64,000 nucleotides of DNA, taken from positions 62,001-126,000 of the forward strand of contig NZ_FNGG01000005.1 in the NCBI RefSeq assembly GCF_900102915.1. Reading direction: 5' to 3'. Below the pieces are notes generated by a model that was given only the letters and a program-made list of their open reading frames with translations, ran no database searches and had not been told where the DNA came from. The position numbers were made by a program, and so were the translations under genes. Source of the stretch: Salinimicrobium catena. GTDB lineage: Bacteria; Bacteroidota; Bacteroidia; Flavobacteriales; Flavobacteriaceae. Shown here piece by piece: positions 1 through 64,000 of this stretch (its first letter is position 1; each line of letters starts with the position of its first letter).

Positions 1-263
1 ACCACATGAAGAATGACATTGTTATAGGCAGGATCTTTCTCGTGCCCATGCCGGTACCAGTCAGAAGAATGAATGTGGATCTCCACATTTCCGGCCCACT
101 CCTGCTCTCCTATTACTACACGGGAATTGAAAAAATCTGGACCAGAAAGCTGGTTGTGCATTCCGGGAGCAAGTACGGTCACCGGTAAACCTTCGGTGGT
201 TGAAAGGCCGGAAATTTGCCATTTCTGGAACTCCCAGAGGTAATGTAAATAGTCTTCCTGCAT
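1..263 (-). CDS. DUF2851 family protein (N-terminal part, truncated by window edge)
   Basis: The reverse strand opens with ATG at 263 and stays open to the window edge (about 87 codons). The translation begins MQEDYLHYLWEFQKW and continues with LSGPDFFNSRVVIG and WAGNVEIHIHSSDWYRHGH. This is the conserved start of the DUF2851 family, a Bacteroidota protein of about 420 residues with unknown biochemical role. There is no signal peptide, so it is probably cytoplasmic. The rest of the gene lies outside the window. Family recognition is from memory of the N-terminal pattern, and the function is unknown. Confidence 0.8.
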   Translation of the reverse strand, partial: MQEDYLHYLWEFQKWQISGLSTTEGLPVTVLAPGMHNQLSGPDFFNSRVVIGEQEWAGNVEIHIHSSDWYRHGHEKDPAYNNVILHV

Positions 264-319
264 CGAATAAAAGTATACCTTTTATTCATTATGATGCTGA
301 TTTTTAACTATTTATAAAA

Positions 320-1021
320 CTATTTTTCAGAAGGCAATTTTTCAGCCAGCCTGTCCGCAATTTCTTGCACCCACAGGCTATACATTTTTCCTGAAGGATG
401 CAGTTCATCTGACGCGGTAAGATCCTTATCTTCTTTCGCCTTTTTAGAAACAGGCGTGATATTGTAGAATTCGACCCCGAACTCTCCGGCCACCCGTTTA
501 AAAACGGAATTGAATTTGGCTACTTCCTGGGCGATAGTTTCTGAATTTTCGGCACCAAAAGGAGTAACTCCATAATCAGGTATGCTTACAGCGAAGACTC
601 TTTCAGCTCCCGATTTTGAACGCGCAATGGCTCTTTGAAAGATCTCCCGCAGCTCTTTTTCGTATTCCTCGATCGATCTTCCCTGGTACTGGTTGTTCAC
701 GCCGATGAGCACTGAGACAAGATCAAATTGCTCCTCTTTTAACCGTTTATCCATTGCCGCCAGAAGATCTCCCGTGGTCCATCCGGTACGGGCAATAATG
801 CGTGGATGGTTCAAAGGGATCCCCCTCTTCCTAAGGCTGTCGCTCAACTGTACCGGCCAGCGCAGGGAAGAATGAACGCTTTCACCAATGGTGTAAGAAT
901 CTCCCAGCGCGAGGTAGGTGAGCTCATTGGTCTCTTTAATGGGATTTTTCTTCTCTGCCTCGGAATCAAGACAACTCATAAAGACGAAAGCAAGTGCGAA
1001 AACAATAAAGATCTTTTTCAT
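320..1021 (-). CDS. SGNH/GDSL-type esterase lipoprotein
   Basis: A 233-residue SGNH hydrolase. Residues 1-17 form a lipoprotein signal with lipobox FMSC (lipidated Cys17), so the protein is anchored in the envelope. Block I is GDSY with nucleophile Ser42. Block II Gly is in ARTGWTTGDLL, block III Asn in LIGVNNQYQG, and block V is DELHPSG, carrying the Asp/His of the triad. All four blocks are present, so it should be active on an ester such as a lipid, acyl sugar or acetyl group; the substrate cannot be read from sequence. It shares the strand of the upstream DUF2851 gene, with a 56-base gap. The 1022-1198 stretch above its start holds no further gene. Confidence 0.9.
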   Translation of the reverse strand: MKKIFIVFALAFVFMSCLDSEAEKKNPIKETNELTYLALGDSYTIGESVHSSLRWPVQLSDSLRKRGIPLNHPRIIARTGWTTGDLLAAMDKRLKEEQFDLVSVLIGVNNQYQGRSIEEYEKELREIFQRAIARSKSGAERVFAVSIPDYGVTPFGAENSETIAQEVAKFNSVFKRVAGEFGVEFYNITPVSKKAKEDKDLTASDELHPSGKMYSLWVQEIADRLAEKLPSEK

Positions 1022-1198
1022 TTTGCAGGAAATTAAAATGCAAAATAGTCTTTTTCGGTTGAACTATTACAATCGCTGAATGGTTGGTTCCGGCTGAAGC
1101 TGCCTGTACCTAATTTCTTAAGACAGGGTTAAACCTGTTTCTGCAGGATAGGAATAACTTCGGAAATAGTTATATTCTTTCAGAAATTTGCAAACCTT

Positions 1199-1393
1199 AT
1201 GAAGCTTGAAGATCCCTCTAATCCGGAGAAATCCGATCCGCCATTCCCTACCGAGGAAAATGCTGCCTCTTCCGGAGATAAGAATAAGAAGTCTTTCCTG
1301 GAAGGGTTAAAAAAAGTAGGATTTTCGGTGTGGATAGCGGTCATGGTCATAGGAGGTATTCTGGCATTCCTCACCTCTCTCCTCTTGCTATGA
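1199..1393 (+). CDS. Small single-span membrane protein, unknown function
   Basis: A 64-residue protein with a Pro/Glu/Lys-rich N-terminal half (residues 1-40) and one C-terminal transmembrane helix (about 42-64, VWIAVMVIGGILAFLTSLLL). The N-terminus is probably cytoplasmic. Its stop overlaps the next start as ATGA at 1390-1393, the usual sign of translational coupling to the downstream membrane protein. I do not recognise a family. The coupling and the sensible transmembrane pattern are the reasons to keep it as a gene. Confidence 0.65.
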   Translation: MKLEDPSNPEKSDPPFPTEENAASSGDKNKKSFLEGLKKVGFSVWIAVMVIGGILAFLTSLLLL

Positions 1394-1764
1394 ATAAAGT
1401 CAATTATTTATTTGTGACATTTTCAGCCCTCTTCATTACAGGAGAAATTTTTTCCTTTCTGAATTTTACTCCACCATGGTGGATAAGAAATTACCTGAAT
1501 GATCTTTTATGTATGCCCATAGTTCTGGGAATCTGCCTTCACCTAGTACGTTTTATGAAAAACGACAGGACCATCAGGATCTCATTATTCACAACTCTCT
1601 CCCTGGCTGTATTTTATTCTTTGTACTTCGAGATCTTTTTACCCCCGTTCACAGAAAGATATACCGCAGATGTTTTTGATGTACTTCTTTATTTCACCGG
1701 AGCGCTTTTGTTTTATTTCATGCAGAAACCCGTAGCCAAAGCTCCTGCTGTGCACAAAAAGTAA
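1390..1764 (+). CDS. Integral membrane protein, unknown function
   Basis: A 124-residue protein starting at the ATG inside the ATGA overlap with the preceding gene. The open frame extends upstream to 1330, but the coupled ATG is the natural start. It shows about four hydrophobic helices (residues 5-22, 38-54, 63-82 and 94-112) and a short basic tail. The motif FTPPWWIRNYLNDLL follows the first helix. Such short multi-span proteins are common in Flavobacteriaceae without known function. It is probably produced with, and may bind, the 64-residue partner upstream. Confidence 0.7.
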   Translation: MNKVNYLFVTFSALFITGEIFSFLNFTPPWWIRNYLNDLLCMPIVLGICLHLVRFMKNDRTIRISLFTTLSLAVFYSLYFEIFLPPFTERYTADVFDVLLYFTGALLFYFMQKPVAKAPAVHKK

Positions 1765-1790
1765 AAAGGCCGCCAAAACAGGCAGCCTTC
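1762..1790 (-). terminator. Rho-independent terminator of the PLP enzyme gene
   Basis: On the minus strand GGCTGCC and GGCGGCC form a 7-bp stem with one G-T pair and a six-base loop, followed by TTTTTAC. It lies 23 bases after the stop at 1813. It also sits at the 3' end of the convergent membrane gene and may serve both. Confidence 0.75.
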
Positions 1791-1812
1791 TTTTACTAAT
1801 TCTAAGGAAAAT

Positions 1813-2793
1813 CTATTCGATATACCCCATTTTGCGCATCCATTCATCGTTGTACATCTTCCCAACGTATCGGCTGCCGTGATCGTGGAAAAGCACCACT
1901 ACCACATCGTCTTTTTTGAAATGCTCCTTTAACTGAAGTAACCCCTTCATGGCCGCCCCGGCGCTGTTCCCAAGGAACATACCTTCTTCACGAGCTAAGC
2001 GCTGGGTGTAAATAGCCGCGTCCTTATCGGTCACTTTGGTAAAGCCGTCAATAATGCTGAAATCCACATTCTTTGGAAGGATGTCTTCGCCGATACCCTC
2101 GGTCACATAAGGATAGATCTCGTTCTCATCAAATTCCCCTGTTTCGTGATATTTCTTAAAAACCGAACCGTAGGTATCAACTCCCCACACTTTTATGTCA
2201 GGGTTTTGTTCTTTCAGGTATTTTCCAACTCCGGAAATGGTTCCTCCTGTTCCTACTCCTACCACGAAGTGCGTGATCTTTCCGTCTGTCTGTCTCCAGA
2301 TCTCAGGCCCAGTGCTTTCGTAATGGGCTTTGGTGTTGGAAAGGTTGTCGTACTGGTTCACGTACCAGGAATTCGGAGTTTCTTCAGCAAGCCTTTTTGA
2401 AGTGGAATAATACGATCTCGGATCTTCCGGAGCCACATCGGTTGGGCAAACCACCACTTCGCTACCCACCGCGCGCAGAATGTCGATCTTTTCCTTTGAC
2501 TGCTTGTCGGCCATCACACAGATCATGCGGTAACCTTTTACAATAGCTGCCAGAGCAAGTCCCATTCCGGTGTTTCCTGAAGTTCCTTCAATAATGGTTC
2601 CTCCCGGCTTCAGCAATCCGGCAGCTTCGGCATCTTCTATCATTTTTACGGCCATTCTGTCTTTCACAGAATTCCCCGGATTAAAGGTCTCGTACTTTGC
2701 CAGTATCATGGCCTCAATGTCTTCAGTAAGTTTATTGATCTTGACCAAAGGAGTGTTTCCTATGGTTCCTAATATATTTTCAGCGTATTCCAT
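1813..2793 (-). CDS. PLP-dependent cysteine synthase / cystathionine beta-synthase family enzyme
   Basis: A 326-residue fold-type II PLP enzyme. Near the N-terminus NTPLVKI is followed by NPGNSVKDRMA, which carries the Schiff-base lysine. GTSGNTGMGLA binds the substrate carboxylate, and GVGTGGTISGVGKYL binds the PLP phosphate. The extended middle (YVNQYDNLSNTKAHYESTGPEIW) and the GNSAGAA end are closer to catalytic domains of cystathionine beta-synthase-like proteins than to short CysK. There is no C-terminal CBS regulatory pair. It may make cysteine from O-acetylserine or cystathionine from serine plus homocysteine; the choice is not decidable here. The frame opens with TTG at 2799, but ATG at 2793 (MEYAENILG) matches the family start. 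Confidence 0.88.
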   Translation of the reverse strand: MEYAENILGTIGNTPLVKINKLTEDIEAMILAKYETFNPGNSVKDRMAVKMIEDAEAAGLLKPGGTIIEGTSGNTGMGLALAAIVKGYRMICVMADKQSKEKIDILRAVGSEVVVCPTDVAPEDPRSYYSTSKRLAEETPNSWYVNQYDNLSNTKAHYESTGPEIWRQTDGKITHFVVGVGTGGTISGVGKYLKEQNPDIKVWGVDTYGSVFKKYHETGEFDENEIYPYVTEGIGEDILPKNVDFSIIDGFTKVTDKDAAIYTQRLAREEGMFLGNSAGAAMKGLLQLKEHFKKDDVVVVLFHDHGSRYVGKMYNDEWMRKMGYIE

Positions 2794-2811
2794 ATCCAAA
2801 TTTTACGGCTG

Positions 2812-2819
2812 CAAAGTTA
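2812..2819 (-). promoter_or_regulatory. Bacteroidota -7 box (TAACTTTG) for the PLP enzyme
   Basis: Minus-strand TAACTTTG fits the TAnnTTTG consensus and ends 19 bases before the ATG at 2793, leaving a short leader. I see no clear TTG at the -33 position. Confidence 0.5.
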
Positions 2820-2870
2820 GCAAAAAAAGCAGCTTTTGAAATAGGTCGCTAAAAGGGCATTTTCATTACC

Positions 2871-4106
2871 TTAATCGAACTTCATGGCCTTGACAGGAGA
2901 GATCCGGGTGATGATATAAGATGGCACCAGCAGCATAAGCATACAGAGTATCAATGTTCCAATGTTCACTCCAACGATGTATTCCCAGCCAATGTATACA
3001 GGTGCCTCGGTCACGTAGTAAGTTTCCGGGTCAAGAGGGATCAGTTTTAAGTACTTTTGAGCAAACAGCAGCCCCAGGCCAAGAAGATTCCCCCAGAAAA
3101 GTCCCAGGAGGATAAGGTATCCCGCATTATAAAGAAAGATCTTTCTTATGCTCCAGTTCTGACTTCCCAGCGCCTTGAGGATCCCTATCATCTGCGTGCG
3201 CTCAAGAATGAGTACAAGCAGGGCAGTGATCATGTTGATGCCGGCAACCAGGATCATGATACCAAGGATGAGCGCAATATTGAAATCGAACAGCGACAGC
3301 CATTCAAAAATGGAATAATACTTCTGCTTTATGGTTCGGGTGTCGAGAAAAGACCCGGTATTTTCATAGATCTCCCGGCCTTTTTTGTCTAATTCGCTAA
3401 AATCTTCCAGGAAAACCTCAAAATTTCCTACCTCATTCTTTTCCCATTTATTCAGCCGCTGTATATGCCGAATATCAGCCAACAGATAAAGCTCATCAAA
3501 TTCCTGGAATCCTGAATTATAGATTCCCTTAATTTCGAAAGCCCTCAACAACGGAGTTTTGTGGCTCTCTTCTCTTAGAAAATAAGTTACCACCTTATCC
3601 CCAACATCGAATCCGAGGCGGTTGGCAGTATATTGAGAGATAAGAACCTGCTCGTTCAACCCGTCAGAATAATCGGGTAATGCACCTTTGACAAGAAAAT
3701 CTTCAAAATAGCCCCAGTTATAATCGGCTCCTACCCCTTTGACGATGATGCCTTCAAAATCGGTTTCGGTTCTTATCACTCCCGCCTTGTAAGCCGTCGC
3801 CTGCACGTGCTCCACCCCTTCCACCGAGGTGAACTCAGGATAAAAATCCTGTTCCAGGGAAATAGGCTTCAGCGAGATCTGCGAATTGTTATTGTCGTAG
3901 TTGGAAATGGTGATATGGCCCGTAAAAGCCGACATTTTCTCCCTGATCTTTTGCTGTAATCCGAGGCCCGTAGCAAAAGAGACTAGCATCATGACCACCC
4001 CTATCGCAATTGCCACAATGGCTATTTTTATTATAGGGGCCGAAATGCTACTTTTGTGTTGCTTCGCACTAATAAGGCGTTTGGCTATAAAAAATTCAAG
4101 ATTCAA
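2871..4106 (-). CDS. FtsX-like ABC transporter permease (LolC/LolE type)
   Basis: A permease of about 411 residues with the MacB/LolE layout: one N-terminal helix (KIAIVAIAIGVVMMLVSFATGLG), a large periplasmic domain, then three C-terminal helices (ALILGIMILVAGINMITALLVLI, YLILLGLFWGNLLGLGLLF and IVGVNIGTLILCMLMLLV). It ends YIITRISPVKAMKFD, typical of lipoprotein-releasing permeases that move lipoproteins from the inner membrane to LolA. No ATPase gene is adjacent. The frame is open to 4184, overlapping the divergent NamZ gene; the TTG at 4106 (NLEFFIAKRLISAKQ) is the likely start because family members begin with FFIAKR-like sequence. Confidence 0.85.
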   Translation of the reverse strand: MNLEFFIAKRLISAKQHKSSISAPIIKIAIVAIAIGVVMMLVSFATGLGLQQKIREKMSAFTGHITISNYDNNNSQISLKPISLEQDFYPEFTSVEGVEHVQATAYKAGVIRTETDFEGIIVKGVGADYNWGYFEDFLVKGALPDYSDGLNEQVLISQYTANRLGFDVGDKVVTYFLREESHKTPLLRAFEIKGIYNSGFQEFDELYLLADIRHIQRLNKWEKNEVGNFEVFLEDFSELDKKGREIYENTGSFLDTRTIKQKYYSIFEWLSLFDFNIALILGIMILVAGINMITALLVLILERTQMIGILKALGSQNWSIRKIFLYNAGYLILLGLFWGNLLGLGLLFAQKYLKLIPLDPETYYVTEAPVYIGWEYIVGVNIGTLILCMLMLLVPSYIITRISPVKAMKFD

Positions 4107-4116
4107 GAAGTAACGT

Positions 4117-5343
4117 ATGTTTTTAAGATTTTTCAAAAGTACATTTTTATTCCTACTTATAACGGTCACCGCCTGCGGAAACACTACTACTGAAAAAACA
4201 CCTGATAAAGATCCTGCCGAAAAAACTCCTTCTGAAGCCCCTGCAATTGTGACGGGCGCCGAAAGACTCTCAGCTTACCTCCCACTTCTGAAAGGAAAGA
4301 ATGTAGGAGTGATAGGAAATCAAACCAGTGTAATTTCTACGGAAAAAGGCCGGGTACATCTTATAGATACTCTTCTGGCACTTGATGTACAAGTGAAGAA
4401 GGCTTTTGCCCCCGAACATGGTTTTCGCGGTACCGCTGATGCCGGTGAAGTTGTGAAAGACGGAAAAGATCCAAAGACCGGGCTCCCTGTTCTTTCGCTC
4501 TACGGAAATAACAAAAAACCTTCCGCAGAACAATTGAAAGAACTTGATATCCTCATCTTTGACATTCAGGATGTGGGGGCTCGTTTTTACACTTACATTT
4601 CCACCCTTCATTACGTAATGGAAGCCGCCGCCGAAAATGATATCCCGATCCTCGTTCTGGACCGGCCAAACCCGAACGGGCATTATATAGATGGCCCAAT
4701 TCTGGAACCCGATCATAAAAGTTTTGTGGGCATGCACACTGTTCCGGTTGTTCACGGCCTCACCATGGGAGAATACGCACAAATGATAAACGGGGAAAAA
4801 TGGCTGGAAAATGGCATTCAGGCAGACCTAAGGGTGATCAAAATGGAAAATTACGATCATGACACTCAGTATGACCTGCCGGTAAAACCTTCCCCAAACC
4901 TGCCGAATGCACAGGCCATCAATCTGTACCCGAGCCTCTGTTTCTTCGAAGGGACTAACGTAAATGCAGGCAGAGGAACCAGCAAACAGTTCCAGGTCTT
5001 CGGCTCCCCCTTCCTGCCCGAAGACAAATATTCCTTCAGCTATATTCCGGAATCTAATGAAGGAGCCAGGTCACCAAAGCACCTCGGGAAAAAGTGCTTC
5101 GGAAAAGACCTCTCAAATCACCCGAGGCTGGACAGGCTCAACCTGGAATGGCTGATCAATGCCTACAAGAATACCGATGATCAAAAAGAGTTCTTCAATA
5201 GCTTTTTCACTAAACTAGCCGGCAGCAACAAACTTCAGAAGCAGATCGAAGCCGGAATGAGCGCCGAAGAGATCAGGCAAAGCTGGCAAAGCGGCCTGGA
5301 GGAATTTGCGATTGTGAGGGAGAAGTATTTGTTGTACGAATAA
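4117..5343 (+). CDS. namZ: Exo-beta-N-acetylmuramidase NamZ family lipoprotein (DUF1343)
   Basis: A 408-residue lipoprotein with signal LLITVTAC and an acidic Thr/Pro-rich linker (residues 20-46). The DUF1343 region follows: NVGVIGNQTSV, FAPEHGFRG, DILIFDIQDVGARFYTYISTLHYVMEA, DRPNPNGHYIDGPIL and FVGMHTVPVVHGLTMGEYA. The C-terminal half has YPSLCFFEGTNVNAGRGT. NamZ enzymes cleave MurNAc from the non-reducing end of peptidoglycan fragments. The exported location suggests turnover of its own or foreign wall sugar. It pairs logically with AnmK at about 16 kb. The gene starts only ten bases from the divergent permease start. Confidence 0.88.
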   Translation: MFLRFFKSTFLFLLITVTACGNTTTEKTPDKDPAEKTPSEAPAIVTGAERLSAYLPLLKGKNVGVIGNQTSVISTEKGRVHLIDTLLALDVQVKKAFAPEHGFRGTADAGEVVKDGKDPKTGLPVLSLYGNNKKPSAEQLKELDILIFDIQDVGARFYTYISTLHYVMEAAAENDIPILVLDRPNPNGHYIDGPILEPDHKSFVGMHTVPVVHGLTMGEYAQMINGEKWLENGIQADLRVIKMENYDHDTQYDLPVKPSPNLPNAQAINLYPSLCFFEGTNVNAGRGTSKQFQVFGSPFLPEDKYSFSYIPESNEGARSPKHLGKKCFGKDLSNHPRLDRLNLEWLINAYKNTDDQKEFFNSFFTKLAGSNKLQKQIEAGMSAEEIRQSWQSGLEEFAIVREKYLLYE

Positions 5344-5431
5344 ATGTTTCGAGTTACGGGTTTCATGATGCGGGTCGAGTGCTAAGGGTTTCTGGTTACC
5401 GGTTAATAATGCTTTAGTCTCAATCTTTATA

Positions 5432-5803
5432 TCAACTTTTCCAGGAAGTCTCTACGTATTTTATAAACAGGTTAATTTTACCTCCTAAAATATTATACTG
5501 TTCCCGAAGGTAGAGATGATCCTTCATAACTTCTGGATAGAGAAAAATTAATTTCTCTATGTGGTTCAAAGTTTCATCATTACTGGAATGTGCAAATACT
5601 AGAAACTTCAAAAAATCTGCTTTATACCTTCTGCGCCCGTAACCCTCAACAATATTGGAGTTTACAGAATCTGCAGACCTGCGAATTTGGCTACCAAGTT
5701 CATAAAGTTCATACTTCGGAAGCTTTAAACTTACGGGATGAAGCTTGTAAAAGAGTTCCAATGAGAGGGTGTAGATTTCCAGCTGCTTATATGAGTTTGC
5801 CAT
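5432..5803 (-). CDS. Four-helix bundle protein (S23/IVP family)
   Basis: About 123 residues. The pattern [48 protein letters not shown] and [22 protein letters not shown] is diagnostic of the four-helix bundle family, also called the 23S rRNA intervening-sequence protein family. No rRNA gene is near, so this is the common stand-alone form, whose role is unknown. The frame begins with TTG at 5827; ATG at 5803 ([11 protein letters not shown]) fits homologues better. The short stretch between it and the NamZ gene carries degenerate CGAGTTACGGGTTTC-like sequence of the kind often found beside these genes. Confidence 0.85.
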
Positions 5804-5888
5804 GTTTTCTATGTTAGGTGAACTCAAAAATCAGCAACAATTCCCTCATTTTAAACTTTTTAACTATTCAGTTAACACGCAACAATTT

Positions 5889-6380
5889 TCAACCCATCCT
5901 CCTTTTCATCTCCTCCACAATATTAAATGCCGCGGGACAAATGGCAACATTTTTCATGGTGAGGTTGCTGATCTTGTGAAAATCCTTGCGGTTGGTGTGC
6001 GGAAATTCACTGCAGGCTTTTGGTCGAACATCGTAGATCAGACAATAATTATCGGCGTCAAGAAAGGCACATGGTACCTGCTGTAGCACGTAGTCATTAT
6101 CCTCATCAATTCTTAGGTACTGATCGATGAACTGCTGCGGCTTTAATTTCAGGTGCTTTGAGATTCGCTCGATATCTTTATTGGTGAAGAGAGGCCCGGT
6201 GGTCTTGCAGCAATTGGCGCATTTTAGGCAGTCGGTTCGGTTGAATTCCTCTTCGTGAATTTCCTGCATTTCCCGGTCCAAATGCCTGGGTGGCTTCTTT
6301 TTAAGCTTCGAAAAAAACTTTTTATTCTCCTTATGCTTATCTTTGGCCCTTTGCGGGAGCCCATTAATCTCTTCCTGCAT
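5889..6380 (-). CDS. YkgJ family Cys-cluster protein
   Basis: A 163-residue protein with a basic N-terminus (KDKHKENKKFFSKLKKKPPRHLD) and the Cys pattern DCLKCANCCKTTGPLF ... CAFLDADNYCLIYDVRPKACSEFP ... AICPAAF, typical of the YkgJ/UPF0153 zinc- or iron-cluster family. Eight cysteines are spaced for metal binding. Its role is not established. It is transcribed divergently from the methyltransferase, from a strong promoter that almost touches its start codon (next entry). Confidence 0.88.
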   Translation of the reverse strand: MQEEINGLPQRAKDKHKENKKFFSKLKKKPPRHLDREMQEIHEEEFNRTDCLKCANCCKTTGPLFTNKDIERISKHLKLKPQQFIDQYLRIDEDNDYVLQQVPCAFLDADNYCLIYDVRPKACSEFPHTNRKDFHKISNLTMKNVAICPAAFNIVEEMKRRMG

Positions 6381-6384
6381 GCTG

Positions 6385-6414
6385 CAAAGATAAAAAGAAC
6401 CTGAGCTTGAACAA
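6385..6414 (-). promoter_or_regulatory. TTG-N19-TATCTTTG promoter for the YkgJ-family gene
   Basis: On the minus strand TTG (6414-6412), a 19-base spacer and TATCTTTG (6392-6385) match the Flavobacteria sigma-ABfr consensus closely. The box ends four bases before the ATG at 6380, so transcription should begin at or within the start codon. The mRNA would be leaderless or nearly so. Confidence 0.65.
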
Positions 6415-7141
6415 CGAAAAAAAGAATCCCGATATCTTGGGAAATGCCATCAAAGCCTATTTTGAACACGGCGAGGAAGAGGATATTGCCGTACATTCCC
6501 CCGACTTTGACGATGATGTGATCCCGGTGGCTTATCTCTTCAGGAATTACGAACAGATGCCCCCATTGGAGAAAAAAGCCCTGCAGCTTTGCCGCGAAAA
6601 GGTGCTTGATGTGGGCTGCGGCGCCGGAAGCCATTCGCTCTATCTTCAGAAGGAGGAAAATTTAAAGGTCACTGCCATTGACACTTCCGAAGGAGCTATA
6701 GAAGTCTGTAAAAAACGAGGAATTACCGATGCCCGTAATGTTGCTTTCGAAGAGCTTTCCGAAGAGAAATTTGATACCATTCTCCTGTTGATGAACGGGA
6801 CGGGCATTGTTGGAAAAATGAACAGGCTGGATGATTTTTTTTATAAATTGAAGCAGCTTTTAAATCCAGGTGGGCAGGTAATTATTGATTCTTCAGATCT
6901 TATCTATCTTTTTGAAGCCGATGAAGACGGAGGTGTATGGGTGGATTCTGCCCAGGGATATTATGGCGAACTCAGTTACAGTCTTAGCTATAAGGGGGAA
7001 ACTTCTGAAGTATTTGACTGGCTGTATCTCGATTATGATTCCCTGTCGTTAGCCGCGGCTAAGAACGGCTTCTCCTGTGAATTGATAAAAGAAGGTGAGC
7101 ATTACGATTATCTGGCAAAACTGACCATAAATGAGAAATAG
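6407..7141 (+). CDS. Class I SAM-dependent methyltransferase
   Basis: A 244-residue methyltransferase. Motif I is VLDVGCGAGSHSLYLQ (about residues 66-81), motif II is VTAIDTSEGAIEVCKKRG, then FDTILLLMNGTGIVG and LLNPGGQVIIDSSD for the later strands. The acceptor substrate is unknown. No ATG lies near the N-terminus; a TTG at 6407 starts NNEKKNPDILGNAIKAYFE, which is the family-like beginning. Its 3' end overlaps the metalloprotease start by 11 bases, so the two are probably one transcript. Confidence 0.85.
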   Translation: MNNEKKNPDILGNAIKAYFEHGEEEDIAVHSPDFDDDVIPVAYLFRNYEQMPPLEKKALQLCREKVLDVGCGAGSHSLYLQKEENLKVTAIDTSEGAIEVCKKRGITDARNVAFEELSEEKFDTILLLMNGTGIVGKMNRLDDFFYKLKQLLNPGGQVIIDSSDLIYLFEADEDGGVWVDSAQGYYGELSYSLSYKGETSEVFDWLYLDYDSLSLAAAKNGFSCELIKEGEHYDYLAKLTINEK

Positions 7142-7862
7142 ATCCTTACTACTCACAGCCCTGTTCCTATTCCTGCTGAGCTGTTCTACAGATGACCCCG
7201 CGCCCGATGATCAGCCTTTAGGGGTTTCGGCAAGATCATTTTTAAGCGATGAGAATTTCACCTCTCTTGTGGTAGAAATTGTATACGTGAACGGCTTTGA
7301 ACCTTCGGGCATTTCATTGAGCGCCGTAAAAAACTTTTTGCAAACCTACCTCAATAAACCCGAAGGTATTGTGATCAAATCTCGGGCAGTTCCATCTCCT
7401 GATATGGATATTATTTCTCCTTCTGATATCATTGAGATTGAAAATATGCACCGCACTGAATTCTCTTCAGGACAAACTCTTACAACATTTATTTTTATTG
7501 CTGACGGTAAGAGCGATTCCTCCACAAGTGAGGAATGGGTGCTGGGAAAAGCTTACAAGAATACTTCAATGATAATCTTTCAAAAAGAGATCAGGGAACT
7601 GGCAGAAAGCTCACAAGTATCCAGCGACCAGGTGCAACAGATTACCATAAAACATGAATTTGGACATCTTTTCGGCCTGGTGGATTATGGCACCCCCGCA
7701 CAATCAGATCATGTGTATCGTGATCCTGAAGACCCTAAAGAAAAAGGACATTGCGAGGTAACCGATTGCCTTATGTCCCGACTACTGAATTATGAAAGGG
7801 CCGAAAGCCTCACCCTTGATGAGCTGTGCCATATTGACCTTATCGCCAACGGCGGAAAATAA
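7131..7862 (+). CDS. Membrane-anchored zinc metalloprotease lipoprotein
   Basis: A 243-residue lipoprotein; the signal ends LFLLSC with Cys18. The zinc motif HEFGHLFGLVDYGTPAQSDH is of the extended HExxHxxGxxD/H kind seen in metzincin-like peptidases, with Glu as the catalytic base. Downstream, CEVTDCLMSRLL supplies a Cys pair and a Met, possibly the Met-turn. Similar flavobacterial proteins are annotated as membrane metalloproteases. Substrate unknown. The start codon lies inside the methyltransferase reading frame. Confidence 0.8.
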   Translation: MRNRSLLLTALFLFLLSCSTDDPAPDDQPLGVSARSFLSDENFTSLVVEIVYVNGFEPSGISLSAVKNFLQTYLNKPEGIVIKSRAVPSPDMDIISPSDIIEIENMHRTEFSSGQTLTTFIFIADGKSDSSTSEEWVLGKAYKNTSMIIFQKEIRELAESSQVSSDQVQQITIKHEFGHLFGLVDYGTPAQSDHVYRDPEDPKEKGHCEVTDCLMSRLLNYERAESLTLDELCHIDLIANGGK

Positions 7863-7887
7863 AAAAGCCTGCTCGGCAGAACAGGCT
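7860..7887 (-). terminator. Terminator of the amidohydrolase gene
   Basis: AGCCTG and CAGGCT form a 6-bp stem around a ten-base loop. On the minus strand it is followed by six T, giving a Rho-independent terminator 27 bases after the amidohydrolase stop. The plus strand has no T-run. Confidence 0.7.
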
Positions 7888-7913
7888 CAAAAAGTGTTAT
7901 TTAAAGGCTTCTT

Positions 7914-9536
7914 CTAATAAACCTTTTTTCCGTCTAAATAGGTAGCTCTTACTTTGGTCTGAGGAATTTCATTTTCAGGAACTTCCATGATATCCCTGTC
8001 TAAAATGACAAAATCGGCGAACTTTCCTGGTTCAATGCTGCCCTTCTCATCTTCTTCAAAGTTACTGAAAGCGGCCCAAATGGTCATGCCTTTAAGTGTT
8101 TCTTCTCTGGACAAGGCCTGCTCGGGCATGTAGCCTCCTTCGGGATACTCCTGCAGGTCTTTACGTGCAACGGCAGCATAAAAGGTAAGGAACGGATTAA
8201 CCTCTTCTATGGGGAAATCTGTACCCAGAGCTATAACTCCCGCCTGATCCAGCAATTGTTTAAAAGCATAGGCACCTTTTTCCCTGTCCTCTCCCAACCT
8301 GTCTCCGGCCCAGTACATATCGCTTGTAGCATGAGTAGGCTGCACAGAAGGAATGATGTTCTGGTTAAAATACCTGAAATCTTCTTGGTCAATAACCTGC
8401 GCATGCTCCACTCTCCACCGCCTGTCTCCGGCATCTGTTAGAAGAGAATCATAGATCTTCAGGATTACAGCATTTGCTGAATCACCAATGGCATGAGAAT
8501 TCATCTGGTAATCTGTATCCGCTATTCGGGCCGCTGTGGCATGAAATTCTGAAACCGGAGACAGCAATGCGCCATAATGCCCGTGCTTATCTGAATAGGG
8601 TTGTTTGAGGGCAGCACCGCGCGATCCCAGGGCGCCATCGCCATAAAACTTCACAGATCGAACATTGAGTTTTTCAGTCTTGTACGGTTCCCTTTCCAGG
8701 TAATAGTCCAGGTTCTCCTTAGTGTTGCTGATCATTGCATATAAACGGATATCAAGAGTACCGTTCTTTTGTAGGCTATCGAGTAATTCAATGGTTTCCC
8801 GATCAATTCCGGCATCTACCACAGTGGTGAGACCGTAGCCAAAAGCTATTTCTTGAGCATCCAGCAGAGCTCTTATCTCATCTTCCACATCGGGTCTGGG
8901 GATCACGGTATTTACCAGATCCATAGGGTTATCAATGAGAATCCCGGTGAGTTTCCCGTCTTTCTTTTCAATTTCCCCTCCTTGGGCAGGAGTGTCAACT
9001 GTAATTCCGGCAGCGTCAAGAGCAGCCTGATTCACCAGCAAGGCATGCCCGTCTATTCTGGTAATGGCTACCGGAGTATTGGGAAATAACTGATCAAGAG
9101 TATCCTTTACCGGAAATTCCTTCACCTCCCAATCATTCTGATCCCAACCCCTTCCGGTGATGAAATCCACACCCTTTTCTTCCTGGAATGAAACGATCCT
9201 GCTTACTACCTCCTCAAAACTTTTGGTCCCTCTAAGATCGACAGTTTGAAGTTGAAGCCCGAATCGGTAAAAATGGGCGTGAGCATCTATGAGTCCCGGA
9301 AAAACCGCTTTCCCGCCTGCATCTATCACTTCTTTGGCGTCATATTTTTCCTGAATTTCAGCAGCAGTACCTACTGCAAGGAATTTTCCGTTTTTGACCG
9401 CAAAAGCTTCGGCTGTAGAAAAAGCGTCATTCACGGTATATACTTTCGCATTGGTCACCAAAAGATCGGCGGTTTCTTTCTCTTCGCAGGAAGTCATCAT
9501 TCCGCAGAAAAGAAAAACTAAAAGGATTTTCTTCAT
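7914..9536 (-). CDS. YtcJ-like metal-dependent amidohydrolase, lipoprotein
   Basis: About 540 residues. Signal MKKILLVFLFCGMMTSC gives a lipoprotein with Cys17. The amidohydrolase_3 layout follows: LLVTNAKVYTVND and VFPGLIDAHAHFYRFG (metal-binding HxH), then FITGRGWDQNDW and ITRIDGHALLVN. Further on come VKFYGDGALGSRGAAL, NSHAIGDSANAVIL and RRWRVEHAQVI, with ALGTDFPIEEVNPF near the end. YtcJ relatives hydrolyse N-acyl or formamide groups; the actual substrate is unknown. The frame opens at 9575, but ATG at 9536 restores a clean signal peptide. Being an envelope lipoprotein is typical of the Bacteroidota members. Confidence 0.88.
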   Translation of the reverse strand: MKKILLVFLFCGMMTSCEEKETADLLVTNAKVYTVNDAFSTAEAFAVKNGKFLAVGTAAEIQEKYDAKEVIDAGGKAVFPGLIDAHAHFYRFGLQLQTVDLRGTKSFEEVVSRIVSFQEEKGVDFITGRGWDQNDWEVKEFPVKDTLDQLFPNTPVAITRIDGHALLVNQAALDAAGITVDTPAQGGEIEKKDGKLTGILIDNPMDLVNTVIPRPDVEDEIRALLDAQEIAFGYGLTTVVDAGIDRETIELLDSLQKNGTLDIRLYAMISNTKENLDYYLEREPYKTEKLNVRSVKFYGDGALGSRGAALKQPYSDKHGHYGALLSPVSEFHATAARIADTDYQMNSHAIGDSANAVILKIYDSLLTDAGDRRWRVEHAQVIDQEDFRYFNQNIIPSVQPTHATSDMYWAGDRLGEDREKGAYAFKQLLDQAGVIALGTDFPIEEVNPFLTFYAAVARKDLQEYPEGGYMPEQALSREETLKGMTIWAAFSNFEEDEKGSIEPGKFADFVILDRDIMEVPENEIPQTKVRATYLDGKKVY

Positions 9537-9556
9537 TTTAAAAAAGTTTGGGTAAA

Positions 9557-9590
9557 AATAAAAAATGCGCCCCAATAGGAAGGCGCATTT
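9557..9590 (-). terminator. Terminator of the PiT-like gene
   Basis: On the minus strand AAATGCGCC pairs with GGCGCATTT across a ten-base loop, followed by TTTATTTTT. It lies 24 bases after the stop at 9614. Confidence 0.75.
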
Positions 9591-9613
9591 CTATATATCT
9601 TGATCGAGGATCC

Positions 9614-10747
9614 TTACCAGCTGGTAAGGGCATCAATAACAGCAGCGCGTATTTCACTATTGGCTCCCGCAGCCAGTGCAACTGAAACGAAAAGGCCTAT
9701 CATCGCCGCAGAGAAATCCCTGAAGATCATCTTACCGGCTTTCTTGCGGTGTTTCTTACCTTTCTTGGTTCTCGCCAGACTTATCGCGATCTCTCTACCA
9801 CCTATCACCCCAAGGAAAACCCAGGTGGTACTCATTGGCACGGTACTGATGAAAAGCTTGTAAATAAGCAGGATCACATAAGTGGCATCTACGAGAGTGG
9901 CTGCCCTAACGTCAGAAATCCTTGCTTTTTCACTTACCACTTCCTGGATCTTATCTCCTCGTAGATAGAATAACAGTCCCAGACCGGCAAAGATCGTTAT
10001 TGCAAAGATGGAGAACTGCACCGCATCAAGCTGTCGCGGAAGGAATACGGCGATATTTGCGCCATCCTGCATTACCCATACACCCCACAGAGTACCACTC
10101 ACGATCCATTGAACAATATTCCAGCTTTTATTGAACTTTCTGCTTTTAAAGTACTTTTTGATCATGTTATAGGAGAAGTACCATACAAGGAAGGAAAGAA
10201 TGAAGGCCATGATATAACCTGTCCAACTCTTCCAAACTACAGAGGTGATCCCAGAAGTATCTGCACTAAATACACTCAAAATAAGAAAGGTAGTAGATAC
10301 CGGCATTCTCATCCTGGTGAGAATAAGCAGTACCAGCGGAGCAATGATCTGGAAGAAACTAAATGTTTCCGGATGCGGATATTTCGTTGTGCCGTCTGGT
10401 TTTAAAAGTCGCTGGTAGGTCACGTCCCCGTCAAAATACACCCAACTAAAGGTCACCGTAAGGAGGAAAATACCACCTATGAATAACCAAAGCAGCCACC
10501 ATTTCCTGGTTTTGTTACTTTCTATAAAGGTTCCCAAAGACTGTATACTGTCGTTGGCCACGGTAGCATATGCAGCAAAGAAGAAGCCAAGCCACATTCC
10601 TGCCTGTCCCTGCCCCGCCATGATTCCTGCCAGTGCGAGACCAATGATCACAATGAAGAGGAAGGTCTTTTCCTGCACCATGAAGTCCAGGATGTTCAAG
10701 TAAGGTCTGTCCCTCTTCACCCTAGTAAATTTCGCTTTTTTCGCCAT
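9614..10747 (-). CDS. Divergent PiT-like (inorganic phosphate transporter superfamily) membrane protein
   Basis: A 377-residue protein with about nine or ten transmembrane segments. Two inverted motif sets recall PiT transporters: VANDSIQSLGTF with MPVSTTFLILSVF in the first half, and MQDGANIAVFLPR with VPMSTTWVFLGVIGGREIA in the second. PiT proteins carry GANDVANAFG and PxSTTH repeats, so the fold is probably shared. The final His of STTH is replaced (STTF, STTW), and the length is below that of PiT proteins with a full central loop. Transport of phosphate is therefore only one possibility. It is monocistronic, with its own terminator. Confidence 0.7.
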   Translation of the reverse strand: MAKKAKFTRVKRDRPYLNILDFMVQEKTFLFIVIIGLALAGIMAGQGQAGMWLGFFFAAYATVANDSIQSLGTFIESNKTRKWWLLWLFIGGIFLLTVTFSWVYFDGDVTYQRLLKPDGTTKYPHPETFSFFQIIAPLVLLILTRMRMPVSTTFLILSVFSADTSGITSVVWKSWTGYIMAFILSFLVWYFSYNMIKKYFKSRKFNKSWNIVQWIVSGTLWGVWVMQDGANIAVFLPRQLDAVQFSIFAITIFAGLGLLFYLRGDKIQEVVSEKARISDVRAATLVDATYVILLIYKLFISTVPMSTTWVFLGVIGGREIAISLARTKKGKKHRKKAGKMIFRDFSAAMIGLFVSVALAAGANSEIRAAVIDALTSW

Positions 10748-10919
10748 TTTAGTTTTCTGATTTTCACCGGTTCAAGCCCGGCTTTTGAGTAGGTGTTAAG
10801 ATAAAATATAAATTGACCGCGAAAATACTGACTTAGATCCAATTTCTGTTGGATCCTAATGTTATGTAATTGTTAAGAAAGAATTAACATCCGGAAATCG
10901 TACTCAGACGGCATAAAAC

Positions 10920-10945
10920 AAAAAAAGCTTCCCGTTAAGGAAGCT
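10920..10945 (-). terminator. Terminator after tRNA-Val pair
   Basis: Minus-strand AGCTTCC and GGGAAGCT form a hairpin followed by seven T, ten bases after the 3' end of the tRNA-Val at 10955. Confidence 0.8.
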
Positions 10946-10954
10946 ATTGTGTGG

Positions 10955-11029
10955 TGGGCAATGAGGGATTCGAACCCCCGACCCCCTCGGTGTAAACGAG
11001 GTGCTCTGAACCAACTGAGCTAATTGCCC
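10955..11029 (-). tRNA. tRNA-Val (anticodon TAC), copy 1
   Basis: A 75-nt cloverleaf. The acceptor stem is GGGCAAT with ATTGCCC and discriminator A. The D arm is TAGCTCAGTTGGTTCAGAGCA, the anticodon stem CCTCG with CGAGG around loop TTTACAC (anticodon TAC), and the T arm GGGGGTTCGAATCCC. The three bases after the discriminator read CCA, unlike the other two tRNAs here. It follows tRNA-Val(GAC) and shares its terminator. Confidence 0.97.
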
Positions 11030-11043
11030 CAATATGTCTTGCG

Positions 11044-11118
11044 TGGGTGATACTGGGTTCGAACCAGTGACCCCTACCTTGTCGAGGTAGTGCTCTGAAC
11101 CAGCTGAGCTAATCACCC
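11044..11118 (-). tRNA. tRNA-Val (anticodon GAC)
   Basis: A 75-nt cloverleaf with acceptor GGGTGAT/ATCACCC, anticodon stem CTACC/GGTAG, loop TCGACAA and T arm CTGGTTCGAACCCAG. Reading the seven-base loop as positions 32-38 gives anticodon GAC (Val) but C at position 33, where nearly all elongator tRNAs have U. No CCA is encoded. It is in tandem with the TAC isoacceptor. Confidence 0.93.
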
Positions 11119-11147
11119 TTTGATATTGCCGGTATTCAAAATCAATC

Positions 11148-11176
11148 AAAAAAGGCCTCCGGATAGGAAGCCTTCT
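11148..11176 (-). terminator. Terminator after upstream tRNA-Val
   Basis: Minus-strand AAGGCTTCC pairs with GGAGGCCTT (9 bp, one G-T) across TATCC, followed by a T-run. It separates the 11182 tRNA from the downstream tRNA pair, so they are probably separate transcripts or partially read through. Confidence 0.75.
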
Positions 11177-11181
11177 TTACG

Positions 11182-11256
11182 TGGGCAATGAGGGATTCGA
11201 ACCCCCGACCCCCTCGGTGTAAACGAGGTGCTCTGAACCAACTGAGCTAATTGCCC
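11182..11256 (-). tRNA. tRNA-Val (anticodon TAC), copy 2
   Basis: It is identical over its 75 nt to the copy at 10955, but the flanking bases differ and no CCA is encoded after the discriminator. A duplicate of this kind points to local duplication of the tRNA unit. Confidence 0.97.
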
Positions 11257-11365
11257 GACAATATTTCTTTGAACTTCTCGCATTCTTCGGGAGGGTTTCT
11301 CTTTCTGAATGCGGATGCAAATATAGACCACATTTTCTTTTATGCAAAGAATAATTTCAAAAAAA

Positions 11366-12583
11366 TCAAATTATTTCGGCCACCGTGAAAGTACTGCCGC
11401 CAACGTAGACCACATCGGCTTTTGAAGCCTTTTTCAAAGAAGCCTGATAAGCTTCTGAAACCGAATTATATGCCTCTCCAAGAAGGCCATTTTCGGCTGC
11501 TTTTTGTTTCAGTATTTCAGCATCAAGCCCTCTGGGAATGTTGGGACGGCAAAAGAAATATTCGGCTTCTTTGGGAAACAATGGCAAAACCGCCTCAAGG
11601 TCTTTGTCGTTGACCATCCCTATTACCAGCAGCAATCTTTCAAAATCCTCTTCCTGCAGCTGCTTCATGGCATACTGCAATCCTTCTTTATTGTGAGCGG
11701 TATCGCAGATCACCTTAGGGTTTTCCTGTAGTACATCCCATCTTCCTCTTAAGCCTGTATTTTGAATGACCTGCAAAAGTCCGTTTTCAACAGCTTTTTC
11801 CGGGATCTTCCAGCCTTTTTCTCTCAGCACTTCCACAGTTTTTAGAACACTGCGGATGTTCTTCTCCTGGTATGCCCCTTTTAGATCTGATCCGTAATTG
11901 GGTTTTTCGAAAGTTGCCGCGGAATGCAATGGAGCGTTAACTTCTGCTGCCATTCTCTCGAACACCGGAAAGGTTTCAGGCTGAAATTCGCCGATCACCA
12001 CCGGAGTATTCCTTTTGATGATCCCGCCTTTTTCGGCAGCGATTAGCTCCAGGGTGTTTCCGAGAATGCTGGTATGATCCAGCCCAATGTTGGTGATCAC
12101 CGAAACTTCGGGAGAAATGATGTTAGTCGAATCCAGCCTTCCTCCCAGCCCTACTTCGATCACTGCGACATCTACCTTCTCCTGAGAGAAATACTGAAAG
12201 GCCATTCCCACAGTCATTTCAAAGAAAGACAACTGCTCCCTCTCGAAAAAGCATTTATTGGCAGCAATAAAATCGGTCACCGCCTCTTGGCTGATCTCTT
12301 TTCCGTTGATCTTGATGCGTTCCCTAAAGTCTTTGAGGTGCGGGGAAGTGTACAGCCCCACTTTATAGCCGCTCTCCTGCAGCACCGAAGCCAGCATATG
12401 AGACACAGACCCTTTGCCGTTGGTACCCGCAACATGAATGCTCTTAAAATTTTCCTGGGGTTCCTGCAAATGCGCAGCCAGCTTTTTAATGTTGGAAAGG
12501 TCTACCTTGTAAGCCTTGTTCCCCACCTGCTGGTACATGGGCAACTGCTGAAACATCCAGTCAACAGTTTCCTGATAAGTCAT
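11366..12583 (-). CDS. folC: Bifunctional folylpolyglutamate synthase/dihydrofolate synthase
   Basis: About 405 residues. The Mur-ligase type P-loop is HVAGTNGKGSVSHMLASVL (about residue 50), followed by GLYTSPHLKDFRERI, the substrate loop. VDVAVIEVGLGGRLDSTNII and ITNIGLDHTSILG are the conserved metal/ATP elements, and CDTAHNKEGLQYAM lies in the C-terminal domain. The enzyme adds glutamate to dihydropteroate and folates in the cytoplasm. The frame extends upstream to 12652, but ATG at 12583 (MTYQETVDWMFQQLPMYQ) is the family start. It lies four bases after the tonB stop, so it is probably the last gene of exbB-exbD-tonB-folC. Confidence 0.93.
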   Translation of the reverse strand: MTYQETVDWMFQQLPMYQQVGNKAYKVDLSNIKKLAAHLQEPQENFKSIHVAGTNGKGSVSHMLASVLQESGYKVGLYTSPHLKDFRERIKINGKEISQEAVTDFIAANKCFFEREQLSFFEMTVGMAFQYFSQEKVDVAVIEVGLGGRLDSTNIISPEVSVITNIGLDHTSILGNTLELIAAEKGGIIKRNTPVVIGEFQPETFPVFERMAAEVNAPLHSAATFEKPNYGSDLKGAYQEKNIRSVLKTVEVLREKGWKIPEKAVENGLLQVIQNTGLRGRWDVLQENPKVICDTAHNKEGLQYAMKQLQEEDFERLLLVIGMVNDKDLEAVLPLFPKEAEYFFCRPNIPRGLDAEILKQKAAENGLLGEAYNSVSEAYQASLKKASKADVVYVGGSTFTVAEII

Positions 12584-12587
12584 CAAG

Positions 12588-13409
12588 TTATTCTGAAAGT
12601 TTGAAGTTATAGATAATTGTTCCCACCTGGGTAGCCGGCGCGTTCTTATCACTGTTGAACGTGGTCGCTAAAGCGGCTCTTTTAGCAGGATCCAGTAAGC
12701 AGGCTGCGTTATTGGTGGTGCCCTTCACGCCTGGAACAGCCCGCACCACCCGGCCGGTTCTGTCTACCTCGATCTGTACCACCACTACTCCCGATTCATT
12801 GCAATCCTGCACGAATTTTTCCTTGTTGAGGGCTCTGCGCCCTCCCAGACGATAGTTTCCGTCACCGTCAAGTCCCATTCCGGTGCCGTAATAAGCTTTG
12901 GCGTCAGGATCACCATCGGGGCTGCCTTTATCGCCAGCCTGCCTGTCATCGCCTTCTCCCCCTGTGGCTTTCCCATCGCTTTCGGGACCATTGAGGATAC
13001 TGCTTAAAGCATCAGTAGTCGATTTATCGGGTTTGGGATCGGGTTTCTTAGCGGGTTCCGGTTCTTTCTTGACCGGCTTTTTTTCCACTTTTTGAACTAC
13101 CGGATCTTCTTTTTTCTTCTCGATCACCGGCGCCTCTTCCACCTCCTGGGTTACTACTTCTTCCTTGATCGAGGTCTCTACGGGCGTCACTTCAGGAGTA
13201 GTATTCTGCGGGGCGGCTTTTATTTCCTCTACAGGCTGTTCTGTACCCGAACCAACATCGGATGTTCCAAAATTAATGGCAATACCGCTTTCTGGCGGGG
13301 GATCAAGATATGTAAAACCAAAGAACAGCAAAAGCAGGATCAACAACACGTGCAAGACGGTCGTGATCGCAAAAGATTTCTTTTCGTGCTTGGTTTCTAA
13401 ATATTTCAC
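12588..13409 (-). CDS. tonB: Energy transducer TonB
   Basis: A 273-residue protein with one N-terminal anchor (SFAITTVLHVLLILLLLFFGF), then a long periplasmic Pro/Glu/Lys region (about residues 60-130, with repeated KKP and EP units). A Gly/Asp-rich linker follows, and a C-terminal domain beginning RRALNKEKFVQDCNESGVVVVQIEVDRTGRV, ending YNFKLSE. TonB carries proton-motive energy from ExbBD to outer-membrane receptors such as the SusC protein at 47-50 kb. The C-terminal domain is more like the flavobacterial transducer-with-ExbBD variety than the short enterobacterial TonB. Confidence 0.88.
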   Translation of the reverse strand: MKYLETKHEKKSFAITTVLHVLLILLLLFFGFTYLDPPPESGIAINFGTSDVGSGTEQPVEEIKAAPQNTTPEVTPVETSIKEEVVTQEVEEAPVIEKKKEDPVVQKVEKKPVKKEPEPAKKPDPKPDKSTTDALSSILNGPESDGKATGGEGDDRQAGDKGSPDGDPDAKAYYGTGMGLDGDGNYRLGGRRALNKEKFVQDCNESGVVVVQIEVDRTGRVVRAVPGVKGTTNNAACLLDPAKRAALATTFNSDKNAPATQVGTIIYNFKLSE

Positions 13410-13478
13410 CAGATAATTTTTCTTAGGATTAGCAGCAAACTTAGTTCCACTTTTAGTAGAAAATGGAAAAAGCGGATA

Positions 13479-13871
13479 TTATTCCGGTTTTACCGCCAGA
13501 ACGATCTTATACTTGTTGCGATTGGCAATATCCATAACATTTACCGCTCTCTCGATTGGCACTCCTTCTTCGGCTCTAAGAATGATGGTAGGATCTTCCA
13601 CTCCCTGCAGCTCAGCTTTAAGCCTTGACTCCAGGGCGCTGTTACTCACCCGCTCCTTGTTGATGTACACCTGCAGATCTTTAGTAATGCTTACAGAAAT
13701 GTTCTGCTTTGTGGTGGTCTTGCCCTTGGCTTTAGGTAAAATAAGATCTAAAGCTTCCGGAGTGATCGCCGGAGAAGTAAGCATAAAAAAGATCAATAAA
13801 AGGAATACAATATCGGTCATGGAACTCATGCTGAATTCCGGACTGATCTTATTTCTGCCTCTTAAGTTCAT
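13479..13871 (-). CDS. exbD: ExbD/TolR family biopolymer transport protein
   Basis: A 130-residue protein starting MNLRGRNKISPEFSMSSMTDIVFLLLIFFMLTSP, the ExbD signature with the membrane Asp of the proton channel (MTDIVF). A periplasmic domain follows (VSITKDLQVYINKERV ... IILRAEEGVPIERAVNVMDIANRNKYKIVLAV). It partners the ExbB gene just upstream (one-base gap) and TonB downstream. Confidence 0.93.
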   Translation of the reverse strand: MNLRGRNKISPEFSMSSMTDIVFLLLIFFMLTSPAITPEALDLILPKAKGKTTTKQNISVSITKDLQVYINKERVSNSALESRLKAELQGVEDPTIILRAEEGVPIERAVNVMDIANRNKYKIVLAVKPE

Positions 13872-13872
13872 A

Positions 13873-14574
13873 TTATGCAGGTTCGTTTAACAGGTCAAGG
13901 AAATCAACCGCGGTAGCTTCCATCTGGTGCACCACCTTATCGGTCTTTACCACCAGGTGGTTGTACCCGATGTAAGCGATAATACCCACGATCAATCCGG
14001 CTACGGTCGTGGTCATCGCGGTGTAGATCCCTTCGGCCAGGGCGCCCATTTCTGCCTGCCCGCTGCTGGTCGCCAGTTCATGAAAGGCGATCACCATTCC
14101 TATTACAGTTCCAAGGAACCCTATCATAGGAGCGGCACCGGCGATGGTCGCCAGGATACTCACGTTCTTTTCCAGTTTATAGACTTCAAGTCTTCCCGCA
14201 TTTTCAATAGCGGTGTTGATATCCTCCAGCGGACTTCCAATCCTATCAAGTCCTTTGGCCGTTAATCGGGCTACCGGGGAATTTGCCTGGGCACAACGAA
14301 TACGTGCCGATTCAATGTTTCCGTGCACCACACTGTCCTTGATCTGGTTCATGAAATTGCTGTCAGTTTCCGAAGCCGCTTTAATAGCGAACAGTCTTTC
14401 AAAATAGATATAGACCGCGGCAAAAAGCAGAATGAAAAGGATGGCGATAATGATCTGACCGCCTACCCCGCCGCTCATAAAAAGATCGAATAAAGAGAGG
14501 GTTTTTTCTTCAACTACAGGTTCTGCAGACTGGGCGGTTTCTGCAAGGCCATCCTCCTGAAAAAAGTTAAGCAT
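13873..14574 (-). CDS. exbB: MotA/TolQ/ExbB proton channel family protein
   Basis: A 233-residue ExbB with an acidic periplasmic N-terminus (about 35 residues), helix 1 (GGQIIIAILFILLFAAVYIYFERLF), a cytoplasmic loop, helix 2 (SILATIAGAAPMIGFLGTVIGMVIAFHEL) and helix 3 (GIYTAMTTTVAGLIVGIIAYIGYN). The TTVAGL/PMIGFLGTV motifs are diagnostic. It forms the proton channel with ExbD that powers TonB, and it leads the four-gene operon. Confidence 0.93.
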   Translation of the reverse strand: MLNFFQEDGLAETAQSAEPVVEEKTLSLFDLFMSGGVGGQIIIAILFILLFAAVYIYFERLFAIKAASETDSNFMNQIKDSVVHGNIESARIRCAQANSPVARLTAKGLDRIGSPLEDINTAIENAGRLEVYKLEKNVSILATIAGAAPMIGFLGTVIGMVIAFHELATSSGQAEMGALAEGIYTAMTTTVAGLIVGIIAYIGYNHLVVKTDKVVHQMEATAVDFLDLLNEPA

Positions 14575-14654
14575 AAGTGGTTCCTGATTTTAGTTTTTAA
14601 CGTGATAAATATCTTTTAATTGTAAAAGGTATTGCTTTTAATCTTCTGAAGTGC

Positions 14655-15881
14655 CTAAACCAGCTGTTTTAACGCGATCTCAAAAGCAGTTTCGCTAATG
14701 TGTGTTTTGGCCGTATTGTGATCGTGCACGTCCTGAATGGCTTTTTTAATGATATCTGAAGTGTCATTGAAAATAGCCTCATCGGTCATCTGCACCCTTC
14801 TTTCCATGAAGTAGGCAAAAACACGCGCCATTCCGCAGTTCGCGATAAAATCAGGGATCACGCTCACCTTTCCGTCTGTATACTCCATGATAGGACCAAA
14901 GAAGATCTCTTTATCTGCAAACGGCACATTGGCTCCGCTGGAGATCACCTCCAGTCCAGAATCCACCATCTGATCTACCTGTTCCCTGGTGATCAATCTT
15001 GAAGCGGCGCAAGGTGCGAATATTTCAGCCTGCAGGCTCCAGATCTTTTCATTGATCTCGTCGAACGGCATCATGTTATCAGCTTTTAAAGCATTCCCTT
15101 CCTTCTTAAGGAAAAGGTCTTTGATCTCTTCAAAAGTAAAACCTTCTTCCTTGATGAGTCCGCCGTCACGGTCAATGATCCCCACAACTTTGGCGCCCAT
15201 CTGGGCCAGGTAATAAGCAGCTGCAGAACCTACGTTTCCGAAGCCCTGCACAACAGCTCTCTTTCCTTTCACATCTCCACCGTAAATATCGTAATAATGT
15301 CTCACTGCCTCGGCCACGCCGTAACCGGTGATCATGTCGGCAACCGTATATTTTCTTGTAACATCCGGGGAATAATTGCTGTTTTCAAGCACTTTTATCA
15401 CTCCCTGTCTCAGCTGACCAATTCTATTGATCTTATCGGCTTCGGTAGGCTTGAAGTGTCCGTTGAACACTCCTTCCTGCGGATGCCAAACTCCGGAATC
15501 TTCAGTAATTGGAATTACTTCATGGATCTCATCCACGTTAAGATCTCCTCCTGTTCCGTAGTAACTTTTCAATAGCGGAGAAACAGCTTTATACCAACGC
15601 TCCAAAACGCCCTTTTTGCGGGGATCATTTGGATCGAAGTTAATTCCTGATTTTGCACCACCAATTGCCGGACCGGAAACGGTGAATTTCACTTCCATGG
15701 TCTTGGCCAAAGAAAGCACCTCGTTCATGTCAAGACCTTTTCTCATTCGTGTTCCCCCACCGGCAGCACCGCCGCGAAGGGAATTGATAACCGTCCAGCC
15801 TTCGGCTTCGGTTTCAGGGTCTTTCCAATTAAATACGATTTCAGGAGCTTTATTCTGATATAAATTGAGTAAATCTTTCAT
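14655..15881 (-). CDS. Glu/Leu/Phe/Val dehydrogenase
   Basis: A 408-residue dehydrogenase. The dimerisation domain carries INSLRGGAAGGGTRMRKG, VKFTVSGPAIGGAKSGINFDP (with the catalytic Lys of GGAKSG) and YYGTGGDLNVDE. The Rossmann domain has RAVVQGFGNVGSAAAYYLAQMGAKVVGIIDRDG, and the C-terminus contains VISSGANVPFADKEIFFGPIMEY and PDFIANCGMARVFAYFMERR. It interconverts an amino acid, probably glutamate, and its 2-oxo acid with NAD(P). The dinucleotide motif GFGNVG followed by IIDRDG at the strand-2 end does not settle NAD against NADP. It is likely monocistronic from the box at 15904. Confidence 0.9.
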   Translation of the reverse strand: MKDLLNLYQNKAPEIVFNWKDPETEAEGWTVINSLRGGAAGGGTRMRKGLDMNEVLSLAKTMEVKFTVSGPAIGGAKSGINFDPNDPRKKGVLERWYKAVSPLLKSYYGTGGDLNVDEIHEVIPITEDSGVWHPQEGVFNGHFKPTEADKINRIGQLRQGVIKVLENSNYSPDVTRKYTVADMITGYGVAEAVRHYYDIYGGDVKGKRAVVQGFGNVGSAAAYYLAQMGAKVVGIIDRDGGLIKEEGFTFEEIKDLFLKKEGNALKADNMMPFDEINEKIWSLQAEIFAPCAASRLITREQVDQMVDSGLEVISSGANVPFADKEIFFGPIMEYTDGKVSVIPDFIANCGMARVFAYFMERRVQMTDEAIFNDTSDIIKKAIQDVHDHNTAKTHISETAFEIALKQLV

Positions 15882-15903
15882 GAGTATATGGATAATAGTT
15901 GCA

Positions 15904-15911
15904 CAAATATA
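15904..15911 (-). promoter_or_regulatory. -7 box (TATATTTG) of the dehydrogenase gene
   Basis: Minus-strand TATATTTG fits TAnnTTTG and ends 22 bases before the ATG at 15881. No obvious -33 TTG is seen. Confidence 0.5.
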
Positions 15912-15953
15912 AAAAACTAAAGGTGTGGAAGGCTTAAATGGAATGATTTTATA

Positions 15954-17015
15954 TCAGGGCTCAAAAATGACTCCTGAAGAGTGGTCTTTTGAGGCTCCGG
16001 TTACAGAACTCAGCACATTGACCTCTCCCCGTAGTTTGAGAACCCCCAAAAATCCGAAGATGAGCGCTTCTTTGAAATTTACCAGGTCTGCGGAAGGGAT
16101 GACCACCTCAACCTTAGTTCGTTCCGCGATCTCCCGAATCAAATAGCCATTGAAGGCGCCCCCGCCGGTGACAAGGACCTTTGTTGTTTCATCACCTTTG
16201 AGTTCCTTAGCGATCTGGGTCCCGGCATGTACCGTGTAGGTACGCAGGGCCGAAGCTACGGAAGCCGTGTCTTCAAAAAACGGAAGAATGTTGCTGTTCA
16301 CCCATTCTATCCCCAGGGATTTCGGTGGATTCTGTTGATAATACGGCAGGGAATTCAGTTTTTCCAGCAGCCCCTGCTCTATCTTTCCTGAAGCCGCGAT
16401 CTCGCCGTCACGGTCATAAGCCAGGTTGAGCTTATTTGCAAGAAAATTGAGAACGGTATTGACCGCGCAAATGTCGTAGGCGATCCTTGTTCCGTTCCTG
16501 TTAGTGGAAATATTCGCAAAACCGCCCAGATTGAGGCAGTAATCATATTCAGAAAAGAGGAGCTCATCGCCTATAGGCACCAAAGGGGCGCCCTGGCCTC
16601 CCAGGTCCACATCCTGCACCCTGAAATCACAAACCACCTTATGCCCCAGCATCTTTGCCAGTTTTGGAAGATTTCCTATCTGCAGGGTAAAGCCGTTTTC
16701 AGGTTCGTGTTTTATGGTATGCCCGTGGCTGCAAACGGAATCTATATCTTTAATCTCGTGTTTCTGTATAAAACCATGGATAACTTCAGCAAGATAAGAG
16801 GTGTATTCCTCGTTGAAATTATGCAGGCGAAGGTCATTGTAAAAAAGCGCTTCAGAAAGTTTCTTCTGCCATTCTTCGGGATAAGGAATGGTTTCAGCAG
16901 TGAGAATTTTATAGTCCCAGGTTTCGTTTTTTTGAAAATTCAGCAGGGCGATATCGATGCCATCCAGAGAAGTTCCGGACATTATTCCTAAAACGTTGTA
17001 GTTATTTTCATTCAT
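15954..17015 (-). CDS. anmK: Anhydro-N-acetylmuramic acid kinase
   Basis: About 353 residues. The actin-fold kinase begins NYNVLGIMSGTSLDGIDIALL (phosphate-1 loop). It continues with CSHGHTIKHEP, TLQIGNLPKLA, VVCDFRVQDVDLGGQGAPLVPIGDELLF and CLNLGGFANIS. VLVTGGGAFNGYLI sits near the C-terminus. All are AnmK motifs. AnmK hydrolyses the 1,6-anhydro ring and phosphorylates MurNAc at O6 in cell-wall recycling. ATG at 17015 (MNENNYNVLG) is chosen over the longer open frame to 17132, which overlaps the divergent acyl-CoA dehydrogenase start. Confidence 0.93.
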   Translation of the reverse strand: MNENNYNVLGIMSGTSLDGIDIALLNFQKNETWDYKILTAETIPYPEEWQKKLSEALFYNDLRLHNFNEEYTSYLAEVIHGFIQKHEIKDIDSVCSHGHTIKHEPENGFTLQIGNLPKLAKMLGHKVVCDFRVQDVDLGGQGAPLVPIGDELLFSEYDYCLNLGGFANISTNRNGTRIAYDICAVNTVLNFLANKLNLAYDRDGEIAASGKIEQGLLEKLNSLPYYQQNPPKSLGIEWVNSNILPFFEDTASVASALRTYTVHAGTQIAKELKGDETTKVLVTGGGAFNGYLIREIAERTKVEVVIPSADLVNFKEALIFGFLGVLKLRGEVNVLSSVTGASKDHSSGVIFEP

Positions 17016-17038
17016 GAGGGTAAAAATAAGCTTCTTAA

Positions 17039-17069
17039 TTGAAAAAGTGTAGGTAAAACGGTATCTTTG
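17039..17069 (+). promoter_or_regulatory. TTG-N20-TATCTTTG promoter of the acyl-CoA dehydrogenase
   Basis: TTG (17039-17041), a 20-base spacer and TATCTTTG (17062-17069) match the Flavobacteria promoter. It ends 36 bases before the ATG at 17106 and lies between divergent anmK and the dehydrogenase. Confidence 0.65.
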
Positions 17070-17105
17070 GGCTCGAAAATTCAACTTTTTTAAACATTTA
17101 ACCGA

Positions 17106-18248
17106 ATGGATTTCAAGCTTACTGAAGAGCATCTAATGATACGTGACGCGGCACGTGACTTCGCAAAAACAGAATTACTTCCCGGCGTAATAGAAAGAGA
17201 CGAAAAACAGGAATTTCCGAAAGAACAGGTAAAGAAGATGGGGGAGCTTGGCTTCCTTGGAATGATGGTTTCGCCGGAATATGGCGGGGGCGGAATGGAT
17301 ACGGTTTCTTACGTGCTGGCCATGGAAGAGATCTCCAAGATCGACGCTTCGGCGTCTGTGGTAATGTCGGTGAACAACTCACTGGTATGCTGGGGGCTTG
17401 ACCACTACGGAAACGAGGCCCAGAAGGAAAAATACCTTACCAAACTGGCAACAGGAGAATCAATAGGGGCTTTCTGCCTTTCTGAACCAGAAGCCGGAAG
17501 TGACGCCACTTCACAGAAGACCACTGCGATAGACAAAGGTGACCATTACGTGCTTAACGGCACAAAGAACTGGATCACTAACGGGAGCACTGCTGATTAT
17601 TATATAGTGATCGCCCAAACCGATGTGGAGAAAAAACACAGAGGGATCAATGCCTTCATCGTGGAAAAAGGATGGGAAGGTTTTGAGATAGGACCTAAAG
17701 AGCAAAAATTGGGTATCCGCGGAAGTGATACGCATTCTTTGATCTTTAACGATGTGAAAGTTCCTAAAGAGAACCGCATTGGAGAAGACGGATTCGGATT
17801 TAAGTTCGCGATGAAAACTCTATCCGGAGGACGAATTGGGATCGCGGCGCAGGCTTTAGGAATCGCTTCAGGTGCTTACGAACTGGCCAAAGAATACTCA
17901 AAAGTGAGAAAAGCTTTTGGAACCGAGATCATGAACCACCAGGCCATCGCCTTCAAACTAGCCGATATGCACACTTCTATTGAAGCTGCAAGACATTTGG
18001 TAATGAAAGCTGCCTGCGATAAGGACAAAGGTGAGAACTACGATCTTTCAGGAGCCATGGCGAAGTTGTTCGCTTCAAAAACAGCAATGGACGTGGCTGT
18101 GGAAGCAGTACAGGTTCACGGAGGAAACGGATACGTTAAAGAATATCACGTAGAGCGATTAATGAGAGATGCCAAGATCACTCAGATCTACGAAGGAACT
18201 TCAGAGATCCAAAAGATCGTGATCTCAAGAAGTATTTTGAGAGACTAA
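17106..18248 (+). CDS. Short-chain acyl-CoA dehydrogenase
   Basis: A 380-residue FAD enzyme. The N-terminal helical domain begins MDFKLTEEHLMIRDAARDFAK. The middle beta domain contains FCLSEPEAGSDA, KNWITNG and GIRGSDTHSLIFNDVKVP. The C-terminal domain has LSGGRIGIAAQALGIA, VEAVQVHGGNGYVKEYHVERLMRDAKI and YEGTSEIQKIVISR, whose Glu at about residue 363 is the catalytic base of butyryl/short-chain members. It removes two hydrogens from acyl-CoA in fatty- or amino-acid breakdown, passing electrons to ETF. Single-gene unit with its own promoter and terminator. Confidence 0.92.
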   Translation: MDFKLTEEHLMIRDAARDFAKTELLPGVIERDEKQEFPKEQVKKMGELGFLGMMVSPEYGGGGMDTVSYVLAMEEISKIDASASVVMSVNNSLVCWGLDHYGNEAQKEKYLTKLATGESIGAFCLSEPEAGSDATSQKTTAIDKGDHYVLNGTKNWITNGSTADYYIVIAQTDVEKKHRGINAFIVEKGWEGFEIGPKEQKLGIRGSDTHSLIFNDVKVPKENRIGEDGFGFKFAMKTLSGGRIGIAAQALGIASGAYELAKEYSKVRKAFGTEIMNHQAIAFKLADMHTSIEAARHLVMKAACDKDKGENYDLSGAMAKLFASKTAMDVAVEAVQVHGGNGYVKEYHVERLMRDAKITQIYEGTSEIQKIVISRSILRD

Positions 18249-18266
18249 GATTTCCTCTCTATAAAT

Positions 18267-18296
18267 CAAAAAAAGCAGCCCACGGGCTGCTTTTTT
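18267..18296. terminator. Bidirectional terminator between convergent genes
   Basis: AGCAGCCC and GGGCTGCT form a near-perfect inverted repeat flanked by A-run and T-run, so it works for the acyl-CoA dehydrogenase (plus) and the barrel protein (minus). Confidence 0.9.
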
Positions 18297-18316
18297 CATA
18301 TCTGATAATTTATCGA

Positions 18317-20041
18317 TTACCTCCTTCCGAAGTCGAACTTATATGTAGCCCCTGCCATCACCTGCAGTCCCATCACCGGATAGCCCATCCATTTCTGATA
18401 GTTGTCGCCAAAAAGGTTATTTCCTTTGGCAAATATTGACAACTGGTCATTGAATCTGTAGCCTAAATTAAGATTCAGGTCAAAATAACTGTCGAGAGTC
18501 ACGACTTCAGGATTAACAGGCAACACTGAAGGGCCACCATTGTCAAAGGACACCTCATCCTTCCGCTCCCCGACAAAGAAAGCATTCGCTCCCGCGAACC
18601 AGTTTTCGGTGATCTGGTAGTCTGCCAGTAAATTCGCTTTGAAATCGGGCAGGTTCCAGGCTTCGGCCTCCACATCGGTGTCATAAACGAAATATTCTCC
18701 GTTAAGGCGCAGGTTAAAGCTTCGGTTCACATCAAAATTCAGCTCTCCAAAAGCCGAAACCGTCTTCACCTTATCATACACCACTCCAAAGGAATTACCG
18801 TGGGCATAATCCTCATCATTATTTACTGTGTACTGCGGATAAGCTTTGAACAAAGGCTTCATATCTTCAGAGATATAAGAACCTTTAATATTGAAACCTA
18901 CCGAGTTAGATAGCTTTCCTTTGGCTCCCACATAAGCATTGGTCTGCTGATCTGTAGGCTGCACTACCAGAGTTGGCGCTACAAAAGGGTTCTTTTGGGT
19001 AAAATTGTAGTAACTATTTTGTTTCAGGCCACCTTCCAGTCCGCCGTAGGCAATAAAATACTCTCCTGCCATTCTATAGCTGGCGGTAACTTTTGGATAG
19101 ACAAAGACGCTCCCGTCGCTGTTCTCTGTATCCATACTGTAGAAAACAGCGGCACCAAGGTTTAAGGTCAGGTCATCTCTTAAGATCAACAGGCTGGAAT
19201 CCAGTCCCAGGTTGAAAAAGCTGTAATTGAGGCCTTCTTCAGTAAAAAAGGCGCGGTCAAAACTGCCGTTCACATAATCAAGGTGAAAGTTGGTGTGAAA
19301 CAACTCCCCGCCTATGGGCAATTCTAAAGTTGGCTTAACAGTAAATCGGTGTTCAACCGAACTGTAATCATCTCCGAAGTACCGGTATTTTGCTTCAGCC
19401 CTGTCAAAAAAGGAATCCTCCAAGTTGATCTCCCCGCCTGCGTACACGCTGTAATAATTGTGCAGCGGATCGATCCCTGGAGAAGCTGTAGCTACTGAAG
19501 GTTCCACCCCATACCAGTTGAACAACTGATGTTCCACTCCAAAATCTGTGTTCCAGGTCAAATTTCTCTGGCGCGAGGAATAGTTCAGGTTGAGTTCGGT
19601 ATCGTAGTAATGATCGTCCAGCACCACGTCTTCAATGTCTCCCTGGGCAGAATTGTGAGTAAGGAAAATTCCGAAGTTATTGGTTCGGTTCACCTCCAGG
19701 TTGCTGTAAAACTCGGCGAGTACGCTGGTGTAGGTTCCGAACCCAAGTGTAAAATAGTTCTCGTACACCTTTGGAGGTCTCTCCCGCTCCAGACCGGCGG
19801 CCCGTCCTTTTGCCGGGGAAAAGGTAGAGGCTACGGGAACCGAAAAAATGCTGTATTCCACTTTTTTCTTCTCGAGGTCTATGGAATCTGTGATCGCCGG
19901 CTTTTCCTTGATCTTATAGGCATCGCTCACGCTGGGCGTGTAGGGCTTTACCACGACTATGGAATCGCTCTTGATCTCCTGAGCGCTGAGCAGCCCGGTG
20001 AAAAAGAAAAACAATATATAAGCGAATGATCTTATTTTCAT
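18317..20041 (-). CDS. TonB-dependent receptor-like outer-membrane beta-barrel protein
   Basis: A 574-residue secreted protein with signal MKIRSFAYILFFFFTGLLSAQ. There is no carboxypeptidase-like domain and no plug-domain TonB box. Instead a short N-terminal region (IVVVKPYTPSVSDAYKIKEKPAI) leads to about 450 residues of alternating aromatic barrel strands such as YFTLGFGTYTSVLAEFYSNLEV. It ends with a receptor-like region, LGYRFNDQLSIFAKGNNLFGDNYQKW, and terminal aromatic strand YKFDFGRR. It lies 26 bases downstream of the giant TPR gene and is surely in its operon; the two probably form one envelope complex of unknown role. Confidence 0.8.
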   Translation of the reverse strand: MKIRSFAYILFFFFTGLLSAQEIKSDSIVVVKPYTPSVSDAYKIKEKPAITDSIDLEKKKVEYSIFSVPVASTFSPAKGRAAGLERERPPKVYENYFTLGFGTYTSVLAEFYSNLEVNRTNNFGIFLTHNSAQGDIEDVVLDDHYYDTELNLNYSSRQRNLTWNTDFGVEHQLFNWYGVEPSVATASPGIDPLHNYYSVYAGGEINLEDSFFDRAEAKYRYFGDDYSSVEHRFTVKPTLELPIGGELFHTNFHLDYVNGSFDRAFFTEEGLNYSFFNLGLDSSLLILRDDLTLNLGAAVFYSMDTENSDGSVFVYPKVTASYRMAGEYFIAYGGLEGGLKQNSYYNFTQKNPFVAPTLVVQPTDQQTNAYVGAKGKLSNSVGFNIKGSYISEDMKPLFKAYPQYTVNNDEDYAHGNSFGVVYDKVKTVSAFGELNFDVNRSFNLRLNGEYFVYDTDVEAEAWNLPDFKANLLADYQITENWFAGANAFFVGERKDEVSFDNGGPSVLPVNPEVVTLDSYFDLNLNLGYRFNDQLSIFAKGNNLFGDNYQKWMGYPVMGLQVMAGATYKFDFGRR

Positions 20042-20067
20042 GGGAAGGCTATGTTTTTTTATGAAAA

Positions 20068-23000
20068 TTAATTGTTGGGGTTTACTGAAGCGTTCGTTTT
20101 GGCTTCTTCGGCTTTGATGCGCGCCAGTTCCTGTTTGGCCTCTTGCACTACCTCGGGGAACTGGGAGAAATTCTTCACCACATTGTCCAGAATGTATGTC
20201 GCCTGGTAAGCATCATCCAATTCATAGAAGTTTTTCCCCATGAGCACCAAGCCTTTGGCACCGTACAGCTTGTAGCCCGAATACTCTTTGGCCAGCCTCT
20301 GCACCACATCATTGGAACCTTTGTAATTTCCGGCCTTGTGCTTAAAGTAAGCATCATAATAAAGGGCTTCGGCGGCAAGTTCTCCTGTGGCCGTTTTCTG
20401 AACTTCGGCATATGCCTGTTTGGCCTTGGCTTCATTTCCGGTTTTAATGGCAGCGCGGGCAATGATCACCTGCGCGTCATTTTTGGCCTCTTTTTCCGCT
20501 TCAGGATTTGCAAGAACTTTTTCTGCATAGGCTACAGCCTCATTATATTTATTCTCCTGCAGGTATGATTTCATGAGGTTGGACTGCGCGAAAATCACAT
20601 TTTGAGGGTAAGATGCTTCGGCCTCCAGACGCTTTAGCACGGGAATGGCATCGGAATAATTTCTATTCTCCAGGTAGACTTCAGAAAGTCTTGCCAGAGC
20701 CTGCTCCACATGCTCACTGCTCCCCCTGTTAATGACAAACTGGTAATGCGGAATGCTTTTCTTCTTATTGCCTTCACGGAAATACAGCTGCGCCAGGTAA
20801 AAATTAGCGTCAATTGAGTGAATTCCATTAGGGAAAGAGTTCAGGTATTTTTCAAGAGAAGTGATAGCCTGCTGAGTCTTGTTCTCCCTGTATTGCTTTT
20901 CTGCCGCCTCAAAAGAGGTGTTATCCAGATCGGCATCGGTCACTTCCACAAAATCCAGGTTTCGTACCCAGGCAGCGTATTCGTCAATCCTACCCAGATC
21001 GATATAGACCAGTCTGGCGGTTTGCACGGCCTGTGCCGCTTCGGGGGAATTAGGATGGTCTGTGACCACTTTTTTGAGTTTATCCAGTGCCTGATTTCCG
21101 CGGTCATTATTATAATGTATCAATCCCTGCTTCAAAAGGGCTTTTGGCACCAGCGAACTTCCCGGCACATCTCTGATAAGCCTGTCATAAGCTTCCAGGG
21201 CGCGAGCATTGTTATTCATGGACACATAAGTGTTGCCAAGTTCATAGGATGCATCGTCCCTGTACGGAGAACGCGGGTACCTGCTTAAAAATTCATTCAG
21301 CGCCTCCAGTTTTGTCTGGTTGCGGTTCACGAATCCGTAGCTGATAGCTTTTTGAAATGCCGCATAGTCATTTTCTGAACCGTTAAGCGAGATCGCAGAG
21401 TTATAGGCTTCCATCGCTGGCCAGTAGTTGCTGTTCACAAAATAGCTGTCCCCAAGCCTCACATAGGCATCATTGCGATGTGCCCTATCATGATCGGCGT
21501 TGGCAGCATATCGCTTGAAATAGTCTATCGCACGATCGTACTCTCGTTGCTTGAAATAGGCGTAACCGATATTGTAATCGAGGTTTTCCCTTTCTGAAGC
21601 CTCTTTGGCGCCGCTCATTCCGCTGAATTCACGGTACCCGATCAACGCCTCCTGATAATTCCGAAGGTTAAATTCACTTTCCGCTTTCCAGAAAGTGGCA
21701 AGAGCAGTAAAACGCGGATCACGACGTTCATTCAACGCCATATCGAAGAACTCTTTAGCTTCGGAATAATTCCCTTCATTGAAAAGTTCCAGTCCGCGGT
21801 AGAGAGCCACCTGCTGATAGACCACATTGTTGCGGAAGTCCCGGCTTCCCTGAAGCAGCCTCATGGCTTCCTCGTAATTCTTTGTAGTAATAAAAGAGTT
21901 GATCAATAATTCATAGATCTCATCTTTTGCGGGAGAATTTGGATACTGCTCCAGGTAATTCATCAGCACCTGAGGTACACTTGCATAGTTATTCCCTATC
22001 TCATAGCTCAATTTCGCATAGTTCAAAGCCGCATCTGCCTGGATCTCCTTGTTGAAATCCATCTCGCTGGCATTCTTGAAGGCGTTGAGAGCCTGTTGTT
22101 TTTTATCGGTCTTCAGGTAAGATTGCGCCAGGTGGTAATAAGCGTTCTGGGCCACGGCATTGTTCCCGTCAATGATCTTGTTAAATTCTGAAATCGCTTT
22201 TTCAAAATCCCCCTGCTGAAAATAAACATATCCCAGCTGGTAATAATCGGTGTTGTTCCATTTACCACGCTGACCTTTATATTCGGTCAAATACGGAATG
22301 GCTTTTTCATATTCTCCCAGGTTGAAATAGCTTTCCCCAATGATCTTGTTCAGTTCTGACTGGTCTTTCCTGTCGGCTCTTGGCAGCTGTTCCAGCCCCA
22401 GTTCAATGGCCTTTTCAAAGTTCCCCTGCTTGAAGTTCATATCGGCCTGGAAGTAAGAAAGGTCTTCCCGGTATTCCTCTTCGAGCTCCACGTCTTCAAA
22501 AAGTTCCTGTGCCTGCCGGTAATCATCACCTTCATAGGCCATGAACCCGAGGTAATATTTGGCCTTGGAACCATATTTTTTGGAATTCTTTACTTTTCCG
22601 AGATATTCTTTAGCCTCTTCGAATTTATTGCCTTTAAAATAGGCGTACCCGTTATTGAAGTAGAACCGCTCTTTTTCAGACCTGCTAAGGTTACGCTGGT
22701 CTACCGTATCATACCATTTCCTGGCAAGGCTGTATTTTCCCGTCTCGAAATAATAATCAGCTACATCAAGAAAAGCAGCATTGGTCTTAGTGCTGGTAGG
22801 ATAGCGTTCCACAAAATCTTCCATGAGCTCATCGGCTCCCGGCTGGTTGAGCCTTATCGCGGCATTGGCAATATAATAGGCGCAATTGGCTTTGATCCTT
22901 TCATCTTCCACCTCATCCTGCACCTCGTCAAAAAGGGTTTGTGCAGCAAGGTATTGGCCGTTATTATAGAGTTCGAGCGCCCTGTTGTAATCTACCAGCT

Positions 23001-23088
23001 CATTGGTATGGATGGCAGATTGCTGGGGGAAAACCGAAATGGAGAAGAAGAGAAAAACAACAAAAAGAAAGGTTTTGTTCTGTATCAT
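20068..23088 (-). CDS. Large secreted tetratricopeptide repeat protein
   Basis: A 1006-residue protein with signal peptide (MIQNKTFLFVVFLFFSISVFPQ), then about two dozen TPR-like helical repeats over nearly the whole length. Examples are YNRALELYNNGQYLAAQTLF, YYQLGYVYFQQGDFEKAI and NIGYAYFKQREYDRAIDYF. The C-terminus is charged (ARIKAEEAKTNASV). No enzyme motif is seen. Such TPR solenoids act as protein scaffolds in the periplasm. The conserved order with the barrel protein suggests it holds or feeds that barrel. It is divergent from ftsE across 186 bases. Confidence 0.87.
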   Translation of the reverse strand: MIQNKTFLFVVFLFFSISVFPQQSAIHTNELVDYNRALELYNNGQYLAAQTLFDEVQDEVEDERIKANCAYYIANAAIRLNQPGADELMEDFVERYPTSTKTNAAFLDVADYYFETGKYSLARKWYDTVDQRNLSRSEKERFYFNNGYAYFKGNKFEEAKEYLGKVKNSKKYGSKAKYYLGFMAYEGDDYRQAQELFEDVELEEEYREDLSYFQADMNFKQGNFEKAIELGLEQLPRADRKDQSELNKIIGESYFNLGEYEKAIPYLTEYKGQRGKWNNTDYYQLGYVYFQQGDFEKAISEFNKIIDGNNAVAQNAYYHLAQSYLKTDKKQQALNAFKNASEMDFNKEIQADAALNYAKLSYEIGNNYASVPQVLMNYLEQYPNSPAKDEIYELLINSFITTKNYEEAMRLLQGSRDFRNNVVYQQVALYRGLELFNEGNYSEAKEFFDMALNERRDPRFTALATFWKAESEFNLRNYQEALIGYREFSGMSGAKEASERENLDYNIGYAYFKQREYDRAIDYFKRYAANADHDRAHRNDAYVRLGDSYFVNSNYWPAMEAYNSAISLNGSENDYAAFQKAISYGFVNRNQTKLEALNEFLSRYPRSPYRDDASYELGNTYVSMNNNARALEAYDRLIRDVPGSSLVPKALLKQGLIHYNNDRGNQALDKLKKVVTDHPNSPEAAQAVQTARLVYIDLGRIDEYAAWVRNLDFVEVTDADLDNTSFEAAEKQYRENKTQQAITSLEKYLNSFPNGIHSIDANFYLAQLYFREGNKKKSIPHYQFVINRGSSEHVEQALARLSEVYLENRNYSDAIPVLKRLEAEASYPQNVIFAQSNLMKSYLQENKYNEAVAYAEKVLANPEAEKEAKNDAQVIIARAAIKTGNEAKAKQAYAEVQKTATGELAAEALYYDAYFKHKAGNYKGSNDVVQRLAKEYSGYKLYGAKGLVLMGKNFYELDDAYQATYILDNVVKNFSQFPEVVQEAKQELARIKAEEAKTNASVNPNN

Positions 23089-23274
23089 TCGAGGGTCTGG
23101 TTTTGTTGATGTATCAAAGATATAAGAATCTCTCTGGTATTAACGTCAATCTTGTAAGATAAATTATATGCATCGGCTAAATATGCGCTTCGGAAAAATC
23201 CTTCAGGAAAAATATAAGTTTCCTGAATATTTACGTTCTCTTTCTTACTTTTACCTCTCTAAAACACAATCTTC

Positions 23275-23958
23275 ATGTCCAACACGGTGCTGCACCTCAA
23301 AGACGCTTCCATTTACCAGCGCGAAACGCTAATTCTTTCTGAAGTCAATATCGAGATCCAAAAAGGGGAATTCGTTTACCTTATTGGAAAGACCGGAACC
23401 GGAAAAAGTAGTTTCATGAAAACCCTTTACGGGGACCTGCCTCTGATAGAAGGTGAAGGGAACATCGTGGATTACGACCTGCGGAAATTAAAGGAAAAGG
23501 ACATTCCCTTTCTGCGCCGTAAGCTGGGGGTGGTCTTCCAGGATTTCAAACTGCTGAATGATCGCAATGTGAACGAGAATCTGATCTTCGTGCTGAAGGC
23601 TACCGGCTGGAAAGATCGGGCGGCTATGGACCAGAAGATCGCTGAAGTGCTCAAAAAGGTTGGCATGGAGACCAAGGGCTTTAAAAATCCGTTCCAGCTT
23701 TCGGGAGGAGAACAACAGCGAATCGCCATTGCCCGTGCTTTGCTGAACGACCCCGAACTGATTCTTGCAGATGAGCCTACCGGGAACCTCGACCCGCAAA
23801 CTTCGGTAGAAGTGATGGAAGTCCTGCAGCAGATCAGCAAGAACGGAAAGACCATCCTCATGGCCACGCACGATTACGCCCTTTTACTGAAATATCCTTC
23901 CAAAACCCTAAAGTGCGACGGACAGAAAGTTTTTGAGGTGGTGCAGAAGACGGTTTAA
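23275..23958 (+). CDS. ftsE: Cell division ATP-binding protein FtsE
   Basis: A 227-residue ABC ATPase: Walker [10 protein letters not shown] (about residues 38-46), Q-loop [10 protein letters not shown], signature LSGGEQQR, Walker [14 protein letters not shown] and H-loop [24 protein letters not shown] and the small single-domain size match FtsE rather than LolD. FtsE with membrane partner FtsX controls peptidoglycan hydrolases at the septum. The FtsX gene is not adjacent, which is usual in Flavobacteriaceae. LolD is the main alternative. Confidence 0.87.
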
Positions 23959-23967
23959 TTCTCTATC

Positions 23968-24039
23968 TGTCATTCAGAACGAAGCGCAGCGAAGTGAAGA
24001 ATTTATCCTGAAGAGATTCCTCCTGCCGTCGGAATGACA
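23968..24039. repeat. Intergenic repeat A with inverted ends
   Basis: A 72-bp element bounded by TGTCATTC and GAATGACA (8-bp inverted ends), with an inner GAAGCGCAGCGAAGTGAAG and TTCCTCCTGCCGTCGG. Elements of this wording recur in many Bacteroidota intergenic regions. No coding potential. Confidence 0.7.
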
Positions 24040-24093
24040 AACGTCTAATAAAAGACCTCCCAAAAATCACATTGAATACATCCTTCTAAAATA

Positions 24094-24155
24094 CCGTCAC
24101 CCTGAACTTGTTTCAGGGTCTTTTTTATAAGATGCTGAAATAAATTCAGCATGAC
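24094..24155. repeat. Intergenic repeat B, double palindrome
   Basis: Two palindromes, CCCTGAACTTGTTTCAGGG and GCTGAAATAAATTCAGC, are enclosed by CGTCA and TGACG. It could fold as a cruciform or a two-hairpin RNA. Typical Bacteroidota REP-like unit. Confidence 0.7.
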
Positions 24156-24164
24156 GCGCATCCT

Positions 24165-24238
24165 CTTCCCGACCCTCTCCAGAGGAGAGGGGAGGTGAAA
24201 AGATCAGCCCCTCTTCCATTGGGAGAGGCGTGAGTATG
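24165..24238. repeat. Intergenic repeat C, CCCTCTCC/GGAGAGGG palindromes
   Basis: CCCTCTCC-AGA-GGAGAGGG (24173-24191) is followed by a weaker CCTCTTCC/GGGAGAGG pair. The same type of palindrome occurs in frame inside the urocanate hydratase gene at 44367-44387. Confidence 0.7.
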
Positions 24239-24249
24239 GGATGACTTCC

Positions 24250-24288
24250 AAAAAAATAACCTCCCAAAAATCAGATTTTTGAGAGGCC
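24250..24288 (-). terminator. Terminator downstream of the YgjV-like gene
   Basis: Minus-strand CCTCTCAAAAATC pairs with ATTTTTGGGAGG, then TTATTTTTTT. The hairpin half ACCTCCCAAAAATCA is repeated at 24055-24069, on the other side of repeats B and C. Confidence 0.7.
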
Positions 24289-24312
24289 TCTAAATAAGTT
24301 TATTCGTTTCTA

Positions 24313-24552
24313 TTAAGCTTCAGCCGTTTTCCTGTTTATGAACAGGTAGTAAATGTTGATCAGGATAATGGCACCATTGGTAATGGCAATCGGCCATGAT
24401 CCAAGAAGAACTCCGTAGATGACGAACAGAAAACATCCCATGCTGTTGATATACCTCAGGGTGGTGATATTGCGCATAAGGAAGGATAACAGCAGTACCA
24501 AAGATGCTAAATACCCTATCCATTCGATGTATGATATTCCAAGAATTTCCAT
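24313..24552 (-). CDS. YgjV-like small inner-membrane protein
   Basis: A 79-residue protein with three membrane helices: IGYLASLVLLLSFLMR, LRYINSMGCFLFVIYGVLLG and WPIAITNGAIILINIYYLF. The pattern GYLAS...R.N..LR..N..G...F..YG......PI...N is that of the YgjV (Imp-YgjV) family, of unknown function. It starts 62 bases after the typA stop on the same strand and is likely co-transcribed. Confidence 0.75.
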   Translation of the reverse strand: MEILGISYIEWIGYLASLVLLLSFLMRNITTLRYINSMGCFLFVIYGVLLGSWPIAITNGAIILINIYYLFINRKTAEA

Positions 24553-24614
24553 AGTTAAAAATTAAGAGCTGCAAAATTAAAAAACCTGCAGCTCTTACTG
24601 ATATTTTAAAATAA

Positions 24615-26414
24615 TTAAATCGCTTTATTTCTTTTACGCTCATTCTCGGTAAGGAAGATCTTTCTAAGACGAAGATGATTTGGAGTTACCTCCACGTATT
24701 CATCTTTCTGAATGTATTCCAGCGCCTCCTCTAAAGAGAATTTAATAGCCGGAACGATCTTCGCCTTTTCATCTGCACCCGAAGAACGTACGTTAGACAG
24801 CTTTTTGGTCTTGGTCACGTTCACCACAAGGTCATCCTGGCGTGAATTTTCCCCAATTACCTGCCCTTCGTAGATATCCTCTCCCGGATCGATAAAGAAC
24901 TTTCCTCTTTCCTGAAGTTTATCAATAGAATAAGGAATGGCGGTACCTTTTTCCATAGAAACCAAAGAACCGTTCTGGCGCTCAGGAATTCCTCCTTTTA
25001 ATGGCTGGTATTCCTTAAAGCGGTGAGCCATAATCGCTTCCCCGGCAGTAGCTGTCAACAGCTGATTTCTTAAGCCGATGATCCCGCGAGACGGAATGAT
25101 GAACTGAATGTTCATACGGTCACCTCTGGATTCCATGCTCAGCATCTCCCCTTTTCTCATGGTTACCATTTCTACAGCCTTTCCTGAAACATCCTCAGGA
25201 AGGTCAATGGTCAGCTCTTCTACCGGCTCGCATTTCACTCCGTCAATTTCCTTAATGATCACCTGCGGCTGACCTATCTGCAGCTCATAACCTTCGCGAC
25301 GCATAGTCTCGATAAGTACAGATAAATGCAGAACTCCACGCCCGTAAACCATGAATTTATCGGCACTGTCGGTCTCCTCTACCCTCAGGGCAAGGTTCTT
25401 TTCAAGCTCCTTGATAAGACGCTCCTTGATGTGTCTTGAGGTCACGAACTTTCCGTCTTTTCCGAAGAAAGGAGAATCATTGATCGTGAACAACATGCTC
25501 ATGGTAGGCTCATCAATGGCGATGGTCTTCAATCCTTCAGGGTTTTCAATATCGGCAACGGTATCACCAATTTCAAAACCTTCCAGGCCTACCAAAGCAC
25601 AAATATCTCCCGGCTGCACCTCTTCCACTTTTCTGCGGCCTAAACCTTCAAAAGTATGCAATTCCTTGATCTTTGTTTTCTTCACGCTGCCATCGCGCTT
25701 CACAAGAGAAACCTGCATTCCTTCTTTCAAAACCCCTCTTTGCAGACGACCGATGGCGATCCTTCCGGTGAAGGAAGAAAAATCCAAAGAAGTGATAAGC
25801 ATCTGTGGCGTTCCTTCTTCGATCTTTGGTGACGGAATGTGTTCGATCACCATATCAAGAAGCGGCTCGATATTCTCTGTCTGCTTTTTCCAGTCATCGC
25901 TCATCCAGTTGTTCTTGGCCGAACCGTAAACAGTCGGGAAATCCAGCTGCCATTCTTCGGCTCCAAGTTCGAACATCAGGTCAAATACCTTTTCGTGCAC
26001 CTCTTCTGGAGTACAGTTCTCCTTGTCCACTTTATTCACCACCACGCAAGGCTTCAATCCAAGGTCAATGGCTTTTTGCAGTACAAAACGGGTTTGCGGC
26101 ATAGGCCCTTCAAAAGCATCAACCAGCAGCAATACGCCGTCGGCCATGTTCAAAACCCTTTCTACTTCCCCACCAAAGTCGGCGTGACCTGGGGTGTCGA
26201 TAATATTAATTTTGGTGTCTTTATATACTACGGAAACATTCTTGGAGGTAATGGTGATCCCTCTTTCCCTTTCAAGGTCATTGTTGTCAAGGATAAGGTC
26301 TCCGGTGTTTTCATTTTCCCTGAAAAGCTGACAATGATACATGATCTTGTCTACCAGAGTGGTCTTTCCGTGGTCAACGTGCGCGATAATCGCGATGTTT
26401 TTAATAGATGTCAT
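24615..26414 (-). CDS. typA: Ribosome-associated translational GTPase TypA/BipA
   Basis: A 599-residue GTPase. G1 is AHVDHGKTTL, G2 RERGITI, G3 DTPGHADFG and G4 NKVDKEN. The BipA-specific C-terminal region includes RRDGYELQ-like MRREGYELQIGQPQVI, PSRGIIGLRNQLLTATAGEAIM and the end TPNHLRLRKIFLTENERKR. TypA acts on the ribosome in subunit assembly and in stress or cold adaptation. Length and every domain match the family. Confidence 0.96.
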   Translation of the reverse strand: MTSIKNIAIIAHVDHGKTTLVDKIMYHCQLFRENENTGDLILDNNDLERERGITITSKNVSVVYKDTKINIIDTPGHADFGGEVERVLNMADGVLLLVDAFEGPMPQTRFVLQKAIDLGLKPCVVVNKVDKENCTPEEVHEKVFDLMFELGAEEWQLDFPTVYGSAKNNWMSDDWKKQTENIEPLLDMVIEHIPSPKIEEGTPQMLITSLDFSSFTGRIAIGRLQRGVLKEGMQVSLVKRDGSVKKTKIKELHTFEGLGRRKVEEVQPGDICALVGLEGFEIGDTVADIENPEGLKTIAIDEPTMSMLFTINDSPFFGKDGKFVTSRHIKERLIKELEKNLALRVEETDSADKFMVYGRGVLHLSVLIETMRREGYELQIGQPQVIIKEIDGVKCEPVEELTIDLPEDVSGKAVEMVTMRKGEMLSMESRGDRMNIQFIIPSRGIIGLRNQLLTATAGEAIMAHRFKEYQPLKGGIPERQNGSLVSMEKGTAIPYSIDKLQERGKFFIDPGEDIYEGQVIGENSRQDDLVVNVTKTKKLSNVRSSGADEKAKIVPAIKFSLEEALEYIQKDEYVEVTPNHLRLRKIFLTENERKRNKAI

Positions 26415-26438
26415 ATAAACGCCTGATTTTTAAGGCTG

Positions 26439-26446
26439 CAAATGTA
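26439..26446 (-). promoter_or_regulatory. -7 box (TACATTTG) of typA
   Basis: Minus-strand TACATTTG fits TAnnTTTG and ends 24 bases before the typA ATG at 26414. Confidence 0.5.
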
Positions 26447-26715
26447 CGGTTATTTTTTCCGAAAAAAACAGGCAAATCTTTAAATCTTTTTATGTGATTT
26501 CCTACACATAAAATATTGATATACATTTAGTTAAGGTTAATTGCTTTGAAATCCTTCCGAAGAAAGAGAATTTAGCGCTGAGGAAAAAGCAATAAAACTG
26601 AGGTTTCTCATAATTTATGATTTGAAAATTCCATTTATGCTCAATATTCATTAACTTTAAGTCATTGAAAATAAACTTTTTACATTTTAAAGAAACCCAA
26701 TAAAACCCTCATATT

Positions 26716-27306
26716 ATGAAAAATCCTATCTCCCATAAAGTAATGATCACCCTGTTTACTGCACTCCTGTTCCTTGCGGTTCAAACAAACATATATGCCC
26801 AGGTACCCGAAAAGGCGATGCTGGAATATCCTGAGGCAGACAAGAACATGAATACGGTCAAAAAGGCCATGGAAGCCTATGAGACGGGGAACTGGGAACT
26901 CCTGCGAAATTCTGTGACCGAAGATGTGCGATTTTACAATCTGGGCAGCTTTGACAGCCTTAACCTTGACCAGACCATAGAATACTGGAAAAAAGGACGG
27001 GAAACAGCCACTCCTACCCTGGCCGAAAACCAGATCTGGCTTCCTGTTTCTGTCAAAGAAGGTCCAAGACAAGGGCAATGGGTGCTTCACTGGGGGTCAA
27101 ATACTTTAAGTTATCCCAACGGGGAATCCATTAGTTTCCCTTACCACATCGCCACCCGAATGGAAGGCGACAAGATCTCCAGGATCTATTTCTACTATGA
27201 CAATAACCGTATTATAAGGGCGATGGGCTACGCCATAGATCCGCCGCTCAAAGAAGAGGATGACGAAGGCCTGGAAGATTTCAAGCCTAACGAGAAAAGG
27301 AACTAA
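26716..27306 (+). CDS. Secreted SnoaL/NTF2-like protein
   Basis: A 196-residue exported protein with signal MKNPISHKVMITLFTALLFLAVQTNIYAQ. The body has an NTF2-like fold pattern: VKKAMEAYETGNWELLRNSVTEDVRFYNLG, WVLHWGSNTLSYPNG, then ISRIYFYYDNNRIIRAMGYAI, with an acidic C-terminal tail (LKEEDDEGLEDF). Relatives bind small ligands or act as isomerases; no catalytic set is clear here. It stands alone upstream of kdsA, which has its own promoter. Confidence 0.75.
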   Translation: MKNPISHKVMITLFTALLFLAVQTNIYAQVPEKAMLEYPEADKNMNTVKKAMEAYETGNWELLRNSVTEDVRFYNLGSFDSLNLDQTIEYWKKGRETATPTLAENQIWLPVSVKEGPRQGQWVLHWGSNTLSYPNGESISFPYHIATRMEGDKISRIYFYYDNNRIIRAMGYAIDPPLKEEDDEGLEDFKPNEKRN

Positions 27307-27348
27307 TCGGGGCTTCAGGTTTGCAGGTGTAAAGAAAGTCAAAAAAGG

Positions 27349-27356
27349 TATCTTTG
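27349..27356 (+). promoter_or_regulatory. -7 box (TATCTTTG) of kdsA
   Basis: TATCTTTG is an exact TAnnTTTG match ending 18 bases before the kdsA ATG at 27375. A TTG lies 25 bases upstream, longer than the usual spacer. Confidence 0.55.
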
Positions 27357-27374
27357 CACATAAATTGTAAAACT

Positions 27375-28196
27375 ATGAAGCTTAATAACATCCCACAGAT
27401 AAAACATTCAGATTCCGGGAATTTCTTCCTGCTCGCCGGCCCCTGTGCCATTGAAGGTGAAGAAATGGCCCTGAACATTGCCGAGACCATTCTTAAGATA
27501 ACAGATAAACTGGAGATCCCCTTCATCTTCAAAGGTTCCTTCAAAAAGGCCAATCGAAGCCGCATTGACAGTTTTACCGGAATTGGAGATGAAAAGGCGC
27601 TAAAGATCCTTCGGAAGGTTTCTGAAACTTTCAAGGTACCTACAGTAACCGATATTCATGAAAGAGCTGACGCCGCCAAGGCCGCCGAATATGTAGATGT
27701 ACTGCAGATCCCGGCTTTCCTTGTTAGACAAACCGACCTGGTAGTTGCCGCAGCCGAAACCGGAAAGGTGGTCAACCTTAAAAAAGGTCAGTTTATGAGC
27801 CCTGAAAGCATGAAACATGCCGTTACCAAAGTAACCGACTGCAATAACGAACAGGTAATGGTCACCGACCGCGGAACCATGTTCGGGTATCAGGACATGA
27901 TCGTAGATTTTAGAGGCATTCCAACCATGAGACAATTCGCGCCTACCGTTCTTGATGTGACTCATTCCCTGCAACAGCCAAACCAGAGCAGCGGGGTAAC
28001 AGGAGGAAGGCCCGATATGATCGAAACCATTGCCCGCGCAGGGATCGCTACCGGTGCAGACGGGATCTTCATCGAAACTCATTTTGATCCGTCAACGGCA
28101 AAAAGCGACGGAGCGAACATGCTGGATATACAATATCTTGAAAAGTTACTTACGAACCTTACCGCGATCAGGAAGACGATCAATTCTTTTGAATAA
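27375..28196 (+). CDS. kdsA: 3-deoxy-8-phosphooctulonate synthase
   Basis: About 273 residues. FFLLAGPCAIEGEEMAL and FIFKGSFKKANRSRIDSFTGIG are the phosphoenolpyruvate and arabinose-5-phosphate loops. PTVTDIHE, VLQIPAFLVRQTDL and KKGQFMSPESM follow. MVTDRGTMFGYQDMIVDFRGIP, DVTHSLQQPN and HFDPSTAKSDGANML complete the barrel. KdsA makes Kdo-8-phosphate for lipopolysaccharide. The open frame starts at TTG 27354, inside the promoter; ATG 27375 (MKLNNIPQIKH) is the true start. Confidence 0.95.
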   Translation: MKLNNIPQIKHSDSGNFFLLAGPCAIEGEEMALNIAETILKITDKLEIPFIFKGSFKKANRSRIDSFTGIGDEKALKILRKVSETFKVPTVTDIHERADAAKAAEYVDVLQIPAFLVRQTDLVVAAAETGKVVNLKKGQFMSPESMKHAVTKVTDCNNEQVMVTDRGTMFGYQDMIVDFRGIPTMRQFAPTVLDVTHSLQQPNQSSGVTGGRPDMIETIARAGIATGADGIFIETHFDPSTAKSDGANMLDIQYLEKLLTNLTAIRKTINSFE

Positions 28197-28207
28197 AAAA
28201 ATAAATT

Positions 28208-28425
28208 AACCCTTTCAGGGTTTGGAACCCTGAAAGGGTTATTAATTCGGCACAGATTACAAATCCGCGCCAGCTGAAATATAGAGACCCACAGGTTTTG
28301 AAAACCTGTGAGGTCTTTTTTTTACCCCTTTTAGGGTATGGAATCCTGAAAGGGTTGAGTTGATATAAAAATATTCGTGAATTCGTGACTAAAAATGCCT
28401 ACAAGGTCAAAAAGACCTTGCAGGT
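28208..28425. repeat. Cluster of four intergenic palindromes
   Basis: P1 (28208-28240) is AACCCTTTCAGGGTT, TGG, AACCCTGAAAGGGTT with 15-bp perfect arms. P2 (28286-28314) is built on CACAGGTTTT/AAAACCTGTG. P3 (28324-28356) is a decayed copy of P1. P4 (about 28401-28425) is CAAGGTC/GACCTTG. These wordings recur across Bacteroidota intergenic DNA. The stretch holds no gene. Confidence 0.75.
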
Positions 28426-28436
28426 CATTCTTAAAC

Positions 28437-28474
28437 AAAAACCCCGGTTTCCAAAAAAGGAACCGGGGTTTTCT
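28437..28474. terminator. Bidirectional terminator between kdsA and the ribonucleotide reductase
   Basis: AAAACCCCGGTTTCC pairs with GGAACCGGGGTTTT around six A. T-runs follow on both strands, serving the convergent genes. Confidence 0.88.
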
Positions 28475-28501
28475 CATTTTTATCGGGGGACAAAAATAAT
28501 A

Positions 28502-31054
28502 TTATCCGCATTTGGAGTAGCCACAGCTTTTACATACCAGGCAACCTTCAGAGAAAATGATCCCTTCAGGATCTCCACATTCGCCGCATTCCTTATCGGC
28601 TGCAGGAGTTCCGTCTGGCACGAACTGCTTCAGCGCCCTAACCACCCCTGCTTTCCAGGTGTTGATGTTCTCATCCATCAGGTTAAGGTTATTGATAAGG
28701 TCTACCACGTAAGGAATTGGCATTCCGTGGCGCAGTACCCCTGAAATCAGTTTCGCGTAGTTCCAGTATTCCTCGTTGAAGGATCTTGAAAGTCCTTCAA
28801 TGGTTACTTTATAACCGTGTTTGTCGCAGAACTGGAAGTCATATCTCGAATTCTCATCCTCGTCACGGTTCTTGATCACGTATCCTTTTTCAACCCAATT
28901 TGGCAGGTTGAAAACGTCTTCCATTTTACCGGTAAAGATCTCGTAGGGACGGTCGTGCAGCAAACCAACCACTGCCAGCCATTTCTCGTTCTCATTGTTG
29001 AAACGCACGATCTTGGCCTCCAGTTTCTTTGGTCTTTTTGGCGCGAAAGTTTCAGAAAAAACAGATTCTTTCTCCTTATTGTCTTTTTTATCTTCAGAAG
29101 AGACAAGGATCCCGCTTCGGGAACCGTCACGGTAAACTGTGATCCCTTTTAGACCTTTTCTCCAGGATTCCACGTAGATGTCACTCACCTTTTCCAGGCT
29201 CACATCTGTAGGAAGGTTGATGGTGGAGCTGATGGAGTGAGTGGTGTATTTTTGCACCAAAGCCTGCATCTCCACACGTTTTTGCCAGTCGATCTCAGGA
29301 GCTGTGGCACCGGCATAGGCGCTAAGGCTAATATCATCTTTTCCTGAAGCTTCCATCCAGGTCTTCACCTTTGGATGGTAAACTGTAAATTCTTCAAAAG
29401 CGTCTCCGGTATCATCAACAAAAGCAACTTTGGCGTTCTTTTCTGAAGGGTTCACTTTTCTTCTTCTCTTATAGGAGAGCATGAAAACCGGCTCGATTCC
29501 AGAAGAAGTCTGCGCAAGCATACTCAAACTTCCGGTTGGGGCCACTGTACTGATGGAGATGTTCCTTCTTCCGAATTTCATCATTCTTCCGTAGAGATCA
29601 GGGAATTCCCTTTTCATCATTTGCACGAATTCTGACTGCTCTTCAATGGCAGGGTCAAACACCTTAAACGGCTCTCTTGAGATCGCCATGTCAATACTAC
29701 TGTCAAATTCCCCGCGCATCTTGGTCTGCATGATCTGGTCAACCACTTCAAGAGCTTCGGCAGTGTCAAACTTCACTCCAAGAGCGGCAACAGCATCGGC
29801 AAGGGCGGTAAACCCTAACCCGGTACGCCTTCCGTTCTTACCATTTTCGGCCAAAAGTTTCCAGGTTTCCACCTCTGTTCTTTTAATGAAATCAGGCTCC
29901 TTGTCCTGACCAATCTTTCCGAGAATCTTATCAACCGCTTCCAGCTCAAGGTCTACAAGGTCATCCATCAAACGCTGAGTTTCATAGATCACTTTATAGA
30001 ATTTCTTGTGGTTGAAAGAAGCATTTTCGGTGAAAGGTTCATCCACGAAGTTGTACAGGTTCACCGCGATCAATCGGCAGGAATCTCCTCCCTGCATCGC
30101 GATCTCTGAACATGGGTTTGTAGAACTGTTTTTGAAGCCGGGATAGTAAGAAGAAGTGGAATAAGTATGTTGCTTGTCCCAGAAGATCAATCCGGGTTCT
30201 GCAGTATTATGGGCACATTTGATAATGGTATCCCAAAGTTCTTTCGCTCTTACAGTTTTCTTGTATTCAGGATCTGGGCTGTCAATTGGCCAGCGCAGGG
30301 TGAAATCGGCATCATCTGTTACGGCCTGCATGAATTCATCTGAAAGACGTACAGAAATATTAGCGCCGGTCACCTTTTTAAGGTCCTGCTTAATGGTAAT
30401 GAAATCTTCCACATCTGGGTGTGCCACGTCAATAGTGAGCATCAATGCCCCACGACGCCCGTTTTGAGCCACCTCCCGGGTGGTGTTGGAAAAACGCTCC
30501 ATGAAAGAAACCGCTCCGGTAGTTGTTCCGGCGGCATTTGAAACCAGTGCATCTTTTGGACGAAGGCCGGAAAGGTCTACTCCTACCCCGCAACGTCTTT
30601 TGAAAAGCTGCACCAGTTGCTGATCTGTGTACAGGATTCCGCCGTAAGAATCATAGACCGGCGGCACCACAACACAGTTAGACAAAGAGGCGATCATTTG
30701 ATCATTTCCCAGGGCTGCCATGACACTTCCCTGCGGAATGCTGTATTTGAAATCTTTGAAAAGCTGAAAAATTCGTTCCTCTGTTAAGGCTTCACGGGTC
30801 TTTCCGTATTCAGACAGATTTTCTTTATCCCCTGCTCTGTCTGCATATTTTGCTTCAATGCGTGCAAATTCCCTGGCCATGCGGTGGTGCATGTCATCTG
30901 GGGTCAATTCCAGGAATTTCCCATTCTTGTCCTTTACCGCATACTTGTTTATCCATGTAGTAGCAGCGAGCTCATCATTCTTGAAATATTTCAAGCATGC
31001 TTCCAGCACCTCATTGTATGTATAGGTCTGGGTACTAAATAATTCTTCAACCAT
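28502..31054 (-). CDS. nrdJ: Adenosylcobalamin-dependent (class II) ribonucleotide reductase
   Basis: An 850-residue enzyme. The substrate region has GSVMAALGNDQMIASLSNCVVVPP and FKRRCGVGVDLSGLRP. NPCSEIAMQGGDSCRLIAVNLYNFVD carries the active-site Cys/Glu. NISISTVAPTGSLSMLAQTSSGIEP and INLPTDVSLEKVSDIYVESWRKGLKGITVYRDGSR are typical of NrdJ. The C-terminus is a zinc-ribbon-like CGECG ... CLVCKSCGYSKCG. It reduces ribonucleotides using coenzyme B12. I see no B12-riboswitch box upstream and no class I NrdAB or cobalamin uptake gene in the window. Confidence 0.93.
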   Translation of the reverse strand: MVEELFSTQTYTYNEVLEACLKYFKNDELAATTWINKYAVKDKNGKFLELTPDDMHHRMAREFARIEAKYADRAGDKENLSEYGKTREALTEERIFQLFKDFKYSIPQGSVMAALGNDQMIASLSNCVVVPPVYDSYGGILYTDQQLVQLFKRRCGVGVDLSGLRPKDALVSNAAGTTTGAVSFMERFSNTTREVAQNGRRGALMLTIDVAHPDVEDFITIKQDLKKVTGANISVRLSDEFMQAVTDDADFTLRWPIDSPDPEYKKTVRAKELWDTIIKCAHNTAEPGLIFWDKQHTYSTSSYYPGFKNSSTNPCSEIAMQGGDSCRLIAVNLYNFVDEPFTENASFNHKKFYKVIYETQRLMDDLVDLELEAVDKILGKIGQDKEPDFIKRTEVETWKLLAENGKNGRRTGLGFTALADAVAALGVKFDTAEALEVVDQIMQTKMRGEFDSSIDMAISREPFKVFDPAIEEQSEFVQMMKREFPDLYGRMMKFGRRNISISTVAPTGSLSMLAQTSSGIEPVFMLSYKRRRKVNPSEKNAKVAFVDDTGDAFEEFTVYHPKVKTWMEASGKDDISLSAYAGATAPEIDWQKRVEMQALVQKYTTHSISSTINLPTDVSLEKVSDIYVESWRKGLKGITVYRDGSRSGILVSSEDKKDNKEKESVFSETFAPKRPKKLEAKIVRFNNENEKWLAVVGLLHDRPYEIFTGKMEDVFNLPNWVEKGYVIKNRDEDENSRYDFQFCDKHGYKVTIEGLSRSFNEEYWNYAKLISGVLRHGMPIPYVVDLINNLNLMDENINTWKAGVVRALKQFVPDGTPAADKECGECGDPEGIIFSEGCLVCKSCGYSKCG

Positions 31055-31363
31055 GGCAGTTTCGTTTTTGTTTCAATTAGTGGAGGGATAAAGTTATTTT
31101 AATTATTGATTTTTTGGATAAGCCCCTCCACATTGTTATTAACCAACAGCTGTTGAAAAATTTTCCGAAAGTTAAGGTTGATTTTTTTCATTCTCCTTCA
31201 GCCCTTGTCAATACTGATTTGAAGCAAAATCTCTTCCATTTTTTCACTTTAAAATAAAATTAACAACAGCTTAAAATTTTCTTTAAACTCTTGTTAAGCA
31301 GCTGTGTATTAAGGGCTTTTTAAATTAACTTCAAGTACTAACTTTCTAAAAAAACCAAAAATT
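31055..31363. other. Intergenic region between divergent nrdJ and the mechanosensitive channel
   Basis: A 309-bp AT-rich stretch without coding potential. It holds an inverted repeat GTGGAGGG (31080-31087) with CCCTCCAC (31126-31133) in the nrdJ 5' leader, and a perfect 12-bp palindrome CAACAGCTGTTG (31146-31157). Either could be a regulatory site for nrdJ. Confidence 0.5.
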
Positions 31364-32653
31364 ATGGAAACTCAGCTGGAGGATATCGGCGAGAGGATCG
31401 CCAATTTTTTACCCGATCTTTTAGGCGCGTTACTGGTCCTTTTAATAGGATGGTTGATCGCCCGGGGAATCAAAGCCCTTATTGTTAAAATGCTTCGGAA
31501 AACCTCATGGGACGAAAGGGTTTTTGGAAGTGATAATATAGAAGACACCAACGTTTTTGTGGGCAACATCTTCTATTACCTTATAATGATCATCGTTTTG
31601 CTGATCGTGCTTGAGATCCTGGGGATAAGTGAAGTGCTCACCCCTCTCGAAAACATGATCAACGAATTCCTGTTGTTCATACCCAACCTGATTGGAGCGG
31701 TTTTGATCGCCTTCATAGGTTATGTTTTGGCAAAATTTGTCGCTAACCTTATTCATATAGGCGGTGGAATCATTGACCGATGGGTAGATAAAACAGGGTT
31801 CAAGGATACAGACAAACTGGTGGACATCATAAGAAAGATCGTCTTCCTTGTGATCTTCATTCCTTTCCTTATACAGGCTTTCAACACCTTGCAACTGGAA
31901 GCCATTTCTGAACCTGCCAATGACATCCTTTACGGCTTCACCGAACTCATTGGAGAGATCGTCATTGCCGCGCTTATCCTGCTCGTATTCATCTGGGGAG
32001 GAAAGTACCTGGCGAATTTCCTGGAAGACCTGTTCAGAAGCCTGGGACTTGACCGCTCTGCGGAAAAGATCCAGATCCATAATATGATTGGAGCCGGCCA
32101 ATCTTTATCAAAATTGGTGGCCAATCTTATTTATTTCTTCCTGGTCTTCTTCGGAATCATCACTGCAGTAGAAATACTCGGCCTTTCCAGATTGACCGAA
32201 ATCTTGCATGATATTCTTGAGATCACCGGACAGATCCTCTTTGGAATCGTGATCCTGGCGATCGGAAATTACATATCGCTGTTGATCTACAATACCATGA
32301 CGCGGTCCAACAAGAACCACTTTATTGCAGGGGTGGTCAGATGGTCAACTTTAGCTTTGTTCATTGCTATTGCATTAAGAACAATGGGTATTGCCAACGA
32401 GATCGTGGAACTGGCCTTCGGACTCATTCTTGGAGCCATCGCCGTAGCTGTAGCCTTAAGTTACGGACTTGGCGGACGTGATGCCGCGGGAGAACACTTC
32501 AGGGACATCATCAAGAAGTTCAGGTCTGAAGCCTCAGACATGGAAGATCCAACCAAAAAGAAAACCGATCTACCGGGCGACAGAAGGACTCCGCCCCCAC
32601 CGGGAACTCCAAGAGATAAAGATGAACCAGATAATCCTACTCCACCCATGTAG
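31364..32653 (+). CDS. Mechanosensitive ion channel-related membrane protein (CmpX-like)
   Basis: A 429-residue protein with conserved TM-helix repeats (PF05552 type). Each repeat pairs a hydrophobic helix with LIGWLIARGIK-like ends: LPDLLGALLVLLIGWLIARG, FIPNLIGAVLIAFIGYVLAKFVANL and LILLVFIWGGKYLANF. About ten helices follow in all, ending with the MscS-like GAIAVAVALSYGLGGRDAAGEHF. The C-terminal 60 residues are a charged Pro-rich tail (RRTPPPPGTPRDKDEPD). It probably relieves osmotic stress in the inner membrane. It lacks the full MscS beta domain. Confidence 0.87.
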   Translation: METQLEDIGERIANFLPDLLGALLVLLIGWLIARGIKALIVKMLRKTSWDERVFGSDNIEDTNVFVGNIFYYLIMIIVLLIVLEILGISEVLTPLENMINEFLLFIPNLIGAVLIAFIGYVLAKFVANLIHIGGGIIDRWVDKTGFKDTDKLVDIIRKIVFLVIFIPFLIQAFNTLQLEAISEPANDILYGFTELIGEIVIAALILLVFIWGGKYLANFLEDLFRSLGLDRSAEKIQIHNMIGAGQSLSKLVANLIYFFLVFFGIITAVEILGLSRLTEILHDILEITGQILFGIVILAIGNYISLLIYNTMTRSNKNHFIAGVVRWSTLALFIAIALRTMGIANEIVELAFGLILGAIAVAVALSYGLGGRDAAGEHFRDIIKKFRSEASDMEDPTKKKTDLPGDRRTPPPPGTPRDKDEPDNPTPPM

Positions 32654-32663
32654 GAGGTGAAAA

Positions 32664-32692
32664 TAAAAAAACCGGCTTCGGCCGGTTTTTTT
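32664..32692. terminator. Bidirectional terminator with TTCG loop
   Basis: ACCGGC-TTCG-GCCGGT forms a very stable UUCG-type hairpin between an A-run and a T-run. It serves the channel gene (plus) and the phosphatase-family gene (minus). Confidence 0.92.
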
Positions 32693-32704
32693 ATATCTTG
32701 AAAA

Positions 32705-33538
32705 TTACTTCTTTAGCTTAAGCTCCACCAGTACCGGCAGATGGTCAGAAGGATATTTGAGATCTTTGGAATCGGAAAGCACCGCATATTTTTTCACCTT
32801 AAAATCGCCTTTTGACAGAAAGATATAATCTATTCGCCTGGTTACCGGTTCCTGGAATTCATAGGCGTTAAAAGTGCCTTCCGGACCAAAAACAAGGTTG
32901 GCAATCGTCTTTGAATCCTCCATATGTGCTGAAAGAAACTTCACCTCTTCGGTGTCAGGTTCCAGGTTAAGGTCACCCATTAAAACGGCGGGAAGATCCT
33001 GCTGATTGATCTCTTCCATCTTCTCAAGGATCATTCGGGAGCTTTTCTTCCTGGCCGAGGTCCCCATGTGGTCAAAATGAGTGTTGAACACCCAAAATTC
33101 ATCTTCATTCTGAACATTTCTGAACTTCGCATAAGTGCAAACCCGCGGATATGCAGCATCCCAGCCCATTGAAGGTACTGTGGGAGTCTCAGAAAGCCAG
33201 AAGGTTCCTTCTTCCAGTTTCTCAAATTTTTCGGTCTCAAAAAATATGGCGCTGAATTCCCCTTTTTGGCCACCATCCCGGCCTTCTCCAAGATATTCAT
33301 AGCCGTCGAGATTCTGCTTTATATGCTGCAGCTGTTCGAGAACCGCTTCCTGGACTCCAAAAATTCCCGGTTCGTAGAATTTGATCTGGCTGGTAAGGTG
33401 ATCCTTGCGCTGGGACCAGCTGTTCTCCCCATCGGTCTCATTAAGGTATTTGATATTATAAGTCATTATCTCCATTGTCTGGCTGTAAAGGGTTACCTGC
33501 ACAAAAAACAAAAGGATCAAAAATGTGCTCTTTTTCAT
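32705..33538 (-). CDS. Secreted endonuclease/exonuclease/phosphatase family protein
   Basis: A 277-residue protein with signal MKKSTFLILLFFVQVTLYSQ. The fold motifs are MTYNIKYL (metal Asn), FGVQEAVLEQL (metal Glu), VFNTHFDHMG (catalytic His), VLMGDLNLEPDTEE (Asp/Asn) and the C-terminal YPSDHLPVLVEL (catalytic Asp-His). The complete active-site set suggests an active phosphodiesterase, such as an extracellular nuclease or sphingomyelinase-like enzyme; the substrate is not clear. Confidence 0.9.
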   Translation of the reverse strand: MKKSTFLILLFFVQVTLYSQTMEIMTYNIKYLNETDGENSWSQRKDHLTSQIKFYEPGIFGVQEAVLEQLQHIKQNLDGYEYLGEGRDGGQKGEFSAIFFETEKFEKLEEGTFWLSETPTVPSMGWDAAYPRVCTYAKFRNVQNEDEFWVFNTHFDHMGTSARKKSSRMILEKMEEINQQDLPAVLMGDLNLEPDTEEVKFLSAHMEDSKTIANLVFGPEGTFNAYEFQEPVTRRIDYIFLSKGDFKVKKYAVLSDSKDLKYPSDHLPVLVELKLKK

Positions 33539-33627
33539 ATTTTCCTGTTTGCTTCAAAAATCGGAATTATTTCAGAAGAAAAACATTTTTAGCTCTTTTT
33601 TGGTGGGAAATACGATTTTTTTATTTT

Positions 33628-33644
33628 ACTTTGTTTTTCAAAGT
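33628..33644. promoter_or_regulatory. Palindromic operator ACTTTG-N5-CAAAGT, site 1
   Basis: ACTTTG TTTTT CAAAGT is a 17-bp dyad ending eight bases before the start of the gene at 33653 and overlapping a TTACTTTG -7-like box. An identically spaced dyad lies at 34602. The small winged-helix regulator encoded between them is the obvious candidate binder (inference). Confidence 0.6.
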
Positions 33645-33652
33645 ACTTTAAA

Positions 33653-34273
33653 ATGAAGAATGAAAAGTATCTTCGGGACATTAGCGAGATCAAACAAATG
33701 ATGAACCGCTCCTCCCGGTTTATTTCCCTGAGCGGACTCGCGGGAGTTTTCGCCGGGATCTACGCCCTTGCAGGTGCCGTGGTAGCCGAGCAATTACTTG
33801 GAGACCAGGCGCTGAATACCGTAGCTCCGGAAATGAACCAGGAGGTGCTGCAGCAGCTGTTCCTGGTAGCTTCGGCTGTCCTTGTGCTGGCCATTGGCAC
33901 TGCCGTTTTCCTAACCACCCGAAAAGCCGGAAAGAACGGACAGAAGATATGGGAAACTACTACAAAGAGATTGCTGATAAACTTCTTTGCCCCTCTCATT
34001 GCCGGCGGGATCTTCTGCCTGGTACTGGTGCAGTATGAACTCATCGGCCTTATCGCCCCTGCCATGCTTATCTTTTATGGCTTGTCATTGATACACGCGA
34101 GCAAATATACTTTTGGAGACCTCAGGAGCCTGGGGTACGCCAACCTGGTACTGGGGCTTTTAGCTACCCAGTTCTTAGGCTACGGAATTTACTTTTGGGC
34201 GACCGGCTTCGGGTTGTTTCATATTGTTTACGGCATCTGGATGTACAGGAAGTACGATAGAAAAAATGCCTGA
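33653..34273 (+). CDS. Integral membrane protein, unknown function (first gene of regulated cluster)
   Basis: A 206-residue protein: a charged cytoplasmic start (KYLRDISEIKQMMNRSSRF), then about six helices (for example LSGLAGVFAGIYALAGAVVAE, LFLVASAVLVLAIGTAVFL and LLINFFAPLIAGGIFCLVLV) and a short basic end. MNRSSRFISLSGLAGV resembles membrane proteins that sit beside small ArsR/MarR-like regulators in Bacteroidota. Its stop and the regulator start overlap as TGATG, so the two are coupled. The function is unknown. Confidence 0.78.
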   Translation: MKNEKYLRDISEIKQMMNRSSRFISLSGLAGVFAGIYALAGAVVAEQLLGDQALNTVAPEMNQEVLQQLFLVASAVLVLAIGTAVFLTTRKAGKNGQKIWETTTKRLLINFFAPLIAGGIFCLVLVQYELIGLIAPAMLIFYGLSLIHASKYTFGDLRSLGYANLVLGLLATQFLGYGIYFWATGFGLFHIVYGIWMYRKYDRKNA

Positions 34274-34581
34274 TGAAGAATATTATCAGCAATATCAATA
34301 AGGCCTTTGACCACCGCGTGCGACTTGGGATCATGAGCGTGTTGATGGTGAACGAGCATGCCGATTTTACCACCCTAAGAGAACTGCTGGGAGTAACCGA
34401 CGGAAATATTGCAAGCCACATAAAGGCTTTGGAAAAGAAGGATTATGTAAAGGTAGAAAAGTCATTTATTGATCGGAAGCCTAACACCCGATACATCGCC
34501 ACTAAAAAAGGAAGGGAAGATTTTCAGAAACATATTGATGCTATTGAAAGTTTATTGGGTCAACAGCAGTTAAAACCATAA
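34273..34581 (+). CDS. Winged-helix transcriptional regulator
   Basis: A 102-residue single-domain regulator. ISNINKAFDHRVRLGIMSVLMVNEHADFTTLRELLGVTDGNIASHIKALEKKDYVKVEKSF carries helix-turn-helix (LRELLGVTDGNIASHIKALE), then the wing with KSFIDRKPNTRYIATKKGREDFQKHI. It belongs to the winged-helix HTH_34-like group related to ArsR/MarR, with no metal or ligand site visible. It probably binds the two ACTTTG-N5-CAAAGT dyads at 33628 and 34602 as an autorepressor (inference). Confidence 0.88.
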   Translation: MKNIISNINKAFDHRVRLGIMSVLMVNEHADFTTLRELLGVTDGNIASHIKALEKKDYVKVEKSFIDRKPNTRYIATKKGREDFQKHIDAIESLLGQQQLKP

Positions 34582-34601
34582 CTATATTTTTTTATCAATT
34601 C

Positions 34602-34618
34602 ACTTTGAATTTCAAAGT
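34602..34618. promoter_or_regulatory. Palindromic operator ACTTTG-N5-CAAAGT, site 2
   Basis: ACTTTG AATTT CAAAGT is effectively ACTTTGAA-T-TTCAAAGT, an almost perfect 17-bp dyad. It lies 37 bases before the 34656 gene, with the same arms and spacing as site 1. It marks a second promoter within the cluster. Confidence 0.6.
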
Positions 34619-34655
34619 CCTTAAAAAACCTGATTATTAACTTAAATCATTCATT

Positions 34656-34940
34656 ATGAAAAACTCAAGAATCCTGATCATCTTAACGGTCGTCGCAGGC
34701 CTTTTACTTATCCCTTTAATTGCTATGCAGTTCAGTGAAGAAGTGATGTGGACAGTATCTGATTTTGTTATCATGGGAATTTTGCTCCTGGCCACCGGTC
34801 TGCTCATCGAACTTGCTTTTAGAAAAGTTTCCAACCCAAAGAACCGGGTCATCGTGTGGGGAGTTATCCTGATAGCTTTTTTCCTGATCTGGGCAGAACT
34901 AGCCGTGGGGATCTTCGGAAGTCCGTTTGCCGGAAGCTAA
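34656..34940 (+). CDS. Small three-helix membrane protein, unknown function
   Basis: A 94-residue protein with three helices: ILIILTVVAGLLLIPLIAMQF, VSDFVIMGILLLATGLLIELAF and VIVWGVILIAFFLIWAELAVGIF. The short basic loop FRKVSNPKNR lies between the second and third. No family with known role is recognised. It begins the second unit of the cluster, behind operator 2. Confidence 0.78.
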   Translation: MKNSRILIILTVVAGLLLIPLIAMQFSEEVMWTVSDFVIMGILLLATGLLIELAFRKVSNPKNRVIVWGVILIAFFLIWAELAVGIFGSPFAGS

Positions 34941-34956
34941 ATTAAAAACCAGTATC

Positions 34957-36192
34957 ATGAGAGATCAGATCATTGCAGGCCTAGACAGTCCGGCAGAACT
35001 GGAAAGGCTATACCGTAAGAACAAAGCTGAATTCAGGCAGCATTTTGAAGCGGTATACGGGGAATACCGGGACCGGCCCATAATGCATTTCTGGCAGGAA
35101 AGGTTGCATTATGCAGCGCCGGAAATCACCTGGGGCTCAAAAAAGGACTTGAAGTTTGTGATTTTAGCCGCAGTAATTGCCGGACTTCTGGCTAAACTTC
35201 CTGCTATTACAGGTATAGCGGAAGAGTTCTTCTACCCCAGGAACATCGGGTTTTTGACATTTCCATTCCTCATTTTATTTTTTGCCCTAAGAAATAACTT
35301 GTCGAAAGTTAAAATCGCCATACTTACCGGCATTACCGCCGCAAGTTTGCTCTACATCAACCTGCTTCCCGGCGACCTGCAGAGCGACACGCTTGTCCTC
35401 GCCTGCATACATTTGCCCTTGTTGTTATGGGGAGCACTGGGAATTTCTTTTACAGGTAACGATCTTCGGGATTACAGAAAAAGGCTTGACTTCCTGAGCT
35501 TTAACGGAGATCTCTTAGTGATGTGCGCCATGCTTGTGCTGGCCGGAATAATGCTTACCGGTGTCACCCTTGGTCTTTTTGGACTCATCGGGCTGCAGAT
35601 CGCCGAATTCTATTTTCAGAATGTAGTGATCTTTTCCTTGCCTGCCGTTCCCATTCTTGCCACGCTCCTGGTGCAGACGAACCCCGGCCTGGTGAACAAG
35701 GTCTCGCCGGTGATCGCCAAAATTTTTAGTCCGGTAGTTCTGGTCATGCTGCTCATTTACCTTGGCGCAATCGTCTACTCCGGAAAAGAGCCTTATACTG
35801 ACAGGGATTTTCTGATACTTTTCAACCTTCTGCTTATCGGCGTTATGGCGCTCATCTTTTTCTCGGTAGCTAAAGAAGACAGGCTGGGCCCCACCAAATA
35901 TATCCTGTTCCCGCTTTCCCTGGTGACCATCCTGGTCAACGGCATTGCACTGTCGGCTATAATCTACAGGATAGCTGAATGGGGTTTCACCCCCAATCGC
36001 CTGGCCGTCCTGGGAGGAAATATACTGATCCTGGTCCACCTGTTCATGGTGAGCTCCAGCATATTTAAAAGCCTTAGAGATAAGAACCACAGTGTGGAAG
36101 TGGGAAGGTCTATCGTGAGATACCTGCCGGTATATTTTGTTTGGATCATTATAGTGGTATACCTCTTTCCGTTCATTTTTGGTTTTAAATAA
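34957..36192 (+). CDS. DUF4153-like polytopic membrane protein
   Basis: About 411 residues. A soluble N-terminus (IAGLDSPAELERLYRKNKAEFRQHFEAVYGEY ... MHFWQERLHY) is followed by about eleven transmembrane helices up to VWIIIVVYLFPFIFGFK. The N-terminal wording and helix pattern recall the DUF4153 group; I am not sure of the assignment. The open frame begins at TTG 34927, overlapping the previous gene; ATG 34957 is preferred. The spacing of 16 bases places it in one operon with 34656 and the downstream oxygenase-like gene. Confidence 0.72.
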   Translation: MRDQIIAGLDSPAELERLYRKNKAEFRQHFEAVYGEYRDRPIMHFWQERLHYAAPEITWGSKKDLKFVILAAVIAGLLAKLPAITGIAEEFFYPRNIGFLTFPFLILFFALRNNLSKVKIAILTGITAASLLYINLLPGDLQSDTLVLACIHLPLLLWGALGISFTGNDLRDYRKRLDFLSFNGDLLVMCAMLVLAGIMLTGVTLGLFGLIGLQIAEFYFQNVVIFSLPAVPILATLLVQTNPGLVNKVSPVIAKIFSPVVLVMLLIYLGAIVYSGKEPYTDRDFLILFNLLLIGVMALIFFSVAKEDRLGPTKYILFPLSLVTILVNGIALSAIIYRIAEWGFTPNRLAVLGGNILILVHLFMVSSSIFKSLRDKNHSVEVGRSIVRYLPVYFVWIIIVVYLFPFIFGFK

Positions 36193-36202
36193 ATTCAAGA
36201 TC

Positions 36203-37054
36203 ATGGTATCCAATTTGAACCTCCATAAATTGACAGGAGCCATTGCTGAAGGTATCCTAAAATCATTCACTATGAACACGGAAGAGAAAAATTTTGTTGC
36301 TGAAAATTCTATCGTCAGGGAGATCTGGGGAAAAAGCGATACCATCCTTTTCATTTTTGCGGGGGCTTCTGCTGAATTCGCGCTGAACAAGGCAGTGGAC
36401 TGGCTTTATTTCACCGGCAGGCTTCCAAAAGATCCTTTGGGACGCCTCTTTTCCACCGTCTCCTATGCGCGGCAGATCGTTTTTGCCGAAAAAGAACAGG
36501 CCATAGAAGCAATAGACAGGATGAATATTATCCACTCTTCAGTAGAGAATAAACGCGGAAAAAATATTCCGGATTGGGCTTATCGAGATGTATTGTTCAT
36601 GCTCATCGACTATTCCATCCGTTCCTTCGAGGTCCTGGAACGCAAGCTGACCCTGGAAGAAAAAAGGGAAGTTTTCAAAGTATTTTTCAGGGTTGGGAAA
36701 AGAATGGAGATCAAGGACCTTCCTGCAAATTTTGAGAGCTACGAGAAGATGCGGGCCCACCACCTGCAGGAGCATTTGCAATACGGTGCCTATTCCAAAG
36801 ACCTGTTCACACAATACCGGAAACACCTTGGCCCTGTGAGATTTCAGCTTTTACTGGAAGCCCAGCGCCTTCTCCTTCCTGAAAAAGTCAAAGAACTACT
36901 GGGCTTCAGGCGCGGCTCCCTCTTAAAGCCACTGCTGGGCATGTATGATCTTAGCCGGGATCTTGATCTCGACTGGCTGTTGAAAGAACTGCTGCTGCCT
37001 TCTGAATATAAAAAAGAGATCAGGTCGCTGGACAGGTTTTCTGCAGCTTATTGA
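36203..37054 (+). CDS. Oxygenase MpaB family protein (DUF2236)
   Basis: About 283 residues. SIVREIWGKSDTILFIFAGASAEFALNKAVDWLYFTGRLPKDPLGRLFSTVSYARQIVFA and MNIIHSSVENKRGKNIPDWAYRDVLFMLIDYSIRSFEVLE follow the DUF2236/MpaB pattern, shared with latex-clearing protein and ER-bound oxygenase mpaB. That family binds heme b and cleaves C-C bonds. The substrate is unknown. ATG at 36203 is taken; ATG at 36272 (MNTEEKNFVAE) is a good alternative because the bases before it (AAATCATTCACT) resemble those before the 34656 gene. It is the last gene of the cluster and overlaps the convergent gene by seven bases. Confidence 0.78.
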   Translation: MVSNLNLHKLTGAIAEGILKSFTMNTEEKNFVAENSIVREIWGKSDTILFIFAGASAEFALNKAVDWLYFTGRLPKDPLGRLFSTVSYARQIVFAEKEQAIEAIDRMNIIHSSVENKRGKNIPDWAYRDVLFMLIDYSIRSFEVLERKLTLEEKREVFKVFFRVGKRMEIKDLPANFESYEKMRAHHLQEHLQYGAYSKDLFTQYRKHLGPVRFQLLLEAQRLLLPEKVKELLGFRRGSLLKPLLGMYDLSRDLDLDWLLKELLLPSEYKKEIRSLDRFSAAY

Positions 37055-38256
37055 CCGGCATCAACGTAATCCTGCAGATATTTAAATCTTTCAGTTAACT
37101 TTCCGTCTTTGGTCATTCTTGCTCGTTCCAGGATCCCGTCCTTGTCCCCGTCAAAGAATGCCGGAAGCACATTTTTCAGGAACATGTCACCAAAACCTTC
37201 ACTTGCGTCCTTAGGCAATTCGCAAGGCAGGTTATCCACAGCCATAACGGCGATAGCGCTTTTCTCGCTAAAATCCACTTCCCCGTCACTCTCAGCACTG
37301 TAACCATAAAAAGGTTCAGCGATGGTAGACGGCCTTATGGTGCTGGCAATCGGTCCGGCGATATCGCAGGAGATATCTGCCACATATTTAATTTTAAAGG
37401 CCGGGGACTTCATATCTTCGGCCGTGTAGAAAACCGGAGCGCCTTCTCCGTAAAAATGCCCTGCGATGAAAAAATCGCTGGCTTTTGCAAACCTTAAAAA
37501 GTCGGATTCATAATTTTCAGGATGGGTGTAAAAATCCTGGGCTGAACCTTCTTTTCCGTCCTTACGCTTGTTATAATCAAGCACATCGATATGGCAGTAG
37601 ACCGGCTCCTGGAAACTGCCTTCCAGGTACTCCTCTACTCCAACCTGTTTTATCTTTAGATGATCCAGGATCTCTTTGGCTCCATGCGCCACTTTTCCGC
37701 TTCCGGTAAGAACGATCTTGAGCGGCGGCAGGCTGATCTTATCGAGCTCTGCCAGCATGGCATTGAGATCTGGTAGGGACTCCGCTTTTGGCAGGGCAAA
37801 AATGTCATTTTTAAGGCCTATACCTCTAATTCCGTTATAGGCTCCTACCAATCCGGCATACCTTCCAAAGCCAATGAGTCGGCCGCCGGTCTCGTTCACG
37901 ATCACCTCGTGGTCATACAGCTCAATGTTGTTCTTAAGGATCTCCCGCAGCAGGTCCCGGTTATAGGGCTGTTTCTTTATGGTATGCGAAAAGAAAAAAT
38001 ATTTCTTATTCGGAATAAGGGCCGGGATAGGAACTTCCTTCACCCCCAGCATCACGTCGCAATCGGAAACATCTTCGGAAACCTCGAAGCCCGCATCGCG
38101 GTACTCCTGGTCTGAAAATATACGGATGTCTGAACTTTCTACTTTAAAACTTGCCTCGGGAAACTTTTCTACGGCTTCTTTCAATTTTTGGGGAGAAAAT
38201 ACCACTCTTCTGTCGGGTGGGGTTTTTCGCTCTTTGATGAGGGCAAATTTTATCAT
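37048..38256 (-). CDS. NAD(P)-dependent oxidoreductase of the saccharopine/alanine dehydrogenase group
   Basis: A 402-residue enzyme beginning IKFALIKERKTPPDRRVVFSP, the alanine dehydrogenase/transhydrogenase N-terminal domain with its substrate Arg/Lys. A middle GFGRYAGLVGAYNGIRG is followed by the dinucleotide fold LKIVLTGSGKVAHGAKEILDHL. YVADISCDIAGPIASTIRPSTIAEPFYGY resembles lysine-forming saccharopine dehydrogenase (fungal LYS1 type). True substrate in bacteria is uncertain. It is convergent with the MpaB gene and ends seven bases inside it. Confidence 0.83.
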   Translation of the reverse strand: MIKFALIKERKTPPDRRVVFSPQKLKEAVEKFPEASFKVESSDIRIFSDQEYRDAGFEVSEDVSDCDVMLGVKEVPIPALIPNKKYFFFSHTIKKQPYNRDLLREILKNNIELYDHEVIVNETGGRLIGFGRYAGLVGAYNGIRGIGLKNDIFALPKAESLPDLNAMLAELDKISLPPLKIVLTGSGKVAHGAKEILDHLKIKQVGVEEYLEGSFQEPVYCHIDVLDYNKRKDGKEGSAQDFYTHPENYESDFLRFAKASDFFIAGHFYGEGAPVFYTAEDMKSPAFKIKYVADISCDIAGPIASTIRPSTIAEPFYGYSAESDGEVDFSEKSAIAVMAVDNLPCELPKDASEGFGDMFLKNVLPAFFDGDKDGILERARMTKDGKLTERFKYLQDYVDAGQ

Positions 38257-38313
38257 ATTTGGGTATGGATTTTGAATAATACTGAGTGAGTCTCAAAGAT
38301 AGGAATTTAATAC

Positions 38314-38321
38314 TATCTTTG
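38314..38321 (+). promoter_or_regulatory. -7 box (TATCTTTG) upstream of the tmRNA leader
   Basis: An exact TAnnTTTG match. The transcript would begin at about 38326, roughly 180 bases before mature tmRNA, and would include the structured segment that follows. No strong TTG at -33 is visible. Confidence 0.5.
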
Positions 38322-38325
38322 CACT

Positions 38326-38460
38326 GCGGCAGGGATTGAAGCGGGTAGCTTTTTGTGAGGAAACGAACAAAAACTATGAGCGGAAAGCCCGGTGCACTGA
38401 AGCGGGAGCGAAGGTGTAGCCGCCCGAATAATCCTCCTACGCCAAGGCTTCGGAGGACGA
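38326..38460 (+). ncRNA. Candidate structured RNA or tmRNA precursor leader
   Basis: Non-coding and folded. TAG-C-TTTTTGT (38346-38356) pairs with ACAAAAA-CTA (38367-38376), with one bulge. GCAC at 38321-38324 can pair with GTGC at 38392-38395 to close the domain. TCCTCC (38432-38437) pairs with GGAGGA (38452-38457) around an inner GCC/GGC. A promoter box lies directly upstream. The sequence GGAAAGCCCGGTGC inside is reminiscent of recurrent Bacteroidota intergenic elements. It may be a separate small RNA or the 5' leader of pre-tmRNA. Confidence 0.4.
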
Positions 38461-38506
38461 GATTGGCATAATTAATGCGATAATAGAAGTAAGTTCTTTA
38501 CATAAT

Positions 38507-38903
38507 GGGGTCGACTTGGTTTTGACAGCGAGTCAAATTGAGTTGTAAGCACGTCGAGCGCTGGGATATAGCTCGTAAATCTCATATTTCAGACTTTTTT
38601 AAACGGCGAGAATAACTACGCCTTGGCTGCGTAACCGAATCATAGTAGGTTACTCTTAGTCCCTGCAAGGCAGGGAGCCAAGATGTCTCGCGGGAGCCTT
38701 GATTTACGGCGCCCGCACCAGAGGCACCGGTAAAGTAAATATAGAAACCGCAGGGTCCTGATGCGGTTTTGAAACTTAAGCGGGAATACGTGCAAGATTG
38801 GTGGTTTTCGGCCGGTCTTGCATCGACAACCAAACGAAAACTAAGCGTGTAGAAAGCAGCTGAATTGCTTGTTTGGACGGCGGTTCGAACCCGCCCGACT
38901 CCA
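38507..38903 (+). ncRNA. ssrA: Transfer-messenger RNA (tmRNA)
   Basis: The 5' end GGGGTCGACTTGGTTTTGAC pairs with the 3' end CGACTCC plus discriminator A as the tRNA-like acceptor, and the T arm is GGCGGTTCGAACCCGCC. The tag frame at 38605-38634 reads GGC GAG AAT AAC TAC GCC TTG GCT GCG TAA, giving GENNYALAA, the usual Flavobacteria degradation tag. CCA is not encoded (ACC is followed by T). It rescues stalled ribosomes with SmpB. Its 3' end is followed at once by the repeat stack described below. Confidence 0.97.
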
Positions 38904-38905
38904 CC

Positions 38906-39310
38906 TTCGCTCGCCGAAGCTCAGACATGAGCGAGGGCGAGCTTTTTTTTGCCATCCTTTTCTTATTTTTTATTTATTCTCCTTTAAGTGGCGAGCTACG
39001 GTGGACACAGTCCACTCCATTCATCTATGAAATAAGCCCAACATCTTTCGCTCGCCAAAGCTCAGACATCTCGAATACGAGCTTTTTTATTTAATTCATT
39101 TTCCATCAACTTATCCACCGCTCTAATTGGCGAGCTACAGTGGACACAACCCACTTCATTCATCAATGAAATAAATAAACATCTTCGCTCACCGAAGCTC
39201 GGACATGAGCAAAGACTAGCTATTTTATTGCAATTCTTTTCCTATATTTATTTATTCTCCTTTAAGTGGCGAGCTTCGGTAGACAAAGTCCACTTCAATT
39301 TTTTCTTCAA
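38906..39310 (+). repeat. Tandem decayed cassettes of about 139 bp downstream of tmRNA
   Basis: Tail boxes (TTCGCTCGCCGAAGCTC followed by GAGC and a T-run) start at 38906, 39047 and 39184. Lead boxes (GTGGCGAGCTACGGTGGACA then GTCCACTTC) start at 38988, 39127 and 39266, a spacing of exactly 139 bp. In the first two units the lead box is followed by ATG AAA TAA (39027 and 39166) and then the next tail box, as if an internal gene had been deleted. In the third unit the lead box is followed by an intact GIY-YIG gene at 39311. The lead-box end GTCCACTTC resembles the tmRNA 3' end CTCCACCTTC. Confidence 0.8.
38908..38950 (+). terminator. tmRNA terminator, also the first tail box of the repeat stack
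   Basis: GCTCGCC and GGCGAGC form an outer stem, with inner GCTC-AGACAT-GAGC, followed by eight T. This hairpin recurs in decayed form at 39047 and 39184, so it is also part of the repeat unit. Confidence 0.8.
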
Positions 39311-39553
39311 ATGGAAACATGGACAGTCTATTTATTGAAATGCTCAAATAATTCTGTTTACGTTGGATGCACTTCAAATCTTGAACAGAGAATAAAAGAA
39401 CATAATAGTGGAAAAGTAAAATCTACACAGTACAGAATTCCTGTTTCTGTGACTACCAAAATCACCTTTAATGATAAATACAAAGCATACAATTTTGAAA
39501 AATACCTCAAAACGGGATCAGGAAGAGCTTTTTTAAATAAACGATTACTATAA
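39311..39553 (+). CDS. GIY-YIG nuclease domain protein 1 (tmRNA-linked)
   Basis: An 80-residue, single-domain GIY-YIG protein. METWTVYLLKCSNNSVYVGCTSNLEQRIKEHNSG contains the GIY (TVY) and YIG (YVG) strands and the catalytic Arg helix. FEKYLKTGSGRAFLNKRLL has the metal-binding Glu. Compact bacterial relatives include UPF0213/YhbQ. Composition is more AT-rich than neighbours. The ATG lies directly after lead box 3; the frame is open back to 39266, but that segment is repeat DNA. It may be a selfish nuclease gene that uses the tmRNA 3' end as its site (inference). Confidence 0.85.
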   Translation: METWTVYLLKCSNNSVYVGCTSNLEQRIKEHNSGKVKSTQYRIPVSVTTKITFNDKYKAYNFEKYLKTGSGRAFLNKRLL

Positions 39554-39558
39554 ACTAA

Positions 39559-39661
39559 CTTCCCGAAGCTTTTGGTTTTCAAAAGCGAAGGAGGGCTTTT
39601 TATTTGAATTTATTTCCAACATAACGAATCGTGCGAGGGCTTCAATGGACACATCCACTTC
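39559..39661 (+). repeat. Fourth, more decayed tail and lead boxes
   Basis: After the first GIY-YIG stop, a tail-like CTTCCCGAAGCTTTT ... GGAGGGCTTTTTA hairpin (39559-39602) is followed by a lead-like GTGCGAGGGCTTCAATGGACACATCCACTTC region (39631-39661). The second GIY-YIG gene starts 58 bases later, so the cassette order repeats. Confidence 0.65.
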
Positions 39662-39719
39662 TTCTTTACTCACAAATTCTAAATCTTTCCTATTTTCATT
39701 TACATCAATTTGATCGATT

Positions 39720-40061
39720 ATGGAATTACCTTATGCCGTTTACATCCTGAAATGCTCGACCGGACAATATTATATCGGCTTTACAGAAGATATTCAGAAA
39801 AGGCTAAAGAAGCACCAAAAAGGAGAAGTACATTTTACAAAGGATAAATTGCCTGTAGAATTGATTCATCTTTCACCGTTCCCCGACAAGAAAAAGGCCT
39901 GCGATTTTGAACGATACCTCAAGACAGGATCAGGAGCAGCCTTCCACCAGAAAAGATTGCTTAAAAAAAGCCCGGCACTGGCCGGGCTTTTGATCTCAGA
40001 ATATTTTCTTACTTCTTTATTTCTGCCGGAGTTTTCATGGTTTCATTCACCTGGTCCTTGA
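39720..40061 (+). CDS. GIY-YIG nuclease domain protein 2 (tmRNA-linked)
   Basis: A 113-residue frame. Residues 1-80 form the domain: LPYAVYILKCSTGQYYIGFTEDIQKRLKKHQKG (AVY/YIG strands, catalytic Arg) and DFERYLKTGSGAAFHQKRLL (Glu). The last 30 residues (KKSPALAGLLISEY...) are translated from the terminator of the convergent peptidase gene and from the antisense of its 3' end. The original stop seems lost, or the real protein is shorter. It shares the KTGSGxAF...KRLL end with copy 1, so the two are close paralogues. Confidence 0.8.
   Translation: MELPYAVYILKCSTGQYYIGFTEDIQKRLKKHQKGEVHFTKDKLPVELIHLSPFPDKKKACDFERYLKTGSGAAFHQKRLLKKSPALAGLLISEYFLTSLFLPEFSWFHSPGP
39963..39992 (-). terminator. Terminator of the M16 peptidase operon
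   Basis: AGCCCGGC-ACTG-GCCGGGCT is a perfect 8-bp stem, followed on the minus strand by seven T. It lies inside the tail of the second GIY-YIG frame. Confidence 0.9.
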
Positions 40062-41397
40062 TCTTTTCCTTATCACCCACAACAATTAAAGTCATTTTCT
40101 CCGGCTGGATGTATTTTTCAGCCATGGTCTGGATCTGCTGTGGAGTTATGGCATTGATGTTCTTCACCTGGTCTACCAAAAAGGATTCGGGCAGGTTGTG
40201 AACGTCTAAAAAGCTCAACTGGCTAATAATACCCCAGGGGGAAGAATTCTGCAGTACGTAGATCCCTGATTCATAGTTCTGGATCCCCTGCAATTCCTCC
40301 TTTGAAGGCGCCTCGTTTTGCAGTCGGCGGATCTCTTTATTGATCTCTTCAATTGAAGCTCCGGTGAACTCTGTGGTCACATCGGCATTCTCGAACCAAA
40401 GGCCGGTCTTGTAATTGGCGACCAATGCACTGTTGGGAGAATAAGTGTACCCCTTATCTTCCCGAATATTACTGGTGATACGTGAACCAAAAGAGCCTCC
40501 CAGTAAGGAATTCATCACATCAAGCGCGATATAGTCTTCATGCGACGGATCTACTACAGGCAACCCATAGTAGATAGTGGACTGTGGAGCTCCGGGCCTG
40601 TCGATGATCTTTACGGCGGCAGCTGTTTCCGGTTCTGCAATCGGGTAATCAACTGCCGGGCCCTTTCTCCAGCTGCTCAATTTTTCTTTTACCGCTGTTT
40701 TCACCTCCTCTGCATTAAAATTCCCCACAACATAAACCGTTGCCCGTTGCGCCCCGAAATTCTCCTCATAGAAGCCTTTTACATCCTCAAGATCATAAGA
40801 ATTTACCTGCTCGGCTGTAGGATACTGCCTGCCGTAAGGATGATCTGGATATATCTCTGCAAAGAACTCTTTTCTTGCCTGGGTTCCGGGTCTGGACAAT
40901 GCAACACTTAAGTTCCGATTCATATCTTTTTTAAGCCGCTCCAGTTCGCTTTGCGGCAGCTTTGGGTCTACAAGTACATCGCTCAAAATACGCATTGCTT
41001 CGGGCGTAAATTCTGAAAGCACACTGGTGCTTAAAGAGGTGGTATGGGTGCCGACTCCCACGTTCAGGTTCCCTCCCATTCCGGCGAGTTTATCCTTTAC
41101 AGAATAATCTGCCGTCGTTCCTTCTTCCATCAGGTCTGCCAGGAGATCTGCCAGCCATACCTCATCTTCAGCTTCATTTATATTTCCGGTTTTCAAATTG
41201 ATGCTGATGGTAGCCTTTGGAATACTGCCATAAGGCACCAGCACGAGCTTAAGGCCATTATCATAATTGATCACCTCCTTTTCGGGAAGGGTAAAATCCT
41301 TTGGTTCCCCACCTTGTGGCGGAGTCTCTTTGTCCTGAGCTTTACCCGGCAGCACCAGGAATAAAGCTAATATGAAGGTATAAATAGATGTTTTCAT
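40009..41397 (-). CDS. M16 family peptidase, non-catalytic subunit
   Basis: A 462-residue exported protein (signal MKTSIYTFILALFLVLPGKAQ). The M16 fold is evident in ITSNIREDKGYTYSPNSALV, RATVYVVGNFNAEEVKTAVKEKL and PGAPQSTIYYGLP. The zinc motif HxxEH expected after GLADLLADLMEEGT is absent (WLADLLADLMEEGT has no His). It is therefore the structural beta-type partner of the catalytic subunit encoded just upstream, with which it shares a TAATG overlap. Together they form a periplasmic or surface heterodimer that degrades peptides. Confidence 0.9.
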   Translation of the reverse strand: MKTSIYTFILALFLVLPGKAQDKETPPQGGEPKDFTLPEKEVINYDNGLKLVLVPYGSIPKATISINLKTGNINEAEDEVWLADLLADLMEEGTTADYSVKDKLAGMGGNLNVGVGTHTTSLSTSVLSEFTPEAMRILSDVLVDPKLPQSELERLKKDMNRNLSVALSRPGTQARKEFFAEIYPDHPYGRQYPTAEQVNSYDLEDVKGFYEENFGAQRATVYVVGNFNAEEVKTAVKEKLSSWRKGPAVDYPIAEPETAAAVKIIDRPGAPQSTIYYGLPVVDPSHEDYIALDVMNSLLGGSFGSRITSNIREDKGYTYSPNSALVANYKTGLWFENADVTTEFTGASIEEINKEIRRLQNEAPSKEELQGIQNYESGIYVLQNSSPWGIISQLSFLDVHNLPESFLVDQVKNINAITPQQIQTMAEKYIQPEKMTLIVVGDKEKIKDQVNETMKTPAEIKK

Positions 41398-42776
41398 TAG
41401 TTCGGGTTTTCATTATTAGCCAAAAGCGGATTTACGGTGAGAATGGTTCTGTTCGATCGACGCAGATATTCAGAAACCGTTTTGTTCATTAATTCGGGAG
41501 TTACTTTCTTGAATTCCCCCTCAAGTTCGTTGATACGGGCCGGATCGTCATCAAAAAGAGCGAAAGTCGCAAGCAGATCTGCCCTGCCCAGTCCAAATGT
41601 ACCGCCCAGGTCATCATAAAGCTGGGAGCGCATTTTCACGATGGCATTGTCCAGCATTTCCGGGGTTATCTTCAAATTGTTCATCACCTCATCTACTGCC
41701 GTAACCACCTGTTCTTTTGAGGTCTCATTATCGTAGGTGAAATTGAACATGAACTGCATAGGTCCGTTATAGTTGAACATATTTCCTAGATAATTGATCC
41801 CGCCGCTCACATTGGAAGTATAACCGAGCTCATCGACCAGCTTTTTCTGAAGCAAGGCATTGTCCCCCTGCACCAGGATCTGGTTCAGCAAGCCCATGGC
41901 ATAATATTCCGGGGTATTTCGTTCCGGCATATGGTAAGCGATGGCCATTGCAGGTTTATTCGCCAGGGAATCATTTTTGACAAATTGCTTTTCCTTTTCC
42001 TGTCTGGGCTCAGAAATGTCCGGTTTCTTCGGAAGGTCTGCAGCCGGGATATCTCCGAAGTATTCTTTGATCCATTGTTTGGCTTTTTCCATATCAAAAT
42101 CTCCCACTACGGCAAGTGCAGCGTTGTTGGGTGAATAATAGGTATTGAAGAAGCTTTCCACATCTTCTAAAGTCGCAGCATCAAGGTCTTCCAGATCCCC
42201 ATAAAAGTTGTGGGCATTATACCAATTGGTATTCGCATACTGCGGCATATCCAGCCACGGGAATCCTCCGTAAGGCTGATTCAAAACGTTCACTTTTACC
42301 TCATTTTTTACCACTCCCTGCTGATTGGTGAGGTTTTCTTGAGTAATGTCAAGCCCCCGCATCCTGTCGGCTTCGGCCCATAACATGGTTTCCAGTTTGT
42401 TCGCCGGAACGATCTCAAAATAGTTGGTAAAGTCAAAACGGGTGGAACCGTTCAAAACACCACCGTTTTCCTGAACCAGTTTAATGAATTCCATTTTTCC
42501 CAGGTTCTGTGATCCCTGGAACATCATGTGTTCAAAAAGGTGAGCGAAGCCCGTGCGGTCTTTGGGTTCGATCCTGAACCCAATGTTATAATATACCGCG
42601 ACGATCGCGGTAGGTGCAGTTTCATCAGGAGAGAGGATTACCTTGAGACCGTTATCCAGGGTATAATATTCCACCGGAACATTGTACTCGTTTGGTCCAC
42701 TGCTTTGCTGTTGGTTTTGCGCAAAACCTGAGGAGGTGATCATCAGGAGCAAAAACAATTTCATAATTTTCTTCAT
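41397..42776 (-). CDS. M16 family peptidase, catalytic subunit
   Basis: A 459-residue protein with signal MKKIMKLFLLLMITSSGFAQ. RTGFAHLFEHMMFQGSQNLG carries the inverted zinc motif HLFEH, with the third ligand Glu expected about 75 residues later (WAEADRMRGLDITQEN region). AALAVVGDFDMEKAKQWIKEYFGDIP and the GLGRADLLATF C-terminal half follow. It pairs with the subunit encoded downstream (one-base overlap). Insulinase-like activity on peptides in the envelope is expected. Confidence 0.92.
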   Translation of the reverse strand: MKKIMKLFLLLMITSSGFAQNQQQSSGPNEYNVPVEYYTLDNGLKVILSPDETAPTAIVAVYYNIGFRIEPKDRTGFAHLFEHMMFQGSQNLGKMEFIKLVQENGGVLNGSTRFDFTNYFEIVPANKLETMLWAEADRMRGLDITQENLTNQQGVVKNEVKVNVLNQPYGGFPWLDMPQYANTNWYNAHNFYGDLEDLDAATLEDVESFFNTYYSPNNAALAVVGDFDMEKAKQWIKEYFGDIPAADLPKKPDISEPRQEKEKQFVKNDSLANKPAMAIAYHMPERNTPEYYAMGLLNQILVQGDNALLQKKLVDELGYTSNVSGGINYLGNMFNYNGPMQFMFNFTYDNETSKEQVVTAVDEVMNNLKITPEMLDNAIVKMRSQLYDDLGGTFGLGRADLLATFALFDDDPARINELEGEFKKVTPELMNKTVSEYLRRSNRTILTVNPLLANNENPN

Positions 42777-42973
42777 AAGTTGATAATGTTTAGTTGATCT
42801 ATTAAAATTGTCACTAACAGACTCTTAAAATATAAAAATTTTCAGAAAATATCTGCTGAAGAAATTATATTAGAAAGCTGACCCTCAGTCTTAAATACAG
42901 CAAGAGAGAAGATTTTACTTCATTCCGGAAAAGTAAATCAGAAATGAAATTCAGGTTGAAATAAGCTCTCCCG

Positions 42974-43015
42974 AAAAAAAAGATCCCGCCAAACATGAGT
43001 TTGAGCGGGATCTTT
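42974..43015 (-). terminator. Terminator of the urocanate hydratase gene
   Basis: AAAGATCCCGC pairs with GCGGGATCTTT around an inner AAAC-ATGA-GTTT, followed by eight T on the minus strand. Confidence 0.85.
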
Positions 43016-43042
43016 AAGTTCCTTTCTTTAAAAGTTAGAAGA

Positions 43043-45094
43043 TTATTCTTTCTGATCAAAAAGCTCGTCATCCACCATATTAGGAATGGTGACCTTTAAC
43101 TGCGGCTCGGATTCCATAGCGCGCTTGATCGCGAATACGGCACCCTCGTTTCGGGCCCAGGCTCTTCTGGAAATACCATTATTCACATCCCAGTGCAGCA
43201 TGGACTGGAGGCGTCTTGCAGATTCCTTGTTACCTTCCAGAACCATCCCGAATCCGCCGTTGATCACTTCTCCCCAGCCAACTCCGCCGCCGTTGTGGAT
43301 GCTCACCCAGGTGGCTCCTCTAAAACTATCGCCAATTACGTTGTGTATGGCCATGTCGGCCGTAAAACGGGAGCCGTCGTAGATATTGGAAGTTTCGCGG
43401 TATGGAGAATCGGTTCCCGAAACGTCGTGGTGATCCCTTCCCAGAACTACCGTTCCTATCTCACCTTTGGCGATGGCATCGTTGAAGGCCTTGGCGATCT
43501 CCATTCTTCCCAGGGCATCGGCATACAGGATGCGGGCCTGTGAACCTACCACCAGTTTGTTCTCTCTCGCGCCCTGTATCCACTTGATGTTATCCTGCAT
43601 TTGCTGCTGGATCTCTTCCGGAGAATCTTTCTTTAGTCTCTCTAATACTTCGGAAGCGATCGCATCGGTCCTGTCAAGGTCTTCCTGCTTTCCGGAAGCG
43701 CATACCCAACGGAAGGGTCCGAAACCGTAATCAAAACACATGGGCCCCATGATATCCTGCACGTAACTCGGGTATGCGAAATTTTCCTTGTCTTTGGCTT
43801 TTTCCGAAGTCACGAAATTGCCCTGTTCGTCTTTAAATATTTTTGCGCCCGCTCTGGAAGCTTCCAGTAAAAAGGCATTTCCGTAATCAAAGAAATAAGT
43901 GCCTTTTTGGGTGTGGCGGTTGATCGCCTCGGTCTGCCTTCTAAGACTCTCCTGAACTTTTTCTTTGAACGCTTCTGGGTCATTAGCCATAAGCTCGTTC
44001 GACTCCTCAAAGGAAAGTCCCACCGGATAATAGCCTCCTGCCCACGGATTGTGAAGGGAGGTCTGATCACTTCCCAGGTCGATATGAAGTTCCTGCTTGT
44101 CAAATTCTTCCCATACGTCAACCACGTTGCCCAGGTAAGCGAAAGAGATCGTTTTCTTTTCTTCTTTAGCCCTTTTTACTTTTTCAACAAGGCTTGAAAT
44201 ATCGGTGACCACCTCATCTACCCAGCCTTGTGAATGACGGGTTTCCACGGCTTTAGGATTCACCTCGGCACAAACCGTGATGCAGCCTGCAATGTTCCCG
44301 GCCTTAGGCTGCGCCCCACTCATGCCTCCCAGGCCAGAGGTGACAAATATTGAACCACCCCCTGGCCCCCTCCCTGAAAGGGAGGGGAGCTTTTGAGCTA
44401 TTTTCCGAAGAGCATTTAGTACGGTAATGGTGGTACCATGAACGATCCCCTGCGGACCAATATACATGTAACTTCCCGCGGTCATTTGTCCGTACTGGGT
44501 GACACCCAACGCATTGAACTTTTCCCAGTCATCGGGTTTGGAGTAATTGGGGATCATCATTCCGTTGGTGACCACCACCCTTGGCGCGTCCTTGTGAGAT
44601 GGGAACAGCCCCATAGGATGTCCCGAGTACATCACCAAAGTCTGTTCATTTGTCATCTCGGCGAGGTATTTCATCACCAGGCGGTACTGCGCCCAGTTCT
44701 GGAAAACGGCGCCGTTCCCTCCGTAGGTGATGAGCTCGTGCGGATGCTGGGCTACCTTCGGATCCAGGTTGTTCTGGATCATGAGCATGATGGCCTTGGC
44801 CTGTTCGCATTTACCCGGATACTCTTCAATAGAACGGGCATACATGTCATAATCCGGCTTAAAGCGGTACATGTAGATCCTTCCGTAGGTGTCCAGTTCC
44901 TCACGAAACTCGGGAAGCAGCTCGGCATGGTGCTTCGGCTCAAAGTAACGAAGCGCATTTCTCAGGGCCAGTTTCTTTTCTTCGGAATTTAATATTTCCT
45001 TGCGCTTTGGCGCGTGGTTCACATTGGGATCGTATGCTTTTGCTGCAGGCAGCCTATCGGGAATGCCCTCTAAAATCTGTTGTTTAAAATTCAT
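43043..45094 (-). CDS. hutU: Urocanate hydratase, with in-frame repeat insertion
   Basis: A 683-residue urocanase of the longer flavobacterial type. HELITYGGNGAVFQNWAQY, MYSGHPMGLFPSHKDAPRVVVTNGMMIPNY, QMTAGSYMYIGPQGIVHGTT, VTSGLGGMSGAQPKAGNIAG and HSQGWVDEV are conserved. GFGPFRWVCASGKQEDL carries the catalytic Cys; LGRDHHDVSGTDSPYRETSNIYDGS follows. It hydrates urocanate to imidazolonepropionate in histidine breakdown. Between LRKI and FVTSGLGG (about residues 232-247) the sequence reads AQKLPSLSGRGPGGGS, about a dozen residues longer than expected, encoded by a palindromic repeat. No other hut gene is adjacent. Confidence 0.93.
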   Translation of the reverse strand: MNFKQQILEGIPDRLPAAKAYDPNVNHAPKRKEILNSEEKKLALRNALRYFEPKHHAELLPEFREELDTYGRIYMYRFKPDYDMYARSIEEYPGKCEQAKAIMLMIQNNLDPKVAQHPHELITYGGNGAVFQNWAQYRLVMKYLAEMTNEQTLVMYSGHPMGLFPSHKDAPRVVVTNGMMIPNYSKPDDWEKFNALGVTQYGQMTAGSYMYIGPQGIVHGTTITVLNALRKIAQKLPSLSGRGPGGGSIFVTSGLGGMSGAQPKAGNIAGCITVCAEVNPKAVETRHSQGWVDEVVTDISSLVEKVKRAKEEKKTISFAYLGNVVDVWEEFDKQELHIDLGSDQTSLHNPWAGGYYPVGLSFEESNELMANDPEAFKEKVQESLRRQTEAINRHTQKGTYFFDYGNAFLLEASRAGAKIFKDEQGNFVTSEKAKDKENFAYPSYVQDIMGPMCFDYGFGPFRWVCASGKQEDLDRTDAIASEVLERLKKDSPEEIQQQMQDNIKWIQGARENKLVVGSQARILYADALGRMEIAKAFNDAIAKGEIGTVVLGRDHHDVSGTDSPYRETSNIYDGSRFTADMAIHNVIGDSFRGATWVSIHNGGGVGWGEVINGGFGMVLEGNKESARRLQSMLHWDVNNGISRRAWARNEGAVFAIKRAMESEPQLKVTIPNMVDDELFDQKE
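44358..44393. repeat. Palindromic element inserted in frame in urocanate hydratase
   Basis: CCCCTCCCT-GAA-AGGGAGGGG (44367-44387) lies in a CCACCCCCTGGCC ... GGAGCTTTT context, the same class as repeat C at 24165-24238. On the coding strand it encodes LPSLSGRGPGGG. It keeps the frame open and is absent from the typical family sequence. Confidence 0.75.
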
Positions 45095-45134
45095 TTCTGT
45101 AATCTCATTTATGGCTTCAGAATTTTCAGCTATT

Positions 45135-45163
45135 AAAAAAGCTGCCTTACCGACAGCTTTTTT
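45135..45163 (-). terminator. Terminator of the PepSY gene
   Basis: AAAAAAGCTG and CAGCTTTTTT form a hairpin with T-runs on both sides, 55 bases after the PepSY stop and before the hutU start. Confidence 0.85.
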
Positions 45164-45217
45164 AGCTTTTCAGAAAATACTGCTGATCACCTGAAAATAG
45201 TATCTAAAGCCAACTTC

Positions 45218-45955
45218 TTAAACGGTCGTTTTCTTTGTCTTCTTTTTCTTCTTCTTTTTGGGGTCAAGAAATTTCCTGATGGTAGGCGAAGAAATGTACC
45301 ACAGTACAAATCCGCTCAACACCGTGATCAATCCAAGAAGAGAGAAAACTCTCAAGATGATGTTGTTGAAATCATCCCTTCCTTCGTAATCCATGGTATG
45401 GGTCATCCATAGGAAATCGAACCAGCGCCAGTCCCTGTGGCGAAGTGTCCTGAAAGTTCCGTCTTCGATCGAGATATAGGCTCTTATATTTTCCGGCGTG
45501 TCATACGAAACCACGTAAGCCGGCAGTGGTCCGCCGCGATACTCGTGGTGGTTGCCGGTTTCGGTTATTCTTTCCACGCCTTCCACTTTCAAACCGTCTA
45601 TCATATTCTTTTCGGCTATTGAAAGGGCTTCCGCTTCAGTAAGCCCATGTTTCATCTCACCGGTACGGGCATGGTGAAGCATACTGTGGTTGATCCAGTA
45701 ATAAGGTTCTCCCGCGATCTCCTTTAGTTCTACGGAATGCACTTCCATTCCTGAAGATTCTGACGGACTTTTCAGTCCCTCGAAGCTCGAATGAGCCATT
45801 TCAGTTTTACGATATTGATCTCCATGTATCTCATCAATATCTGTCCAGCTGAAGTATAGTCCGCTCACGGTCCACATGATGAACTGAATTCCCAAAAATA
45901 TCCCCAGATACCTGTGGGCCTGCCTAATCTTTAAGGCTGTTTGTCTTTTTACCAT
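45218..45955 (-). CDS. PepSY domain membrane protein
   Basis: A 245-residue protein. The first helix follows RQAHRYLGIFLGIQFIMWTVSGLYFSWTDIDEIHG, a PepSY_TM signature. Two PepSY-like segments, LTEAEALSIAEKN and AYISIEDGTFRTLRHRDW, lie in the periplasmic loop. The second helix LLGLITVLSGFVLWYI and a lysine-rich tail (PKKKKKKKTKKT) complete it. Such proteins often act as partner or reductase-like subunits of iron or metal uptake. It is the last gene of the HYC_CC_PP-SusC-SusD run, separated from SusD by a strong hairpin. Confidence 0.82.
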   Translation of the reverse strand: MVKRQTALKIRQAHRYLGIFLGIQFIMWTVSGLYFSWTDIDEIHGDQYRKTEMAHSSFEGLKSPSESSGMEVHSVELKEIAGEPYYWINHSMLHHARTGEMKHGLTEAEALSIAEKNMIDGLKVEGVERITETGNHHEYRGGPLPAYVVSYDTPENIRAYISIEDGTFRTLRHRDWRWFDFLWMTHTMDYEGRDDFNNIILRVFSLLGLITVLSGFVLWYISSPTIRKFLDPKKKKKKKTKKTTV

Positions 45956-45970
45956 TATTGTATTGTTAAA

Positions 45971-46006
45971 GGAGGCCGGGCGGTTTTCTTTTTAAACCCG
46001 GCCTCC
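45971..46006 (-). promoter_or_regulatory. Hairpin between SusD and PepSY genes
   Basis: GGAGGCCGGG and CCCGGCCTCC are perfect 10-bp arms with a 16-base loop; only TTT follows on the minus strand. It may be a weak terminator or an mRNA-stability element that lowers PepSY expression relative to the receptor genes. Confidence 0.6.
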
Positions 46007-46023
46007 GGAAATTTTAGTTTCTA

Positions 46024-47472
46024 TTAATATCCGTCTGTTTGCTCCATTCCTGAAGCTTCAACTTCACTGGCAGGAATTGGATAGATGGTACGATTATCGG
46101 TCGCCGCAATATCCAGGTTAGCCGCATCAACACCGGTATTGACATGCTCGTCTACCGGACGAATGATGTCCACGCCCCTGCGGATGTAATCGTAAACTCC
46201 GTGACCTTCCAAAGCCAGTTCCCTTCTGCGCTCCTCAGCGATCCTTGCTTTTAGAGCATCTCCAGTTTCGGTTACCTGGTGTGCGGTAAAGTCTGTGGTC
46301 CTGTTTTCGATAAGGGTATTGAGATAATCCTGGGCTGCGGTATCGCCTCCCCCGGCACCATGAGCCGCAGCTTCGGCCGCGATCAGGTACATTTCAGACA
46401 ACCTCAGCACCGGAATGTTGTGCGCACTCAATCCGCCGCCATCACTCCTGTTGTTGTACTTCACAAAAGCCTGCTGCGTACCTTCCTTGTCTTCTTCTAG
46501 AAGCGCTGCCCTAGGGTCGTTTTCATAGGCTCCTAAAAGGTTTACAAAGGTCTCGGTCGCAATCACATCTCCCTGCCCCCCGTTCTTCATATCGAACTGG
46601 GCTCCAAGACCGTTACTTCCCAAAGAGTTCTGGCTGGTGATGCTCAGCTCAAAAAGTGATTCGGAATTATAATCGGAAAAAACATAAGAATTGACACCCA
46701 TCAGGTTGGATTCACCCCTGGCCGCGATCACTTCTTCTGCATATTTTAAGGCGTTTGCCCAGTCCTGCTTGTAAAGGTACACCCGTGCCATCAAAGCTTT
46801 AACCCCTGTCTTGGTGAGGTATTGGGTACTCCCCTGTTCCCAGGTATTTGCCGGCAAAACATCATGCGCCGTCTGCAGGTCAAGCAAGATCTGGTCATAT
46901 GTCTCTCCTAAAGTGCTTCTTTCTACCACCACTTCTTCCGAAGAAAGTTTAAGCGGCAGGCCCTGAGCAGAGGCACCTCCTTTTATCCATGGATAGGCAA
47001 AGGTCCTGGCCAGGTCAAAATAGACCATCCCGCGAAGCCCTAATGCCTCCCCGCGAATTTCTTGCTTTGCAGCATCGCTTCCTTCTGCAGCATCTATGTT
47101 ATTGATGATAAGGTTCAGGTTATTGATGGCCTTGAAAGATTGTCTCCACAAGGCTTCCCCGCTTCCGCTATTGTTAGCGCTTTCCTCGTACTTGTACTCG
47201 ATAAGTTCGTACTCCCTGGGGTTAAAAGTTGTTTTAACGAACCTGAAATCTGTTCCCTTTACTGCTGCTCTTTTATAAAGCACCCTACCGAGGTAAGCCC
47301 CGCGGGAAACTTCATTATAGGTTCCGGTGAGCAATTTATCAAGTTTTTCTACGGAATTGAGCACCAATTTTTCGGAGATCACATGGTCCGGAGTCTGTGT
47401 AAGCACATCTTCGCTGCACCCCTGTAGGGATAGCAAACCTAAGATCACTAATGTGTTTTTTAATATTCTCAT
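46024..47472 (-). CDS. RagB/SusD family outer-membrane lipoprotein
   Basis: A 482-residue lipoprotein (signal MRILKNTLVILGLLSLQGC). LYKRAAVKGTDFRF, LWRQSFKAINNLNLIINNIDA, YFDLARTFAYPW and NIPVLRLSEMYLIAAEAAAHG are SusD hallmarks, and the C-terminus has RRRELALEGHGVYDYIRRGVDIIRPV and YPIPASEVEAS. It is the lid of the SusC channel encoded 17 bases upstream. There is no glycoside hydrolase nearby, so the ligand may not be a glycan. Confidence 0.93.
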   Translation of the reverse strand: MRILKNTLVILGLLSLQGCSEDVLTQTPDHVISEKLVLNSVEKLDKLLTGTYNEVSRGAYLGRVLYKRAAVKGTDFRFVKTTFNPREYELIEYKYEESANNSGSGEALWRQSFKAINNLNLIINNIDAAEGSDAAKQEIRGEALGLRGMVYFDLARTFAYPWIKGGASAQGLPLKLSSEEVVVERSTLGETYDQILLDLQTAHDVLPANTWEQGSTQYLTKTGVKALMARVYLYKQDWANALKYAEEVIAARGESNLMGVNSYVFSDYNSESLFELSITSQNSLGSNGLGAQFDMKNGGQGDVIATETFVNLLGAYENDPRAALLEEDKEGTQQAFVKYNNRSDGGGLSAHNIPVLRLSEMYLIAAEAAAHGAGGGDTAAQDYLNTLIENRTTDFTAHQVTETGDALKARIAEERRRELALEGHGVYDYIRRGVDIIRPVDEHVNTGVDAANLDIAATDNRTIYPIPASEVEASGMEQTDGY

Positions 47473-47489
47473 TTTCTTGCTTTTTTAGT

Positions 47490-50400
47490 CTAAAATTGTA
47501 ATTGAAGTCCCAGCATTAACGTCCTTGCCGTAGGCACCTGGAAGAAATTCACTCCATTTGCCACAGCTTCGGGATCATAGCCGTCAAGTTCTGTCATCAA
47601 CAACAGGTTATCACCCTGTGCATAGACCGATCCTCCCTTAATGGTATTCCACATAGCCGGAAGTTTATAGCTCAGCTTTACATTCTTCAATTTCAGGTAA
47701 TCTGAATCATACAGATGCCTGGTGGAAACATCGTTCGAAAAAGTTGGGTTTCCGTTTATCCTGATAGGCACAGTAGCATCTGTGTTGTTCGGGTTCCACG
47801 GATTCAACTGCGCGACAGTGTTGGTGAACTGTGGTGAATAACCGTCATCATCACGTTTGAAGGCGGTACGATCGTAAACTTTTCCACCCATTCCGAAGGT
47901 GAAAAGGAAATCCAGGGAAAAGTCTTTGTAATTGAATTCATTAAAGAATCCTCCCTGCAGATCCTGCAAAGCGTCTCCAAAGATCCCGAATCCGGCAGCC
48001 TGCGCATCTGTGGTAACTTCACCGGTTCTTTGCCCGTTCTCAAGCACATAGTACTGCGCCATTCCGGTCTCTTGATCAACCCCTGCGTAATCTCTTAGGT
48101 AGAAAGAATAAATGCTTTCTCCTTCTTTAATGATCAAAGGATCCTGCCCGTACCTCGCGCTGTAAGTTGAAACGATCGTATTCTTCAGTTTGGTTACTTC
48201 ATTATCCAGAAGAGTAAGGTTTACACTGGAATTCCAGGAGAAATCGTTATTGGAATAAGGAGTATATCCTACTTCGAATTCCCATCCTGTGTTCACCATT
48301 TCCCCGTAGTTCTGTAACTGGGTAAGGAAACCGGTGGTTGGTGAAACCGGAACGTTCAACAACAGATCTTCGGTCTTTTTGTTGAAGTAGTTCACGGCAA
48401 GGTCAACTTCCTGGAACAGATTAAGATCTACCCCAACGTTGAAGTTCTTGCTCTGCTCCCATGAAAGATCAGGATTCTGCAATTGCCCGTAAGACAAACC
48501 TGATTCGCCTCCATAACCTTTACCATCTGTTTCGAAAAATGCCAAAGCAGCATAGTATTGCGGCGGAAGGTTTCCGTTGGTTCCGTAACTACCTCTGAAC
48601 TTCAGGTAATCCACTCCGTCAATGTCGATGAAGTTCTCTTCCGTAGCAACCCACGCCCCGGAAAGCGACCAGAAAGTTCCCCAACGGGCATCTTTTCCGA
48701 AGCGGGAAGAACCGTCTTTTCTGAAGCTTGAAGACAGATAATACTTCTGATCAAAATTGTAGGCTACCTGTGAAAAATAAGATAACAGGGAGTAATTTTC
48801 CGCATACCCGGTATGTGACCATAAAGATCCGATACTACTGGCAGAAAGCAGTTCACTGTCCAGAACGTCATATCCATAAACGTTGATGGAATTCATATTC
48901 GATTCCTGAACTTCATGACCTAACAACACGTCGAAACCGTGTTTTCCGAAGTTGTCATTATAGTTAAGAACATTGGAAAGGGTATACTGAAGCACCTCAC
49001 TTTTCACGCGGTTAAGAACCCCGTTCCAGATTCCGCCTCCGGCTCCAAATTCTTTGTTGTCATAAAGAGTCTCGTCAATTGCCTGCTGGTCTACACCAAA
49101 AGTGGTCTTGAAACTTAGCGGCTCGAAGATCTGGAATTCTGCAAATGCATCTCCCCTCACGCGGAATTCGGTATTCTCGTATTCTCCCACTTTTAAAACC
49201 CCGATAGGGTTGGCGTTCTTTTCAATGTCGTTCGGAAGGTTTGCATACCCGCCGTATCCTTCAGGATCATAAATTGGTGCGGCCGGCGGAAGCACGCGCG
49301 CCATGTACAGCGGGTTCAGTCCGCCGGCATAAGCTCCGTCAATATTGGCCGCGTCCCTTTCGGTCTTGGCCACAGAAAGATTCACTCCCAGTTTGATCCA
49401 GTCCTTAGCCTGGTTTTCAAGATTCAGTCTTCCGGAGTAACGTTTCATCCCAGTCTCGATTATAGTCCCGGCCTGGTCCAGGTAATTACCTGAGATATAA
49501 AAAGAAGTGTTCTCATTCCCTCCTCGTGCAGAAAGGTTGTACTTCTTTAAAGAACCTGTCTGGTAGATGGCATCCATCCAATCTGCATTGGCATTGGTGG
49601 TACCGTAGATACTTTCGTAATCTGCAACCGCCTGGGTTTGATAGGTGCTGTACAATGCGTTATCTGCATAAACCCTTTTGAATTCGGCGTTTTCATTGTT
49701 CTGGATGTACTGGTTAACCTGTCCCTCGATCCAAAGGTCTTTGAATTGCTCATTGTTGATGAGCTTCTCTTCGGTAAGATTCTCGCTCCAGCCGTTCTCC
49801 ACGTTCAGGGAAATTTCAGTATCCCCGCTTTTCCCTTTTTTGGTAGTGATGATCACCACCCCGTTCGCTGCTCTGGACCCATAAAGGGAAGAAGCCGCGG
49901 CATCTTTGAGTACGGTGATGCTTTTGATATCTTCGGAATTGATCGTAGACAACGGATTGTACCCGGTACTACCGGTCATGTAATCCCCGGCCCTTAGATT
50001 GGAGTCGGTGTTTATCACCACTCCGTCAAGTACATAAAGTGGTTGGGTCGATCCACTGATGGATCCAACCCCACGGATCTGCACGTTCGATTTCCCTCCC
50101 GGCTGTCCCGAAGTGGAAATATTAACCCCTGAAACCTTTCCCTGCAGGGCGGTCTCAAAGCTCGCGGTAGCCCCGCGTGTAACAGCTTCATTGGTTACGG
50201 TCTCGGCAGCACCGGTAAAGCTTCGTTTATTGGCCGAACCATAGGCCACGACCATCACCTCATCAAGGGCTTCGGCGCTTTTCGCCATTTGCACATCGAT
50301 CACGTTAGAAGAGCCTACGGTCCTGTTAACGATCTTTTTCCCGATGTAACTAAAAGTTAGGATTTCTCCCTGGTTGGCTGTGATGGAATATTCGCCGTCA

Positions 50401-50567
50401 AAATCGGTTTGGGTTCCGTTGGTGGTATTCTTCACCACCACATTCACTCCCGGGATCGGCATTCCGTTCTCATCGGTCACCGTTCCGGTAATTGTTTTTT
50501 CCTGGGCAGTTAGCTGCCCTACCAACCCCAGGTACAGGGTTAGCATAAGTAATAATTTACTTCTCAT
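47490..50567 (-). CDS. SusC/RagA family TonB-dependent outer-membrane transporter
   Basis: About 1025 residues with signal [22 protein letters not shown]. The carboxypeptidase-like domain [21 protein letters not shown] ... FDGEYSI is followed by the TonB box/plug region [62 protein letters not shown] and [30 protein letters not shown] are the SusC/RagA plug signatures; a large beta barrel follows. It imports a nutrient across the outer membrane with SusD and TonB energy. The frame is open to 50621; ATG at 50567 gives a clean signal peptide. Confidence 0.95.
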   Translation of the reverse strand: [1025 protein letters not shown]

Positions 50568-50680
50568 AAAGTAGGTTTTAAATTGGATAAATTTGAAAAA
50601 TAGGATCCCTGAGAGATACATGCACCCTGCGAAGGGCGCCTGTATTCCGAAAGATCAAAAAGAATGGTTCTATAAATGGA

Positions 50681-51100
50681 TCAAATGATGAACACCTGGC
50701 ACAAGACCTGTAGATCATATACCAGTTGCGGAGGTTCATAAGGTGGATAGGACATCACTCCGGGAGATAGCTCCGGAAGCAGATCTATTAAAACAAAAGA
50801 AAGAGGGACAATGAATGTTTGCGGCACCAGGTTGAAGCTCATCTGAGAATGGCTTAGCTCATCCTGTCCTTCAATACATTCAGTCTTGTTGGAACAGCAG
50901 GAATCTTTCATCTTCATGTGATCCATTCCCTCCACTCCGCAAGAATGGGTTTCAGCCTTACATTTGTCGGCAGAAGAAAAGACTCCATGACCAACCAGGC
51001 TCTTGCCGCAGAAATGCTTTTCCACCGTAAAAGACATGGTGGAAAACAAGACCAAAAAGGCCATGAGTATGGAAAAAGTATGTAGGGGGACCTTTTTCAT
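50681..51100 (-). CDS. HYC_CC_PP family protein
   Basis: About 139 residues. A signal-like helix (TFSILMAFLVLFSTMSF) is followed by HFCGKSLVGHGVFSSADKCKAETHSCGVEG, then DSCCSNKTECIEGQDEL, and the C-terminal YPPYEPPQLVYDLQVLCQVFII. The H-x-C, CC and PP motifs name the family. Many cysteines, with His and Met (MDHMKMKDSCC), suggest metal binding. These genes usually precede a TonB-dependent receptor, as here. The frame begins TTG GCT CCT ATG; the ATG at 51100 is taken. Confidence 0.82.
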   Translation of the reverse strand: MKKVPLHTFSILMAFLVLFSTMSFTVEKHFCGKSLVGHGVFSSADKCKAETHSCGVEGMDHMKMKDSCCSNKTECIEGQDELSHSQMSFNLVPQTFIVPLSFVLIDLLPELSPGVMSYPPYEPPQLVYDLQVLCQVFII

Positions 51101-51106
51101 AGGAGC

Positions 51107-51135
51107 CAAATATAATAATTTGATAATGTAATCAA
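51107..51135 (-). promoter_or_regulatory. TTG-N18-TATATTTG promoter of the HYC_CC_PP operon
   Basis: Minus-strand TTG (51135-51133), 18 bases, then TATATTTG (51114-51107), close to the consensus. The box ends six bases from the ATG at 51100, implying a leaderless or near-leaderless mRNA. Confidence 0.6.
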
Positions 51136-51558
51136 ACTAATTCTTCTTATGATTGCCTCTTAATTTCAGGAGCTTAGCAAATTCACAACAATTAGAGAAA
51201 TTCATTGCATTTGTTGATTCTCAATATTTATAAATATCATTAAGAATTTTTCAGCAGCAGGAAATTCCGAAGCTGCTTCTTTAAGAATCTTTTAATATTT
51301 AACTACCGAAAGATTGGCTGTACCTCCACCAAAAAAACCTTAAAAATATTTATCCACAACTTATTAAAAAGAGAAGAAAATCTTTGCTCTCCCGGAGTCT
51401 AAAAAAACAATCTTATTTCTCCTTTTTAAGAGGAAACCACCTTATTAATTAGCTGATTAAAACTTCTTTTGCAACATCTTCATTCAACTGCCGTCTTTAA
51501 AAAAAATCCCGAAGTCAAACTGCTTCGGATCAACATCAATCATCAAAAACATAACATT
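51136..51558. other. AT-rich intergenic region
   Basis: Over 400 bp without a convincing gene between the HYC_CC_PP promoter and the DUF4097-like gene. It contains one TTATCCACA DnaA-box-like sequence (around 51349) and several A/T tracts. A single such box is not evidence of an origin. Confidence 0.5.
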
Positions 51559-52239
51559 ATGAAAAAATTCATTCTAGCAATCATTTTATTTTCAGGTTTG
51601 GCTGTACAGGCTCAGAAAAAAATTCAGAAAGAGATCAAATTCCAGGAACAGCCGGTAGAGGTCGACCTTGCCCTGGCCAATTCGATAGAATTCAAAACCT
51701 GGAATAAGTCATTGATCCAGGTTGACGCTTCCGTAGAAACCGAAGACCCTCAAGACGCTGAAAGGTACGAACTTGAAGTTAGGGAAGAGTCAGGGGGTAT
51801 CAGGATCGTTTCCAATTCTGAAAAGATCTTCAAAGACAAAGAATGTGGCGAGCTTGTCATTAACAGAACCAATGAAGTGGACCTCAATTATGTCATTTAT
51901 GTGCCAGAAGATATTCAGCTTGAAGTTTCAAGTATCATTGGCAACGTGACTTCGGAATACCTCAAAGGAGACATTGAAATAAACCTGGTGACCGGAAATA
52001 TCAATATCATAAAATTTGAGGGAGATCTTGACCTGAGGACGGTGACCGGAAAGATAAGCCTTCCCGCAAAAGATTCCAGCTTTAAAGCTACCACTGTTAT
52101 GGGCAAGATCCGCGCTGCCGATGACCTGAAAGTGGAGAAGAAAGACCAGTTTTTGGGAGAGGAAATAGCCCTCCATTTAAAAGGCAGCAAAAATCGCCTG
52201 AATTTAAAAACTGTTACCGGAGACATTTTTCTTCAGTAA
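51559..52239 (+). CDS. Secreted DUF4097-like beta-strand repeat protein
   Basis: About 226 residues with signal MKKFILAIILFSGLAVQAQ. The body alternates short strands with Gly turns, for example LEVSSIIGNVTSEYLKGDIEINLVTGNINIIKFEGDLDLRTVTGKISLPA and LNLKTVTGDIFLQ, the right-handed strand repeat of the DUF4097/putative adhesin group. It is probably periplasmic or at the cell surface, of unknown role. The open frame starts at 51469, but ATG 51559 gives the signal peptide. Confidence 0.8.
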   Translation: MKKFILAIILFSGLAVQAQKKIQKEIKFQEQPVEVDLALANSIEFKTWNKSLIQVDASVETEDPQDAERYELEVREESGGIRIVSNSEKIFKDKECGELVINRTNEVDLNYVIYVPEDIQLEVSSIIGNVTSEYLKGDIEINLVTGNINIIKFEGDLDLRTVTGKISLPAKDSSFKATTVMGKIRAADDLKVEKKDQFLGEEIALHLKGSKNRLNLKTVTGDIFLQ

Positions 52240-52262
52240 ACAATCATATATCGATCAAAAAG

Positions 52263-52294
52263 AAAGATCCGCTTCAAGTTGAAGCGGATCTTTT
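52263..52294. terminator. Bidirectional terminator between DUF4097-like gene and katG
   Basis: AAGATCCGCTTCAA and TTGAAGCGGATCTT are perfect 14-bp arms flanking one base. A T-run follows on the plus strand and a T-rich stretch on the minus. Confidence 0.88.
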
Positions 52295-52320
52295 GTTTCT
52301 GATAATAAAAGATCGTCCTT

Positions 52321-54597
<2,277 letters not shown>

Positions 54598-54872
54598 TTA
54601 GTGGGTTAACCTTCTAAAAATACAAAAATCAACTAGTTATGTTCGTGCTGGTCATTGGAAAAATCGATATACCGGAAGAAGAATATTTATAACAGAAGAA
54701 ATTTACATCAAAACAATATGTTTCTCTGTAATTATATAGCACGAGAAAAAGATTCAAAAAATATATGACGTCCTCTGGAATAACTTTTTGTTTAAATAAA
54801 AAGTTAATTATTTAAACAATAACACTTAACTTATTTATATTTAGATCATTATAAACCAAAAATGATTTAGTT

Positions 54873-55517
54873 ATGAAAAATTTCACCACAGTGAGTGTGA
54901 ATGGCAAAATGCTCCTTCACCTCTTAATTCTGACAGTTTTATCAATTTTTCTCGTTTCCTGCGAGAAAGAAGAGATGGATACCCCTCTAGAGAACGAGTT
55001 AGCCGCCTCGGCGGTGATCCAGGGAAAGGTAGATTACAATGGAGCCCATAAGAAAGGAGCCCCCGCACCTGGAGAAGACCCGATCGCTGCCATTGCCATT
55101 GAAGCGGGATTTGATGAACTGGTTGCAGCGCTGATGTATGTGGATTCAGAACTGGACGCGGGACTCGTGGACCTTTTCCTCATCGGAACTGATCAGTATA
55201 CCGTCTTTGCACCAACAAATGCAGCTTTTCAAGATCTCTACAGCGCCCTGGGAATTGATGGAATAACCGATCTACCTGCAGAACTAGTGCTGGAAGTTTT
55301 GCTCTACCACGTCACAGATGGGCGCAGGGCTGCCAACAGTGTGGTTCCTCCCAGAAACTATAAAACCATTGAAACTTTGCTTGGTAAAATTTTCAAAGTA
55401 GATCCTAATTCGGTGATCATGGCCATTGGAAACAACGCAAATATCACTACCGCCAACATCTCTGCCTCCAACGGGATCATTCATATAATTGACGGGGTAC
55501 TCCTTCCCATCGAATAG
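54873..55517 (+). CDS. Fasciclin (FAS1) domain lipoprotein
   Basis: A 214-residue protein. The signal ends IFLVSC (lipidated Cys), and a linker (EKEEMDTPLENELAASAV) leads to one FAS1 domain from about residue 70: FDELVAALMYVDSELDAGLVDLF, YTVFAPTNAAFQDLYSALGI, ELVLEVLLYHVTDGRRAANSV and NASNGIIHIIDGVLLP-like SASNGIIHIIDGVLLPIE. FAS1 proteins are adhesion molecules. It is a single-gene unit, AT-rich upstream, with its own terminator. Confidence 0.92.
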   Translation: MKNFTTVSVNGKMLLHLLILTVLSIFLVSCEKEEMDTPLENELAASAVIQGKVDYNGAHKKGAPAPGEDPIAAIAIEAGFDELVAALMYVDSELDAGLVDLFLIGTDQYTVFAPTNAAFQDLYSALGIDGITDLPAELVLEVLLYHVTDGRRAANSVVPPRNYKTIETLLGKIFKVDPNSVIMAIGNNANITTANISASNGIIHIIDGVLLPIE

Positions 55518-55535
55518 ATGGTACCTCTCGAAGAG

Positions 55536-55561
55536 AACAGCTGCCTTAAAAGGCAGCTGTT
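55536..55561 (+). terminator. Terminator of the fasciclin gene
   Basis: AACAGCTGCCTT and AAGGCAGCTGTT are perfect arms with a two-base loop, followed by TCTGTTT. The U-run is weak. Confidence 0.75.
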
Positions 55562-55751
55562 TCTGTTTGATCCAAGTTTCAAAGCACAAGATCATAGCTT
55601 GAAAAGCCGCTTCCCCCGCTCAAATATAATCCCTCCATCTCCCCACATTTTTCAATAAGGAATAAGACTTAAATATTTTTTCTTTTTCTGCGTCTTTTTC
55701 TTCTCTTCCGCGTCATGGTGATAAAGAATGTAAATCCAAAAACTTTAAGCC

Positions 55752-56831
55752 ATGGAAGAAATCATCAAAATTAGCGAGTTCATCCTGAATTCCTTCATAC
55801 ACATCTGGCCTTACCTTTTAATCACTATTCCCATTGCAGTAGGGGTGCAGATATCGGGTGCAGCAAAATACATCAATCAAGCCTTCAGTAAAAAACCGCT
55901 GGTCGCTATACTACTGGCTACGGTGGTGGGAGCTTTCAGCCCTTTCTGTTCATGCGGCGTGATACCTGTTATTGCCTCTCTGCTCATCGGTGGAGTGCCC
56001 TTGGCCCCGGTAATGGCCTTCTGGATCGCTTCCCCTTCGATGGACCCTGAGATCTTTTTCCTGAGCACCGCTACTATTGGCTGGGATCTCTCAGTATGGC
56101 GGCTGGCAGCCACTTTTGGTATTAGTTTGTTCTCGGGATATTTCACCCATTTCGCCCTTAAAAAAGGTTTACTGGGAAAAGAGATCCTACGATCGGATGC
56201 CCTGGAAGCAGGGGGAGCTCTTAATTTTGGATTTTCCGAAATTAGAAGCAAAACCCGCGAAATTTTAAATTCTTTCCGTGCACCTCAGCTCCAGTTCGCG
56301 GCCTCAGGTTCAACTTCCGGAGAGCCAAAACTTAATTGCTGTGCTCCGGTAAAGGAAAGCAGTTGTGAAACTCAGCAATCCCCATCAAAAAGCAGCTGCA
56401 ACCTTCCGGTTCCCGGCAAACCTTCCAATGCTGCCCGGTTGTTAACTGAGACCCGAAAAGCCACCTGGATGGTGGTAAAATTCATGTTCCTGGCTTTCCT
56501 GGTGAACGCCTTAATCACCTTTTATGTGCCGCAGGAACTTATAAGCAGTTTTCTGGGTGGAGATGGCCCCGGTGCCGTGGTAACAGCTGCCCTAACAGGT
56601 ATTCCTGCCTACACCAGTAATCTAACAGCCCTGCCACTTGTCAGCGGACTTTTGGGTTTGGGAATGAACGCCGGGGCAGCCCTCGCTTTTCTTATCGCAG
56701 GCCCCACTACCACCCTACCCGCAATGGTAGCCGTTTACGGCATCGTGAAAAGAAAGATCTTTCTCCTTTACCTCGGCTTTACTTTAACAGGTGCCGTTTT
56801 CTTCGGCATCCTTTACAATCTTATAGCTTAA
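55752..56831 (+). CDS. Permease of the DUF318/ArsP type (Cu/Zn or arsenical efflux)
   Basis: A 359-residue membrane protein with about eight helices in two halves (PF03773 type). FSPFCSCGVIPVIASLLIGGVPLAPVMAFWIASPSMDPE carries the Cys-Ser-Cys-Gly motif of DUF318 permeases, and GIPAYTSNLTALPLVSGLLGLGMNAGAALAFLIAGPTTTLPAM closes the second half. Between them lies a Cys-rich loop (LNCCAPVKESSCETQQSPSKSSCNLP), a likely metal-binding segment as in SO_0444-type Cu/Zn efflux permeases. ArsP, which expels trivalent organoarsenicals, is the other relative. The ArsN2 neighbour favours arsenic. Confidence 0.85.
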   Translation: MEEIIKISEFILNSFIHIWPYLLITIPIAVGVQISGAAKYINQAFSKKPLVAILLATVVGAFSPFCSCGVIPVIASLLIGGVPLAPVMAFWIASPSMDPEIFFLSTATIGWDLSVWRLAATFGISLFSGYFTHFALKKGLLGKEILRSDALEAGGALNFGFSEIRSKTREILNSFRAPQLQFAASGSTSGEPKLNCCAPVKESSCETQQSPSKSSCNLPVPGKPSNAARLLTETRKATWMVVKFMFLAFLVNALITFYVPQELISSFLGGDGPGAVVTAALTGIPAYTSNLTALPLVSGLLGLGMNAGAALAFLIAGPTTTLPAMVAVYGIVKRKIFLLYLGFTLTGAVFFGILYNLIA

Positions 56832-56872
56832 GGCATATTAAATATTCACATCAACATCTAATACTTAAACTC

Positions 56873-57361
56873 ATGGAATTAAACATCCAAACCTTCAAAC
56901 CTAAAGATCTTACAGTCGTAACTGAATTTTTAACTTCCAATAAACTTCCCGCTTCTGATCTTACTGAAGATAACATACAGCTTTTTCTGGCCTATGACGA
57001 AGAGGAACTAATAGCTACCATAGGGCTGGAAAAAAATGGCAGCAGCGGCCTTCTGCGCTCCCTGGCTGTAAAGGAAAATTACCGAAACCTGGAGGTGGCT
57101 GATAAAATGATCAAAGGATTATTTGCCGTCTGCGAATCCCAGGGAATCTCTGATATTTATTTGCTCACTACCACGGCGGAAAAGTACTTTTTAAAAAAGG
57201 GATTTCTGCAGGTGGACAGAAAATCGATACCTTATGACATCAGGCAGTCCCGTGAATTCAGAAGCATCTGTCCGGCTTCGGCAGTAGCAATGCACCGCCA
57301 GGTTGAGAGTAGTGTGATAAAAGGATCTAAAGATGATTTAGAAGTACGGCGTACCTCCTAA
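56873..57361 (+). CDS. arsN2: ArsN2-like GNAT acetyltransferase
   Basis: A 162-residue GNAT protein. GLLRSLAVKENYRNLEVADKMIKGLF provides the acetyl-CoA loop. ISDIYLLTTTAEKYFLKKGFLQVDRKSIPYDIRQSREFRSICPASAVAMHR is the C-terminal pattern typical of ArsN2, whose relatives inactivate arsenical antibiotics such as arsinothricin by N-acetylation. The canonical (R/Q)xxGxG/A loop reads ENYRNLEVA, so the loop is weakened. It starts 41 bases after the permease and is surely co-transcribed. Confidence 0.83.
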   Translation: MELNIQTFKPKDLTVVTEFLTSNKLPASDLTEDNIQLFLAYDEEELIATIGLEKNGSSGLLRSLAVKENYRNLEVADKMIKGLFAVCESQGISDIYLLTTTAEKYFLKKGFLQVDRKSIPYDIRQSREFRSICPASAVAMHRQVESSVIKGSKDDLEVRRTS

Positions 57362-57580
57362 AACTGGGATCACATTCCTTCGGTATATTCTTCAGGCTTA
57401 CACAGGCTATTCATAAGGTGAGAAATTGAGAAGCAGCATCTTTTATAATTCTTTAGAAATAGATCAGGGACCCAACAGCTCCTGATCTTTTCATTAAAAA
57501 GATCCTGCGCACTTACTCTTGCCCAAATCTCTTTTTTACCCTATCTTATTGTGCGAAATCAACCTAAAAACCAAAAAGTG

Positions 57581-59569
57581 ATGAAAAGATGCATTCCCCT
57601 TCTTTTATTTTTCCTTGCCCATACTTTGTTTGCACAGCAAAACGTGCTCACACCCCAGGATGTGGCAAAACTAGAGATCGTTACAGAAGCTGTGATCTCA
57701 CCTAATGGCAAACATATCGCCTATCAAAAACTAGTTCCGGCAGCTCCTACTGAAGAAAATGCTCCCGCCAGCATGCACCTGTATATTTACGACCGGGATG
57801 CTAAAAGCAGCAACGCGTTGGTTACAGATTATAGTGTATCCAACATAAAGTTCAGGCCGGGGAAAAACACCCTCACCTTTGCAGCCAAACAGGAGCAGGA
57901 TTCGGCTACAGCCATTTATGAAATCCCGGTTTCCGGCGGAGCTCCGACCAAGATCTTTGAATTTGGGTCGGCCATTACTTCTTTTGACTGGCATTCTTCG
58001 GGAGATAAAATTGCCTTTGTGGCCTATCCCGTCAAAGAAGATACAACATCTCAACTTCCTTATCAACCGGAGATCTATGAAACCGATCTTAAGAATGCGA
58101 ATGCTTTTGTAGCAGAAATGAATGATCCCACGCTTAAAAACCTGGAAGTTGATGGTCATGTCACTGCCGTGCAGTGGAGTCCTAAGGGAGAAATGATCGC
58201 TGTTAGTGCCGCGCCTTCTTCCCTCGTCGATGATTTCTACACAGGACAAAAACTGTTTTTGGTAGACGCCAACTCTTTAAATGTTGCTGCGGAAGTGGAT
58301 CACAAGGCAAAAATGGGGCAATTCAAGTGGAGTCCCGATGGTAACAAAATTGCCTTCATTGCGGGGGAAGACGAAAATGATCCTATAGATGGTCGTATCT
58401 TTATAGCCGAAGCCACCGGAGGAAGCCCTAAGATCCTGCAGGGAGATTTCAAAGGGAAATTTGAAGGCCTCACCTGGAAGGATGAAAAAACCCTTTTATA
58501 CCTGGCCAGTGAAGGAGTCTACAGCAGCCTTGGAAGCATGGGAATGGACGGAAAAACCAAGGAACTGTTTAAAAACCAAAATATGCATATTACCGGTTTT
58601 TCTGTGGCCAATGATAACAGCATCGCCTTTACCGGCAATACCGCACAACATCCCGGGGAGCTTTTCTTCCTGAAATCGGGTGCTAAATCGGCAGAAAGAC
58701 TTACCACTTCTAATCCATGGCTTGAAGAAGAAACTTTAGGAAAACAGGAGGTGATCACCTACAAGGCTGAAGATGGACTGGAGATTCAGGGAATTTTAAT
58801 ACATCCTGTTACCAAAAGCGGAAAAACCCCTCTTATCACTGTGGTACACGGTGGGCCCGAAGCGCATTACAGCAATGGCTGGCTTACCAGTTACAGCATG
58901 CCCGGTCAAATGGGAGCCGGGGAAGGATATGCCGTTTTCTACCCAAATTATAGGGGAAGTACAGGCCGCGGAGTAGAATTCGCGAAATCCAGCCAGGGTG
59001 ACCCGGGAGGTAAAGAGTTTGATGATATTATCCACGGAATAGATCATCTCATCGCCGATTACGGGATAGACAAAGACAAGGTGGGGGTTACCGGGGGCTC
59101 CTATGGAGGTTATGCCACTGCCTGGATGTCTACCCGTCACACCGACAGATTTGCTGCCGGGGTGATGTCTGTTGGGATCAGTAATAACATTTCCAAGTGG
59201 GGTACCAGCGACATTCCCGAAGAAATGTTCCTGGTACACAGCCGTAAAAGGATATGGGATGATTACCAGTTCTTCCTGGAGAGAAGCCCTATTTATTATG
59301 CCGACCAGGCAAAAACTCCGCTTTTGATCATGCATGGTAAAGAAGATACCCGTGTAGATCCCGGGCAGTCCTATGAATTGTACCGCCACATCAAAACCAG
59401 AACAGATACTCCTGTGAGGCTGGTATTATATCCCGGCGAAGGACACGGCAACAGAAAATCCACCGCTAGGTATGATTTTAGCCTTCGCATGATGCGCTGG
59501 TTCAATACCTATTTAAAGAATGAAAATGCAGAAATGCCCCAGCCTGCTTTAGACCTGCAAAGCAGATAA
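57581..59569 (+). CDS. S9 family peptidase (prolyl oligopeptidase type)
   Basis: About 662 residues with signal MKRCIPLLLFFLAHTLFAQQ. A beta-propeller of WD-like repeats (for example VAAEVDHKAKMGQFKWSPDGNKIAFIAGEDEND) precedes the hydrolase domain. Nucleophile Ser is in GVTGGSYGGYATAWM, Asp in LIMHGKEDTRVDPGQS and His in YPGEGHGNRK. It is an exported dipeptidyl or acylaminoacyl peptidase. GTG at 57551 opens the frame, but ATG 57581 gives the normal signal peptide. Confidence 0.93.
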   Translation: MKRCIPLLLFFLAHTLFAQQNVLTPQDVAKLEIVTEAVISPNGKHIAYQKLVPAAPTEENAPASMHLYIYDRDAKSSNALVTDYSVSNIKFRPGKNTLTFAAKQEQDSATAIYEIPVSGGAPTKIFEFGSAITSFDWHSSGDKIAFVAYPVKEDTTSQLPYQPEIYETDLKNANAFVAEMNDPTLKNLEVDGHVTAVQWSPKGEMIAVSAAPSSLVDDFYTGQKLFLVDANSLNVAAEVDHKAKMGQFKWSPDGNKIAFIAGEDENDPIDGRIFIAEATGGSPKILQGDFKGKFEGLTWKDEKTLLYLASEGVYSSLGSMGMDGKTKELFKNQNMHITGFSVANDNSIAFTGNTAQHPGELFFLKSGAKSAERLTTSNPWLEEETLGKQEVITYKAEDGLEIQGILIHPVTKSGKTPLITVVHGGPEAHYSNGWLTSYSMPGQMGAGEGYAVFYPNYRGSTGRGVEFAKSSQGDPGGKEFDDIIHGIDHLIADYGIDKDKVGVTGGSYGGYATAWMSTRHTDRFAAGVMSVGISNNISKWGTSDIPEEMFLVHSRKRIWDDYQFFLERSPIYYADQAKTPLLIMHGKEDTRVDPGQSYELYRHIKTRTDTPVRLVLYPGEGHGNRKSTARYDFSLRMMRWFNTYLKNENAEMPQPALDLQSR

Positions 59570-59589
59570 AAAGACTAAAAGATTTTTTG

Positions 59590-59623
59590 AACCCGTGGCA
59601 TCAAATGGCCACGGGTTTTTTGT
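59590..59623 (+). terminator. Terminator of the S9 peptidase
   Basis: CCCGTGGC pairs with GCCACGGG, followed by six T, 20 bases after the stop at 59569. Confidence 0.88.
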
Positions 59624-59708
59624 TTTACAGAATTTTAGGAACTGTCCAAATGAATTAATTTTCTTATTTTTAACAATATTTAACGTTTGTATTTCCAAAT
59701 CCTCAATT

Positions 59709-61115
59709 ATGAACAGAATATTCACCTACTTTTTTCTTCTTTTTATTTTTATACTTCAGCCTTCCACAATTCTCGCTGAAGGAACCATTTTCAAACTGGA
59801 GTCCCATCAAAAATTTACAGGAACTTTCTCCGGAGATATTGATCAGGAGAACTCCGTACACCTGGTGATTTTTAAAGACAAGGATGCCGGTAACTACGGA
59901 ATAATCCCTTTTTTCATCAATGCACAGGACGAGCTTATTTCTTTGGAGCACATTCAGATGGAAGATGAACCTTCTGTGGTTTCTTTTCACTTCAACCCCT
60001 CCACGTCTAATTTGACTTTGCTTCTTAAACAGGGACGCAGAACCGATAAGCAGCTTGAAATCATAGATCTCAACATTAATTCCAACACTATTTCCAAAAG
60101 CCAAATTGAAGATTACGAGGATGCCCATCTCGTAATTCGGGAAAAAAACAGGTCATTTCTCATTTTCAAGGAAAAAGATAACCTGGAGATCAATACTATC
60201 TTTGACTCCCAAAGAAAAATCATTGAAAATTTTTCATTTAAGGGGGAGAACAAAAGTCTTTTTAATAGAATATTTGAAAATACTCCCGAAAGCATCAACA
60301 CCAATGAATATGTAAAGAACGGGTCCATTAACCCTTCAAATGTATATTTTTATAATGACCGCTTAATATTTGATCATATCTCTGAAGAGAAATACACCAC
60401 ATTAAGCATAAACCCTGAGGATAACAGCCATAAGGCCTTTTCTGAATTTGAACTAAAAGGGGTAAACAAGGTTAGAGATATCAATTCTTTCATCTTTAAG
60501 TCAAAAGCTTTCCTTTTTATCAACAATAAAGAAGACATTAATTTAAGAAGCTATGACCTGGAAACCGGCGAAATGATCAAGGACTTGTTTTTACAGCAGG
60601 AATTTTCCCATTACTTTGACAGCGAGATCCTGGAAAAGCTTATCAAAAAATCTTCCCGAAAAGCAAATAGATTAACAGGTACTGTAAATGAAGGTCCAGA
60701 GAATTCTATGGTGGTCACAATGGATTTCGTTTCGGCCAGAAATTATTTTTACCACTATAACTGGTGGTGGCACCACCAGTTCCTGCATCAACAAATGATG
60801 TGGCAAAATCAAATGATGCAACAACATATGCAGATGAATACTTTTGGGCCTAACCCAGATTCCTACATGCCCGAAATTTTTCCTGCGGAAAATTCGCAGT
60901 CAGTAAAATTGGTAATAGACAAAGATCTTAACGTACTGGCCGGAAAGGATGTATTAACTCTGCGTCCTGAAATCGATAAGGAAAAACACATTGAAAAGTT
61001 TCAAAACGATCGAAAAGTAAAAAATGTGACACTTGCCTTCACCAGGAGATCAGGACGGGCAGTTTATTTTTCAAAGGAAACCGATTTGATACATGTAAAA
61101 ACCTTTGATCTGTAA
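59709..61115 (+). CDS. Secreted protein of unknown function with Trp/His/Met/Gln-rich segment
   Basis: About 468 residues. Signal MNRIFTYFFLLFIFILQPSTILAEG; the frame extends back to 59595 but this ATG gives a clean signal. The body (residues 25-330) is strand-rich, with Asp/Glu/Lys-rich repeats reminiscent of a beta-propeller, but no motif I recognise. Residues about 351-376 are extremely rich in Trp, His, Met and Gln (WWWHHQFLHQQMMWQNQMM and following). A shorter domain follows (VKLVIDKDLNVLAGKDVLTLRPE). It is AT-richer than neighbours. No family known to me; an exported metal-binding or aggregation-prone segment is possible. Confidence 0.75.
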   Translation: MNRIFTYFFLLFIFILQPSTILAEGTIFKLESHQKFTGTFSGDIDQENSVHLVIFKDKDAGNYGIIPFFINAQDELISLEHIQMEDEPSVVSFHFNPSTSNLTLLLKQGRRTDKQLEIIDLNINSNTISKSQIEDYEDAHLVIREKNRSFLIFKEKDNLEINTIFDSQRKIIENFSFKGENKSLFNRIFENTPESINTNEYVKNGSINPSNVYFYNDRLIFDHISEEKYTTLSINPEDNSHKAFSEFELKGVNKVRDINSFIFKSKAFLFINNKEDINLRSYDLETGEMIKDLFLQQEFSHYFDSEILEKLIKKSSRKANRLTGTVNEGPENSMVVTMDFVSARNYFYHYNWWWHHQFLHQQMMWQNQMMQQHMQMNTFGPNPDSYMPEIFPAENSQSVKLVIDKDLNVLAGKDVLTLRPEIDKEKHIEKFQNDRKVKNVTLAFTRRSGRAVYFSKETDLIHVKTFDL

Positions 61116-61192
61116 CTCTATAACGAATTGAAAAAGGAGGGAGAATTGGGATAGAAATGACCCCAGTCATAAGACAGTGCTTTCTAAGCTTT

Positions 61193-61200
61193 TAATTTTG
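61193..61200 (+). promoter_or_regulatory. -7 box (TAATTTTG) before a small open frame
   Basis: TAATTTTG fits TAnnTTTG and ends 17 bases before the ATG at 61217. Confidence 0.4.
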
Positions 61201-61216
61201 CCGAAAATTTAGCGTC

Positions 61217-61312
61217 ATGCCACATACCGATAAAAGTCTGCAGTCAAGGTTCCTGGTTTTCCTGTTTTTTGTCCTGGCGATATTTTTAAAATACCTTGTA
61301 CAAGGCTTGTAG
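61217..61312 (+). CDS. Candidate 31-residue single-span membrane peptide
   Basis: It reads MPHTDKSLQSRFLVFLFFV, continues to LAIFLKYLVQGL and stops at TAG (61310-61312). The charged N-terminus and a single helix are well formed, and a consensus -7 box lies 17 bases upstream. Small membrane peptides of this size are easily missed. I cannot confirm conservation. Confidence 0.4.
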   Translation: MPHTDKSLQSRFLVFLFFVLAIFLKYLVQGL

Positions 61313-61523
61313 AAATAAGATCTTCAAGGCCGCCGTTCTCCCTCCTTCTTCTCTTCGGAAACACCGGAGAGATATCACCTCTGTCTTACCGTTGCTCATG
61401 AATTTTTAAGGATTATTAGTCATAAATCTCTACTACTTCGGAAGTTGTATAATCTTTGTGAACAAAAAAATACCTTCCGAAGAAAAAAACCGTTAAATTT
61501 ATAGACAGTAAATTCAGCCCCCT

Positions 61524-61742
61524 ATGAAACGTTACGTTCTATCTACCATCAAAAATGAGCAGGGAGATCACGAAGTGCACGAGAGCAGTTGCGCCAGGCT
61601 TCCCTCCTATATTTATCAGAAAGATCTTGGCTATCACTTCAATTGCAAATCAGCCCTTGAACTTGCAAAGACCAATCATGCAACGGTGAATGGCTGCCAT
61701 GAATGCAACCGCGTTTGCCATACTGCTGAGGTGGAAGTTTAA
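61524..61742 (+). CDS. Small Cys/His protein, unknown function
   Basis: A 72-residue cytoplasmic protein beginning MKRYVLSTIKNEQGDHEVHESSCARLP. GYHFNCKSALELAKTNHATVNGCHECNRVCHTAEVEV carries the C-x2-C-x3-CH cluster with upstream Cys residues, likely a zinc or iron site. Homologues of this layout are common and uncharacterised in Bacteroidota. Single-gene unit. Confidence 0.75.
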   Translation: MKRYVLSTIKNEQGDHEVHESSCARLPSYIYQKDLGYHFNCKSALELAKTNHATVNGCHECNRVCHTAEVEV

Positions 61743-61768
61743 AGTACAAATTACCTAGTAAACGTACT

Positions 61769-61811
61769 GTCACATTGAGCCAGCGACTGAAAGGAGCGAC
61801 GGTCGAAATGC
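61769..61811. repeat. Intergenic repeat remnant upstream of GIY-YIG 3
   Basis: TGTCACATTGAGC ... GCGACGGTCGAAATGC is a Bacteroidota-type intergenic element between the small Cys/His gene and the third GIY-YIG gene. Confidence 0.5.
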
Positions 61812-61858
61812 TTAGAAATTCAAATCTTCCTTCTTATCCTTTTTATGTAAATTAAAGA

Positions 61859-62157
61859 ATGAAACTGTTTTACGTTTATATCGTGGAATGCTCAGATAAA
61901 TCCTATTACACAGGATTCACTTCCAATCTGGACAAGCGCATTGTGGAACATAATGTTGGAACTCATGATAATGCCTATACATTGAAACGGAGGCCGGTTA
62001 TTCTAAAATGGACCGAGCAATTCACAGATCTAAATCCAGCCATTGCAGTTGAAAAGCAGATCAAAGGCTGGAGTCACAAAAAGAAAAGGCACTTATAGAA
62101 GGAAAATGGGAGGATCTAGTGGAATTTTCCAAGAACTTCAGGAATAGAAATAGCTAG
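61859..62157 (+). pseudogene. GIY-YIG nuclease 3, frameshifted
   Basis: The first frame encodes MKLFYVYIVECSDKSYYTGF, then TSNLDKRIVEHN and AVEKQIKGWSHKKKRHL, stopping at TAG (62096-62098). Relatives continue after the KKK with ALIEG.W..L...SK. That ending (ALIEGKWEDLVEFSKNF) is present in the next frame from 62089 to TAG at 62155-62157. A one-base loss in the A-rich run AAAAAGAAAAGG (62078-62089) explains it. The nuclease core is intact, so a shortened product could still be made. Confidence 0.75.
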
Positions 62158-62234
62158 GCGCTCTTTAAAAAAGGCTTCGACCATGTTTTTTTCTCCTTTC
62201 CAGTCATGAAAACAGCTCAGCCTGACTTTTCGTA

Positions 62235-63080
62235 TCACCCCGCCAGTTTCCTTACCGGGATCTTCCCCGCCCGGATCATTTCAATTGTATGGTCATACCC
62301 TACTTCAATGATCTCTTCGATCTTTCTGAAATCGAACAGGGAATAATTCTGCATCTGCGGAGGGTCAATAAAGAAATCACAGCGCTGCATTTCAGGTTTA
62401 ACATTTTGGGTGATCCCCAGGTTAACCGAACGTTCCATGATACCTTTTGGTCCGGTGAATTTGGATTTCTTTCCGGGGAAATTCACATGGGAACCTATTA
62501 GAAACCTGCATTCTTCCCGTATGGAAGAAGCCGGAAGATTACACATTAGCCCCCCGTCCACAAAATTGACCTCGTCAAGTACTATGGGCGCGAAGAACCC
62601 GGGTACCGAACAGCTGGCGATGAGATAATCAAATAAGGGTCCGCTGCTGCGCACTTCGCCACAGGCTTCGTTAAGATTGGAAAGCCCCAGGAAAAATGGT
62701 TTTTTGAGCACGCTAAAATCGTCTTCAGCGATATATTTTTTCAGGGCGATCTTCATCTTTTCCAGCTTGTAAAGCCCCGTTCTTCTCCAGGAAAAACCGG
62801 TCATCTTTGAAAAGGTCTCCTCAATGAGGATCCCTTTGATCTCTTCGGGAGAATGTCCTGCCGCATACAGCACCCCTACAATGGCACCCATACTGGTACC
62901 CGAAATGATCCCCGGTTGTATCCCATGTTCATGCAAGGCCTGTAGCACTCCCACATGGGCATAGCCGCGGGCACTGCCCCCGCTAAGGGTGATGCCTACC
63001 TGGTAAGGGTATTTCTTCCTGAAAGGATTGATATTTCGTAGGTTCTGTAGGGTAATGGCCTTAGATCTTTTTAATTGCAA
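62235..63080 (-). CDS. Patatin-like phospholipase
   Basis: A 281-residue protein with no signal peptide. VGITLSGGSARGYAHVGVLQALHEHGI is the oxyanion motif, GIISGTSMGAIVGVLYAAG has the nucleophile Ser (GTSMG), and DEVNFVDGGLMCNLPAS has the catalytic Asp (DGG). It hydrolyses acyl chains from lipids. The frame opens with TTG at 63080 directly after a stop in frame; no ATG precedes the conserved part, so TTG is the likely start. The remainder of the N-terminus (RSKAITLQNLRNINPFRKKY) is basic. Confidence 0.88.
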   Translation of the reverse strand: MQLKRSKAITLQNLRNINPFRKKYPYQVGITLSGGSARGYAHVGVLQALHEHGIQPGIISGTSMGAIVGVLYAAGHSPEEIKGILIEETFSKMTGFSWRRTGLYKLEKMKIALKKYIAEDDFSVLKKPFFLGLSNLNEACGEVRSSGPLFDYLIASCSVPGFFAPIVLDEVNFVDGGLMCNLPASSIREECRFLIGSHVNFPGKKSKFTGPKGIMERSVNLGITQNVKPEMQRCDFFIDPPQMQNYSLFDFRKIEEIIEVGYDHTIEMIRAGKIPVRKLAG

Positions 63081-63306
63081 TTACCTGCAATATACTATTT
63101 TTCCCGACTTCTGCGGAAGGGAATTTTGAACAGAGTTCTGCCCTTTTTTGAAGATCCTTACAGCCGAATTGCCTACTACAAAAAAATCCTTAACTTTAGA
63201 GGAATTGACAATCAAATCATTAATGGCATGCATGATCTCTGGAGAAAGTATGCCATTTTTAAATATCTGATACTGTATTAAGACCGCACCACAGATTCTT
63301 CAGCTC

Positions 63307-64000
63307 CTGAAATTTTTCGGCGGAAAACTCCGTTTTCAAGACCGAGCAGTTCTGTATTTCATTATCCCATTAATGCTTGGAGGCTGCTCTAAAAAACTGG
63401 GAGAAGTACAAGCGCCCATCGAGGAGCCTGCAGCTTTCTCAGCTTCGGGAACTGCAGTTCTGCCCGACAGATGGTGGACAGCCTTTGATGATCCTGTTCT
63501 TAATGAGCTGGTAGAAACCGCCCTGGATTCTAATTTAAGGCTACAGGCCAACTGGCAACAGTTTCAGGCGGCCCTTGCTGTGGTAGACAGGGAATCCTCT
63601 TTTCTCTGGCCGCAAGCCGAAGTTTATGCCGGCGCCTCAATAGACAGACCGGAACAGGATTTTTCTTCGGGGGAGGACCTTCAAATTGGTGTTGGCGCTT
63701 CATATGAAATTGATCTTTGGGGGCGCATCCGTGCCGGCGTGCAGGCAGAAAAATTTCGGGCTCAGGCCACATTTCTGGACCACCAGGCGGCGGCCATGAC
63801 CCTTTCTGCAGAAACGGCCATTACCTGGTACCGGCTTGTTACTACCGCGAAACAGCTTGAACTGGCCGAAGAACAGATCGAGATCAACCAAAATATCATG
63901 AAGCTCATAAGGAACCGCTTCGCCAGCGGACAGGTGCGGGCGGTGGATATTCTGAGACAGGAACAACTTCTGGAAAGCACCCGGGACCAAAAGATCTTTT
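63307..64000 (+). CDS. TolC/NodT-type outer-membrane efflux lipoprotein (5' part)
   Basis: An open frame runs from about 63271 to the window end. The lipobox is IPLMLGGC, followed by a typical outer-membrane factor: LPDRWWTAFDDPVLNELVETALDSNLRLQANWQQFQAA, LWPQAEVYAGASIDRP, VGASYEIDLWGRIRAGVQAEKFRAQAT and AITWYRLVTTAKQLELAEEQIEINQNIMKLIRNRFASGQVRAVDILRQEQ. It should be the outer-membrane channel of an RND or MFS efflux system. The start is unclear: the only ATG (63373) falls inside the signal peptide, so initiation is probably at a non-ATG codon; CTG at 63307 is a guess. The gene continues past the window. Confidence 0.85.
   Translation, partial: MKFFGGKLRFQDRAVLYFIIPLMLGGCSKKLGEVQAPIEEPAAFSASGTAVLPDRWWTAFDDPVLNELVETALDSNLRLQANWQQFQAALAVVDRESSFLWPQAEVYAGASIDRPEQDFSSGEDLQIGVGASYEIDLWGRIRAGVQAEKFRAQATFLDHQAAAMTLSAETAITWYRLVTTAKQLELAEEQIEINQNIMKLIRNRFASGQVRAVDILRQEQLLESTRDQKIF

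Follow-up and report, generated by a model that had tools for sequence, protein, structure and literature searches.

A stack of hairpin units with small GIY-YIG nuclease genes behind the tmRNA gene of Salinimicrobium catena, a candidate selfish element of RNA-gene 3′ ends

INTRODUCTION

Judging from the excerpts of the literature used here, the described system that comes nearest to the locus reported below is SegB of T4-like phages. SegB is a free-standing phage GIY-YIG enzyme that is enriched near tRNAs and drives tRNA-segment amplification, with microhomology between the tRNA 5′ region and the segB 3′ region (PMC13096335, PMC2988022). I-TevI, according to the same kind of excerpt, binds an upstream operator that resembles its target (PMC2988022). 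CPR rRNA genes are described as carrying GIY-YIG inserts that match no intron model (PMC11270868), and CGTC REP repeats are said to be without a dedicated transposase (PMC3733652).

Here, we analyze a stack of small units behind ssrA in 64,000 nucleotides of S. catena DNA (contig NZ_FNGG01000005.1, positions 62,001 to 126,000; this whole stretch is called the window, and positions count from its first letter). As with SegB, the GIY-YIG enzymes concerned are encoded outside introns and beside tRNA genes of many isotypes. SegB is phage-borne, however, and neither placement exactly at tRNA 3′ ends nor covarying boxes form part of its description in these excerpts. Furthermore, unlike SegB as described there, the window-type element has gene-less copies, and the protein of one relative (L138) found one weak match in 50,697 phage records. 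A phage origin is rejected on this one protein.

The other systems share single traits with the stack. Like REP/RAYT and CGTC-tagged REPs, it has short palindromic units, some beside a nuclease gene and others without one (PMC3733652), but it differs from REP/RAYT, to the extent that the excerpts describe it, in having no tag, no transposase, few copies per genome (four tail matches), and a tie to RNA 3′ ends. By eye, none of the four window units carries a GTAG/CGTC tag. The CPR inserts are likewise GIY-YIG genes at RNA genes with no intron model matched, whereas they lie inside rRNA genes, are sparse, and have poorly conserved sites; a tail/lead anatomy is absent from the excerpts on them. 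I-TevI, in the account used here, is also a GIY-YIG enzyme with an upstream sequence resembling its target, but it is intron-encoded and has a separate DNA-binding domain. The best sequence relatives with solved structures, from UPF0213 (1zg2 and 1ywl), are listed as hypothetical proteins.

Among the best matches listed from the open-access literature, we found no description of GIY-YIG elements at bacterial tmRNA/tRNA 3′ ends. We file the ssrA stack as a variant of free-standing GIY-YIG selfish elements, undescribed so far in that literature. Our preferred reading, to which we give a probability of roughly two in three, is that the stack consists of selfish hairpin elements specific to RNA-gene 3′ ends and spread by a GIY-YIG nuclease, of which cleavage and homing are the parts that we infer.

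RESULTS AND DISCUSSION

Four tail-lead units stand downstream of ssrA in the window, and units 3 and 4 contain GIY-YIG genes. The parts are as follows:

38507 to 38905, + strand: ssrA (tmRNA), the host RNA gene (ARAGORN; Rfam RF00023, 139.5 bits)
38900 to 38904, + strand: TCCAC, the ssrA 3′ end, left stem strand of the element
38905 to 38951, + strand: tail box 1, a probable terminator made up of a T-run and a hairpin that has a 3x3 internal loop (folding z −3.5)
38990 to 39015, + strand: lead box 1, GGCGAGC-TAC-GGTGGAC-aca-GTCCAC, pairing 13 of 13 with the RNA end and tail start (L041)
39046 to 39094, + strand: tail box 2, of a gene-less unit
39129 to 39155, + strand: lead box 2
39183 to 39229, + strand: tail box 3
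39268 to 39294, + strand: lead box 3
39311 to 39553, + strand: GIY-YIG gene 1, 80 amino acids (Pfam PF01541, 52.5 bits)
39559 to 39603, + strand: tail box 4, left end shortened
39635 to 39658, + strand: lead box 4
39720 to 40061, + strand: GIY-YIG gene 2, frame of 113 amino acids (Pfam PF01541, 55.9 bits)

An earlier reading of the letters alone (the sequence-only reading) had put the boxes in the same places and had assigned a GIY-YIG gene to two units, and both scores indeed lie far above the Pfam cut-off of 22.6 bits. It had bounded the stack at 38903-39720; the stack does lie there, but gene 2 only begins where that interval ends. Its description of one repeated unit holds for units 1 to 3, which are mutually alike, but not for unit 4, which is of another type; nor are the two genes sisters. 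Among eleven units compared, unit 4 aligns best with ssrA-locus units of Aequorivita (L081) and Salinimicrobium (L083). By eye, the frame of gene 2 overruns the usual family end and enters a terminator-like sequence of the neighbour; most of the relatives inspected stop near residue 81.

Tail box 1 opens with CTTCGCTCGCCGAAGC, immediately after the TCCAC of ssrA. As DNA, it forms a hairpin of −13.1 kcal/mol (z −3.5), while folding is weak for tail 4 (z −1.2) and for lead 1 (z −1.7). A strict terminator scan, which does not score the main tail stems with their internal loop, scored only an overlapping stem at 38936-38953 in tail 1. Across 38250-40020, a pattern scan returned 2 terminator-like sites against 1.9 expected and 5 promoter-like sites against 3.3 expected, no excess. 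On the 5′ side of ssrA, an RNA-like match to Flavo-1 occurs at 38324-38398 (39.1 bits; gathering score 42). Just 5′ of the gene, at about 38433-38462, there is by eye a hairpin, TCCTCC-TAC-GCC-AA-GGC-TTC-GGAGGA, with the same 3x3 internal-loop pattern as the element's.

No transposase, integrase, or intron was found at the element in Pfam searches of its flanking and inner frames or in Rfam, in agreement with the sequence-only reading. The four flanking frames match AlaDH/PNT-like, MPAB/Lcp, and two M16 peptidases; the six small frames inside the element match no family; and no integrase appears in either set. Across the element's GIY-YIG frames and the six other small frames, there is no HUH or tyrosine transposase, and other Pfam families are absent. 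No Rfam intron reaches its gathering score in the window, nor E ≤ 5 in 38250-39800. A group I or group II intron is ruled out by this lack of a match at the locus.

Both window proteins belong to the GIY-YIG nuclease superfamily, with PF01541 above cut-off. Two tyrosines, an arginine, a histidine, and a glutamate are the catalytic residues of GIY-YIG enzymes. Y5, Y15, R25, H29, and E61 are invariant in the 17 rows of a wider profile (A2), as are the matching residues in the four rows of profile A1, which comprises four relatives. Pfam finds the GIY-YIG domain alone, at residues 4-71 of 80, which makes a separate DNA-binding module unlikely. The best relatives of solved structure are 1zg2 (E 3.1e-14) and 1ywl (E 8.7e-8), and the structure-specific nuclease Slx1 is a weak match among such relatives. 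Curated libraries, searched with four proteins each, gave weak or partial matches only: group I intron endonuclease and UvrC in NCBIfam (both below cut-off); PDC-S14, UzuA, and HEase in PADLOC; and endonuclease and homing endonuclease families in PHROGs. The window genome has ten GIY-YIG matches. Two are the stack genes, five are further small frames with no tRNA/tmRNA within 1.5 kb, and three lie inside long frames (632, 460, and 499 amino acids).

Genes of this kind stand behind RNA genes. Among 80 named loci obtained with profile A1 (the best 80 of 137), 57 have a same-strand tmRNA or tRNA gene less than 900 bp upstream (median 180), 10 run into the end of their contig in under 700 bp, and for 13 ARAGORN gives no RNA gene. 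By eye, 11 of these 13 show RNA 3′-end-like sequence directly before the tail, and the other two are unreadable at that place. In a genome search of 77 loci (two repeats removed) that overlaps the named set, 34 of 39 loci scoring at least 76 stand behind an RNA gene, against 6 of 38 below 76, a cut chosen after inspection of the table. By our own estimate, which is not a computed value, a random gene would be so placed in <1% of cases.

The host RNAs are tmRNA and the tRNAs for Ser, Ala, Val, Pro, Met, and Asp, with Thr once, where the adjoining end belongs to a second RNA. The host organisms include Bacteroidota, candidate-phyla bacteria, and Bdellovibrionota, and among the named ones are Yanofskybacteria, Daviesbacteria, Parcubacteria, and one Halobacteriovoraceae bacterium. 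At E ≤ 1e-18, profile A2 has matches in 50 of 395 Bacteroidota genomes.

Lead boxes often copy the end of their own host RNA. They do so in 44 of 82 loci, whereas 2000 permutations averaged 22.6 and never exceeded 31; this figure and the pairing count given below are guides, since the permutations and shuffles keep neither phylogeny nor exact dinucleotide content. The copied word is TCCAC on tmRNA/Ala ends (33 of 51 loci), CCCAC on Val/Met ends (4 of 8), CCGAC on Pro ends (2 of 2), and TCCGC on Ser ends (3 of 14, one of which, L102, is false by eye). Among the 31 loci whose RNA ends differently from TCCAC, 11 have their own copy and none a TCCAC copy; the 51 TCCAC loci occasionally matched other words (TCCGC 4, ACCGC 3, and CCCAC 2). 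A copy is missing or unrecognised in 38 of the 82 loci, and most tRNA-Ser loci of the wider phylum are without one. The test left out duplicates, L181 (a repeat listing of window gene 2), 23 named loci with no ARAGORN gene at <900 bp, and loci below score 76, except L209 and L051. Three of its loci are doubtful (L187, L203, and L206), and RNA-end trimming gave odd end-words for 7.

In many loci, the lead also pairs with the host RNA end. In 39 of 82 loci, a segment further downstream is complementary to the RNA end plus tail start at 10 or more of 13 positions, where shuffling gives an expectation of 1.2. By eye, 34 of these loci use the lead for the pairing, and the other five (L131, L134, L138, L149, and L195) pair with something else. 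The pairing surrounds a symmetric 3x3 loop, usually TTC or TAC, and stem 2 covaries (GCCCTCC/GGAGGGC, GCTCGCC/GGCGAGC, ACCC/GGGT, and GTTC/GAAC). The shortest case, L107, is a clear hairpin by folding (z −3.7) and was missed in the pairing test through the region cut. An earlier, stricter hairpin test found 30 of 57 loci and is superseded by the copy and pairing tests. Beyond the resemblance between lead and tmRNA 3′ end to which the sequence-only reading pointed, the lead thus contains a second strand, which is complementary to the RNA end and tail start.

The boxes are not common intergenic DNA, and the evidence against chance is a family-wide scan. Within the host genome, the tail pattern with at most one mismatch has 4 matches against 3 for a reversed control, so this looser pattern alone shows no excess in one genome; three of the 4, including both exact ones, are the window stack. 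Across 149 family genomes, the tail pattern with four RNA-end bases included has 10 exact matches, in 8 genomes, and the control has 0. All 10 lie at RNA 3′ ends: five at intact ssrA, one at tRNA-Ser (G126), two at tRNA-Ala of an rrn spacer (G018 and G106), and two at displaced tmRNA ends, both judged by eye, namely one downstream of intact ssrA (G103) and one ssrA-like (G042). Much as the sequence-only reading had proposed, this supports a small, selfish-looking unit that has specialised in the 3′ ends of tmRNA and tRNA genes and is positioned so as to leave the RNA gene whole.

From these features, we suggest the following mechanism. Each unit begins immediately after the RNA gene, and its opening hairpin and T-run could act as that gene's terminator, so that the host gene would stay functional. 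Next comes the lead box, seen as a copy of the RNA gene's last bases together with a strand complementary to the RNA end and tail start; autonomous units would then add the nuclease gene of ~80 residues. The nuclease, which has little beyond the GIY-YIG catalytic domain, may recognise the hairpin of RNA end and lead, two stems around the 3x3 internal loop, or alternatively the matching empty RNA end. It would cut or nick there, and repair would copy the element to an RNA gene's 3′ end. A new unit would land beside the RNA gene, with older units shifted downstream. By the precedent of I-TevI, the lead box may double as the enzyme's own operator. In this account, the location, anatomy, covariation, patchiness, gene-less copies, purifying selection, and presence of two lineages at one site come from the sequences themselves, while the terminator role, the cut, the path of repair, the order in which units arrived, and the selfishness are inferred.

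Plain free-standing homing is the alternative that survives best, although we consider it unlikely. Here, the nuclease would cut an empty RNA-gene 3′ end as duplex, double-strand-break repair would use the RNA gene as homology arm, the lead would be an operator mimicking the homing site, and the hairpins would be terminators only. Precedents in the excerpted literature are SegB of T4-like phages, a GIY-YIG homing endonuclease that is free-standing and associated with tRNA genes, and the I-TevI operator, which lies just upstream of its gene and resembles the homing site. The lead, too, precedes its gene and covaries with the target. Reading 30 loci by eye revealed no conserved right end behind the gene, which counts against our preferred reading and fits one-sided repair. 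However, such homing leaves unexplained both the gene-less tail-lead units and the covarying second stem that tail start and lead form around the symmetric internal loop, and its enzyme probably has no separate DNA-binding module. To judge from the covarying hairpin and the gene-less units, recognition involves the structure of the DNA (or RNA). Pairing and gene-less copies fit a hairpin-based mobile element no worse than they fit plain homing.

The selfish hairpin reading is consistent with a patchy distribution. In place of one fixed locus, many RNA genes are occupied; the search of Flavobacteriaceae that the sequence-only reading had proposed found the element at tRNA genes and absent from some relatives, other phyla are occupied as well, and both occupied and empty sites exist, in comparisons between species only. 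The window's genus has 12 genomes, 10 of them with complete ssrA. A tail and a GIY-YIG gene lie within 1.5 kb of ssrA in two of the 10, the window's own among them, and one of these two loci is identical over 1,062 bp to the Salinimicrobium nanhaiense locus. Neither tail nor GIY-YIG gene occurs within 1.5 kb of ssrA in the other eight; four of these (L154, L155, L157, and L159) have a tyrosine integrase gene close behind ssrA (domains Phage_integrase, Phage_int_SAM_5, and Arm-DNA-bind_5) and so are not clean empty sites, as an island-displaced element could be missed there. In these four, the ssrA 3′ end is an island site too. A cleaner occupied/empty pair is the rrn-spacer tRNA-Ala of another genus, where a gene-less unit is present in G018 and G551 and the congeners G557 and G552 are empty; these loci share a common downstream flank and have no GIY-YIG frame.

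The nuclease genes are under purifying selection (median dN/dS 0.09 in 67 overlapping pairs; pN<pS in 155 of 155). Together with the low copy number, this could also mean a host function. It is improbable, in our judgment, that the stack is a host-serving module in which terminator and nuclease aid tmRNA/tRNA processing, quality control, or dosage, even though the exact fit to RNA 3′ ends, the terminator-like tail, and the selection itself would suit it. The eight genus genomes without the element near ssrA speak against such a module, as does the lack of any A1 match (E ≤ 0.001) in 50 of 149 family genomes. Furthermore, 30 family ssrA loci hold a full gene in two and a broken gene in one, L051 is a broken copy with an in-frame stop, different RNA genes are occupied, and two lineages are stacked at one site. 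Debris of integrase islands, with ssrA/tRNA 3′ ends as attachment sites and the boxes as att scars, is very unlikely: a tyrosine integrase gene is close behind ssrA in 4 of the 10 genus genomes and displaced ssrA 3′ ends are frequent in related loci, but the same tail-lead-GIY arrangement, with its covariation, is met again at many RNA genes of different phyla, and the four flanking and six inner frames of the window element include no integrase.

At least two lineages have reached the window site, since its two genes are not sisters. A single clade for them is rejected (p-AU 0.0006, for a pair chosen after the first tree was seen). Gene 2 groups with Salinimicrobium/Gillisia ssrA elements (98/97). 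Gene 1 groups with tRNA-Val/Ala elements in a quick tree (SH-aLRT 95), its nearest relatives being tRNA-Val-associated, and in a careful tree belongs to a broader set of eight (81/86) that includes tRNA-Val and Ala elements and some tmRNA ones; its closest kin are not firmly fixed. Duplication of one cassette is rejected as the whole story, as the stack holds at least two lineages. Some stacks do look like plain tandem amplification, for example L133, with four near-identical 472-bp gene units in tandem and a lone tail. Host-RNA changes number 23 on a tree with few columns and many open forks, compared with a shuffled mean of 42.8 (none of 200 shuffles was as low). For the most part, elements therefore stay with one kind of RNA gene, yet they switch repeatedly.

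We put forward more tentatively, at somewhat less than even odds, a new class of bacterial mobile element. It would consist of hairpin units whose left arm is supplied by the host RNA gene. A structure-specific GIY-YIG nuclease would move these units both in cis and in trans, and lead-box covariation would redirect them among tmRNA and the tRNAs for Ala, Val, Met, Pro, and Ser. A sister class would enter tRNA anticodon loops and restore the tRNA, and a link to CGTC-type REP repeats is possible. If the selfish reading holds, a recurrent, small, unexplained bacterial GIY-YIG gene would be a selfish element specialised in several of the cell's most conserved genes. Its target would be predicted by a simple rule, in which the RNA end is both copied and complemented, and mobility would be directly testable. 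Odd terminators and pseudo-3′ ends behind ssrA/tRNA genes would be explained, and hairpin repeats with no known transposase would gain a candidate enzyme class.

Loci of the sister class (L053, L054, L059, L060, L208, and L227), read by eye, have a GIY-YIG gene between a 5′-partial tRNA copy and a complete tRNA. The partial copy has an inset hairpin and in several loci ends near the anticodon loop; the 5′ end of the complete tRNA overlaps or adjoins the stop of the GIY-YIG gene. In L059 and L208, a direct repeat takes in the tRNA 5′ flank. The arrangement suggests that the anticodon loops of tRNAs were invaded and the target duplicated.

A second small module occurs at ssrA 3′ ends, seen by eye in L022, L072, L074, L080, L092, L095, L097, L099, L106, and L153. 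It has a terminator between complementary arms, or the right half alone, and a TTTGCAGGAC-like sequence; several loci repeat a copy of the ssrA 3′ end.

The other small GIY-YIG genes of the window genome are L001, L002, L003, L005, and L006 (the last at about 61859-62098 of the window), some of them near REP-like palindromic sequences. At 17 such loci of this and other genomes, the density of REP-like motifs of our own choosing is 1.03 near versus 0.40 per kb far; the same count gives 0.36 versus 0.14 at 7 ssrA-type loci. That these other genes sit in REP-like repeats is a suggestive observation only.
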